Origin: Methanosarcina sp.
Lineage (GTDB): Archaea > Halobacteriota > Methanosarcinia > Methanosarcinales > Methanosarcinaceae
NCBI RefSeq assembly: GCF_028693135.1
Contig: NZ_JAQUVZ010000030.1
Coordinates: 1-43,263, forward strand
Direction of reading: 5' to 3'
Length of the DNA stretch: 43,263 nucleotides
Each line of letters opens with the position of its first letter. Position 1 is the first letter of the stretch. This document shows, in pieces, positions 1-43,263 of this stretch. The notes under the pieces are model-generated. The model ran no database searches. It was not told the origin of the DNA and saw nothing but the letters and a program-made list of their open reading frames with translations. The position numbers were made by a program, and so were the translations under genes.

Positions 1-2
1 GA

Positions 3-158
3 AGCCTATGGTCAAGTGGCAAATTCTATCGATCCGTTGGAAATGTAACCGCTGACACAATCAAGCACTACATTAAGGAATCGCAAGGTAAACCGAAAAC
101 AGAGGCTCAATCACATAGATTAAAGAAGTCTGGGCAACGGAAAATTAACGATTTCTAA
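3..158 (+). CDS. tnpA: IS200/IS605 TnpA transposase, C-terminal part (cut by window edge)
   Basis: An open frame enters from the window edge and ends at the TAA at 156-158, giving 51 residues. The stretch LWSSGKFYRSVG followed by TADTIKHYIKESQ resembles the C-terminal helix region of Y1 (HUH) single-strand transposases of the IS200/IS605 family, which excise and insert single-stranded DNA using terminal hairpins. The catalytic HUH motif and Tyr would lie upstream or at the edge and cannot be checked. A tall hairpin follows immediately, as expected for the right end of such an element. The basic tail ending in KINDF looks natural, so the gene may be intact outside the window. Confidence 0.7.
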   Translation, partial: SLWSSGKFYRSVGNVTADTIKHYIKESQGKPKTEAQSHRLKKSGQRKINDF

Positions 159-174
159 GTGCCAGAATAACCGG

Positions 175-225
175 GCGTGCGGCCCATCAGCATACCCCAT
201 CCTTTAGGGTGGGGTGGCCGCACGC
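175..225. other. Tall hairpin after tnpA (IS right end or terminator)
   Basis: GCGTGCGGCC at 175-184 pairs perfectly with GGCCGCACGC at 216-225. Nested inside is a second stem, ACCCCATCC-TTTA-GGGTGGGGT. The inner loop has the look of an IS200/IS605 terminal hairpin. It also separates the convergent tnpA and MtrA-like fragment and could act as a bidirectional terminator. Confidence 0.6.
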
Positions 226-248
226 AATTTGATTTTTGACATCACGTT

Positions 249-527
249 CTACTTCACCAGTTGCTCGTACTTTTTCCAGCTGTGTTCATCGATCTCGGGC
301 ATGGACACAATATGAGCTTCGCTTCTTGCCGGGCTGCTGCAGGAATCGATCGCCTCCTGGATGGCGGCAGGGTCCTTATTTCCCACCAGGTCTATGATTT
401 TTACCTCCCTGAGGAAGCGGGAGATTGCAGTCATGGGGATTTCGTTTAAGTAGGGAATGGGGGAGTTTGAACCGGCTATTTTTCTGGAGCTTCCGAAGGG
501 GGAAACCCAGTTTTCGGCAAGGGACAT
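249..527 (-). pseudogene. C-terminal fragment of an MtrA/MtxA-like corrinoid protein
   Basis: This 92-residue frame contains PIPYLNEIPMTAISRF, then VKIIDL, then KDPAAIQEAIDSC. That order matches the segment after the corrinoid domain in MtrA, the subunit A of tetrahydromethanopterin S-methyltransferase (the family pattern is IPYLENIP...A..RF...VE.VD...DPAAIQ). The N-terminal corrinoid-binding part is missing, because an in-frame stop lies just upstream of the ATG. The C-terminal membrane anchor of true MtrA is also absent. It is therefore probably a remnant of an MtrA paralogue (MtxA-like) rather than a working gene. The assignment comes from memory of the family pattern, not from an alignment. 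Confidence 0.45.
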
Positions 528-584
528 AAAGGTCTGTCAATAGGTTTAGTTTTCTTATTAATAATTTATCAATCGGGGGCAGGC

Positions 585-899
585 ATGTATGTTCGTGCAG
601 ATAAGCTTTCTAATCCACCGGAAAATTATACAGAATTCAATTTAGTAGATCTTGAGAAGTACCCCTATGTTAAAGAAGCAGCGATGAATCCGGGAAATTA
701 TATTAAGGTTCCTTCCGGGCATCATCAAAATATATCGGAGTTCGGTAAAATAACGTCCAATTACAAAACCAATTATATAAAAGTGAATAATGAGTATTAT
801 GAATACGTTATGAATCTGCTGATTAATCAGTACACACTATTCAAAGTACAAAATCAAAGGCGAAAATTTAGGTTTTGGGATAAGCTAAAAAAGAATTAG
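585..899 (+). CDS. Hypothetical protein, 104 aa
   Basis: The frame starts at an ATG preceded by a G-rich stretch (GGGGGC, about 5 bases upstream) that can serve as a ribosome binding site. The product is basic at its C-terminus (QNRRKFRFWDKLKKN), rich in Tyr and Asn, and has no membrane segment or signal peptide. I do not recognise a family. It sits between two gene fragments and next to IS remnants, so it may be a recently acquired orphan or a fragment of a larger protein. It ends where the duplicated 3' region of the glutamate synthase operon begins. Confidence 0.45.
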   Translation: MYVRADKLSNPPENYTEFNLVDLEKYPYVKEAAMNPGNYIKVPSGHHQNISEFGKITSNYKTNYIKVNNEYYEYVMNLLINQYTLFKVQNQRRKFRFWDKLKKN

Positions 900-966
900 A
901 TAAAGATGAAGCCAGAAGCACCATCTTTGCAAGTTTATTCTGTATGTTAATTTCTGTTCTGTAATC

Positions 967-1245
967 TTATTCCGGTTTCCTTGCCATCTTCTTCTTTGCA
1001 AGTTTCTCGATAATACCGAGGTTAACCTCACCGCCGCCTATGCTCAGCTTCCCGCTGGCAACTGCGCTTTCCAAGAGGTGCTGTCCTACGAGGGTACGGA
1101 TGATAAGGGTTGTGTAGCCGTCGGGGCTTCCAACCGAACCTGCTGAGATGTCAGCTTTTGTGGCGGTAAAGTCCGTGCAGACCCCACAGCTGGGCGGATG
1201 GTGTTTTCAGTTCTTCAGTATGTGGACCCGGGAGTCAGTTATTGA
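967..1245 (-). pseudogene. Duplicated 3' end of the FrhB-like glutamate synthase partner
   Basis: The segment from about 900 to 1220 repeats the sequence at about 4166-4460, that is, the C-terminal codons and 3' flank of the FrhB-like gene further down the window. The last roughly 70 codons are in frame and close to the intact gene, from CTDFTATKADISAG to KKMARKPE with the stop at 967-969. One missing C in the CACAGC-TGGGCGG stretch near 1190 puts the upstream part out of frame. Similarity then fades by about 1245. No start codon or N-terminal Fe-S domain is present, so it is a relic of a partial duplication. Confidence 0.8.
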
Positions 1246-1330
1246 AAGCTGTCAGCCGAAGAATGACTTTCAAATCTGGTTAAAAAAGGCTGATATTCCC
1301 ATTTTCCTGATTTGATTGATAACTGAAAAA

Positions 1331-1900
1331 TCAAATTTGCATTTTTGTGAACTCTGCCTTCCCTTTACAATACCCAAAAAGCCTCTCTCCCCATTCAATG
1401 CCTTTCGGATCTAAACTGAATAGTTCTGTGGTGATGTCGTATTCAACGCCATCTTTTTTGTACAGGCTTAGGGAAAGCCGTTTATCCGTAACAATAAGCC
1501 CCGCTTTAATATCTTCATCAATGACCATTAATTTGAAATTTTCATAATCTTTCAGTTCGTCTATTTTTTCCAGATAAGGCGATTGCTCCAATTTTTCCGC
1601 AATATGAGGGGGAACTATAAGCTCGACAGGGATTCCTTCTTTCACTCTTTCAGAAATGGACTCGGCATACCCTTCGGTTACCACAGATGATACGCCGTGT
1701 ATATAACCTGCCTCTTTAATCATTTTTAACTGGTTGTTGTAGACATTAAGGATCTTCGTACCTTTATCATTGAGGACTTCAGACTCGTAAAGACATCCGA
1801 TTTCTTTTAAGAGGGGACCGGGAATTCTTTCAAGGTAATGTCCCGACCAGAAATGTTTGAATTTATGTATCCTCTTCAAATCCAAAGGAGAATTTTCCAA
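1331..1900 (-). pseudogene. FilR1-family transcriptional regulator, C-terminal fragment (gene split by MITE)
   Basis: The residues after the first 14 (from KHFWSGHYLERIP onward) form the middle and C-terminal domain of the methanogen FilR1/DUF1724 regulators, which have an N-terminal winged helix and a putative sensor domain. The apparent start ATG at 1900 lies inside the inserted element, so the first residues are MITE-encoded. Removing the MITE (1867-2040) and one target copy joins this frame to the winged-helix frame upstream without a shift, giving a protein of about 277 residues with the junction INKF-KHFW. The domain itself has no internal stop, which suggests a recent insertion. Confidence 0.8.
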
Positions 1901-2040
1901 CTAGAAAAATATGAAACAATTTTATCATACATTTATGAAGTTAACTAGACCTCATGAGTGTGTTTCCAACCTGGAAAAATTCTTAAATTTTCAGCACATG
2001 TGTGAAATTTACTTTTTTCCATACAATTTGAAGAGGATAC
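1867..2040. mobile_element. 174-bp MITE with 15-bp inverted repeats, inserted in a regulator gene
   Basis: The ends GTATCCTCTTCAAAT (1867-1881) and ATTTGAAGAGGATAC (2026-2040) are perfect inverted repeats of 15 bp. Both sides are flanked by GAATTTAT (1859-1866 and 2041-2048), an 8-bp target-site duplication. The interior has no coding capacity. A second copy in inverse orientation lies at 37329-37504 and a worn half copy at about 12966-13018. The lack of a transposase means it would have to be moved in trans. No parent IS is visible in the window. Confidence 0.9.
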
Positions 2041-2346
2041 GAATTTATTAATTGTTCCTGCTGTTGCAAAAGAGTCAACTAATCTTGAAGCCACAACTTT
2101 TCCTGTTTGAGTCAGGTAATACTCGTGTTCTTTTGTTTCTATCAGATGATCCGCTTCAAGTTTTCTGAGTTTTGGAATTATTGCCTGGGATGTGCTCCCG
2201 GTGATCTCACGCAACTGGGAAAGCTTTCTGCTGCTTTCGTTTAACGATAAAAGGATCTCGGTTATAAGTCTGGATCTGTATATTGCCTGGACGTCATCTC
2301 CCATCTCCCTATATATTTTGAAGCCGCTCATTTCCTGTCGCCACAT
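1945..2346 (-). pseudogene. FilR1-family transcriptional regulator, winged-helix N-terminal fragment
   Basis: Residues 25-90 (SRLITEILLSLNESSRKLSQ, then LREITGSTSQAIIPKLRKLE and LIETKEHEYYLTQTGK) form an ArsR/MarR-like winged helix typical of methanogen FilR1 regulators. The genuine coding part ends at INKF (codon at 2041-2043). The last 31 residues are read through the inserted MITE and are not native. Translation may begin at the ATG giving MWRQEM or six codons later at MSGFK. The fragment could still make a DNA-binding domain without its sensor part, which might interfere with related regulators, but that is speculation. Confidence 0.8.
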
Positions 2347-2655
2347 CTACAGATTTTTTTCTTACTTTCTTATTGAATTGTTCTAACACAATATATTCTT
2401 TTATCTTCTGTCAGGCATGTATATTGATATCACTTTTGCCAATTTTATGGTTTAGTGATGAAAAGAATATTCAGATTATTTGCTAATAGTGAGGTCAAAT
2501 TCCTGACGCCAATTAGGACTCTGAGCCTTCATTATTTCGATGAAAAAGCTGATCGTTTGAGTGAATGTTAATCAGACTGATGAATATTCGTCGTCGTAAT
2601 TAATGTATAGGAGAAGGTTAATAGAGATTTTTGGATGTGAAGTTCAAACGAACTT

Positions 2656-2746
2656 TCCAGAGTGGATTTGAACTCCACATTGCCCGGAGGCATGAGTTAG
2701 TGTTAGCTTTGCGAATATTTAAAGCTTGCCTGATCCTGCTTCTGGA
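2656..2746. other. Cloverleaf-like inverted-repeat cluster upstream of a secreted-protein gene
   Basis: The 424-base gap 2347-2770 holds no recognisable gene. Within it TCCAGA (2656-2661) pairs with TCTGGA (2741-2746) and encloses three hairpins: GTGGA/TCCAC with a 7-base loop, TGCC/GGCA with a 4-base loop, and GCTTT/AAAGC with a 10-base loop. On the minus strand the GTGGA arm carries GTTCAAA and abuts the closing stem, as a tRNA T-arm abuts its acceptor stem. The loop register and the anticodon loop size do not fit a working tRNA. It may be a decayed tRNA, or the structured leader of the downstream gene. Confidence 0.3.
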
Positions 2747-2770
2747 GTAAAATAACTTTAGGAGAAAAAT

Positions 2771-3523
2771 ATGAAGCGTAATAAAATTGGACTAAGTATA
2801 CTTGTTTTAGCAACACTGCTGGTTGGTATGATGTTAGTACCATCTGTAAGTGCACAGGAAGAATTAAAAGTAAGTGATAAGCCTTCAGAATTGGAACAAG
2901 GTCTAATAGATGCACTAAATTCTAATACAAACAAATTATCCACAGACGATGTGATTGCAAATTATGTTAAAGTAAACAAAGATAAAATTTCAATAAATGA
3001 TCTTAAAGAGAAAGATACTGTTTCAGGTCAAATTAATTTAAGGACGTATCAACTAAAAGACGGATTGTATATAACTTTCACAGATGGAAGTTATTTTTTC
3101 ATTACTGGCGTGGAGGAAGAAACAAATAATAAAGTAGCAACTCAAACAGTTAGTATAGCAAGTGTTTCGACTACTCCCATTATTACAGGATACAAGGAAC
3201 TATATTCTTGGACTGGTATTAAAGTCTACACAATCTACACAAAAGGGTATTTTACTTATAATGGTCAGACTGTAGATGCTCATTATCTAGATTCATGGTA
3301 CGTAAGAAATTACGCAATATATTGGTCAGTTAGTAACTGGGAAGAAGGAAGTATTGAGTATAGTTCGGGTACTCGTTCGGATATCTACGGCAGAGGAACT
3401 TTCCAGTGGGGAATATTTATTGAAGGTACTGGCGTAGTTCTACGTGAGTTTTATGACAATCTTTACATAAAATGTGATCAAAACGGTAACTATAGGGTTA
3501 TTTTCGAAGAAACTGCTCCTTAA
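2771..3523 (+). CDS. Predicted secreted protein, 250 aa, function unknown
   Basis: The ATG follows TAGGAG at an ideal spacing. The first 28 residues are a classic signal peptide: KRNK, then a hydrophobic run, then VSAQ as a likely cleavage site. Residues 30-110 are Lys/Asp-rich (SDKPSELEQGLIDALN). The remainder is rich in Tyr, Trp, Thr and Ser with short beta-strand-like stretches (GTFQWGIFIEGTG), suggesting an extracytoplasmic beta domain. There is no second membrane segment, so it is either released or held at the surface by other means. I do not recognise the family. It stands alone, with AT-rich gaps on both sides. Confidence 0.75.
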   Translation: MKRNKIGLSILVLATLLVGMMLVPSVSAQEELKVSDKPSELEQGLIDALNSNTNKLSTDDVIANYVKVNKDKISINDLKEKDTVSGQINLRTYQLKDGLYITFTDGSYFFITGVEEETNNKVATQTVSIASVSTTPIITGYKELYSWTGIKVYTIYTKGYFTYNGQTVDAHYLDSWYVRNYAIYWSVSNWEEGSIEYSSGTRSDIYGRGTFQWGIFIEGTGVVLREFYDNLYIKCDQNGNYRVIFEETAP

Positions 3524-3875
3524 CTAAAGTGATTGTGAAAAAAATAATTTATTTAAGGTAGAAATTTGGTTGTCTAATGTATTAATCGAAAGGAAAAGAT
3601 TAACTTTACAATTCTTTCATAATATAAATGTATATTATGCTTTCAAAAGCAACGTACTGAAAATTCTGTAAAATCATTAATACAAAAAATGATTGTATGG
3701 AAACTTTGACTTTTGCAAATTTTCAGGCTAACAAACAACATCTCAGCCAAAAATAGCTACCTTTTGAAATTTTTTATTTTCCGTCATTTTTATGGAAGAG
3801 GGATTAATCCTTACAGCTGGAATTAAGGTTCTAACTGTAGGAGAATACAATAAGTAGTAAAAGGATTGGTTGATT
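3524..3875. other. AT-rich intergenic region, nothing recognised
   Basis: This stretch after the secreted-protein gene is AT-rich, with several short A or T runs. I see no RNA gene, no repeat and no protein frame with a plausible start. The region may carry the promoter of the small membrane peptide that follows. Confidence 0.4.
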
Positions 3876-3962
3876 ATGGAAAAATTAGCTAAAGCCATTA
3901 TAGGCTTCATAGTATTGTGCGTTGTGATTTTTGTTCTTTTTATGATATTCACTTATAGGTAG
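3876..3962 (+). CDS. Small single-pass membrane peptide, 28 aa
   Basis: The frame reads MEKLAKAIIGF, then a run of hydrophobic residues (IVLCVVIFVLFMIF), then TYR and a stop. It is almost entirely one membrane helix with a short charged N-terminus. AAGGA lies about 10 bases upstream of the ATG as a modest ribosome binding site. No relatives are recognised and nothing else nearby is co-directional, so the case rests on composition only. Small membrane peptides of this type are common in methanogens but often unannotated. Confidence 0.35.
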   Translation: MEKLAKAIIGFIVLCVVIFVLFMIFTYR

Positions 3963-4144
3963 TGTTTTGGGACTATTCTGTATCTAGATTACAATCTTTC
4001 TAATTTGTAGCGATATCGACAGCATGGGAGCATCTATAATAAATATTCAAATGTTGGTAATTTACTTAAATAAACGGATTTTCGGCATCTGTGGCCATAC
4101 TTCTAAAACGTGAATAGTTACAATTACACAAGCGCAGAAGTCAA

Positions 4145-4190
4145 AAAAGCACAAAAAAGAATGAAATAAAGATGAAGCCCAAAGCTTCAC
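4145..4190 (-). terminator. Probable terminator of the glutamate synthase operon
   Basis: TGAAGC (4173-4178) pairs with GCTTCA (4184-4189) around the loop CCAAA. Read on the minus strand, the hairpin is followed by TTTATTTCATTC and TTTTTTG, a T-rich tail. It lies 23 bases past the stop of the last gene. A degraded copy occurs in the duplicated fragment at about 900-930. Confidence 0.55.
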
Positions 4191-4212
4191 CTTTCAAGTT
4201 TATTCTGTAATT

Positions 4213-5250
4213 TTATTCCGGTTTCCTTGCCATCTTCTTCTTTGCAAGTTTCTCGATAATCCCCAGGCTGACCTCGCCTTCACCCACGCTCAGCTTCCCG
4301 CTGGCAACTGCGCTGTCCAGGAGGTGCTGTCCTACGAGGGTGCGAACGATAAGGGTGGTGTAGCCGTCAGGGCTTCCGACCGAACCTGCTGAAATGTCAG
4401 CCTTCAGGGCGGTAAAGTCCGTACAGACCCCACAGCCTGGGCGGATAGTGTCCTCAAGTTCGGCAAGGGGGATCACATACTGAGTCCCGTCGTTAAGGGT
4501 AATTTCGAGTTTACCCTTAACATCAATGCGGCAGACCTTCATGGGTTCGAGGGCGTACTCGTTTTTCAGTTTGCCTGCGATGAGTTTTTCGTAGTCGAAG
4601 CTTTCGGTACAGAAGAGTCCGAGCACGAAGCGGATGGATTTCTTGTACGGGAGGACAAGCTGGTGGTCGGTCTCAAGCATCTTGCGGACGGCTTGGACCA
4701 CACAGGGGACTCCCACAACTGCGATGTTCCTGTGTTTCTGGGTCACAACGGCTTCCTTAAGTGCCGAGACCAGGGGGACCCACCAGTTGTAGCGGCTTCC
4801 TGCCTGTCCGATAAGGGCCTCACTTTTGGTAATTACCATGGAGTGCGGCTTGAGGGTCCAGGGATCTTCGGTGACCGTAACCACAGCATCTACAAGACCT
4901 GTTTCCAGGGCGTTTGCAAGGATTGCGGTAACGGCTCCTCCGCTCTGCTTTCTCGGGATGTCGAATTCTGCCTTTCCGGTAGTGATCTCCAGGTAGTCTC
5001 CGAGCAGGCTTGAAGGCTGTTCATCGAGCCTCGGGCAGACCTCATAGCAGGCCCCGCAGGGCACGTCATCAACAGCGGCTTTACAGTAGCCGTTGCTTTT
5101 CGGAGTTGTGGAATCGCCGCCGGTTTCAAAGTACAGGGCGTCAGCAGGGCAGACTGCAATGCAGGCCCCGCAGCCTGAGCAGAGGCCGGTGTCCCAGACT
5201 TTTGATTTCAGGTCAAGGTAAGTCTTGCTTATTGGTTTCTTTTCTGCCAT
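4213..5250 (-). CDS. F420-hydrogenase/dehydrogenase beta-subunit (FrhB-like) protein of the glutamate synthase operon
   Basis: The 345-residue product begins with two cysteine motifs of a ferredoxin-like domain, CSGCGACIAVCP (about residues 24-35) and CGACYEVCP (about 66-74). An FrhB/FdhB fold follows, with the family stretches QSGGAVTAIL, VGVPCVVQAVRKM and LGLFCTESF, and the late cluster RPGCGVCTDF. FrhB-type proteins bind FAD and exchange electrons between coenzyme F420 and Fe-S clusters. It is the last gene of the operon, 6 bases after the GXGXG subunit. The inferred role is to feed electrons from F420H2 to the FMN subunit in place of the NADPH-dependent small subunit of bacteria. The electron donor itself is not shown by sequence. 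Confidence 0.8.
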   Translation of the reverse strand: MAEKKPISKTYLDLKSKVWDTGLCSGCGACIAVCPADALYFETGGDSTTPKSNGYCKAAVDDVPCGACYEVCPRLDEQPSSLLGDYLEITTGKAEFDIPRKQSGGAVTAILANALETGLVDAVVTVTEDPWTLKPHSMVITKSEALIGQAGSRYNWWVPLVSALKEAVVTQKHRNIAVVGVPCVVQAVRKMLETDHQLVLPYKKSIRFVLGLFCTESFDYEKLIAGKLKNEYALEPMKVCRIDVKGKLEITLNDGTQYVIPLAELEDTIRPGCGVCTDFTALKADISAGSVGSPDGYTTLIVRTLVGQHLLDSAVASGKLSVGEGEVSLGIIEKLAKKKMARKPE

Positions 5251-5256
5251 TTCTGA

Positions 5257-6000
5257 TCACTCCCAGACGTATTTGCTTGCAAAAGGCCGGCTGCTTGCAG
5301 GTCCGATCCTTGTGTAATTGGTGTCCAGGAACTCTGCGGGGTCATATCCGAACTGCTCGCAGAAGCTCTTTATGATCGGGGCTATGCGTTCCAGGTCGGC
5401 TTCCGTAAACTCAAACTTCTTAGCTCCGACTCCCAGCAGGTAGTCATCCACTTCTCCGCGGATGACAATTTCTCCACCGTGGATCCCGCTTCCGATGCCC
5501 CTGTCCGTCATGGCTTTTTCCTTGCCGATTCCGAGCACAAGCACAAGGCCTCCTGCCATGTATTCTCCCAGGAAGGAATGGGCTGTGCCGCCAATGACAA
5601 GTATGGGCCTGGCATCCACTTCATACTGCTTCATGTGAATGCCGCCGCGGTAGCCTATGTTATTCTTTACAAAGACCTTGCCTCCCCTCATGCTGTGGGC
5701 GACTGCATCTCCTGCGCTTCCGTGGATCACGAGCATACCGCTGTCCATCGTGTTTCCGGGGGCGTGTTCGGCGTTCCCGTGGATTATACAGGTGGGTCCG
5801 CTCATGAACATCCCCAGGTCCCCTCCGGGAACCCCGTTGATTATGATGCGGACATTGCCTCTTAAACCGTCTCCGATAAAGCGCTGGCCTAACACGTTGT
5901 CGAGGATGATCTCCTCTGCCCCGTCCGCAACTGCGGCCCTGATTTTCTGGTTTAAGGGGGTGTAGTGCATGCCTTTGGCATCAATTCCTACTGTCTTCAT
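5257..6000 (-). CDS. Glutamate synthase GXGXG domain subunit (archaeal type)
   Basis: The product has 247 residues and consists of the right-handed beta-helix domain that forms the C-terminal part of the large subunit of bacterial glutamate synthase. The repeated Gly patterns are visible, for example GDGLRGNVRIIINGVPGG, SGMLVIHGSAGDAV, MRGGKVFVKNNIG and IHGGEIVIRGEV. In archaea this domain is a separate gene. It is structural, linking the amidotransferase and synthase parts. It begins 2 bases after the FMN subunit gene, so translation is probably coupled. Confidence 0.9.
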   Translation of the reverse strand: MKTVGIDAKGMHYTPLNQKIRAAVADGAEEIILDNVLGQRFIGDGLRGNVRIIINGVPGGDLGMFMSGPTCIIHGNAEHAPGNTMDSGMLVIHGSAGDAVAHSMRGGKVFVKNNIGYRGGIHMKQYEVDARPILVIGGTAHSFLGEYMAGGLVLVLGIGKEKAMTDRGIGSGIHGGEIVIRGEVDDYLLGVGAKKFEFTEADLERIAPIIKSFCEQFGYDPAEFLDTNYTRIGPASSRPFASKYVWE

Positions 6001-6002
6001 AT

Positions 6003-7514
6003 TCAGGCCCCCGCTGGCAGTACGTCCAGGATTTTAAGCATTCCTTCATCCAGCATGTATCCGCGCAGGCGGTCCCTATTTCCGCGCAGGCTTTCGATAC
6101 TGTTGATGCCTGCTGCACCCATCAGTTCGCTGAGTTCCAGGGTCCAGCCGTGTATCAGGTTTGAAACCTGCATTGCTCCCACTTCGGGGTCAAGCCTGCT
6201 CACAAGGTCCGGGCGCTGGGTAGCAATGCCCCAGGGACAGAGGTTTCTGTAACAGTTGCCACATACTCTGCATCCCAGAGCGACCAGGGCTGCAGTTCCT
6301 ATGTAAATGGAATCCGCTCCAAGCGCAATGGACTTGGCAAGGTCAGCGCTGTTCCTTATTCCACCGCTTGCAATGATGGAGATCTCATTCCTTACTCCCT
6401 GTTCCCTGAGTTTCTGGTCAACGCTGGCGATTGCAACTTCGATGGGGATTCCCACATTGTCCCTGAAGACCTTCGGGGCTGCCCCGGTCCCTCCACGGAA
6501 CCCGTCAATGACCACTGCGTCTGCAGAGGACCTGGCAATGCCTGCGGCGATGGAGGCCACGTTGTGCACTGCTGCAATCTTCACAAAGATCGGCTTTTTC
6601 CATTCGGTTGCTTCTTTCAGGCTCCTTATAAGCTGGACAAGGTCTTCAATGCTGTAAATGTCATGGTGAGGAGCAGGGCTGATCGCATCGCTTCCGAAGG
6701 GAATCATACGGGTTTTGGAGACTTCTTCGTTTACTTTTTCTCCGGGGAGGTGCCCTCCTATACCCGGCTTTGCTCCCTGTCCTATCTTGATCTCAATGGC
6801 AGCGCCCCTTTCCAGGTAGTCAATGTTCACACCGAAACGGCCTGAGGCGACCTGGACGATCATGTGGTCCTGGTAGGGGTAAAGCTTCTTGTGCAGTCCA
6901 CCTTCTCCGGTCCCCATGAAGGTTCCGGTTTCGGCTACGGCTTTTGCCATACTGAGCTGGGAGTTAAGGCTGATGGCTCCGAAACTCATGTGCCCGATCA
7001 TGATGGGAGTATCGAGTTTCAGGTTGGGAGCCAGCTTTGTTTCAAGTTCAACGTCCCCACTTTCGGTTTTTCTGAACTTGATTTTTGAAGGCTTCTTCCC
7101 GATGTATGTCCTGAGTTCCATGGGCTCTCTCAGGGGGTCAATACTTGGGTTTGTGACCTGGCAGGCATCAAGAAGAAGGCGGTCATAGATAATTGGCAGA
7201 TCTTTGGCGTTTCCCATTCCTGAAAGGATGATCTTTCCGCTGCGGGCCTGGTTGATGATGTCTTCCCTGGCTTCCCGGGTCCAGACCGGATGGGGACGGT
7301 AGTCGATCGGTTTTTCCGTAATATCGATTGCGTCCCTGGGGCACATTGCTACACAGCGGAGGCAGGCGGTACATTTCCTGGATTCTATCAGGATTTTGTC
7401 GCCTTCTCTCCTGTATACGCCGTAAGAACAGTTTTCAATGCAGCGTCCGCAGTCCATGCACTGGTCGCGGTCGATACTGACTTTAAATTTTGGGGGTACG
7501 CTTCCGAGCGTCAT
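6003..7514 (-). CDS. Glutamate synthase FMN/Fe-S subunit (archaeal type)
   Basis: This 503-residue protein starts with two [4Fe-4S] motifs, CMDCGRCIENCSYGVY (about residues 18-33) and CTACLRCVAMCP (about 48-59). The FMN-binding glutamate synthase barrel follows, recognised by MIGHMSFGAIS, GTGEGGLH, GGHLPGEKV, DGFRGGTGAAPKVF and SGGIRNSADLAKSIALGAD. Near its end CRVCGNCYRNLCPWGIATQ matches the cluster-binding loop of this enzyme. It makes glutamate from 2-oxoglutarate and ammonia channelled from glutamine. The ATG overlaps the stop of the amidotransferase gene by 4 bases (ATGA). Confidence 0.93.
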   Translation of the reverse strand: MTLGSVPPKFKVSIDRDQCMDCGRCIENCSYGVYRREGDKILIESRKCTACLRCVAMCPRDAIDITEKPIDYRPHPVWTREAREDIINQARSGKIILSGMGNAKDLPIIYDRLLLDACQVTNPSIDPLREPMELRTYIGKKPSKIKFRKTESGDVELETKLAPNLKLDTPIMIGHMSFGAISLNSQLSMAKAVAETGTFMGTGEGGLHKKLYPYQDHMIVQVASGRFGVNIDYLERGAAIEIKIGQGAKPGIGGHLPGEKVNEEVSKTRMIPFGSDAISPAPHHDIYSIEDLVQLIRSLKEATEWKKPIFVKIAAVHNVASIAAGIARSSADAVVIDGFRGGTGAAPKVFRDNVGIPIEVAIASVDQKLREQGVRNEISIIASGGIRNSADLAKSIALGADSIYIGTAALVALGCRVCGNCYRNLCPWGIATQRPDLVSRLDPEVGAMQVSNLIHGWTLELSELMGAAGINSIESLRGNRDRLRGYMLDEGMLKILDVLPAGA

Positions 7515-8563
7515 TCGATAAACCTCCCGATGATGGGCTCTCCTGCCCTGGGGGTGTAGATGTTTTTGACTTCGGGGTCAAGGGTCCTTATTGCGGCTTC
7601 TTCGCTGGAGATGTAAAGCTTGCTTCCGTTTTCGCCAACGACCAGGGGGCGCAGTTTAATCCTGTCAGTGAAGCCTACAATACCGTTCTCCGTCCCTACT
7701 ACAATAGCAAAAGGCCCGTTCATAAGGGCAGATCCGTAGGTAAGGCGGATTACTTTGTTCAGTTCGGCTTCCTTTGCAGGCATGCGGTCGATATCGTCCC
7801 AGAATGGGGGAGCAAGGGCCTTGACAACCATTTCATGGGAAAGCTCATGCTGTCTTCCTAGCAGGTCGAAGAGATACGCTACAACCTCTGTGTCGGTAAG
7901 TGCAGTGCATTTATAGCCGTACTCCTCCACATAGCGCTGGTTTGTACCGTATGAGGTAATTTCTCCGTTGTGCACTACTGACCAGTTAAGCAGGTTGAAC
8001 GGATGGGCTCCTCCCCACCAGCCCGGAGAATTTGTCGGGTAGCGGTTGTGGGCGAGCCAGATGTAGCCTTTGTAATCTTCTATTCTGTAGAAGTTTGCTA
8101 CATCCTCGGGCCAGCCGGAAGCCTTGAAAACTCCCATGTTTTTTCCCGAGGAAAAGATTGTGGCTCCTTTTACGGTGGCGTTTACTTCCATGACTATATG
8201 CATCACAACGTCATTTTCAGAAGCCACCCTTCCTTCCATCAGGTTCTCTGAGGGCTTGAAGAAGTATCTCCACGGGATATGTACCTTCTTTATACCCGGC
8301 TGCGGAGTGGTCGGGATCTCTTCCTGGTGAACGATTTCTCCCCACTGATGGAGGAGCTCATCAACCTTCTTTTTTGGTTCAGTCAGGTTGTCAAAGAAAA
8401 CATGAAGAGCATAACAGTCTGCATATTCGGGGTAAATCCCGTATGCAGCATAGCCTGCCCCGTCTCCACTGCCTCTTTCATTCATGAGACTGAGGGCGAC
8501 TTTTATGCTCGACCCGTCCATTCTGGACTTCGTTCGATCTATAAAGCCTATTATTCCACACAT
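7511..8563 (-). CDS. Glutamate synthase class II glutamine amidotransferase subunit
   Basis: The start at 8563 is chosen because it gives MCGIIGF, the N-terminus of class II (Ntn) amidotransferases, where Cys2 becomes the catalytic nucleophile after Met removal. An upstream in-frame start would bury it. The 350-residue protein shows HNRYPTNSPG, the Gly/Asn oxyanion region VVHNGEITSYGTN, and the TDTEVVAY substrate loop, all family hallmarks. It hydrolyses glutamine and passes ammonia to the FMN subunit. It is the first gene of the operon, downstream of glnA on the same strand but separated by more than 800 bases, so it has its own promoter. Confidence 0.92.
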   Translation of the reverse strand: MCGIIGFIDRTKSRMDGSSIKVALSLMNERGSGDGAGYAAYGIYPEYADCYALHVFFDNLTEPKKKVDELLHQWGEIVHQEEIPTTPQPGIKKVHIPWRYFFKPSENLMEGRVASENDVVMHIVMEVNATVKGATIFSSGKNMGVFKASGWPEDVANFYRIEDYKGYIWLAHNRYPTNSPGWWGGAHPFNLLNWSVVHNGEITSYGTNQRYVEEYGYKCTALTDTEVVAYLFDLLGRQHELSHEMVVKALAPPFWDDIDRMPAKEAELNKVIRLTYGSALMNGPFAIVVGTENGIVGFTDRIKLRPLVVGENGSKLYISSEEAAIRTLDPEVKNIYTPRAGEPIIGRFIE

Positions 8564-9382
8564 TTTAATCACTCTGGAGATGAATAAAAATGAATATAAT
8601 GCCAATGTATTTTGTTAATGTCTTCCTGATGATTTCTGCGGCTCATTTTTGAGAAATAGTTCTAAAAATTTGCCAGCTGGAGAAACTGGGTTTCAGGGGA
8701 TATTTTATAAGTTTTCGTAAGTTAAAGAAATATTCTACTTATATTAATTGATTCTTTATTATATAAATAATTTGAATTCATGACAGCTTTCCTGCCTCTG
8801 CTTTCAGTTCTTTTAAAGAATTTGAGAGGGTCGCCGCTAAGGGAAGTAAGTAATTTAGTACCTATTTGACAATATATATATGTTTCTTTTTTTAGGATAA
8901 GATTTGCTTACAGTAATACTGCAAAGCATGACGTTTTAACGCTTTATTTTTCTTTCTTTTTGCGTAATATTGTCCGTATTGTTGGGCCTATAAGCAGTTT
9001 ACAATGATTGTCCTGCTCAGAGCTGCCAGCCTTTTTTGCGTAATTAATTTCAGATACTGCCGCCTGCCAAAAAAGTAATAAGCCAAACTTGAAAAAGTTG
9101 AACTGAAATTGCAGTATTATATTGAGGAAAGCATTTTTATATTGAAATCCTTGTTAGGTCCTGTTTTTCTGAAGAAAATCGAAAATTAATTTATTTCCAT
9201 GAAATGAATTCCCATTTTTCTAAGAAGCTTCTTTCCATTTTTCAATCAACTGGGGATTTTTTAAAAATCCCGTGGCACACCTGCCGGATAAAGTGTGCCT
9301 TTCGACTCCTTATTGGAATCTTTTTCTTAGGTTTTCATTGAAATATTTTCCGGCGTACTATAATACTTCAGGACTATTATCC
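8564..9382. other. 819-base gap between glnA and the glutamate synthase operon
   Basis: The region is AT-rich and has no convincing gene. On the minus strand a TATA-like stretch (about 8755-8772, TATATAATAAAG) could drive the glutamate synthase operon, with a leader of about 170 bases. Two inverted repeats near the glnA end are listed separately. No tRNA or other known RNA is visible. Confidence 0.5.
9253..9299 (-). terminator. Paired hairpins downstream of glnA
   Basis: GGCACAC (9274-9280) pairs perfectly with GTGTGCC (9293-9299). Just beyond it on the minus strand is a second inverted repeat, GGGAT with ATCCC around an A/T run (9253-9271). They begin 84 bases past the glnA stop and are well placed to end or protect the glnA transcript. 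Confidence 0.5.
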
Positions 9383-10726
9383 TTACAGCATGTGGAGGTA
9401 TTTGTTAAGTTCCCAGGGATGGACCATAGCTTTGTATTCGTCCCATTCTGCGATTTTTGCGCAGAGGTAGTTTTCAAAGACATGAGGTCCGAGCACTTCC
9501 TTTACGAACTCGCTCTTTTTCATCTCATCCGTTGCTTCTTTGAGGTTTGCAGGGAGAGAAAGTATACCTTTTTCCTGGCGCTCTTTTTCCGTGAGATGGA
9601 AAATGTTCATGTTGGTTGGCTCTCCAGGTTCGATCTTGTTCTTGATCCCGTCAAGGCCGGACATGAGCATGAGGGCGAAGGCCAGGTATGGGTTGCAGGC
9701 CGGGTCCGGGCACCTGAGTTCTACCCTGGTCCCTTTGCCGCGAGGTGCTGGGATCCTTATCAAGGAGCTCCTGTTGCTGGCGGACCAGGTGATGTAAACA
9801 GGGGCTTCATATCCTGGAACTATTCTCTTGTATGAGTTTACCAAGGGGTTTGTTACTGCTGCAAATTCCCTTATGTGCTTCAACAGCCCGCCGATATAGT
9901 ACATTGCATCTTCTGAAAGCTGGTTCGGAGTGCTAGGGTCATAGAAAGCGTTTTCTCCGTTTTTTAAGAGGGACTGGTTGGTGTGCATGCCTGAACCGTT
10001 TACTCCGAAGAGGGGCTTTGGCATGAAGGTCGCGTAGTATCCTTTGTGATAGGCAATGGACTTGACCACGTACTTGAAAGTTACTACATTATCTGCCGTG
10101 CTAAGTACGTCCCCGAATCTGAAGTCGATTTCATGCTGTGAGGGGGCTACTTCGTGGTGGGATGCTTCTATATGGAATCCCATATGTTCCAGGGCATAGT
10201 CAATGTCTCTGCGTACGTCCTGCGCACGGTCAAGGGGTGCGAAGTCGAAGTATCCGCCCTGGTCGGTAAGTTCGGTTGTAGGGTTTCCGTTTGCATCAAG
10301 CTTGAAAAGGAAAAATTCAAGTTCCGGGCCGAGGTTCATTGAGAAGCCCATCTTTTCGGCTTCTTTGATTGCACTCTTCAGGACGTACCTTGGGTCTCCC
10401 TGGAAGGGTTTTCCATCAGGAAGGTAGACGTCTCCGAGAATTCTGGCGACTGCACCCGTTGCAGGTCTCCAGGGCAGGATCCTGAAAGTTGATGGGTCAA
10501 GCACGAGTTTCATATCAGATTCTTCGATCCTTGTAAAGCCCTGGATCGAAGATCCATCAAACATTACACCGTTTTCAAAAGCTTCTTCCAGTTGTTCTAC
10601 AGGAATTGCCCAGCTTTTGATGATGCCGAGTGTATCCGTAAACTGAGTCCGGATAAACTTTACGTCTCGTTCCTTTACCGTCTCTAATACATCTTCTTTA
10701 GTCGTACACTTTTTCATCTGCACCAT
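9383..10726 (-). CDS. glnA: Glutamine synthetase, type I alpha
   Basis: The 447-residue enzyme makes glutamine from glutamate, ammonia and ATP. The GSI landmarks are present: FDGSSIQGF (about residues 55-63), LGPELEFFLF with the metal ligands, VNGSGMHTNQSL (family GSGMHxHxSL), and the ATP-binding RIPAPRGKGTRVELRCPDP. The length fits GSI-alpha. The adenylylation Tyr of the GSI-beta type is replaced in NIFHLTEKER, so control is expected by 2-oxoglutarate and PII-type or small-protein binding, as known for Methanosarcina mazei GlnA1. The start gives MVQMKK; the ATG three codons later is an alternative. A TATA box and an inverted repeat lie upstream. Confidence 0.96.
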   Translation of the reverse strand: MVQMKKCTTKEDVLETVKERDVKFIRTQFTDTLGIIKSWAIPVEQLEEAFENGVMFDGSSIQGFTRIEESDMKLVLDPSTFRILPWRPATGAVARILGDVYLPDGKPFQGDPRYVLKSAIKEAEKMGFSMNLGPELEFFLFKLDANGNPTTELTDQGGYFDFAPLDRAQDVRRDIDYALEHMGFHIEASHHEVAPSQHEIDFRFGDVLSTADNVVTFKYVVKSIAYHKGYYATFMPKPLFGVNGSGMHTNQSLLKNGENAFYDPSTPNQLSEDAMYYIGGLLKHIREFAAVTNPLVNSYKRIVPGYEAPVYITWSASNRSSLIRIPAPRGKGTRVELRCPDPACNPYLAFALMLMSGLDGIKNKIEPGEPTNMNIFHLTEKERQEKGILSLPANLKEATDEMKKSEFVKEVLGPHVFENYLCAKIAEWDEYKAMVHPWELNKYLHML

Positions 10727-10738
10727 TTGATCCCATCC

Positions 10739-10790
10739 TTACCAGGCATTAGGTAATCGTTTGAACATATACTGTTATATATATATTTCT
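10739..10790 (-). promoter_or_regulatory. glnA promoter with candidate operator
   Basis: On the minus strand a TATA-like run lies at about 10774-10786. Between it and the start codon is the inverted repeat TTACC-N8-GGTAA (10739-10756), where the transcript is expected to begin. A repressor bound there would block transcription. The half-sites do not match the GGAA-N6-TTCC consensus reported for NrpR in Methanococcus, so the assigned regulator is open. Confidence 0.45.
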
Positions 10791-11035
10791 ATGTTTTGTG
10801 AACTAGGGCATGCTTAAAGCTCCATACAAGACTAAACATGCCATAAAATTATTTATACTGTCCATTCCCACTTCACTACGTATATTTCTAATATCCTGTA
10901 TATAAATATCATTCCAGAAGGACTGAATTTCTCAATAGGGTTTAAATTTTAACTCTTCGCTCTGGTAGATTTCCCAAAAGGCTTTAAAATATATAAAAAG
11001 CAAATTAAATATATCTACAATCTTATAACTAATTA

Positions 11036-11548
11036 ATGTTGAAATACAAAATATCTCTTGGGTCTTATATATTTAAAGTAGATGTCTTCAGGCTTCTTGT
11101 CTCCATAATTATCTGCCAGTTCGCGGGGGCAATTGGTGCTATATTTACATCTTCCTCTCTGGAAAGCTGGTATCTTTTGCTTGAAAAGCCGGTTTTCAAT
11201 CCTCCATCCTGGATTTTTTTCCCGGTATGGACAACGCTTTATACGCTTATGGGAATCTCCCTTTACCTTGTATGGGAAAAGGGGCTGCAGCAAAAAGAAG
11301 TCAAAGTGGGAATTATCCTTTTCGGGTTACAGCTGGGCCTTAATATACTCTGGTCTTTTCTGTTCTTCGGATTGCAATCTCCTTATTATGCCTTTCTTGA
11401 GATTCTCCTGCTCTGGCTTGCAATCCTGCTGACGGCTATACAATTCTGGAATATTTCCAAAACAGCTTCTCTGCTGTTTATCCCGTATATTCTCTGGGTA
11501 AGTTTTGCGGCGCTGCTTAATTACCAGATATGGGTTCTTAATCCATGA
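11036..11548 (+). CDS. tspO: TspO/MBR family membrane protein
   Basis: This 170-residue protein has five hydrophobic segments and the family pattern: KPVFNPPSWIFFPVWTTLYTLMGIS in the second segment, LNILWSFLFFGLQSPYYAF in the fourth, and WVSFAALLNYQIW at the end. TspO proteins bind tetrapyrroles and have been linked to porphyrin handling and stress. The first about 18 residues are less typical, so translation could begin slightly later than the ATG at 11036. It is divergent from glnA across about 300 bases and is followed by a gap, so it is probably monocistronic. Confidence 0.9.
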   Translation: MLKYKISLGSYIFKVDVFRLLVSIIICQFAGAIGAIFTSSSLESWYLLLEKPVFNPPSWIFFPVWTTLYTLMGISLYLVWEKGLQQKEVKVGIILFGLQLGLNILWSFLFFGLQSPYYAFLEILLLWLAILLTAIQFWNISKTASLLFIPYILWVSFAALLNYQIWVLNP

Positions 11549-11718
11549 GTGTATATTCCCATGAGTAATTTGAGTCCGTTCAAATTCCAGTAAGGATTGA
11601 GTCCGTTAGTATTACGGCAAGGGCTCAGCCTGAGTCCTGTTCTTTACTGAAAATTGTATTCATATGAAAACTCTGAAAAAAAAGGTATGTATCCGGGAGG
11701 CCCAGGGCAAGCTTTGAG

Positions 11719-11943
11719 TTAAAGGTTGTCAGTATGGAGGGCACCACAACCGCAGCTCCTTCCCAGAAGGGTTGATACACGGTGTTTCAGATGTTGAATG
11801 TCATCTTCAGACATCTTTTCAAGTTCTTCTTTATGTTCTTTTTCTATATGGTCAAACATAGATTTTTCGACTTCTTCAAGCTCATTACCGGCAGCCATGA
11901 AACTGCATTTGAACCCCAGATCGCCGCACTTAACAATTTTCAT
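11719..11943 (-). CDS. DUF1059 family small protein
   Basis: Starting at the ATG at 11943 gives MKIVKCGDLGFKCSFMAAG, the usual N-terminus of DUF1059, followed by a helical part with the pattern FDHIEKEHKEELEKM. The in-frame start 15 codons upstream has no family support. Family members are about 60-75 residues and have conserved Cys and His residues that may bind a metal. The function is unknown. The C-terminus GRSCGCGALHTDNL carries two extra Cys. It lies alone, downstream of the small heat-shock gene on the same strand but about 175 bases away. Confidence 0.75.
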   Translation of the reverse strand: MKIVKCGDLGFKCSFMAAGNELEEVEKSMFDHIEKEHKEELEKMSEDDIQHLKHRVSTLLGRSCGCGALHTDNL

Positions 11944-12120
11944 AGTATCTCCTCTTGCAGTAAAACTGATCAAAATATTCTTCTTCAAAATATTCTTCTT
12001 CTATTCAAACTAAATATAATAAAAATTGATTAGATATAAAATTAAGTCTTTTCAGGCTTTTTTCTCTCAGAACGGTGCTTTTTGCTATCTTCAAAGGTGT
12101 TTTTTGCGATCTTCAAGTTT

Positions 12121-12429
12121 TTACTCTATCGGAACATATCTTGCGCAAGCAAATCCCCCTTTATAAGGGACTTTTATGGTGAGCATTCCATTATTGTTCA
12201 CTGCAATAGCCTTTTCCGGGTCTACAGGTCCGTCCAGGAAAAAAGATCCCAGGTACTCAACAGTTTCACTGTAGGCTTTAATGTAATAGCTGTTTTCATG
12301 CATTAACAGAGTTATATGTTCGTCCATGACGTCCGGAAGTTCAAGCTCTATAGTAAGGTTTTCATGTTTATCATCATGATACATGGCAATAACCGGGGTT
12401 TTTATTATCCGGGGCATGATATTTTCCAT
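12121..12429 (-). CDS. Hsp20-like small protein (alpha-crystallin domain)
   Basis: The 102-residue product is a short alpha-crystallin domain. NLTIELELPDVMDEHITLLMHENSYYIKA matches the beta strands of Hsp20, and NNGMLTIKVPYK corresponds to the late NGVLTIxLPK motif. The usual long N-terminal arm and the C-terminal IXI tail are missing. It may act as a minimal chaperone or a partner of full-size Hsp20s. A decayed relative lies directly upstream (12511-12796), so the pair probably arose by tandem duplication. Confidence 0.75.
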   Translation of the reverse strand: MENIMPRIIKTPVIAMYHDDKHENLTIELELPDVMDEHITLLMHENSYYIKAYSETVEYLGSFFLDGPVDPEKAIAVNNNGMLTIKVPYKGGFACARYVPIE

Positions 12430-12510
12430 TAAATGTTCCCCCTCATGGAAATATTGTGCAACCTAACCGTATCAAATATCCGTTTACTCAATCTTTACAT
12501 CCACTGAATT

Positions 12511-12796
12511 CTAAAAAGGCTGCTGATAAGGCACAGTGACTTTCTGTACTTCGTTTGAATAGTTTGCAGTAGCTTTTTGCGGGCTTATAGGGCAGCATAC
12601 CGCATAGCTGTCCACGTACACAACCCCTTTTTGGTGGCTTTTACATAAAAATCGTCTTCCACAACCTTGAAAGAAATATTTTCCTTTTCTACTCCCGGAA
12701 GAACCACTTATATTTTCAAATTTTCATATGTATCGTCTGATATGTATCGTCTGGATACACACAAATAACCGGTGATAATCTAAAAATATCAGCCAT
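12511..12796 (-). pseudogene. Frameshifted Hsp20-like pseudogene
   Basis: Reading from the ATG at 12796, the frame MADIFRLSPVICVYPDDTY aligns with the start of the neighbouring Hsp20-like gene, and stops after MKI. The next frame continues as VLPGVEKENISFKVVEDD, and a third as VVYVDSYAV... to EVQKVTVPYQQPF with a stop at 12511. All three pieces follow Hsp20 order, so at least two frameshifts have broken the gene. Confidence 0.75.
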
Positions 12797-12965
12797 AAAG
12801 TTCCCCCAAATAAAATCACCAATTAAGATATTTATATGTATCTTATCTATTTATTTCACAACATTCAGAACCTCAGGCCGCATTTTTCAGATCTGCAGAT
12901 CGCATTTGTAAAGAAGCTGTCATGGTCTTGATTCTTATCGGATATTTCTTACTAAATCTAAATGT

Positions 12966-13018
12966 TTAACTTTTCTGCAAATGTGGGAACTTACTTTTTT
13001 CGTACAATTTGAAGAAGG
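12966..13018. mobile_element. Worn half copy of the MITE
   Basis: TTAACTTTTCTGCAAATGTG, then GGGAAC and ACTTTTTTCGTACAATTTGAAGAAGG parallel the right half of the 174-bp MITE (compare 1983-2036). The terminal GAGGATAC is replaced by GAAGGGGG. No left end is found, so this is a truncated fossil. The remainder of the 12797-13142 gap shows nothing recognisable. Confidence 0.65.
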
Positions 13019-13142
13019 GGGCCTCTCTTTGTATAATCTCTCTCTTTGTATAATATTTTAGTTTATTTCCTGAATATGTCTCATGCTTCTTTTTGCCTGT
13101 AAAGCAATTTATGTAAGCAAATCCATTTTGTATGGGGGTTAA

Positions 13143-14123
13143 ATGAGAGAATTTTCCAGGCCAAAGGTTGTTGTCAGCAGGTGCCTCGAATTCGACCACT
13201 GCCGATATAACGGAGATATGATTAGTAGCCCGGTTGTGGCAAAACTTAAGGAGTATGTTGATTTTCTGCCGGTATGTGCAGAAGTAGAGATCGGGCTAGG
13301 AGTTCCGAGAAAGCCGGTGAGAATAGTCCTTGACAGAGGAGAACACAGGCTTGTTCAACCCTCCAGTGGAAAGGATGTCACCGAGGATATGAAATCTTTT
13401 TGCGCCCGTTTCCTTGACTCTATAGAAGATGTGGATGGTTTCATCCTGAAATTCCGGTCTCCCTCCTGCGGGTTCAAGGACGTGAAAGTTTATTCGTCTG
13501 CTGAGGGAAGAGGGTCAGTTGGGAAAACTTCAGGGTACTTCGGAGGCGCAGTTCTGGAAAGATACCCTCTCCTCCCTACTGAGGATGAAGGCAGGCTCCG
13601 GAATGTACGGATAAAAGAACACTTTCTCACAAAACTTTTTACATTTGCCGCTTTTCGAAAAGTAAAATCTGAAGGTAGTATTAAAGATCTGATAAGCTTC
13701 CATAAGGAGAACAAGTTACTTCTAATGGCTTACAGCCAGGTAGAGCTCCGTAAATTAGGGGGGATTGCCGCAAACAAAGAAGGCGCACCCTTCGAACAGC
13801 TAGCTTCCGAATATGAGGAACACCTGTACAAAGCTCTCTCCAGTGCTCCCAGATACACCTCAAACATCAATGTGTTAATGCACGCATTCGGGTATTTTTC
13901 GGATGAACTTTTGAGCCGTGAGAAAGCACTGTTTTTAGACTGGGTCCAGAAATACAGGGAAGGAAAGGCCTCTCTTTGTCCTGCAATAAATACCATCAGG
14001 TCCTGGATAGTACGGTTTGAGAACGACTACCTTATGCATCAGACCTTTTTCGAACCGTATCCTGAAGACCTGATGGAACTGAATCCTATAGAATCTCACT
14101 TAAGAGATGATCTCTGGAAATGA
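13143..14123 (+). CDS. DUF523/DUF1722 (YbgA-type) protein
   Basis: The 326-residue protein joins two domains that are often fused. Residues 1-150 are DUF523 with VVVSRCLEFDHCRYNG, VCAEVEIGLGVPR and KFRSPSCGFKDVKVY, containing the conserved Cys residues. Residues 165-320 are the DUF1722 (YbgA) helical domain with HFLTKLFTFAAFRK and HKENKLLLMAYSQ. Related YbgA proteins have been connected to 2-thiouracil desulfidation and photolyase neighbourhoods, but the function in methanogens is unknown. Upstream is an AT-rich gap with a MITE relic. Downstream a transglutaminase-like gene follows in the same direction. Confidence 0.85.
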   Translation: MREFSRPKVVVSRCLEFDHCRYNGDMISSPVVAKLKEYVDFLPVCAEVEIGLGVPRKPVRIVLDRGEHRLVQPSSGKDVTEDMKSFCARFLDSIEDVDGFILKFRSPSCGFKDVKVYSSAEGRGSVGKTSGYFGGAVLERYPLLPTEDEGRLRNVRIKEHFLTKLFTFAAFRKVKSEGSIKDLISFHKENKLLLMAYSQVELRKLGGIAANKEGAPFEQLASEYEEHLYKALSSAPRYTSNINVLMHAFGYFSDELLSREKALFLDWVQKYREGKASLCPAINTIRSWIVRFENDYLMHQTFFEPYPEDLMELNPIESHLRDDLWK

Positions 14124-14158
14124 GGTTTTATTAAGGTGTTTCTGGATGGGTGTTGATC

Positions 14159-15250
14159 ATGAAAGCTAGAACTAAACTGATTTTTCTTTTGTTACTCGTT
14201 TATCTGGTCGGGTTTTTTTTCTTCTGGCCTTTTTCTGAGGTATCTGAAGATTCTGGCACGAAAGGAACACAGAGGGACCTGCTGGGGGCAGAGTATAAGA
14301 ATTTTGAACCTCCCAGCAGCCTTGTCTCGGAAGAAGCCGTAGCTCCAGGGAAATCATCCAGGACTTACTCATGGAACTATGAAGGCTACAAATGGCATCT
14401 TACTTTACTGCTTGACGATAAGCTTTATGATACGTATAAGTCAAGGACCCGCAAAAGGGACTATGACCTTTTTGCTTCTGACCCGTATGATGAATGGCTA
14501 ATTAAAAATATTGCAGATACTCTTTTATCCCTTTCAAAGGAGTATGGGCTTGAAGAAAACAAGGTACCGGGTCTTTGTGTTTCTTTTATTCAATCCCTAA
14601 ACTATACCTCAGACTTTGCAAGTTCGGGATATGACCAGTACCCCCGGTTTCCTTATGAGACCCTCTATGATAGCGGTGGAGACTGTGAGGATACCTCCAT
14701 CCTTTGCGTAGCGATCCTGCAGGAGATGGGCTACGATGTCGTCCTCCTCGAACTCCCTGAGCATATGGCTCTTGGAATAAAGTGTGACTCTGAACCAAAA
14801 GGCAGGAGTTTCGAATATAATAATAATCACTACTACTATCTGGAAACCACGGGAAGCAACTGGCAGATAGGGGAGATGCCTGAGGAGTATAAGGATGATC
14901 CTGTCCAGGTCATCCCTGTGTACAGAAGACCCTTTGTTAATCTCGATTTCAATGCCCTGTATGAGTACTCAAAAAAAGAAGGGGTAGTGGACGTTGATGT
15001 TACTCTGAGAAATGTGGGTTCCGAAATAGCTGAAAATACCACCATTTATGTTGCCCTTCAGGCTGATGATGAAATCAGGGCATGGGACAAGATAGAAAGC
15101 GATCCTGTAAATGTAGAGCCGGAAGAATCTTATCAATTTTCTGCAAAAGGGCTCAAAGTTCCCGGAGGCAAGACTTTTAGGGTTTATGTGCGGGCTATAG
15201 GGGAAAACCTATTCTCTGAAGAGATTATGAGTGAGTGGGTGAATGTCTGA
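14159..15250 (+). CDS. Membrane-anchored transglutaminase-like protein
   Basis: The ATG at 14159 is preferred; a GTG 9 bases upstream is possible. Residues 5-25 form a signal or membrane anchor (LIFLLLLVYLVGFFFFW), so most of the 363-residue protein should face outside. The middle shows the papain-like transglutaminase core: SGGDCEDTSIL with the putative Cys nucleophile (about residue 175), PEHMALGI with the His, and YYYLETTG with an acidic third residue. The C-terminal 100 residues look like a CARDB/immunoglobulin-type beta domain (VDVTLRNVGSEIAENTTIYV). It is probably a cell-surface cysteine peptidase or crosslinking enzyme; the substrate is unknown. Confidence 0.75.
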   Translation: MKARTKLIFLLLLVYLVGFFFFWPFSEVSEDSGTKGTQRDLLGAEYKNFEPPSSLVSEEAVAPGKSSRTYSWNYEGYKWHLTLLLDDKLYDTYKSRTRKRDYDLFASDPYDEWLIKNIADTLLSLSKEYGLEENKVPGLCVSFIQSLNYTSDFASSGYDQYPRFPYETLYDSGGDCEDTSILCVAILQEMGYDVVLLELPEHMALGIKCDSEPKGRSFEYNNNHYYYLETTGSNWQIGEMPEEYKDDPVQVIPVYRRPFVNLDFNALYEYSKKEGVVDVDVTLRNVGSEIAENTTIYVALQADDEIRAWDKIESDPVNVEPEESYQFSAKGLKVPGGKTFRVYVRAIGENLFSEEIMSEWVNV

Positions 15251-15482
15251 TAGGAAAGTCAGTCCTGATTTAGAGGTTAAGTTTAAAGCCTGATATTTCG
15301 GGATATTTCGACAAACTCCGAAAAATTGGGAGTTACTTATTGGAAAGTTACTTATTGGAAAGTCATTTATATGTCTAATATAAACAATTTATTCTATCAG
15401 GGAAAAAGTCGTAACCTGGTATAATTAGATTATTGATATTCTTCAGGCATATTAAGTATTTTTCTGGAGTGGAGGCAGTCAT

Positions 15483-15662
15483 ATGAAAAAACTGTACAGG
15501 TCAAAGAAGAGCAGGATCATTGCCGGTGTATGTGGGGGCATAGGAGAATACCTTGATGTAGACCCTACGCTTATACGGCTTTTGTGGGTGCTCTTTGCCC
15601 TGCAAGGGCTTGGAATACCCGGTTATATTATAGCCTGGATTATAATTCCTGAAGAGCCTTAA
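15483..15662 (+). CDS. PspC domain small membrane protein, 59 aa
   Basis: The frame starts at the ATG at 15483 with GGAGG about 10 bases upstream and reads KKLYRSKKSRIIAGVCGGIG, EYLDVDPTLIRLLWV and then GIPGYIIAWIIIPEEP. This is a complete PspC domain, a short cytoplasmic motif followed by one hydrophobic helix, known from phage-shock proteins. Stand-alone PspC proteins of about 60 residues are common in archaea and bacteria. The role is probably membrane stress sensing, but the partners PspA/B are not in this window. Confidence 0.85.
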   Translation: MKKLYRSKKSRIIAGVCGGIGEYLDVDPTLIRLLWVLFALQGLGIPGYIIAWIIIPEEP

Positions 15663-15759
15663 AATTTGAGTGGAGCTATTTAATTGTTGTTTAGGGATGT
15701 AGTAGGCTTTCATCCCCTCCTTACTATTTCTGGTAAAACTGGAATCTGCGGAGACGAAT

Positions 15760-15837
<78 letters not shown>

Positions 15838-15950
15838 TTCCGTATTTTTCAGTTGAATTTCCGGAAAACAGGCAAAGCTGTAAGAGTAAATGTGATCTTT
15901 CTTTTCCGGAAACTCTTCAGTTTACTGATCATTTGCTGTTTGGATGACTT

Positions 15951-17213
15951 TTATTGGTTGAAAAGCTGGTCCACAAACCATTCGGGATCGAATTTTTTCA
16001 GGTCTTCGTATCCCTGGCCCATTCCAAAAAAGAGAATTGGTTTGCCTGTAATGTAAGCAATGGATATGGCAGCTCCTCCTTTGGAATCTGCATCGATTTT
16101 TGTCAGGATAGACCCGTCAATCGGGACAGCCTCATTAAACTGGGCAGCCCTTTCTACTGCATCGTTTCCGGCTACGGCTTCGTCCACGAAGATTATAAGG
16201 TCCGGAGAGCTTACCCTGCAGATCTTTTCCATCTGTGCCATAAGGTTCATGTTTGTGTGCATGCGGCCAGCCGTGTCAGAGAGCACAAAATCTATTTTAT
16301 GGGCTTTTGCATACTGGACAGCATCATAAATAACAGCTGCAGGGTCGGCTCCAGCCTGGTGCTTTATCATATTTACCCCAAGCCTGCTTGCATGAATTCC
16401 CAGCTGGTCAATAGCGCCTGCCCTGAATGTGTCTCCTGCAGCAAGAACTACGGTATAACCCGATTTAAGCAGTCTGTGTGTCATCTTTGAAATAGATGTT
16501 GTTTTTCCGGTTCCGTTAATCCCGACAAAGACAATATGGACTGGTTTTTGCCTGTTTTTTACATAATCATCAAAATCAAAAGTATTAGCGGATACAACAT
16601 CAAGGATTGATTTCCTCAAGGCTGCCTCAACTATTTCTCCGGTATTGCTTCCAATTCGTTTTGTAGTACCCGTAAGCTGGTTTTTCACAGACTCAACAAT
16701 AGCTTCGGAAACTGAAAGAGCAAGGTCACTTTCCAGAAGGGCCATTTCAAGTTCCCAGAGAGGCTCTTCCAGGTCTTTATTGTCCAGATATACTTCTCTA
16801 TTAAAAACAAGGGCTTTAGCTTTCTGAGCAAACCCGACTTTCGGGACGACTTTTTTGAAAAAAGACTTTTTCTCTTCAGGGGACTCTTCTCCCTCTATTT
16901 TTTTCTCTTCAGGCCTCTTTCTGTCTTCAAGCTTTTTCCTGTATTCAGCTTTCTTCAGATCTTCTACCTGAATACTTGTGATCCCCGGAGAAGCAGTAAC
17001 CGTTTCGGTTTCGGTACTTTTTTCTTTCAGGGCAGCCTCGATGGCCTTTTCTTCAATTATCGGCTCAATTTCCTCTTCGAAGCTTTCTTCGCTTTCAGGC
17101 ACCTGCTCAACGACTACTGGTTCGACTTCTACTGCCTTTTCATCAATCGTTTTGCTGAGCGCCTTCTTAAAACTCCCAAGTTTCTCTTTAAATTTGTTGA
17201 ACACAGGATCCAT
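15951..17213 (-). CDS. ftsY: Signal recognition particle receptor FtsY
   Basis: The 420-residue protein has an acidic N-terminal region (residues 25-110, rich in Glu), followed by the NG domain. GTPase motifs are GINGTGKTT (G1, about residue 229), DTFRAGAIDQL, DTAGRMHTN (G3) and TKIDADSKGG (G4), ending in GQGYEDLKKFDPEWFVDQL. It receives the SRP-ribosome complex at the membrane and releases SRP by mutual GTP hydrolysis. The length of the acidic region is typical of archaeal FtsY. It is the last gene of the L39e-L31e-aIF6-L18Ae-prefoldin cluster and is separated from prefoldin alpha by about 220 bases holding a tandem repeat. Confidence 0.97.
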   Translation of the reverse strand: MDPVFNKFKEKLGSFKKALSKTIDEKAVEVEPVVVEQVPESEESFEEEIEPIIEEKAIEAALKEKSTETETVTASPGITSIQVEDLKKAEYRKKLEDRKRPEEKKIEGEESPEEKKSFFKKVVPKVGFAQKAKALVFNREVYLDNKDLEEPLWELEMALLESDLALSVSEAIVESVKNQLTGTTKRIGSNTGEIVEAALRKSILDVVSANTFDFDDYVKNRQKPVHIVFVGINGTGKTTSISKMTHRLLKSGYTVVLAAGDTFRAGAIDQLGIHASRLGVNMIKHQAGADPAAVIYDAVQYAKAHKIDFVLSDTAGRMHTNMNLMAQMEKICRVSSPDLIIFVDEAVAGNDAVERAAQFNEAVPIDGSILTKIDADSKGGAAISIAYITGKPILFFGMGQGYEDLKKFDPEWFVDQLFNQ

Positions 17214-17258
17214 CCCGAAAAGATTCAGTAAAAAATAGGTAATTAAAGTTTAATTATT

Positions 17259-17334
17259 AATTGAAATTAGTGAGGTAATTGAAATTAATGAGGTAATTGA
17301 AATTAGTGAGGTAATTGAAATTAGTGAGGTAATT
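17259..17334. repeat. 18-bp tandem repeat between prefoldin alpha and ftsY
   Basis: The unit AATTGAAATTAGTGAGGT occurs four times in tandem (17259-17276, 17277-17294 with one change, 17295-17312, 17313-17330), then breaks up. One strand can be translated as repeated LISITS, but the frame has only a TTG start overlapping the prefoldin stop, so it is treated as non-coding. Confidence 0.85.
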
Positions 17335-17434
17335 AGAGTTGATGGAATAATTAAAGTTAATGATATGATTCGATTCTTAAATGCGGTCTCTGAGTTCCTC
17401 GAATCTGTTACCTGTGCCTGAGCCAGGGCTTTTC

Positions 17435-17863
17435 TCAAGCCTGGTCAGGTTGAAGTTTTGCAGCTTCTGCTTCAAGGGCCTGCATTCCCTGTACGAATTT
17501 AGTCAGTGAAGCATTCATCTGTTCTAATATTTTCGTAAGCTGCTCTTTGCGACGGTTCAGAGTTTCGATAGCTTCCTCTGCAGTTTCCTCTGCACTGAAG
17601 CCTGCTCCGAGATTAACAATGACTCGATCTGCGTTTTTGACTTCAGCATAAACATAAGAACCAAAACCTACCGGGACCATTGTTTCTGCAGTTTTGTCTG
17701 CTCCTGATGCTGATTTCAGCTCATTTATTGTTACAATGGTCTGGTCGCAGCTGGAAATGGAAGCCTGTACCATGCTCATCTCCTGCTTGAGCGCTTCAGC
17801 CTGCCTCTGGAATTCCTGATGCCTGGCTGCCAGATTCCTGATCTCCTCACTGACTTCTGCCAT
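17435..17863 (-). CDS. pfdA: Prefoldin subunit alpha
   Basis: The ATG at 17863 gives MAEVSEEIRNLAARHQ and a 142-residue protein. An upstream in-frame GTG is part of the ribosome binding region GGAGTGAAGG and overlaps the previous stop, so it is rejected. The two long coiled coils at the ends (residues 3-50 and 90-140) with the central strand-forming part VPVGFGSYVYAEVKNADRVIVNLGAGF are the prefoldin alpha pattern. The hexamer with the beta subunit hands unfolded proteins to the chaperonin. The gene follows L18Ae by 5 bases. Confidence 0.93.
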   Translation of the reverse strand: MAEVSEEIRNLAARHQEFQRQAEALKQEMSMVQASISSCDQTIVTINELKSASGADKTAETMVPVGFGSYVYAEVKNADRVIVNLGAGFSAEETAEEAIETLNRRKEQLTKILEQMNASLTKFVQGMQALEAEAAKLQPDQA

Positions 17864-17868
17864 ATCCT

Positions 17869-18045
17869 TCACTCCTCAGCTACGCTTTCGATCTGGATCT
17901 GGTTTCTTTTAACTCTGTGCTTGCTTCCGAAGATCGAGTAGGTCTTATCGGTTGCATTCTTTTCGTTCTGGCTCTCCACGGTTTTTGTGAAGTTTTCCCA
18001 GGCGTTTCCTGCTTTAAATTTGCCTTTAACAATAAAACTCTTCAT
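17869..18045 (-). CDS. rpl18a: Ribosomal protein L18Ae (LX)
   Basis: The product is 58 residues from the ATG at 18045 ([13 protein letters not shown]), the usual archaeal length. Two further Met codons just upstream are less likely because GTGGT lies at a good distance from the chosen start. [16 protein letters not shown] and [17 protein letters not shown] are the family pattern. It is part of the archaeal 50S subunit. It sits between aIF6 and prefoldin alpha, the same order as in many Euryarchaeota. Confidence 0.93.
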
Positions 18046-18099
18046 CATTACCACTCTCTTGCTGTAACATTGTTCTGGAACAGATGGATGATATAATGC

Positions 18100-18759
18100 T
18101 CACTCCAGGAATCCAAGAGCATCTTCAATTCTCCCGAGTTCGGGACCTGTTGTTTCGGAGCCTGCTACAAAGTTCTTTGAGTTCGCGAGCACGCCTGAGC
18201 CAAGCATCTGGGTCCCGAAGTTAGTAGTTCCTATGTTTACCTGAAGTCCAAAGATCTTTTCCAGAGATTCTCTTTCCGAAGCTGTCACTTTTGGGTGTAC
18301 CAGAAGCCCTTTATTTGTAACGATTCCTGCCATCCCTACATTTTTAATCCCGGCAATTGTTCCTCTGTAAACGTCCACCTTGAGGGTCCTGGTAATGGCT
18401 TCTAGAGCCATATCTGACATATCGGGGTGCACAAGGGCTGCGGAATCGTTCGCAAGTACAATGTTTCCAATTGCATTCAGCCTGTCCGGAAGGACGCCTG
18501 CAGGAACGCCTGTGAGTCTCTGCAGCTCTTCGACATTGGACCCGTATGGAAGCAGAAAACCGTTTGAGTTGCCTCTTGAAAGGGCTCCCACTACAATGCT
18601 TCCATTTATAAGAGTCTCGATGACTCTTACGTCCAGCACCTCTTCGAGTATAGTGCAGACCTCAGGGTTTGTCATAGGGGGAACGAGGGCAATATTTTCG
18701 GTACAGGTTGAAAATACCCCGATAATCGGGGTATCGTATATATCCACTGTTCGTATCAT
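18100..18759 (-). CDS. eif6: Translation initiation factor aIF6
   Basis: The 219-residue product has the five-fold repeated alpha/beta sub-domains of IF6: repeated segments with the pattern I.....N..G......N..G, such as [48 protein letters not shown] and [20 protein letters not shown]6 binds the large subunit and prevents early joining with the small one. The 44 bases upstream, between it and L31e, are A/T-rich with TATA-like sequence, so an internal promoter is possible. Confidence 0.95.
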
Positions 18760-18803
18760 ATTCTTTGACTTTTCGCTTTATATGGCATATATATGGTATA
18801 TAT

Positions 18804-19073
18804 TTACTGGGCAAGTTCTACCTGTACTTCACCATCTGCGAATTTCACAGCCCGTACCCGGATTGAGAGAGGTGGTTTTTCACAGCCCCTTTCCCAGAGA
18901 CGTTCATTGATGGTTTTGTCCAGTTTAACCTGCGTCAGTTCAGTTTTCATGTGCCTTACGAGATATTTCCGTACTTCAATAACTGCCCTGTTGGCTCTTT
19001 TCCATATAGGGACCTTCCTCGCTGTTCTGAGGGGAATAGTATATATCTGTTCTTTAACCATGTCGTCTGCCAT
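18804..19073 (-). CDS. rpl31e: Ribosomal protein L31e
   Basis: The 89-residue protein shows the L31e core: [36 protein letters not shown] and [19 protein letters not shown]. The ribosome binding site GGTGGG lies just ahead of the ATG. It follows L39e by 19 bases in the same operon. Confidence 0.96.
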
Positions 19074-19092
19074 TTTATCCCACCATCCTCGC

Positions 19093-19278
<186 letters not shown>

Positions 19279-19526
19279 CTACTGTTAATTTAGTTATATC
19301 CGGTAATTAGCTGATTGTGATTTCAACCCTTATGTAATTGCGGCTCTATCATGCCGGAATGAATCGGCAGGTCTGTAGAAACAATATCCTGTAAATTCTA
19401 TGATATTCCGTGGTTAATCTGCAGCAGTAGTATAGGGGTTGAATATAACTCGATTATTGTATAAATCTTTATTCCAGAATTTTCTTCCGGGAGGCTTCCA
19501 TTTTTCAAACGCATCTGCTTCTTTTT

Positions 19527-20129
19527 TCAGGGACGTTCCTTCCTTGAAAGTACATGGGACTGGAAATGAACAGGAAACAGTTCCTTGATTCTCTCCTCTC
19601 CCTGCCTCTGCCGGATTAACTCTCTGAGTTCTGTTTCATAATCTGCTTTCTGGGTACTCTCACTCGGACCCTGTTCAACATTCAGGTAAGATTCGACAAG
19701 AGAATCCACAACTTTTTTGCCGTACCCTTTAAGGGGGCAAAAATACTGTACTCCCAGCCGGTCTTCAATGCTTCTCACCTGTGAGATCGAAAGCACTGGG
19801 ACCCTGTCATCCCGCCTGGTCCCGTCGGCAATCAATTTAACTGCCGGATCCAGAGCAAGAGTTTCGACAGCTCTTTCGTGGATATAATTTATAGCGCTTC
19901 TCGGAAACCCTTCTTTCAGTACCATCTCGCATGCCTTTTCCAGGATTTCTCGCTCAAGAGAAAGTACCCTGTGTGGAAAATGTAACTCCTCAGCAGTTTT
20001 TGCTGCGATTTCTCCTGTAGGGAGCAATCCGAAGTTACAGGTTACGAGTTCGACCTCAAAAAACGGCTCCAGCAAAAGGGCAGAGAGTGAACTGTCCTTA
20101 CCTCCACTAAAGAGGACCGAGACTTTCAT
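19527..20129 (-). CDS. PP-loop ATPase, adenine nucleotide alpha-hydrolase family
   Basis: The 200-residue protein opens with VSVLFSGGKDSSLSALLL, the PP-loop (SGGxDS) that binds ATP and activates a substrate carbonyl by adenylation. Middle motifs are LVTCNFGLLPTGE and IADGTRRDDRVPVLS. Such enzymes modify tRNA, make amides or act in cofactor synthesis. This subgroup is archaeal with no proven substrate that I know. It starts 5 bases after the PDCD5-like gene and is the last in the S19e operon, so it may serve translation. Confidence 0.8.
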   Translation of the reverse strand: MKVSVLFSGGKDSSLSALLLEPFFEVELVTCNFGLLPTGEIAAKTAEELHFPHRVLSLEREILEKACEMVLKEGFPRSAINYIHERAVETLALDPAVKLIADGTRRDDRVPVLSISQVRSIEDRLGVQYFCPLKGYGKKVVDSLVESYLNVEQGPSESTQKADYETELRELIRQRQGEERIKELFPVHFQSHVLSRKERP

Positions 20130-20134
20130 TGTGT

Positions 20135-20494
20135 TTAAACCCGGGTTATGGACGTCTTGCGTTTCGTTGGCTGCATCCGCATCAGGAGTGATTTCAGCTT
20201 CTCGTCATCGATTTGTGACTGGAGCCTTCCACTCTGGGCAAGTGAAATCAGCTGCATCTCAAGCTGTTCTCCAAGGGCCGCCCTTGACATCTTCAGAGTT
20301 GTAAGGCGTTCCCTTGCTTCGGGGGTCAGGATTTGCCTCAGGATAGTCTGCTTTTGAGCTTCCATTTCAGCTCTTGCCTGTTCCTGCTGATAAGCTGCCT
20401 GCATATCAGAAGGCTGATGCTGTGCTTGCTGTTTCTGGATTTCTGCAAGCCGTCTCTTTCGGATTTCTTCGAGTTCATCATCCATATTAGACAT
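20135..20494 (-). CDS. DNA-binding protein of the PDCD5 family
   Basis: The ATG at 20494 gives MSNMDDELEEIRKRRLAE and 119 residues. A GTG 9 bases upstream is inside the ribosome binding sequence GGTGATT and is not the start. The charged Gln-rich helix (residues 10-60), the core ILTPEARERLTTLKMSR and the C-terminal IDDEKLKSLLMRMQ match the archaeal homologues of human PDCD5 (TFAR19). The family binds DNA in some archaea, and its physiological role is uncertain. The S19e-PDCD5 order is conserved in Euryarchaeota. Confidence 0.92.
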   Translation of the reverse strand: MSNMDDELEEIRKRRLAEIQKQQAQHQPSDMQAAYQQEQARAEMEAQKQTILRQILTPEARERLTTLKMSRAALGEQLEMQLISLAQSGRLQSQIDDEKLKSLLMRMQPTKRKTSITRV

Positions 20495-20592
20495 GGTAAT
20501 CACCGAAAAAACCTGTTTTCTGGAATCTGGTCTGTATCAAATATGAAAGTAGACCTGAATTTCTCAGGTCCCTTTCTTAAGGGGTTTATTTT

Positions 20593-21042
20593 TCAGTATT
20601 TTGCAAGTCCAGGAATCTTTTCGAGCAGTTCCTGCCTAAGTTCGTGTGCGGCGTTATCCATCATGGAACGTCCTTTTGCAGATACTGTTCTTCCGTTCTT
20701 TACTTTTTGCAGGAAGCCTGCAGCTTCAAGCTGCTGTATTGCCTTTCTAGCAATAGAACCGCTGCCCTTTGCCTTGCTGGAGGGCTGGACACCCTTGTCC
20801 TTCTTTCCTCCATATACAGATCGGAGTCTCTCGGTTCCGATTGGCCCGTCTGTATAGATTTTTCTCAGGACTGCTGCGCACCTGATGTACCACCAGTCTT
20901 CGTTGGTTGGGGGAAGTTCTTTGTGAACCCCGGTTTTCACGTTCCCAGCCCATTCAGGGGGAACTATCTTTTCATTTTCCTTAAGAATACCTGCAAGCTT
21001 TTCGATCATTTCCATTGCAGGAACATCAAATACTGTTGTCAT
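20593..21042 (-). CDS. rps19e: Ribosomal protein S19e
   Basis: The 149-residue protein carries the S19e signature: [44 protein letters not shown] and then [27 protein letters not shown] sits 7 bases before the ATG. It is the promoter-proximal gene of the S19e-PDCD5-PP-loop operon and is part of the archaeal 30S subunit. Confidence 0.96.
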
Positions 21043-21305
21043 GCTCTCCTCCTTATGTGAATTACGTTAGTTTTGCAGGTTCGGGCGATAGTGCCGATTC
21101 TTCCCCCCCGAATCTGTTAGGAATGTAACTCTTGTTCTCGAAAAGAGGTAACTCTTATGCTCTAACGAGAAATCCATTACTGGTTTATAAGCTGGCTACG
21201 GACTCTTTAATATTTGGGCCCGAAGACCCGATAATGCCGGTTAATATGATTTTAGTCTAAACTGGAAAATGGGGTTGATAAATTTATTGGTTAATATATA
21301 CATTT

Positions 21306-21322
21306 TTCGGTAAGATACCGAA
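21306..21322 (-). terminator. Hairpin downstream of purA
   Basis: TTCGGTA (21306-21312) and TACCGAA (21316-21322) form a 7-bp stem with a 3-base loop, 18 bases past the purA stop on the minus strand. The T-rich tail is poor on that strand, so it could instead act in transcript end protection. Confidence 0.45.
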
Positions 21323-21339
21323 CAGGTTTATTAATGGCA

Positions 21340-22614
21340 TTATTCTTTTTTAAAGGTTTGTGCTCTTCCCGGACCCACGGATATATAATTGACAGGGACT
21401 TTCATGAGCTCTTCAAGCCTTCTGACATAGTTTCTTGCATTTTCCGGTAGTTCATCATAGGCTTTCACCTCTGTCAGGTCTGTTTTCCAGCCAGGGAGGT
21501 CTTCATACACCGGACTGCAGTCCTGAAGGTCTTCTGTAAGTTCCGGGGGATAGTCCAGGCTTTCTCCCTTATACCTATATCCTACACAGATCCTGAGAGG
21601 GTCAAGGCCTGTCAGTACGTCCAGTTTGGTAAGGGAAATTTCCGTATATCCGTTAAGGGCAATAGCCTTTTTAAGGAGTGGAAGGTCGAACCAGCCACAT
21701 CTTCTGCCTCTGCCTGTAGTTGTTCCGAACTCTCCTCCGGCTTTCTGTAGCCTTTCTCCCAGTTCCCCGGAAAGCTCTGTCGGTAGCGGCCCTTCCCCTA
21801 CTCTCGTTATATAGGCTTTTACTATGGCAATAACACTGTCCACTCTTGTAGGTCCCACTCCAAGGTTGGCACATGCAGAGCCTGCAATTGTGGAAGAAGA
21901 GGTTACGAATTTCTGGGTCCCGTGTATAACGTCAAGGTGGGTTCCCTGGGCAGCTTCAGCCATGACATTCTTTCCTTCATCAAGAGCCTGATTTATTTCC
22001 CTGGAAACATCAGTAATATAGGCAGCAAACTGGTTTCCCAGTTCAAGGTATCTTTTTATGAGGACCGGATCTCTGACGATTTTCGGGTCTCCTCCCATTG
22101 CCTCGATTTCCTTTTCTTTCTGGGGAGCAAGTTCTTCAAGCCTTGCCAGGAAGCGCTCCCTGTCCACAAGTTCAGCCATGCGGATCTCGTCTCTGGCTAC
22201 CTTATCAATATAGGCATAGCCGATTCCGCGCCCGGTGGTTCCTATTTTCGTTTCCCTTGCAGCTTCCCTGAGCCCGTCCAGTTCTATGTGGTAAGGCATA
22301 ATGATGCTTGTTTTTGCATCAATCCCGAGTTTCCCTGCATCTACTTTTATCCCGTGCTTCTCAAACATTGCGGTTTCTTCGGCTAAAACCTCCGGGTTCA
22401 TGACAACCCCAGGCCCGATCAGGACTCTGGCATCAAGCAGGATGCCTGAGGGGATCAGGTGCAGTTTGTAGACCTCATCTCCTACCCTTACTGTGTGGCC
22501 TGCATTGTTCCCGCCCTGGAAACGGGCGACAATATCATAATCTTTTGCAAGAAGGTCGACAATCTTGCCTTTTCCCTCGTCACCGAACTGCGCGCCTGTG
22601 ATTATCGTAAACAT
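21340..22614 (-). CDS. purA: Adenylosuccinate synthetase
   Basis: The 424-residue enzyme converts IMP, aspartate and GTP to adenylosuccinate in AMP synthesis. It shows the P-loop-like GAQFGDEGKGKIVDLLA at residues 6-22 with catalytic Asp13, QGGNNAGHTV (catalytic His), TTGRGIGYAY, AEAAQGTHLDVIHGT, TSSSTIAG and the GTTTGRGRRCGW loop. The standard archaeal/bacterial length fits. The gene stands alone with hairpin and repeat sequences around it. Confidence 0.96.
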   Translation of the reverse strand: MFTIITGAQFGDEGKGKIVDLLAKDYDIVARFQGGNNAGHTVRVGDEVYKLHLIPSGILLDARVLIGPGVVMNPEVLAEETAMFEKHGIKVDAGKLGIDAKTSIIMPYHIELDGLREAARETKIGTTGRGIGYAYIDKVARDEIRMAELVDRERFLARLEELAPQKEKEIEAMGGDPKIVRDPVLIKRYLELGNQFAAYITDVSREINQALDEGKNVMAEAAQGTHLDVIHGTQKFVTSSSTIAGSACANLGVGPTRVDSVIAIVKAYITRVGEGPLPTELSGELGERLQKAGGEFGTTTGRGRRCGWFDLPLLKKAIALNGYTEISLTKLDVLTGLDPLRICVGYRYKGESLDYPPELTEDLQDCSPVYEDLPGWKTDLTEVKAYDELPENARNYVRRLEELMKVPVNYISVGPGRAQTFKKE

Positions 22615-22848
22615 AAGCCCTGAATCGGGCTTAACCTTAATAAGGTTTTGTTCGGTTTATTTGCTTCCTTCCCGGGAGATTCTCCCCCGAATTTCTCAAT
22701 GTATTATTTTTTAAGTCCGTACATGGTTTATATGGTGAGGCAGGGGCACATAGAAGCAATAGCCTGCCGTGAAGCAATACATGTCAGGATGTAGCAGCTA
22801 GATTATGAGGCAATGAGATGAAGGGGCAGGCAGTTTAAATTCTGCGCC

Positions 22849-22912
22849 TTTGAAAACAGGGCAACTTTGAAAACAGGGCAACTTTGAAAACAGGGCAACT
22901 TTGGAAACAGGG
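22849..22912. repeat. 17-bp tandem repeat between purA and a DUF131 gene
   Basis: The unit TTTGAAAACAGGGCAAC repeats three times without change from 22849 to 22899 and a fourth copy is partial and altered (22900-22912). It lies 230-300 bases upstream of purA on the minus strand. The rest of the 22615-22945 gap contains no other recognised feature. Confidence 0.85.
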
Positions 22913-22945
22913 AACATAAGTGTTTGAATGCAAATGCAGGCAAAT

Positions 22946-23323
22946 TTAGAAGATTATGCCTCTGAAAATAAGCAGGCTGAGGACCATCAGGATTATCGCA
23001 AGGATTGTTACCGTCTTTGCGCTGTCTCCATCGCTTCCAAAGATAATCGGGATCGGGCCGAGCATAATTACTCCTCCACCCCTTATCCTTGATTCGGCTT
23101 TTCCTGCATGAGGCTCTTTTCTATCGGGTTCCTCAAAACCGAACGAATTTCCTGAATCAGCTTCTTTTCCGAATCGGTTCATCCTTTTTGAATATCTTTT
23201 TTCAGGTTCTGGATTCTCGCGCATGCCTATGGCTGTTCCGATTATAGTAATTAAAAACCCGAAGAATATTATGAAAATTCCAGTAAAAACAAGTAAGGTC
23301 CCAGTCAACGTTTTGTCTTCCAA
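22946..23323 (-). CDS. DUF131 (TIGR00304) membrane protein, larger paralogue
   Basis: The protein has up to 125 residues, two membrane helices (GTLLVFTGIFIIFFGFLITIIG at about 8-29; ILAIILMVLSLLIF near the end), a charged linker, and the family stretch VIMLGPIPIIFGSD. The start is uncertain. The first codon is a TTG at 23323, inside the neighbouring gene, and a second TTG at 23308 overlaps the neighbour's stop as TTGA with a purine-rich sequence upstream. Function is unknown. It is a paralogue of the gene just upstream, as both share GLIMLGPIPIxFGS. Confidence 0.75.
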   Translation of the reverse strand: MEDKTLTGTLLVFTGIFIIFFGFLITIIGTAIGMRENPEPEKRYSKRMNRFGKEADSGNSFGFEEPDRKEPHAGKAESRIRGGGVIMLGPIPIIFGSDGDSAKTVTILAIILMVLSLLIFRGIIF

Positions 23324-23550
23324 AGGAATAGATAAAGAATCGTTATTATTAACCCAAGCCCAAGCATATTTGTTGTAATTTCAGGAGTAGAGCCAAATGC
23401 TATCGGGATAGGTCCAAGCATGATCAGGCCGCTCATTCGAGTGCTTGCAGAATGCTGTAACATTGTAAGGGCAATACCTAACAATACTATAATAAAGCCA
23501 ATAAATGTGACTGTTGCGCCTACTCTTATAAAATCTTCTGATGCACGCAT
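23305..23550 (-). CDS. DUF131 (TIGR00304) membrane protein, shorter paralogue
   Basis: This 81-residue protein has two membrane segments around the motif GLIMLGPIPIAFGSTPE. The helices are VGATVTFIGFIIVLLGIAL and MLGLGLIITILYLFLW. The motif is shared with its neighbour, which overlaps its last codons by up to 19 bases, so translation of the pair is coupled. DUF131 proteins are archaeal and uncharacterised. Confidence 0.75.
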   Translation of the reverse strand: MRASEDFIRVGATVTFIGFIIVLLGIALTMLQHSASTRMSGLIMLGPIPIAFGSTPEITTNMLGLGLIITILYLFLWKTKR

Positions 23551-24468
23551 GTGGAATGATATTATGCTTTTATTATTAAATCTATCCTTTGAATATTTTC
23601 GGTATGTAGACGAGTTTATGCTTTCTATTATCTACATCTGTAAATTATATCCCAAATATGTACAAATTCTCTATATAATTATAAAGTTCGGGATCTCTTC
23701 TTACAATTTATGCGAAGTGGCCTCTTTTCAGCCCAGGACTCATCATCTTTATAACGAAAGGTTTTTATATCGCTCGTCCTTCAGGGCAGAGCTGTATAAA
23801 ATGCCGTAATTTTCGGCATCTACTTCTTAAATTTGGGATATTTCAGGGATAAATGCGGTGACATTGGAACGTGACAATTATGTATAATTAACTGAAAGAA
23901 AAATATAGAGTCTGAAATAAACAAAAAAGCTGATGTATATTAAGTGAGTATCAGAAAGCAATTTACAGGGGTCAACAATGGGCTGGAGGCATTTCAGAAA
24001 ATTATATATATCCTTTTTATATTTATATATACATAATTATTTCAGGCATCTTATATATACTGTGAACACGATAAGAACCTCTTCAATTGCATTTTAACCT
24101 TTGATATGTACGCTATCCTGTAAAAGGAATATGTATAAATTGTTCTGTACTGGTAACATGCAATTTCCTTCCGAAGGGTAATATTTATGAAAAGTATTGT
24201 TCTGTTCCTGGCGCCAGTTTTCAGGCTTTTGCTTTTTTGTAAAAGTCCTGATGGGGCGGAGGCAGATTCCGGAAGAGTTGCATACCGAAGTCCGCAGGGT
24301 AGTTGCTAAAACCTTATTAGCTGCAGATCATTTCCTGCAAACCAGCTTAATCGTAAACCTTTAGCCTTCAAATCAACTTAATTACCCAGATAACGCGCGT
24401 TAAGAACTCAATTAACCTGAAAACAGGATATTTAAATCAATTTTATACCATAACACAGGTGTTTTCAA
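23551..24468. other. 918-base intergenic region upstream of PAN
   Basis: No protein gene is convincing. The hairpin ATGCCG-TAATTTT-CGGCAT at about 23803-23821 preceded by TATA-like sequence (about 23668-23680) could bound a small RNA on the plus strand. From about 24000 the region is very AT-rich with repeated TATATA. A 40-codon frame at 24187-24309 exists but has no support. The PAN start has AGGTG 10 bases upstream of the ATG. Confidence 0.4.
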
Positions 24469-25710
24469 ATGTCAGAAGACAGTGCCATAAGATCTTCTCT
24501 GGAAGATATTAAGTCCAGGGTAGAGTTTCAGCTTGAGAGCGGGGAGATCATTCCTGAGGACGTGAAATCTCTCTTAACCGAAATAGAGATCCTTAAGGTC
24601 CAGACCGAAAATATGAAGGCACGGCTTCTTGAAGCCAGTGTAGCCACAGGCAGGCACCTTCAGGAGATCAATAAATTAAAAGCTCATCTGGAACAGCTTA
24701 CCGAACCTCCACTTTTCATTGCAACCATTCTTGAGGTAACCGGGGAAATTGCCCTTATCAGGCAGCATGGAAACAACCAGGAAGTCCTTACGCAGATACC
24801 TGAAGAATGCCTCGGAAAAATAGAGCCCGGAATGAGGGTTGCTGTAAACGGAGCTTACTCAATTATCTCCATAGTGAGCAGGGCTGCCGATGTGAGGGCT
24901 CAGGTTATGGAGCTTATCAATTCTCCTGGTGTGGACTACAGCATGATTGGCGGGCTGGAGGATGTACTTCAGGAAGTCCGTGAAAGTGTGGAACTCCCGC
25001 TTACCGAACCCGAGCTTTTTGAGAACCTGGGAATCGAACCTCCCTCCGGGGTTCTGCTCCACGGCGCCCCAGGCACGGGGAAGACCCTGATTGCAAAAGC
25101 TATAGCCTCTCAGGCAAAAGCCACCTTCATCCGGATGTCAGGTTCCGATCTCGTCCAGAAGTTCGTAGGGGAAGGCTCAAGGCTCGTCAAGGATATTTTC
25201 CAGCTTGCAAGGGACAAGTCCCCAAGCATCCTCTTTATAGACGAAATCGATGCTGTGGGCAGCATGAGGACCTATGATGGGACCAGCGGTTCGGCAGAGG
25301 TAAACAGGACAATGCTTCAGCTCCTTGCCGAGATGGATGGTTTTGATCCGAAAGGTAATGTAAAGGTGGTTGCAGCAACCAACCGTATTGACCTGCTTGA
25401 CCCTGCCCTCCTCAGACCTGGCAGGTTTGATAGGTCCATTGAAATTCCACTCCCCGATGACAGAGGCAGGATTGAGATCCTGAAGATCCACACCCGTAAG
25501 ATGAAACTTGCCGATGATGTGGACTTTGAGAAGCTTGCAAAGGTTATGTCAGGGAGAAGTGGGGCAGAGATTAGCGTAATTGTAAAAGAAGCCGGAATAT
25601 TTGTATTGCGCAGACGTGGTCAGCAGATCGCTATGGCAGACTTCATGAAAGCTTATGACAAGGTTGTAAACGTGAAGGCCCCAACAATCCCTCAGGCCAT
25701 GTTCGTGTAA
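24469..25710 (+). CDS. pan: Proteasome-activating nucleotidase PAN (AAA ATPase)
   Basis: The 413-residue protein has an N-terminal coiled coil (about 20-75), an OB domain (about 78-140), and one AAA module. Walker A is GAPGTGKT (about 199-206), Walker B LFIDEIDAVG (about 255-264), sensor and second-region motifs are VVAATNRIDLLDPALLRPGRFDR. PAN hexamers unfold proteins and feed them into the 20S proteasome. The C-terminus ends in AMFV, so the usual hydrophobic-Tyr-X gate-opening tail has Phe instead of Tyr. The gene is monocistronic, with a large upstream region. Confidence 0.93.
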   Translation: MSEDSAIRSSLEDIKSRVEFQLESGEIIPEDVKSLLTEIEILKVQTENMKARLLEASVATGRHLQEINKLKAHLEQLTEPPLFIATILEVTGEIALIRQHGNNQEVLTQIPEECLGKIEPGMRVAVNGAYSIISIVSRAADVRAQVMELINSPGVDYSMIGGLEDVLQEVRESVELPLTEPELFENLGIEPPSGVLLHGAPGTGKTLIAKAIASQAKATFIRMSGSDLVQKFVGEGSRLVKDIFQLARDKSPSILFIDEIDAVGSMRTYDGTSGSAEVNRTMLQLLAEMDGFDPKGNVKVVAATNRIDLLDPALLRPGRFDRSIEIPLPDDRGRIEILKIHTRKMKLADDVDFEKLAKVMSGRSGAEISVIVKEAGIFVLRRRGQQIAMADFMKAYDKVVNVKAPTIPQAMFV

Positions 25711-25937
25711 CCTGCTAGAAGAGCTTATTTAGAAAGTCCCTGCCTGGAGATGGCTGGATCAGAATATCTGAACCCGATTATTGGCCAGGTTGGGCTAAAC
25801 TTTCCTTTTTTCTTTGCCGGGCAGGGGTCCATTCTTTGCCGGCAGTTCTTATCTATTTTTAAAAATCAGACGAAAGATTTATATTATATAGATCACTTGA
25901 ATATGCTGCCTTAGAGGCGAAGCATAATTAACAGCAT

Positions 25938-26012
25938 GCTCCGATAGTGTAGCTCGGCCAATCATTCAGGACTCTCACTCCTGCGACTGGGGTTCAAATC
26001 CCCATCGGAGCA
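25938..26012 (+). tRNA. tRNA-Glu (anticodon CTC)
   Basis: GCTCCGA at 25938-25944 pairs with TCGGAGC at 26005-26011, followed by discriminator A. The anticodon stem is CAGGA/TCCTG with loop CTCTCAC, and the anticodon CTC is at 25974-25976. The T-arm is TGGGG-TTCAAAT-CCCCA. CCA is not encoded. A T-rich stretch follows (CTTTTCCTTTTTT) as a likely terminator. Confidence 0.95.
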
Positions 26013-26075
26013 CTTTTCCTTTTTTACACCTTTTTTTACACTAATTAATTCTGATATTCTTCCATTTAAAACATC

Positions 26076-26447
26076 TTACGCCTTTTTTCTCATGATATAA
26101 ATGCCTTCTATCCTGACATCCGGCTTTTTATTACTGTACCACTCTCTATGTTGCCTGTCCCAGAGCATCCCGGCTTTTTTAAGTAGCTCTTTTACAGGAT
26201 ATGTGTCCCCTTTAGCAATCCATTTATAATCCTCTTTTGCCGTTTCCTGTATTGTGGATTCTTCCTGTCTGTTTTTGTGAGTTTCCTGTTCACTTATTTT
26301 AACCACATCTTCTGATTTTGGAACCGATGGAAAACTGACATGCGGTTTAGTTATCGGGTCTCCAATTAATCCAAACAGATTTTCTTCAGGCCTTCTACTT
26401 CTTATATGAGCATCTACCTCAAAACCACTGTCTGACAATGAAATCAT
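26076..26447 (-). CDS. Hypothetical protein with a C-terminal Trp-rich motif
   Basis: The 123-residue protein is poorly conserved-looking and charged in its first 75 residues. The C-terminal 40 residues read WIAKGDTYPVKELLKKAGML, then WDRQHREWYSNKKPD. That pattern (leading to WD...K.WY) resembles small DUF5710-like domains which occur in DNA-processing proteins, but the match is from memory. No membrane segment. It is divergent from the ADP-ribosylglycohydrolase gene. Confidence 0.5.
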   Translation of the reverse strand: MISLSDSGFEVDAHIRSRRPEENLFGLIGDPITKPHVSFPSVPKSEDVVKISEQETHKNRQEESTIQETAKEDYKWIAKGDTYPVKELLKKAGMLWDRQHREWYSNKKPDVRIEGIYIMRKKA

Positions 26448-26588
26448 CCCCCTTTCACATCTTATATTTTTTTATCGATGTACCCATCTTATCTATTTTC
26501 ATTTTAATGTATATCCTGTTTATGTTTCCGGGGTGAAAGTATTAATCTAAAAGCAATTAATTGCAGAAAAACAAACTAACTGGTAAAT

Positions 26589-27536
26589 ATGGACCCAAAA
26601 ACTATCTACATCGAAAAAAAACTCCGGGGTTACCTCTTCGGTACAGCCTGTGCTGACGCTATCGGGCGCCCTATTGAACACCTTCCCCTTGAGAAGATCA
26701 AGGAGAAATACGGAGAAAATGGGATTCTTGAGTTGATCCCTGATGCTTTCTGGACCGATGATACCCAGTTGATGCTTGTACTTGCCAGAGGGCTCCTGCA
26801 CGGGGCAAAACTTGAACTTCCTGGCCTTATGGATAAGATTGCAGAGGAACTTGTCCTGTGGCTGGATGAACCCGACCTTGGAGCAGGAGCAACAACAAAG
26901 GGTGCAGCCCTTAATCTCAAGGACGGGATTCCCTGGACCAAATCAGGAATAAACTCAAAAACGTGCGGTAGCCTCATGCGGGTTGGAATCCTGGGCTTCA
27001 TTTTCCAAAATGATCCCGAAAAACTGATAAAAGCAGCCTCACTTTCCGGCAGAATTACCCACACCCATCCGGCGGCAGATGCCGCATCCGTTGCGGGTGC
27101 ATATGCTGTAAAACTGGCTCTTGATGGGGTAGACCCCGAAGAAATGTTTTTACCTCTTCTCCGGGTAACGGAAGGAATTTCTGATGAATTTACGGAAGCC
27201 CTTAAAGGCTCTTATGAGCTTGCTCATAGTAATCTGAGTGATGAAGATGCCCTCCTGAAAATCGGGCAGGGCTGGTATGCGGATGAGACTTTCTCCCTTG
27301 CTTATTTCTGCATTCTTCGATATCCTGATAACTACAAGAAAGCAGTTCAAACTGCGGTGAATATAACCGGAGACTCGGATTCGGTGGGAAGTGTTGCAGG
27401 CGGCATCCTCGGGGCAAGGCTTGGGATCGAAGCAGTACCTATTTCCTGGGTTGAAGCTCTGAAGGAAAAAGAGAAATTGGAAGAAATGGTTGCGCCTTTG
27501 CTTGAGAAGTATTTTCAGGTTTCAGGGATGAAGTGA
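26589..27536 (+). CDS. ADP-ribosylglycohydrolase family protein
   Basis: The 315-residue protein begins with KLRGYLFGTACADAIGRPIEH and carries the metal-binding motifs WTDDTQLMLV (about residues 54-63), GAGATTKGAALNL, TCGSLMRVG and GDSDSVGSVAGGILGARLG. This set defines the DraG/ARH fold, with two metal ions held by Thr/Asp residues. The family removes ADP-ribose from proteins or hydrolyses related bonds; in nitrogen-fixing bacteria DraG reactivates nitrogenase reductase. The substrate here is not shown. It is followed after 27 bases by the DUF123 gene, so the two may be co-transcribed. Confidence 0.88.
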   Translation: MDPKTIYIEKKLRGYLFGTACADAIGRPIEHLPLEKIKEKYGENGILELIPDAFWTDDTQLMLVLARGLLHGAKLELPGLMDKIAEELVLWLDEPDLGAGATTKGAALNLKDGIPWTKSGINSKTCGSLMRVGILGFIFQNDPEKLIKAASLSGRITHTHPAADAASVAGAYAVKLALDGVDPEEMFLPLLRVTEGISDEFTEALKGSYELAHSNLSDEDALLKIGQGWYADETFSLAYFCILRYPDNYKKAVQTAVNITGDSDSVGSVAGGILGARLGIEAVPISWVEALKEKEKLEEMVAPLLEKYFQVSGMK

Positions 27537-27563
27537 GATCTTAAGAAACAGAGGTCTTTGAAA

Positions 27564-28016
27564 ATGGATTTCTTGAAAATGGATTTTTCCGAAAAAGGAG
27601 TTTACTGCCTGGTATTCGAAAACCGGGATTGTGTAATTGAAGTCGGGAAAAAAGGCTCGTTTTCGTTTTCTGAAGGCTTTCATATCTACACAGGCTCGGC
27701 ACTCGGACCCGGGGGCATGAAGAGAGTAAAAAGGCATATCGACCTTTCTTCAAAGAGGGATAAAAATCCCAGATGGCATGTCGATTATCTCCACCTGAAC
27801 TCTTCGTTCAGATTGGCATGGGCAGTTTGTGCCGCCACTTCTGCCCGGCTTGAGTGTGAACTTGCCCGCAGGCTTGGGGGAGATTCAGCTCCGGGATTTG
27901 GGTGTACGGATTGCGCCTGCGGTTCCCATCTGTTTTATAGGAAAGAGAACCCTCTTTCGGAGATCATGGGAGTTTTTGAAGCTCTTGGACTCCGGGTTGT
28001 TGTGCTTGATTGCTGA
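27564..28016 (+). CDS. DUF123, GIY-YIG-like nuclease family protein
   Basis: The ATG at 27564 gives MDFLKMDFSEKG with AGAGG 8-12 bases upstream. Key family segments are KGVYCLVF (about 12-19), FHIYTGSALGPGGMKRVKRH, NPRWHVDYLHL and PGFGCTDCACGSHLFY with conserved Cys. The fold is related to GIY-YIG nucleases. The activity of DUF123 proteins is not established. It probably shares an operon with the ADP-ribosylglycohydrolase upstream. The stop lies inside a short tandem repeat. Confidence 0.8.
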   Translation: MDFLKMDFSEKGVYCLVFENRDCVIEVGKKGSFSFSEGFHIYTGSALGPGGMKRVKRHIDLSSKRDKNPRWHVDYLHLNSSFRLAWAVCAATSARLECELARRLGGDSAPGFGCTDCACGSHLFYRKENPLSEIMGVFEALGLRVVVLDC

Positions 28017-28061
28017 ATTATTATTGAGTGCTGAATTATTATTGAGTGCTGAATTATTATT
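28012..28061. repeat. 18-bp tandem repeat at the end of the DUF123 gene
   Basis: GCTGAATTATTATTGAGT is repeated at 28012-28029 and 28030-28047 with a third partial copy to 28061. The DUF123 stop codon (TGA) lies in the first unit, so expansion would only affect the 3' untranslated part. Confidence 0.8.
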
Positions 28062-28167
28062 TTCTTTTAATCCTTCCCTTTCACATAAACAGGAAAACGT
28101 TTAAAGTAAGGCAGGATTTTATCTAAGTTACTAGAAAAACGGTTTTTATCTGATCAAGGGAGATTTC

Positions 28168-29697
28168 ATGGAACCGTTCTCTTTTATCGCCTGCATGCCT
28201 GATAAGCCCGGAACACTGCACAGGGCAGCCGAGATTATCACGCGGTATGAAGGAAACATCAACCGGATCCAGTATGACCGGAGGATCGACAGGAACACCG
28301 TTTTTTTCGAGGTAACGGCTGCTTCACAGGCTTACCAAAAAATCCTTGAGGAGCTGGAAAGAATAGGTTACCTCCAGAACTCCCTGCAGCCTGTAGCTTT
28401 TCTTAAATTCAATGTCTATCTCCCTAACTGCCCCGGAGCTTTATTCGATATCCTTGACCACACCACTTCTTCGGGGGCAAATATTACTTTCCTTGATTTT
28501 GATGATAGGGGGCAGCACCCTGAAAGGCTAGTTGTGAGCCTGAACATTGAAAATGCTGACCTTATAGATGCTCTCCTGAACCAGCTCAAATCAAAGTACA
28601 GGCTTGAGATTGTTGAATATGACACAACAGGAGAAAAGCTCGATGATACGGTTTTTTACCTGAGGCTTGCCCAGAAACTGAGGAACTATCTCGGAAACGC
28701 AGAAGATGCCTTTTTAATGAAATTTTTGCACGACATCAACCATATCGCCCAGGAACTCTCAAACCTGCGGAAAGACCCTGTTGAGGTCTTTGAGAACATC
28801 CTCAAAGTCGGGGAAACCCTTAGCCGGACTTCAGGAGAAGGCTTTTATGCCGACGTGCAGAGGGTCAGTGTAAAGGCTGGCATTGAACTTTTCTGCTTCC
28901 AGCTTCCCTGTGGAGGAAATATCTATCTTTTCGATACTCCTGACGAAAGGGTCATGATTGATACGGGCTACGGGATATACCAGCCGGATGTCGTGAATAT
29001 GCTCCAGCACTACGGGCTTGGAGACCTGAGCCTGCTTAAAAGAATCTATATTACTCATGCAGATGCTGACCACTGCGGGGCTGCAGGCTATTTTTCCGCT
29101 CCCTCTTACCTCAATCACGAAACCCTGAAAATTACGCGGGAAACCAGCAGGGCTTATGGGTCCAGTAATCAGGGTTGTATTCTGGAAGAGGTTTATACAA
29201 AAATGATTAACCTCTTTTCAAGGTTCACCCCTCCTTCAAATGTGATCCTTTTCCCTGAGATCCCGGTTCAGGCTGAAGAAGTCGAGAAAAGGGGAGCTTT
29301 TCCGCTTATTGCTCGCTTCAGGATAGGAGGCCTAGAGTTTGAAGCCCTTCAGGGCCTTGGAGGGCACATGCATGGGGAAATCTTCTACCTGTGCCCTGAA
29401 GAAGGGCTCGTCTTCCCTCAGGATTCAGTAATCAATTTCAGGAGCTTGAGCCCGGAGAGGGCTGAATACAATTTCCTGGCTGATTATCTCATGACATCGG
29501 TAAATGTAGACAGCAACCTTGCAAGAGAGGAACGAAATGCCCTCATGTCCCTGATACTGGAACTTGATAACAAACTCTCAAAGAAAGGCAAGAAATGCTT
29601 AATCTGTTGCGGGCACGGTTCGGTATCTGTACTCGAAGGCGGAAAGCTTGTCAAACATTCCATTTCTGAGAGATTCCTTGCAAGAAAAAACTTGTAA
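28168..29697 (+). CDS. ACT-ACT-metallo-beta-lactamase fusion protein
   Basis: Residues 1-75 (CMPDKPGTLHRAAEIITRYE, GNINRIQYDRRID) and 78-150 (VYLPNCPGALFDILDHTTSS) are two ACT domains, a fold that senses amino acids or other small ligands. After a helical linker (about 155-225) a metallo-beta-lactamase domain begins (NIYLFDTPDERVMIDTGYG). Its first metal motif is THADADHCGAA, so the usual HxHxDH has Asp instead of the second His. GGHMHGEIFYLC and a late CCGHGSVSV supply further His. The 509-residue protein is probably a ligand-regulated hydrolase or switch with unknown substrate. The arrangement seems to be mainly archaeal. Confidence 0.82.
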   Translation: MEPFSFIACMPDKPGTLHRAAEIITRYEGNINRIQYDRRIDRNTVFFEVTAASQAYQKILEELERIGYLQNSLQPVAFLKFNVYLPNCPGALFDILDHTTSSGANITFLDFDDRGQHPERLVVSLNIENADLIDALLNQLKSKYRLEIVEYDTTGEKLDDTVFYLRLAQKLRNYLGNAEDAFLMKFLHDINHIAQELSNLRKDPVEVFENILKVGETLSRTSGEGFYADVQRVSVKAGIELFCFQLPCGGNIYLFDTPDERVMIDTGYGIYQPDVVNMLQHYGLGDLSLLKRIYITHADADHCGAAGYFSAPSYLNHETLKITRETSRAYGSSNQGCILEEVYTKMINLFSRFTPPSNVILFPEIPVQAEEVEKRGAFPLIARFRIGGLEFEALQGLGGHMHGEIFYLCPEEGLVFPQDSVINFRSLSPERAEYNFLADYLMTSVNVDSNLAREERNALMSLILELDNKLSKKGKKCLICCGHGSVSVLEGGKLVKHSISERFLARKNL

Positions 29698-29751
29698 GAT
29701 AAAATCGGAATATGTAAAATACAGGTTCTATAAAATTAATAAATAGTTTGA

Positions 29752-29937
29752 AATCCGAAAATAAACTAATTGATTAAAGATAATCCGAAAATAATCTAAT
29801 TGATTAAAGATAATCCGAAAATAAACTAATTGATTAAAGATAATCTGAAAATAAACTAATTGATTAAAGATAATCTGAAAATAAACTAATTGATTAAAGA
29901 TAATCCGAAAATAAACTAATTGATTAAAGATAATCGG
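29752..29937. repeat. Six 30-bp direct repeats without spacers
   Basis: The unit AATCCGAAAATAAACTAATT plus GATTAAAGAT is repeated head to tail six times (29752-29931) and then breaks at AATCGG. Copies differ at two positions: C/T in AATC(C/T)GAAA, and one AATCTAAT. Each contains CTAATTGATTAA. No spacers occur, so it is not a CRISPR array. The repeats end about 45 bases before the PAP2 gene. Confidence 0.95.
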
Positions 29938-29984
29938 TTTTAGCCCTGGTATTCGGCAACGCTAAGAAGTGATCCTGCTTGTCA

Positions 29985-30545
29985 ATGTTTTCTCAATTTG
30001 ACTATTATGTTCTGATGCTTCTGAATTCTTTTTCCTTTCTAGACTCCTTTATGCTATTTGTAAGCCTTCAATTCGATTATTTTCTTTTTCTGATTCTTGC
30101 TGCTCTCTATTATTACAGGGGCAGGCAGGAAACAATACTTTTCCTTGCCTTACTCGTCTCATCCTGGGCTTTAGCCCTGGCGTTAAAGCCTGTTTTTGAA
30201 GTCCCAAGGCCTGACACCGTCCGCTTTGTGACCTGCACCACAGGATACTCGATGCCGAGCGGGCATTCTCTTATGTCCTTTGCTCTGGCTACTTTTTTGC
30301 ATCCGAGAGCAGGGAAGTACAAACTTTTAGTCTGGGCTTTTGCTATTACCGTGAGTTTGAGCCGGATATTTATAGGAGTCCACTACCCTTCGGATGTGAT
30401 CGTAGGCGCACTTATAGGTTGCATAGTCGGATTTTTCTGGCTTTATATTGAAAAGATGCTGATAAAGTCCGGACTTTTCGGAGGCGCTTTAGAATCCATG
30501 AGGGATAGGGAAGAAGAGGTTTTTGATCCTCCTCAGCAGCCTTGA
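29985..30545 (+). CDS. PAP2 family membrane phosphatase
   Basis: The 186-residue protein has about five membrane segments and the three phosphatase motifs of the PAP2 superfamily: KPVFEVPRPD, then YSMPSGHSLM, then SLSRIFIGVHYPSDV with the catalytic His. The family removes phosphate from lipid phosphates or isoprenyl pyrophosphates outside the membrane. The ATG at 29985 is used; a TTG two codons upstream is nearer to a GTGATC ribosome binding motif and may be the true start. In methanogens such proteins may recycle polyprenyl carriers. A 30-bp repeat array lies directly upstream. Confidence 0.88.
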   Translation: MFSQFDYYVLMLLNSFSFLDSFMLFVSLQFDYFLFLILAALYYYRGRQETILFLALLVSSWALALALKPVFEVPRPDTVRFVTCTTGYSMPSGHSLMSFALATFLHPRAGKYKLLVWAFAITVSLSRIFIGVHYPSDVIVGALIGCIVGFFWLYIEKMLIKSGLFGGALESMRDREEEVFDPPQQP

Positions 30546-30626
30546 TATTTTTGGAGGGCCCTACAAATGTTCCGCCAGGGTCTAGTAACTTGAAATCAGG
30601 CTCATAAAAGGATTAAAACGAAAATA

Positions 30627-30680
30627 ACAGAATTAAATCGGAAAAACAGAATTAAATCGGAAAAACAGAATTAAATCTGA
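30627..30680. repeat. 19-bp tandem repeat between PAP2 and tRNA-Leu
   Basis: ACAGAATTAAATCGGAAAA is repeated at 30627-30645 and 30646-30664 with a diverged third copy to 30680. It is non-coding and AT-rich. Confidence 0.8.
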
Positions 30681-30791
30681 ATTAACCAGATTATATAAAA
30701 ATTAAAGGCCTTACATGTCACCAGAAATATTTTGTCTTCTACATAAAAGGTAGGTAAGAAAAGTTTGAGCTCAACATTCTGTAAAATTAAA

Positions 30792-30876
30792 TGCGAGGGG
30801 TGCGATTCGAACGCACGAATTCCTACGAAAATGGGTCCTAAGCCCATCGCCTTTGACCTGGCTGGGCAACCCTCGC
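30792..30876 (-). tRNA. tRNA-Leu (anticodon TAG)
   Basis: On the minus strand GCGAGGG pairs with CCCTCGC, followed by discriminator A. The anticodon stem is ATGGG/CCCAT with loop CTTAGGA; the anticodon TAG reads from 30840 to 30838. A long variable arm (TTTTCGTAGGAATTCG region) is present, as expected for Leu. The T-arm has TTCGAAT. CCA is not encoded. Confidence 0.95.
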
Positions 30877-30946
30877 ACTGATGTTGTCTTTGCTTAGTGG
30901 CAAAATAAGATAAGAGATAATTTAAAACTATTCAAAAAGGATTAAA

Positions 30947-31018
30947 TGCGCCGACCGGGATTCGAACCCGGGTTTTGGGCTTGGAAGGCCCAAGTCATAG
31001 CCACTAGACCATCAACGC
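30947..31018 (-). tRNA. tRNA-Gly (anticodon TCC)
   Basis: On the minus strand GCGTTGA pairs with TCGGCGC, with two T-G wobbles, and discriminator A follows. The anticodon arm TTGGG-CCTTCCAAG-CCCAA gives the anticodon TCC (30985 to 30983). The T-arm is CCGGG-TTCGAAT-CCCGG. It lies 70 bases upstream of tRNA-Leu on the same strand, probably in one transcript. Confidence 0.95.
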
Positions 31019-31045
31019 AAACTGCAACACATCTAGAGGTATTTG

Positions 31046-31062
31046 TTAAATATAACGTTTTC
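31046..31062 (-). promoter_or_regulatory. Promoter of the tRNA-Gly/tRNA-Leu unit
   Basis: On the minus strand GCGAAAACG, a BRE-like purine stretch, precedes TTATATTTAA. It is centred about 30-40 bases ahead of the tRNA-Gly 5' end, the right distance for an archaeal TATA box to start transcription close to the tRNA. Confidence 0.55.
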
Positions 31063-31356
31063 GCTTGACATTCCATCTTTTTTCATACATTCCTGCTTTA
31101 TTGTGGCATATCTCCCCTTTCCTTTCCCATAATTTCTCTTATTTTTATGAAATCTTCAACCTCCTCCCGGTAGGTGGACATTAGGGGGTAGAATATATTT
31201 TATGATGCCGTTTTTGAATATTTAATAAATATGTCTTAGATCTAAAGCTGGTTAACATGTGGTTCAATTCCCATTTAATCTAAAACAACTACACATTTTT
31301 GCAATAATGTTTAGTATGGAAAGATAAGTTTCTACTATTGTATACCATACAAACAA

Positions 31357-31692
31357 GTCAACTACCCCACGCTCAAGCAGTGGGGCTTGCAAAAGCCCTG
31401 GTTGACCAGCCTAAGTCTTAATTGACTACGTTGGAAATGTCATGATACCTGCGAATGCTTCCTAAGTTTGTAGCTCTATCGTGTAGCATTAAAAGTCCTG
31501 AGAGGTAGGGGCGGTGTGCTACACCTGACAAGCATATCCAACATTGGCGAGGGGAGACGGTTTTCCAAAACCGTGTTACCTGCTACGGAAATTCGTTTCC
31601 AAAGCAGAGTGGAAAAATCCAAACGTGGAACGGAATGCCGGAAAGTTGACGGCATTCCTCCCTGCGCTAAATCAACAGGGCTTCCCGCCTGT
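31357..31692 (+). mobile_element. Non-coding IS200/IS605-like element A with structured RNA core
   Basis: The left end begins GTCAACTACCCC and forms a hairpin, CCCCAC-GCTCAAGCA-GTGGGG. The right end GTTGACGGCATTCCTCCCTG, then GCTAAATCAACAGGG and CTTCCCGCC, resembles IS200/IS605-type terminal hairpins. Between them there is no protein frame, but a structured core is shared with element B 2640 bases downstream. GGAATGCC and GGCATTCC near the right end also form an 8-bp stem. It looks like a palindrome-associated non-autonomous element that a TnpA could mobilise in trans. The 31063-31356 stretch upstream holds no gene beyond a doubtful 27-codon frame. Confidence 0.6.
31430..31607 (+). ncRNA. Structured RNA core of element A (family not recognised)
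   Basis: Stems visible by eye are GTTGGA/TCCAAC (31430-31435 with 31537-31542), ATGCTT/AAGCAT (31455-31460 with 31530-31535), GTGTAGCA/TGCTACAC (31481-31488 with 31517-31524), and ACGGTTT/AAACCGT (31557-31563 with 31568-31574). The last hairpin is CTGCT..AGCAG enclosing GGAAA-TTCG-TTTCC, whose UUCG tetraloop favours an RNA role. Compared with element B, several stems keep pairing through G-U changes (GTGTAGCA with TGTTACAC, ATGCTT with AGGCAT). I do not recognise an Rfam family. The strand is inferred from the tetraloop and from the element orientation. Confidence 0.5.
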
Positions 31693-32040
31693 TACATGTG
31701 AACTTATAAGGGCATATTTTCTCCAAAATGCCGTCAGTAAAAATTCTCCCTCTTTAATATCGATCTGCCGAATCCAGGTTCAGGATTAACTCTTAATATT
31801 TTCTTTTTTAATAATCGGGTGGTCCTTGAGTGCTTGGTTGAGATGGTTAATATTATTCAGAATATCTGAACATTGTCTTCTGGATTTCTCCCCTGCGCCA
31901 TGCAGGGTTGTGACTGTCCGCTTGCCCCCTGCAAGAAAAAACTCCTGATTATGTTTGACCCAGGAACTGTCTTTTAAATTTAAATGTTATAATGTGTTCT
32001 CGTTATCCCGTCTGGGAACCTCTCCCTACGAAAAACGAAG

Positions 32041-32082
32041 GCCGAATGCCCGTTACTTTAGTGGCGGGGTGAATGTCGTCAA
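32041..32082. mobile_element. Isolated IS200/IS605-type end hairpin
   Basis: CCCGTTAC (32049-32056) and GTGGCGGG (32061-32068) pair around TTTA, with two T-G wobbles, in the setting GAATGCC...GGGGTGAATGTCGTCAAC. This is the style of right-end hairpin found after tnpB genes, but no tnpB precedes it. It is likely a leftover of another insertion, 73 bases ahead of the intact tnpB. Confidence 0.45.
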
Positions 32083-32156
32083 CTTCCGGTACATTTACCA
32101 TTTTTCGATAACTGTTGGCTTAATATAAGTTCAAAACCTATATATACTTGATAAAT

Positions 32157-33413
32157 ATGAGAAAAGGAAGTTTATATAGGATTTATCCTGAACAGGGCCA
32201 AAAGCAAGTGCTTGAACAGCATTTTGGCAGTGTCCGCTTTCTCTATAATAAACTTCTTCATGTTAAATCTGTTTTATATAGTCAGTGTGGATGTAGTATC
32301 CCAAGATCAGAACTTGATAAGCATATTCTTGTCTTAAAAGATATTTATCCGTGGTTGAAGAATGTTAATTCTCAATCTTTGCAACAGGTAAACAAAAACT
32401 TAGATAATGCTTATCAACGTTTTTTTAAAGGATTGGGGGATTATCCAGCTGAAAAATTAAAGAAAAAACAACATTTCTCTTTCCAGGTTCCTCAACATTA
32501 TAAAATTAACTTAACTACGTCTGAGATATTTCTACCTATTATTGGCTGGATTAAAATCAATATACATAGACCCCTTTTTGAACCTGAATTATTTGAAACT
32601 CATCTCAAAACAACTACCATCAATAACGAAATCATAGTTGAAAAGGATCTTAATTCAGAATTCTTAAGAACTGCTACCGTTTCCAGAACATCAGCCGGAA
32701 GATACCACATTAGCATCTTAACCGAGGATCTGAATAAATATCCGGTAACTCAACAATATTCCGAATCAACTATGGTAGGTGTTGATGTTGGAATCAAGAC
32801 ATTTGCAGCCTTATCTACAGGGGAGAAAATTGAGAACCCCAAGTTTCTTAAAAAATCTATAACGAAACTTAAAATGCTACAAAAAAGAGTCCGTAGAAAG
32901 GTTAAAGGTTCTCAAAACCGGAAGAAAGCTGTTAAGAAACTTGCAAAACAACATCAATTAGTTTCAAATCAGAGAAATAATTTTCAGCACAAAGTTTCAT
33001 TGTCACTAATACGCGAAAACCAAGCAGTTGCAATTGAAACTTTAAATATAAAAGGTATGATTAAAAATCACAAATTAGCTCAAGCTGTGGCTGATTCTGC
33101 ATGGAGCAGTTTTGTAACAAAGTTGGAGTATAAGGCTCAATGGTTTGGCAAGACAATTTTGAAGATTGGAATGTTTGAACCATCTTCTAAAAATTGTCAT
33201 GTTTGCGGATACCATAATTCTGAATTAACTTTAAAGGATAGAGAATGGCTTTGTCCTTCTTGTAATACAAACCATGACAGAGATATTAATGCAGCCATCA
33301 ACATTAAACAATTTGCAATTAATAATCTAATCACCTCTGGAACAGAGGGTAGAGCCTGCGGAGTTATTCTCAAAAGAGAGAGCTGTGAAGCAGGATGCCC
33401 GTCATTTCAATGA
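32157..33413 (+). CDS. tnpB: TnpB, IS200/IS605 (IS1341-type) RNA-guided nuclease
   Basis: The ATG at 32157 yields 418 residues; the in-frame TTG three codons earlier is less likely. The RuvC motifs are intact: GVDVGIKTFAAL with the first Asp (about residue 209), AIETLNIKGM with the Glu (about 290), and NHDRDINAAINI with the third Asp. The zinc finger CHVCGYH...CPSCN is complete. TnpB uses a right-end transcribed RNA to cut DNA and maintain its element. There is no tnpA beside it. Its last codons run into the right-end hairpin, as usual. The protein is uninterrupted and so may be active. Confidence 0.95.
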   Translation: MRKGSLYRIYPEQGQKQVLEQHFGSVRFLYNKLLHVKSVLYSQCGCSIPRSELDKHILVLKDIYPWLKNVNSQSLQQVNKNLDNAYQRFFKGLGDYPAEKLKKKQHFSFQVPQHYKINLTTSEIFLPIIGWIKINIHRPLFEPELFETHLKTTTINNEIIVEKDLNSEFLRTATVSRTSAGRYHISILTEDLNKYPVTQQYSESTMVGVDVGIKTFAALSTGEKIENPKFLKKSITKLKMLQKRVRRKVKGSQNRKKAVKKLAKQHQLVSNQRNNFQHKVSLSLIRENQAVAIETLNIKGMIKNHKLAQAVADSAWSSFVTKLEYKAQWFGKTILKIGMFEPSSKNCHVCGYHNSELTLKDREWLCPSCNTNHDRDINAAINIKQFAINNLITSGTEGRACGVILKRESCEAGCPSFQ

Positions 33414-33425
33414 TGGGTAGTTCAC
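33398..33425 (+). other. Right-end hairpin of the tnpB element (omegaRNA 3' region)
   Basis: CCCGTCAT (33398-33405) pairs with ATGATGGG (33410-33417) with one G-T wobble around TTCA, and is followed by TAGTTCAC. The stop codon of tnpB lies within it. In characterised TnpB systems the guide RNA ends at this boundary, so the flanking sequence from about 33426 would be the guide. Confidence 0.6.
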
Positions 33426-33993
33426 TGAATTGCTTCTGTTAGAGTTTAGAGTCTTCAAATTCAGATTAATAATAGTAAATCGTGTGAAAGTGCCAGTCAC
33501 ATTCCCGATCATTATCTTTTTTAGTTTTATATTCGCAGTTTTATTTTATTGTTAACCCCATTTGCCTGCAAGATGGATTTTTAACATGAATCATTTTAAG
33601 CAAATCTGTCCAAATATATATCTAACCACATAATATTTTTATCCTTGTTAGAAGTGGGCTTTCTGGCTAAATTCAGCTCTGTTTGCTACTTTTTGAAAGA
33701 AAAACACTTTATTCCTGCGTATCAGCTTTGCAAAAATTCTGGTTTACATATCTACAGGGCATAATCTAATACTATGACAAGAATATAACAATGTTGAGAT
33801 TAAAATCACTATTATTATTTTTAATGTGGGGATTAAACTTTAATTTTTCCTGTTTTACTCCCAGAAATCTTATTTCTCTGATAAGGAATATATACTCTTA
33901 TATAGAGCTAGACCTAAATTCTCAAAACCAGCTTTCTTCTCTTACACTGCCCTGGCTTCAAAACCGGGCTGAAGAAGCTAATAGTGTAAAGGC
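33426..33993. other. AT-rich gap between the tnpB element and element B
   Basis: No RNA gene or supported protein is visible. A 73-codon frame at 33791-34012 has no plausible ribosome binding site and runs into the left end of element B, so it is not called. The sequence may be an older chromosomal fragment between insertions. Confidence 0.4.
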
Positions 33994-34412
33994 GTCAATA
34001 ACCCCTTACTAAAGCGGGAGGCTTGTTTCGGCAAGTCTTGATTGACCAGCCTAAGTCTTAATTGACTCTATTGGATATGTTATGATACATCTGGATGCTT
34101 CCTTAGCCCACTTCCCTATCGTGTAGCATCAAAAGTCCTGAGAAGTAGAGGCGGTGTGTTACACACGGCAGGCATGTCCAACATTGGCGAGAGGAGGCGG
34201 TTTTCCAATACCGTGTTATCGGCTAAAGAAATTCGTTTCCAAAGCAGAGTGGAGAAATCCAATAAAGTGAACGTACTGCCTGAACGTGGAAGTAATGCCT
34301 GAAAGTGGAAAAATCCAACAAAGCCAACAAAGTGGAAGTAATGCCTGAAAATGGAAGTAATGCCTGAAAGTTGAAGGTATTCCTCCAGTCACTGAATTAA
34401 CGGGCATCCTAC
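33994..34412 (+). mobile_element. Non-coding IS200/IS605-like element B with structured RNA core
   Basis: The left end GTCAATAACCCC and the hairpin-like CCCTTACTAAAGCGGGAGG are degraded relatives of the end of element A. The right end GTTGAAGGTATTCCTCC, then CACTGAATTAACGGGCATCCTACC parallels that of A. Positions 34051-34260 match 31411-31620 without a gap, 175 of 210 bases identical by my count. B is longer than A because GTGGAAGTAATGCCTGAAA-type units are repeated three to four times at 34284-34374. The element ends about 20 bases before ccmD. Confidence 0.6.
34070..34247 (+). ncRNA. Structured RNA core of element B
   Basis: Pairs corresponding to element A are TTGGA/TCCAA (34071-34075 with 34177-34181), ATGCTT/AGGCAT, GTGTAGCA/TGTTACAC (34121-34128 with 34157-34164), CGGT/ACCG and GAAA-TTCG-TTTC. 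Variation relative to A falls mostly in loops or changes a pair to G-U, although the outer part of the last hairpin is weaker here. The function is unknown and the same family uncertainty applies. Confidence 0.45.
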
Positions 34413-34431
34413 CTTAGAGATCGTGATACAA

Positions 34432-34536
34432 ATGGAACCCTTCATTCTGGCGTTTGCTATCAGCTGGGCACTCATATTTGTCTACCTCCTTTCATTACTT
34501 AAGACGTATGCAGAGTTCAACAAAAGGTTAATGTAA
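34432..34536 (+). CDS. ccmD: CcmD-like small membrane protein, 34 aa
   Basis: The frame is short: MEPFILAFAISWALIFVYLL followed by SLLKTYAEFNKRLM. One membrane helix with a basic cytoplasmic tail is the CcmD layout. GTGAT lies 6 bases before the ATG. CcmD stabilises the CcmABC complex with holo-CcmE in cytochrome c maturation. It precedes ccmE by 25 bases, which is the main support for the call. ccmA, ccmB and ccmC, which usually precede ccmD, are absent and replaced by element B. Confidence 0.65.
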   Translation: MEPFILAFAISWALIFVYLLSLLKTYAEFNKRLM

Positions 34537-34561
34537 TGATCGAGCTATACGGGGTTTTAAG

Positions 34562-34942
34562 ATGAATAAAAAAAAGAAAACATTGCTTGCAGTTGCGTTT
34601 ATTGCTGGTGTGTTTATCATAGGTTTATATGGGATTGACTCTTCAGACGGATACCTTGCGGTATCTGAGCTTCTCTCTGACCCTCCGGGCTATGCCGGGC
34701 AGAATATAAATGCCATGGGGATTGTAGAGGTTGGAAGCCTTGAAAAGTCTCCTGGTATGACATCATTTGAACTGAATGATGAAAATGATGAAAATCTTAA
34801 GATACATGTGAATTATGTAGGAAACCTTCCTTCTAATCTTGCCGAAGGAAAACAGGTGACCATCAGCGGAACAATGGTTTCCGAATCTACGTTTGAGGCA
34901 AATAAGATAGTTACCGGATGTCCGTCAAAGTATACGGAGTAA
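34562..34942 (+). CDS. ccmE: CcmE haem chaperone, archaeal CxxxY type
   Basis: The 126-residue protein has an N-terminal membrane anchor (KKKTLLAVAFIAGVFIIGLYG), then an OB-like beta barrel (YLAVSELLSDPPGYAGQ, INAMGIVEVGSL, VNYVGNLPSNLAEGKQVTI), and ends GCPSKYTE. The CPSKY is a CxxxY motif in place of bacterial HxxxY, a known difference of archaeal CcmE that binds haem covalently. It delivers haem to apocytochrome c outside the membrane. It is in an apparent ccmD-ccmE operon bounded by IS-like elements B and C. Confidence 0.88.
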   Translation: MNKKKKTLLAVAFIAGVFIIGLYGIDSSDGYLAVSELLSDPPGYAGQNINAMGIVEVGSLEKSPGMTSFELNDENDENLKIHVNYVGNLPSNLAEGKQVTISGTMVSESTFEANKIVTGCPSKYTE

Positions 34943-34947
34943 TATTG

Positions 34948-35105
34948 GTCAACTACCCTGAACTAAAATTCAGATAAGTATTACCCTACGTATGTAGGTG
35001 GAGGGTGATTTATTCGCCCTCATTAAATTAATACAAAACTAATTCAATAGAGCAGGATGTGGAAGTTGACGCATTCCTCTCCTGAGCTAAACTCAGGGGT
35101 TTCCT
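34948..35105 (+). mobile_element. Short IS200/IS605-like element C without RNA core
   Basis: The left end GTCAACTACCCTGAACTAAA, then ATTCAGATAAG and the right end GTTGACGCATTCCTCTCC, then TGAGCTAAACTCAGGGGTTTCC match the ends of element A. The inside is about 100 bases and lacks the RNA core, but includes two small inverted repeats (CCTAC-GTAT-GTAGG, GAGGG...CCCTC). It starts 5 bases after ccmE and ends 12 bases before the polyprenyl synthase gene. Confidence 0.55.
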
Positions 35106-35117
35106 GCTGAGGGCTTT

Positions 35118-35975
35118 ATGAATATTGAAGAATGGGAAGAATACGGATATGTAGAAGCCGGGATAGAGGACTCGATTTCCCGAATAGAGGAATCCGGCTT
35201 AAAAAAAATGGTTGAACATGTCTGTCATTCAGGGGGAAAACGAATTCGGCCAATTATCCTGCTTCTGGTCAGCGAGATTTGTTCAGGCTCATATTCCCGG
35301 AGCCTTAATGCAGCCCTTGCTGTTGAAATGATGCACTCGGCTTCCTTAATTCATGATGACCTGCTGGATCAGGGGCTTATCCGGAGGAACCTTCCTTCTG
35401 CTCCTGAAAAATTCGGACCTTCCAGAGCACTGCTCTGTGGGGATTATCTTATCGCAAAATCAATTGCGTTCATTTCTCCTTATGGGGAAAAGGTAATTCG
35501 AGATTTCGGAAAGGCAGGAATGGATATGGCGGAAGGAGAAGTCCTTGACCTGAGGCTTGATGACGATAACTTCGGAGAAAGCGACTATTTTAAGTGTATC
35601 TATAAGAAGACAGCTTCTCTATTCGCAATCAGTGCATCCATTGGTGCTTATGCCGGAGGAGCAGACGAGACTCTTGCGGAGCGTTTTAGCTTCTTTGGGA
35701 ATTCCCTGGGAACCGCATACCAGATTGTTGATGACATCCTTGAATTTCTGGAAGTTGTTGAGGGCAAGGAATCTAAATTTACGTCTGAAACCCTGCCGCA
35801 CATTTACATGAGGGACATGTCAAAGGAAGACGCATTAGAAAAGTCCATAGATTCTGTAAAGCTGCATGTTAGTGCCGCAAAGGAAACCCTTAGAACATTC
35901 CGAGAGTGTCCAGCAAGGGATAAGCTTTTCCAGATAACTGATTATATAACTATAGACATGCTTGAAAATGTCTGA
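35118..35975 (+). CDS. Polyprenyl (geranylgeranyl-type) diphosphate synthase
   Basis: The 285-residue enzyme shows GKRIRPIILLLVSEI, the first Asp-rich motif HDDLLDQG (about residues 81-88), GDYLIAKSIAF and the second Asp-rich motif QIVDDILEF (about 205-213). It condenses isopentenyl units to make a long prenyl diphosphate, the precursor for archaeal lipids or quinone-type side chains. Chain length cannot be judged. The length is shorter than the about 320 usual for IdsA, mostly at the N-terminus. It sits just after element C, so its native promoter region may have been replaced. Confidence 0.88.
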   Translation: MNIEEWEEYGYVEAGIEDSISRIEESGLKKMVEHVCHSGGKRIRPIILLLVSEICSGSYSRSLNAALAVEMMHSASLIHDDLLDQGLIRRNLPSAPEKFGPSRALLCGDYLIAKSIAFISPYGEKVIRDFGKAGMDMAEGEVLDLRLDDDNFGESDYFKCIYKKTASLFAISASIGAYAGGADETLAERFSFFGNSLGTAYQIVDDILEFLEVVEGKESKFTSETLPHIYMRDMSKEDALEKSIDSVKLHVSAAKETLRTFRECPARDKLFQITDYITIDMLENV

Positions 35976-36113
35976 TTTAGCTCCACTCTTCCTGAAAAAT
36001 GAACTTACTTTGTCGAATTTCTGTGTCTAGAATACCAAAAATGATGTCATTTAGTTTCTTACTTTAACCCTAAAAGTTTTCAGTTTTTGACACTAACTTT
36101 ATCAGGTGTATCC

Positions 36114-37295
36114 ATGCGAGTATATGATAGTCCGGTGATTAAGGTAAATGCCAGTACAGAAAATGAAAAGCTGGTGCTCGATGCAGAAGGCCCTCTTTCC
36201 CAGCTTGCAAAACCCTTTCTGAAACGTATAAACAACATCTTTGCGGAAGAAAAACCCATCTCAATAAACGAAGACGAGATTATTTTTTCGACCTGGGTTC
36301 CTCCTATCCCGGGTCCCGTTTTCAGCCGGGTTATAAGTGCTGAGATTGCAGCCATAATGAAGAAACGTGTTCCGGATCAATTTTCAATAGGGATTACCGC
36401 CCGCTGTCCAAATCGATGTATTCACTGCGGAGCAGCCGACATAAAACCTGAAAGGGAAATGACCCTTGATGAGATCTGTTCCGCTGTGGATCAGAGCCTT
36501 GAACTTGGAGCATACCTGGTTTCCTTTGACGGCGGAGAGACGATGCTCAGGGATGATCTCGTTGAGATGGTAGCCAGAGTAGACAAGACCAAGGCAATCG
36601 CCACATGTTTTACTTCAGGCTTCAAACTGTCTGAAGAAAGGGCAAAGGCACTTAAAGCTGCAGGACTTTACGCCTCAAGGATCAGCTTTGACAGCCCGTT
36701 TGAAGCTGAGCACGACCGCTTCAGGGGACGGAGCGGTGCATACCGGGATGCAATTGATGGAGTAAAAAACGCGAGTGCTGCTGGAATCCTTACTGATATG
36801 TTTGTGGTTGTTTCCCCGCATAATATTGACGATCTTGAGGAGTTCTATTCCCTTGCAGCCGATCTGGAAGTGAAGGAGATGTCAATCTATGAAATAATTG
36901 CAGTAGGGCGCTGGCTTGAACATGAGGATGAGGTAATAAGCGAAAAGGATGTATCAAGGCTTCAGACTTTCCAAAAAGCCATGAACAGCAAACCCGAAGG
37001 GCCGAGGGTAACAGCTTTTCCCTACTTTATGGGCCCTGAGCTTTTCGGGTGCTTTGCTGGCAGGCGCTGGATGCACGTCGCTTCGGACGGAGAGGTCATG
37101 CCCTGTGCATATACCCCACTATCTTTTGGCAATATAGGTGAAGAGCCTCTGGAAACGATCTGGAAACGCATGGGGAAGCATAATGCCTACAAGAAGGATG
37201 ACGCAGCCTATTGCATGATGCGAAACCCTGACTTCCGGAAGGAGTATATACACACTATCCCGAAAGGGGCCAGAATTCCTTACAGGCTTAAATAA
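36114..37295 (+). CDS. Radical SAM/SPASM domain protein
   Basis: The ATG at 36114 follows AGGTG by 5 bases; a longer TTG-started version is rejected. Residues 90-110 carry the radical SAM motif TARCPNRCIHCGAAD (CxxxCxxC), followed by SFDGGETMLRDD and FTSGFKLSEERAKALKAAGL. The C-terminal GCFAGRRWMHVASDGEVMPCAYT and NIGEEPLETIW form a SPASM-type auxiliary Fe-S region, with a late CMMR Cys. The N-terminal 85 residues are a domain I do not know. Related enzymes act in haem (AhbC/D, NirJ) or peptide modification. Neighbouring ccmE makes a haem role tempting but unproven. Confidence 0.8.
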   Translation: MRVYDSPVIKVNASTENEKLVLDAEGPLSQLAKPFLKRINNIFAEEKPISINEDEIIFSTWVPPIPGPVFSRVISAEIAAIMKKRVPDQFSIGITARCPNRCIHCGAADIKPEREMTLDEICSAVDQSLELGAYLVSFDGGETMLRDDLVEMVARVDKTKAIATCFTSGFKLSEERAKALKAAGLYASRISFDSPFEAEHDRFRGRSGAYRDAIDGVKNASAAGILTDMFVVVSPHNIDDLEEFYSLAADLEVKEMSIYEIIAVGRWLEHEDEVISEKDVSRLQTFQKAMNSKPEGPRVTAFPYFMGPELFGCFAGRRWMHVASDGEVMPCAYTPLSFGNIGEEPLETIWKRMGKHNAYKKDDAAYCMMRNPDFRKEYIHTIPKGARIPYRLK

Positions 37296-37328
37296 TTCCC
37301 TTTTAATGTTTTTTAAAAGGAACTTTTA

Positions 37329-37504
37329 GTATCCTCTTCAAATTGTATGGGAAAACGTATATTTCACACATGCGCTAAAATATTAACAAGTTTCCCAAGT
37401 TTGGAATACACACTCATGTGGCATAGTTAACTTCCAAACTGTATGATAAAATTGTTTCTTATTTTTCTAGTTGGAAAATTCTCCCTAGAATTTTAAGAGG
37501 ATAC
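37329..37504. mobile_element. Second MITE copy, 176 bp
   Basis: GTATCCTCTTCAAAT (37329-37343) and ATTTTAAGAGGATAC (37490-37504) are inverted repeats with one mismatch. The flanks AACTTTTA (37321-37328) and AAATTTTA (37505-37512) agree at 7 of 8 positions as a worn target duplication. The inside is the reverse complement of the copy at 1867-2040 for most of its length. It is inserted just downstream of the radical SAM gene. Confidence 0.88.
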
Positions 37505-38276
37505 AAATTTTACTTATTTTGGTTTTTCATTTTTTCATGGTTCCTTCTGTTCATGATTTTTTTGTCTTTTCTTTTCCTTCTGCCCTGTTTCTCTTGTATT
37601 ATTTTTTCCTGTTTTTAAACTCTAATCCGAGATTTTTACGATAATTATTTTTTTGTTTTCTTTCTAAATTTTTAATGGATTGTAGGAGCTTTATTTTGAA
37701 TTTTCTTCTGAAATCAAAGCCTTTTAACCCTCGAATTTCCAGGAATAACTTTCATTTGGGAATTGTGCAGCATATTCTTAATTCGAATACCTATTTAAAA
37801 ACGGGGTTAAGTTTGTCTAAAATAAACTCTACACTTCTGAGAAAACAGGTTTATATCTCCTTATTATTCATCATTTTTTTTTAAGACTGTTCCATTCTTT
37901 CCTCTTAATAAATTCATTTTTTTCTTTTTAAAATCGCTGTGATTTTTGTATCTCTAAAAGACGATGTTGTGTCTGTTTTAAGGTTGAATCTTCCTGTGCA
38001 ATTTATATTACAAAGTCTTAAATCAAAGCTGAAGATTCACATTTATTTTAAAATGATTTTTAAATCATCTATTAATATATTAATTCGAAAAAGTTCTTTT
38101 CATGGCGTTGCTATTCTTTTAATGCAGGCAAGATTTAACATTTTTTTGCCTATCAATTATATTCGACTGTTTATATTTAATTATTTTTTACTGTTCTATT
38201 TAATCTTTTGGATTTAAACCACATATTTTGCTATTTATATTTCTAAATTTCTTAAAAATTTCCTGTGAATTCGATA
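37505..38276. other. T-rich gene desert upstream of the ATP synthase operon
   Basis: Nearly 800 bases with long T runs and no supported gene. Two frames of 69 and 92 codons (37675-37884 and 37939-38217) have no ribosome binding site and a composition dictated by the T-richness (Phe, Ile, Leu). There are no clear hairpins. This is more biased than any other gap in the window. Confidence 0.5.
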
Positions 38277-38296
38277 TATAATGAATATTCATTATA
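38277..38296. promoter_or_regulatory. 20-bp perfect palindrome at the ATP synthase promoter
   Basis: TATAATGAATATTCATTATA is a perfect palindrome, 135 bases before ahaH. It overlaps a TATA-like sequence (GATATATAATG). It may be a regulator site or merely an AT-rich core promoter; the distance allows a structured leader before the first gene. Confidence 0.45.
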
Positions 38297-38430
38297 ATTA
38301 CTCTATCCCTCTCCGATAAAACCGAAGCTGTTATATAGTTCTTCCGCGAAGGATTTGTTAACTACCTCCATTGGAGTAGGGATTTTTAATTATTAATTTA
38401 TATATTAAATTTTTAGAGACGGAGATTCAC

Positions 38431-38760
38431 ATGGCTAAAAATGAAATCTTATCCGAACTAAAAAAAGCGGAAGAGAGCGCTAAATCAATGGTTGACGATG
38501 CCATTGATTCCAAAAACAAGCGCATCTCCGATGCTCGGGCCGAAGCCAGGGAAATCCTGAGGCAGGCCGATATCAATGCACATAAAGCTGCACAAGACTC
38601 TTTTAAAGTAGGTGAAGAAAAGATCCTGGAGGAAAGAGATAAGATCGTCAACGATGGTGAAAAAAACGCATTAGCCATGTCCCAAAAAGCTCAAGCTAAC
38701 ATCGACAAATCCGTCAAGTACCTTGTACAGGAGTTTGAGAGGGCGGTCCTTAATGAGTAG
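38431..38760 (+). CDS. ahaH: A1AO ATP synthase subunit H (peripheral stalk)
   Basis: The 109-residue product is almost wholly helical coiled coil: [20 protein letters not shown], then [19 protein letters not shown] and so on, with no membrane segment. Subunit H pairs with E as the peripheral stalk that holds the A1 head. GACGGAG lies just before the ATG. It is the first gene of the operon and its last codons overlap ahaI by 8 bases (ATGAGTAG). Confidence 0.95.
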
Positions 38761-40702
38761 ACCTAAAGAGATGACAAAGGCCGTTATTGTCGGGCATAAA
38801 AGCATTCTAAAAGACACCATCGATTCATTGCATGATACAAATCTCTTTCATATTGAAGATTTTGTCGAGGACGAGTCTGGTTTTAAGATCAGCAAGCCAT
38901 TTAATAACGCAGAAGAAGTCTCGAAAAAGCTTGTGAAGATCCGTTCCATCTCCAATTTTTTGGGGATTGTAAAAAAAGAACCGGTAGTTCAGAATACTGA
39001 CTCTGTTCTACGCGACCTTGATTCGAAGCTGAATGAGCTGGACAGGACAATTGCAACTAAAACAGAATCAATTGCCCAACTTGATAATGAGTTGAAAGAC
39101 CTGGATTCCCAGAAGAAGGAAATCCTGCCTTATCTGTCCATCAATCTCGACTTTGATGATTACCGTGGCTACGAGAACCTTAAGGTTTTCGCGGGTACTG
39201 TAAAAGGAAGCCTGGATGGAAGTCAGATTTCAAGCATCACCAAAGCTTACGAGCTGTACTCTGACCCTCAATCAAAAGCGGTTGTACTGTTTGTAGCCAA
39301 AAAAGATGCCGACAAAGTCAGCGAATTACTTCAAGATCTTGGATTCAGAGACCTCAGAGTTCCGGAAAGAGGTGGTGTCCCAAGCGAGCTGTTAAGATTT
39401 ATCGAACAGAAAGAAGCCGAAGTCACCAAGAAGACCGAGTCCTTAAGGGCTGATATCGAATCCTTGAAAGTCAAGTATACCGATTTCATCCTTTCCAGCG
39501 ACGAGGTCTTGAGCATCGAGAGTCAGAAGGCAGAATTGCCTCTAAGGATCGCTACATCTGCAAATGCATTCATAATCGAAGGCTGGACTCCCACCGAGGA
39601 TTATGACAAAGTTGTCAGTGCAGTCAACAGTGCCACTAATGGCAAGGCATACGTCACAAGCCTCGAAATTGATGAAGAGGATGAGGAGCATGTCCCTGTT
39701 GAGTACAACAACTCAAAAATTGCAGCGCCGATGCAGGAGATCATGGACCTGTACTCCAGGCCCAAGTATACTGAACTCGATCCATCCTCAGTGATCTTAT
39801 TCACTTTCCCACTGATGTATGGGCTGATTCTCGGAGACATCGGATATGCACTGATTCTGGGAGTACTTGCACTGGCTGTCAAAAAAGCAGTAAAATCAGA
39901 TGCAGTGAAGCCTCTCATGAATATTCTGATATATTGTCAGATATCAACATTTATATTCGGAATTATTTATGGCGAGTTTTTAGGATTCTCATTAGCGAGT
40001 CTTCATACTGCACATGGTGTAGTTCCAGGCCTGATTCCGGGCTGGGAAACTATTGTTCTGTTTGGAGGGCTCTCAGGCGAGGAATTTACGTTCCCGATCC
40101 ATAGAACTCACATGATAATGACGATGATTGGTGTAACTGTCATCATAGGACTGCTTCAATTAAATCTCGGGTTTTTGCTTGGATTTTCAAATATTGCCAG
40201 GCACCATGGATTTATGCACGGGCTTCTTGAAAAAGGCAGTTGGATCATTATAGAGGTCGGTGTACTTATAGCAGCTATCGGAGTACTCGGCGGTAATTCC
40301 ATTCTAACATACGTTGGAGCTGCTGTCTTTGTAATCGCCGTTTTGATGCTTCTCAAAGGAGAAGGAATTCAGGGCGTTGTTGAGTTGCCATCGCTGATGG
40401 GTAACGCGCTTTCTTATTCCCGTATCATAGCGGTAGGGTTGTCTTCGATATACATCGCATCAACAGTCAATGATATTGCATTTAAAATGATCTGGGCTGA
40501 TCATTCTCAGATTGGTTTCTTAGCAATAGCTGCAATAATCGTGTTTATACTCGGACACTCTCTAAATACCGTTCTGAGTATTATCGCTCCCGGACTGCAT
40601 GCACTCAGGTTGCAGTACGTAGAATTCTTCGGAAAATTCTACTCGGGCGGGGGCAAAAAATACAACCCATTTGGATACATCAGAAAATACACGGAGGAAT
40701 AA
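38753..40702 (+). CDS. ahaI: A1AO ATP synthase subunit I (a-type, membrane)
   Basis: Starting at the ATG at 38753 gives [16 protein letters not shown] and 649 residues; an earlier in-frame ATG lies inside ahaH and is rejected. Residues 1-320 form the cytoplasmic stalk part with coiled coils (about 85-135, 215-245), and residues 345-620 carry about eight membrane helices, including [15 protein letters not shown], the region with the essential Arg, and [20 protein letters not shown] at the end. It provides the ion half-channels. Confidence 0.96.
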
Positions 40703-40706
40703 AAAC

Positions 40707-40955
40707 ATGGTAGGAGAAGAATTAGTTAGTGGACCTTTCCTGGACGCAGACGGAATGAAAGCACTTGGTGCAGCACTCGCAATCACAGTAACTGGGCTTG
40801 CATCTGCATGGGCTGAAAAGGAAATCGGCACCGCAGCAATTGGCGCTATGGCAGAAAACGAAGGGTTATTCGGTAAGGGTCTGATCCTTACTGTCATTCC
40901 TGAAACCATCGTTATCTTCGGTCTTGTCGCTTCATTGCTTATCAATTCTGCTTAA
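40707..40955 (+). CDS. ahaK: A1AO ATP synthase subunit K (c-ring proteolipid)
   Basis: The ATG at 40707 has GGAGG 10 bases upstream; the longer in-frame version would overlap ahaI and is unlikely. The 82-residue protein is one helical hairpin: GMKALGAALAITVTGLASAW, a polar loop, and LILTVIPETIVIFGLVASLL with the ion-binding Glu in PET. It is the small one-hairpin form of the c subunit. Methanosarcina enzymes have been reported to couple Na+ and H+. A hairpin array follows directly. Confidence 0.95.
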   Translation: MVGEELVSGPFLDADGMKALGAALAITVTGLASAWAEKEIGTAAIGAMAENEGLFGKGLILTVIPETIVIFGLVASLLINSA

Positions 40956-41117
40956 TTTAAGAGCGTATTTCGCTCTTAAATTTCTTAGAGCATTACTCTG
41001 AGCTTCTCTGGGTGTTTGTTTCTTACCAGGCGGAGTTGGAGTGTTATATGCTCTAAGTTTCCCTTAGGTATCGTTGCACTCTAAGCAGCTTAGAGTTTCT
41101 GCTCTAAGCTTTAGAGC
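40954..41117 (+). promoter_or_regulatory. Hairpin array between ahaK and ahaE
   Basis: The 197-base gap holds three stems. The first is AATTTAAGAGCG with CGCTCTTAAATT (40954-40982), 12 bp around TATTT, overlapping the ahaK stop. The second is ACTCTAAG-CAG-CTTAGAGT (41078-41096). The third is GCTCTAA-GCT-TTAGAGC (41101-41117). GGAGG for ahaE follows at 41141. Since many more K than E subunits are needed, these may stabilise the upstream message or cut read-through. Confidence 0.6.
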
Positions 41118-41152
41118 ACTTTTTTGCTCTATATTTATTTGGAGGTGTAAGC

Positions 41153-41704
41153 ATGGGACTAGAGATCGTTATAAAAGACATCCAGGAGGGTGCAAGAGCC
41201 GAGGTTTCCCGTCTAAAAACCGAAGCCGATGCGAAGGCATCCGAGATCACAAATGAGGCTAAAGAAGTGCAGAAGAAGGTGCTCGGGGACAACCTTGCCA
41301 AGGTGGAAGAGGACCTCCAAAAACTGCACCAACAGGTTATCTCAAGTGCAAACCTGGAAGTAAAAAGAATTACGCTTAACAAGCGCAAAGAACTTCTAGA
41401 TAAAGTTTATAGCCAGACAGTTGAAAGCATCAAGTCAATGCCGGCGTCCAAAAAAGAAGAGCTATTGAAGCATATTATCAACAAGTATGAGACTAGCGGT
41501 GCTAGATTTTATTCTTCTAAGGCTTCAGAAGAGACTGCCAGGAAATTAACCTCATTGACTTATGCGGGTAATATAGACTGTATCGGCGGTATTGTTATTG
41601 AAAACGAAGACAGGACAATCAGGTTAGATTTCACATATGATTCAATCCTGAAAAACGTGTATGAGCGTTCATTGAAGCAGATATCTGATACTTTATACGG
41701 GTGA
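41153..41704 (+). CDS. ahaE: A1AO ATP synthase subunit E (peripheral stalk)
   Basis: The 183-residue protein has a long N-terminal helix (residues 4-100: EIVIKDIQEGARAEVSRLKT...QQVISSANLEVKRITLNKRK) and a small globular C-terminus (DCIGGIVIENEDRTIRLDFTYDS). Subunit E binds the nucleotide-binding head and pairs with H. GGAGG is spaced correctly upstream. It is followed by ahaC after 6 bases. Confidence 0.95.
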   Translation: MGLEIVIKDIQEGARAEVSRLKTEADAKASEITNEAKEVQKKVLGDNLAKVEEDLQKLHQQVISSANLEVKRITLNKRKELLDKVYSQTVESIKSMPASKKEELLKHIINKYETSGARFYSSKASEETARKLTSLTYAGNIDCIGGIVIENEDRTIRLDFTYDSILKNVYERSLKQISDTLYG

Positions 41705-41710
41705 TGTTCG

Positions 41711-42793
41711 ATGCGGCTTTTGGAGAGACTCTGGGGAACAAATCCCTACCGAAAATCCGATAAGAAGAAAAAAGGCACTTCTAATTATGCTTATGCCGTA
41801 ACCCGTGTCCGTGCGATGAAGAGTAAGCTGCTTCCTAAAGAAACGTATCCACGGCTTCTCAATATGGGGATTGATGAAATCACCCGCTTTATCCAGGAAT
41901 CTGAATACAAAAACGACGTTGACGAACTGGCAATGAAATACAGCGGTGGCGACCTGGCAGAACATGCATTAAACAGGAATCTTGCGCTCACCTATGATAA
42001 GTTGCTCAGGATCACCTCAGGAGAATTGAACTACCTGATCGTTGCATATCTCAAAAGGTATGACATCTGGAATATAAAAACGCTTCTTCGCGGTATTCTT
42101 TATAATGCACCAGTTGAGGATATCCTCGAGTCTCTTATTTCTGCCGGGGAATTTACCTATACTTTCCTGTCAGAACTTGCAGCCAAGGCCACATATCAGG
42201 AAGTCATTGATGCCCTAAAAGAGACCGACTACTATCCCCTACTGCAGGAGTTTGACGGGACTAACCTGGCATATATCGAAAACGAGCTTGATAAGGCTTA
42301 TTACTCAAGCCTGTTTGCTGTAATCGGAAAGCCAAGATCCAAGGACCGTAAGCTCTTTGTCAGATTCATCAAACTCGAAGTCGATGTCAAGAACCTGGGT
42401 ACCCTTTTCAGGCTGAAAAGAGCAGGAGTCGAGGAGTCTGATGAGATCATGCCCCTCATAATCGAAGGTGGCATGGAGCTGAAGTCCGAGAAACTGGCAC
42501 CGCTTCCTTATGAACAGTTTATCGATGCACTTCGAAAAACTCATTACTGGGATGCAATTTCAAGTGTCGCGGAGCTGGAGACAGCTTCTTTGACTATTGT
42601 TGAAAGCAGGCTCACAAGGCACTCTCTTGAATCTGCAACCACTTATTCGCATGTATCTCCGATCTCAATTGTACCTATTATGGACTATATTATCCATAAA
42701 AGTAATGAGGTCAAAAACCTCCGGATTATTTTCAGAGGCAAGGAGGCTGGCCTCGATGATACACTAATTAAAGACCAGTTGGTGGTTATCTAA
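41711..42793 (+). CDS. ahaC: A1AO ATP synthase subunit C (central, d-like)
   Basis: The 360-residue product is mainly helical, with the V-type subunit d/C pattern: [21 protein letters not shown], three repeated helical bundles with the shape [11 protein letters not shown]...[17 protein letters not shown], and a late [13 protein letters not shown]. It connects the rotor ring to the central stalk. Its stop shares one base with the ahaF start (TAATG). Confidence 0.95.
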
Positions 42794-43098
42794 TGGAATT
42801 GGCAGTGATCGGAAAGAGCGGGTTTGTCACGGGGTTCAGGCTGGCTGGTATCAGAAAAGTGTATGAAGTCGTTGATATCCCAACCACCGAGTCCGCGGTA
42901 AAATCGGTGCTTGAAGATAAGAGTATCGGGATTCTTGTAATGCATAATGATGACATTGGTAATCTGCCTGAGGTATTAAGGAAAAACTTGAATGAGTCTG
43001 TCCAGCCCACAGTAGTAGCTCTGGGAGGCAGCGGGGCAGGCTCAACGAGTTTAAGAGATAAAATAAAACAAGCGGTAGGTGTTGATTTGTGGAAGTAA
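42793..43098 (+). CDS. ahaF: A1AO ATP synthase subunit F
   Basis: The 101-residue protein begins [20 protein letters not shown] and has the alternating strand-helix pattern of subunit F, with [10 protein letters not shown] in the middle and [28 protein letters not shown] at the end. It belongs to the central stalk. The start overlaps the ahaC stop by one base and its end overlaps ahaA by 10 bases. Confidence 0.95.
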
Positions 43099-43263
43099 AA
43101 AGTGAAATTTATCGTGTGGCTGGGCCTGTCGTCACTGCTATCGGCTTGCAGGCAAAAATGTATGACCTGGTCAAAGTCGGTAATGAAGGGTTGATGGGTG
43201 AAGTCATCCAGATAGTAAAGGACAAGACCATCATCCAGGTATACGAAGAAACGGGAGGTGTCA
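43089..43263 (+). CDS. ahaA: A1AO ATP synthase subunit A, N-terminus (cut by window end)
   Basis: The start is a GTG at 43089 giving (M)[20 protein letters not shown], the usual N-terminal beta-barrel start of the catalytic A subunit, through [20 protein letters not shown]. The GTG start lies inside the 3' end of ahaF with an overlap of 10 bases. The catalytic P-loop would lie beyond the window. Confidence 0.95.

Follow-up and report, generated by a model that had tools for sequence, protein, structure and literature searches.

An ancestral ccmD-ccmE operon that continues into the gene for geranylfarnesyl diphosphate synthase (GFPPS), and that has received two late insertions of IscB-family elements, is very probably what is seen in this Methanosarcina genome, with the 34-amino acid open reading frame (ORF) just upstream of ccmE coding for a CcmD-family protein. 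CcmD is a known family and its presence in methanogens contradicts what has been printed. The window, by which we mean the whole stretch of 43,263 nucleotides that was analysed, belongs to a genome assembled into 89 contigs with a total of 4.22 Mb and the features of the locus are given in Table 1.

Table 1. Features of the window in and around the ccmD-ccmE locus
Feature	Position	Strand	Remarks
Element A	31357-31697	+	HEARO element without ORF, Rfam 158.6 bits; GTGA comes next
TnpB-type gene	32148-33413		421 aa; separate from elements A and B
AT-rich promoter-like box AATATATACTCTTATATAG	33887-33905	+	Conserved; putative promoter
Element B	33994-34422	+	IscB-family, without ORF; HEARO/omega RNA at 33994-34202; followed by GTGA
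ccmD	34432-34536	+	34 aa, single hydrophobic helix, TIGR04391
ccmE	34562-34942	+	Heme chaperone of the C-x3-Y type (CPSKY); PF03100, 62.2 bits
Element C	34948-35117	+	IscB-element ends, without HEARO match; right-end GAGG precedes the GFPPS start codon
GFPPS gene	35118-35975	+	NF040627, 620.1 bits, cut-off 600
Radical SAM gene			Downstream of the GFPPS gene

The ccmD ORF reads MEPFILAFAISWALIFVYLLSLLKTYAEFNKRLM. Calling it ccmD was the most consequential part of the earlier note, which had been made from the letters of the DNA, and the call stands: the ORF scored 35.4 bits against the NCBIfam model TIGR04391 (CcmD_alt_fam; cut-off 24) and 33.6 bits when the genome was scanned, and in three members of the genus the scores were 35.4, 35.3, and 45.6 bits. 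TIGR04391 being NCBI's own model, we presume that NCBI's annotation may well name archaeal ccmD. Like the proteins described by this model, which has 36 positions, the predicted protein has one hydrophobic helix (a 19-residue window from residue 5 has a Kyte-Doolittle mean of 2.5) followed by a basic tail, and its gene lies just before ccmE. The basic residues come after the helix and, judged by charge, the protein would have its N-terminus outside and its C-terminus inside. It differs from bacterial CcmD, which has 69 amino acids (PMC9084895, as far as available to us), in having only 34, in its archaeal host, and in having ccmABC at another locus. The models of classical CcmD did not recognize it. 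Neither of the Pfam models, CcmD (PF04995) and CcmD_alt (PF20077), matched the window ORF; with PF04995 the better of two relatives reached 15 bits (cut-off 25.6), and with TIGR03141 two other archaeal ORFs reached 13.6 and 14.5 bits (cut-off 25.95). PF20077 was dropped, its sub-cut-off matches being found in 21 of the 30 genomes of the genus and none of them at the ccmE locus.

The genus set consisted of these 30 genomes, in which ccmE is intact and full-length in 9, broken or partial in 18, and without a match in 3; the 18 loci with a broken or partly matched ccmE (L011-L028) are in many states of decay. The ccmD ORF is intact in all nine genomes that have an intact ccmE, and no intact ccmD was seen where ccmE is broken, as far as the locus was readable, which was so in 16 of the 18 genomes but not in G024 and G021; intactness was assessed by eye and with a pattern anchored at the start. 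In G023 the 34-codon frame is open, its middle is scrambled, and TIGR04391 does not match it. Over 36 pairs the pN/pS of ccmD is 0.22, as compared with 0.64 and 1.56 for the remaining two frames; the variation by codon position, 12/8/20, is not significant by itself (p 0.06). The ORF therefore has the family score and the position of ccmD, is under purifying selection, and is lost together with ccmE.

In the phylum TIGR04391 was matched above the cut-off in 61 of 392 genomes, all 61 being among the 152 that have ccmE and none among the 240 that do not (Fisher p 9e-30, a generous value since genomes related by descent were counted singly). The 64 hits comprise 51 within 600 bp of ccmE, 4 within 10 kb, one that is 413 kb away, and 8 on contigs without ccmE among the matches listed. 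At lower scores 15 further hits adjoin ccmE, and 16 ccmE-negative genomes also have sub-threshold hits. No match above the cut-off was obtained in 91 of the 152 ccmE-positive genomes, some of which have weaker adjacent hits, and many ccmE-positive genomes outside the Methanosarcinaceae are without a clear hit. Within the Methanosarcinaceae a hit adjoins ccmE in 50 of 54 ccmE-positive genomes, some of these hits being below the cut-off; the four exceptions are G023, which is decayed, and G154, G280, and G306, which have no adjacent hit. Among 14 control genomes the model matched four, M. acetivorans among them, with one match above the cut-off; the remaining three of these four have no ccmE match, and there was no TIGR04391 match in four ccmE-bearing controls (E. 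coli, Caulobacter, Thermus, and Deinobacterium). When 12 genomes were tested one by one, seven were above the cut-off, one of five that are archaeal and six of seven that are bacterial by their titles.

At four loci in another family of the phylum (L086, L090, L099, and L102) ORFs of 41 to 50 amino acids with the pattern YW--LL--F-WLNRRL lie just before ccmE and are possibly divergent forms of CcmD; the one at L086 scored 14.1 bits with TIGR04391, which is below the cut-off of 24. The ccmE matches at L088, L090, L094-L096, L099, L101, L103, and L104, all from one family, have one stop codon each, which probably just marks where the gene ends within the matched stretch, the CPSKY motif still being in the ORFs.

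A profile was made from 14 archaeal ccmD copies, 7 from the genus and 7 from loci that had been found by TIGR04391, so that it provides a partly independent test, and was run on 4927 small ORFs at 80 named ccmE loci, of which 5 have archaeal titles. Nine of the 11 top hits end within 150 nt upstream of ccmE against a background of 91 in 4927 (p 9e-15), with single scores being weak and only the best hit having an E value below 0.001. On a Hydrothermarchaeota contig (L266) a similar ORF was seen by eye 85 nt before ccmE. These results bear on the possibility that the 34-amino acid ORF, which would then lie before ccmE by chance, is a leader or a small membrane protein that has no relation to CcmD. 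The ORF is very short, the Pfam models miss it, and the reconstitution of cytochrome c maturation in M. barkeri works without a listed ccmD (PMC9084895, in its available part). Nevertheless, we consider this explanation improbable: every one of the 61 genomes above the cut-off bears ccmE, the archaeal profile retrieves bacterial ORFs upstream of ccmE, and the TIGR04391 hit is 2-9 kb from ccmE, and is thus not just a leader, in four genomes that belong to other families.

The order ccmD-ccmE-GFPPS is collinear in all nine genomes of the genus with an intact ccmE, seven of which have neither element. The site of element B is empty in G001, G007, G009, G010, G011, G020, and G022; in G008 B is inserted at the identical base, and it is otherwise absent from the nine. 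Element C is private to its own genome and its flanks are directly joined in the other eight. Since the sites are empty and the order is shared in these relatives, the elements came late within the genus. The earlier note had allowed either that the elements entered beside a gene pair already in place, which is now borne out, or that the pair was moved as cargo, and had named beforehand, as the outcome that would speak against a mobile setting, an order conserved across Methanosarcina genomes without the elements. This is the order that was found, and of the adjacent elements that the note proposed to look for in relatives B recurs in G008 only and C in none of the other eight. That ccmD and ccmE arrived as cargo between two element ends is suggested by the two elements with related ends that flank the pair in the same orientation as had been noted, both on the + strand, and by the position of ccmABC elsewhere, ccmB and ccmC being on a separate contig (G000:C88). 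It is extremely improbable, however, given the seven relatives with the same order and empty sites, the presence of B alone in G008, and the fact that B and C occupy separate sites, each cleanly joined to its flanks and each bounded by a left and a right end of its own. Thus, the cargo idea falls and B and C are ordinary late insertions around an ancestral operon.

The empty sites also set the ends of the elements. Element B ends 9 bases ahead of the ccmD start, so that it is close to ccmD as the earlier note had said, but not about 20 bases away. Element C begins 5 bases past the ccmE stop, exactly as had been described, and its end is at 35117 and not at 35105, with the start codon of the GFPPS gene following immediately. 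The promoter-like box is 115-120 nt upstream of ccmD in six relatives that lack B, whereas here the distance is 545 nt because B intervenes, and in G008 it is 478 nt; the box pattern was matched in eight of the nine intact genomes and is off by one base in G010. In the relatives the GFPPS start follows the ccmE stop after 4-5 bases, and the GGAG upstream of it falls inside the last part of ccmE. In the window, element C splits ccmE from the GFPPS gene and supplies CTGAGGGCTTT ahead of the ATG.

Elements A and B score above the gathering threshold of 83 bits for the Rfam family HEARO (RF02033), B with 106.3 bits and A in the high-scoring class, and HEARO is the omega RNA of IscB (PMC9755519, in its available part). 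The Rfam scan gave no HEARO match in element C, which keeps only both ends, akin to those of A and B. An IscB ORF (RRXRR plus HNH), as expected of an autonomous IscB element, was found in none of the three, but the copy between ccmB and ccmC encodes IscB. There are 45 HEARO matches in the genome and 13 RRXRR matches of the IscB type, 2 of them partial; one RRXRR copy that was tested is IscB (NF040563, 444.6 bits, cut-off 175). By size, 10 of the 45 elements have the full IscB length (about 1590-1650 bases), 33 are short, and 2 run off contig ends. The left end is GTCAA in 42 of 43 readable elements, the exception being L182 with GTCGG, and RTGA directly follows 42 of the 43 whose right end is readable, the exception being L054 with GGGA. 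These right ends were mostly derived from pairwise matches among copies, which extend into the shared RTGA; independent proof of the right junction from empty sites is available for B, C, and the ccmB-ccmC copy. HEARO reportedly integrates before ATGA or GTGA (Weinberg, in 2009). The right junctions here conform to NTGA, which in the available part of PMC9581776 is the target-adjacent motif of one IsrB, with TTGA at 60 C and with NTG or NTGG for other orthologues. The elements are therefore like the HEARO/IscB (OMEGA) family in their left-end omega RNA, in the RTGA at the right flank, and in having IscB copies in the same genome, and they differ from it in that A and B are without an IscB gene and C is also without a HEARO match.

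HEARO matches above the cut-off occur in 10 of the 30 genomes of the genus, with 45 counted here and at least 54 in G008, where 54 of 157 candidates were scored; there was no match in the 14 controls, which include M. acetivorans. From relatives 20 HEARO loci were fetched; in 13 of them a right end could be placed, but with a pattern in which RTGA was already required, and therefore these 13 are not counted as evidence for RTGA. No description of these HEARO/IscB elements in Methanosarcina was found in the literature covered on such elements, namely the available parts of PMC12558985, PMC9755519, and PMC9581776.

We propose that B and C inserted immediately before RTGA tetramers, as nearly all the readable HEARO elements of this genome appear to have done, B in front of GTGATA, a few bases upstream of ccmD, and C directly in front of the ATGA with which the GFPPS gene starts. 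Neither ccmD nor ccmE was carried by the elements. As B parts the conserved promoter-like box from ccmD, its omega RNA would now be transcribed from that promoter, the ccmD leader serving as the guide. As C brings GAGG at its right end, this GAGG may serve as the ribosome-binding sequence and translation of GFPPS is plausibly kept. More tentatively, IscB-family elements here could use translation starts as landing pads, which seems to us possible but rather doubtful. The target motif ATGA would be a start codon plus A, the GAGG carried at the right end of one class would let the element enter a tight junction such as that between ccmE and GFPPS, and a host promoter would be taken for the guide RNA while the downstream gene is still translated. 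Of the 32 ATGA-type insertions 12 directly adjoin an ORF of 99 codons or more, with 4 of 12 in relatives and 8 of 20 in this genome, where the 20 are 19 HEARO copies and C, and the eight, each with an ORF of at least 100 codons, are C, L057, L059, L060, L171, L176, L180, and L182. Compared with an expected 16% the probability is about 0.003, which is post hoc and depends on a rough null, for which ORFs were called mechanically in about 117 kb. Among GTGA-type insertions, 2 of 23 adjoin a GTG frame with at least 100 codons.

The remaining ccm genes are dispersed. Between ccmB and ccmC on contig C88 there is a full IscB element (reverse-strand coordinates 7885-9470 of L166) that is absent from G008, G001, and G010, and a second HEARO element on L166 (from 4235, reverse-strand) lies upstream of ccmA, directly before the start of a lipoprotein-like gene. 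The ccmA gene, which is an open frame, was assigned by sequence and position, and a CcmF-type gene is on contig C62. Full-length ccmB is found in the same nine genomes as intact ccmE and in addition in G026, a genome listed as 60% complete in which ccmE was not found. According to the available part of PMC9084895, separation of ccmABC from ccmE, a dispersed layout, and repeated loss of ccm are usual in Methanosarcina. A preference of IscB elements for ccm loci (2 HEARO elements in about 4 kb, Poisson 0.0009) was post hoc and was not used. It could be argued that the insertions mark decay of the ccm system in this species, as in many relatives without ccmE, for in 18 of the 30 genomes ccmE is matched only in broken or partial form and three IscB-family insertions (B, C, and the ccmB-ccmC copy) lie inside two ccm loci in addition to the HEARO element upstream of ccmA. 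We regard this as unlikely, because ccmA, ccmB, ccmC, ccmD, ccmE, and the CcmF-type gene are open frames and the insertions are intergenic and in the same orientation. In addition, a frame of 507 codons containing 5 CxxCH motifs lies ahead of an rnf gene, and its product is a likely client of the ccm system.

CcmD would be the one-helix subunit expected in the CcmABC heme exporter, where it would help to load or release holo-CcmE. The 2022 eLife paper (PMC9084895, in the part available) states that ccmD is uniformly absent in archaea, offers archaeal membranes as a plausible reason for this absence, and reports that M. barkeri Fusaro, a strain stated to encode no ccm genes, needs no more than ccmABCEF1F2 from M. 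acetivorans to mature MmcA. Thus, CcmD is not strictly needed under over-expression unless the ccmE fragment that was used carried the ccmD ORF. In view of this reconstitution without a listed ccmD and of the many ccmE-positive genomes without a clear hit, we infer the role of CcmD in the CcmABC complex. The system described here resembles the streamlined Ccm of M. acetivorans in its dispersed ccmABC, ccmE-GFPPS, and ccmF loci, in its C-x3-Y type ccmE, and in its loss from many relatives; it differs in that the same paper, as far as available, says that there is no ccmD, whereas the same genus has ccmD directly upstream of ccmE. We found no report of a methanogen ccmD in the literature covered on archaeal ccmD, namely the available parts of PMC9084895, PMC10903887, PMC10849945, and PMC12077264, and the term ccmD is absent from the main text of PMC4429474 and PMC9012536. 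The absence of CcmD is one of the grounds for the published view that archaea have a cytochrome c maturation machinery of their own, and a conserved CcmD in Methanosarcina, in the rest of its family, and in some further families of this phylum would do away with that difference. The elements, in turn, suggest how IscB-type elements can sit in operons without destroying them.
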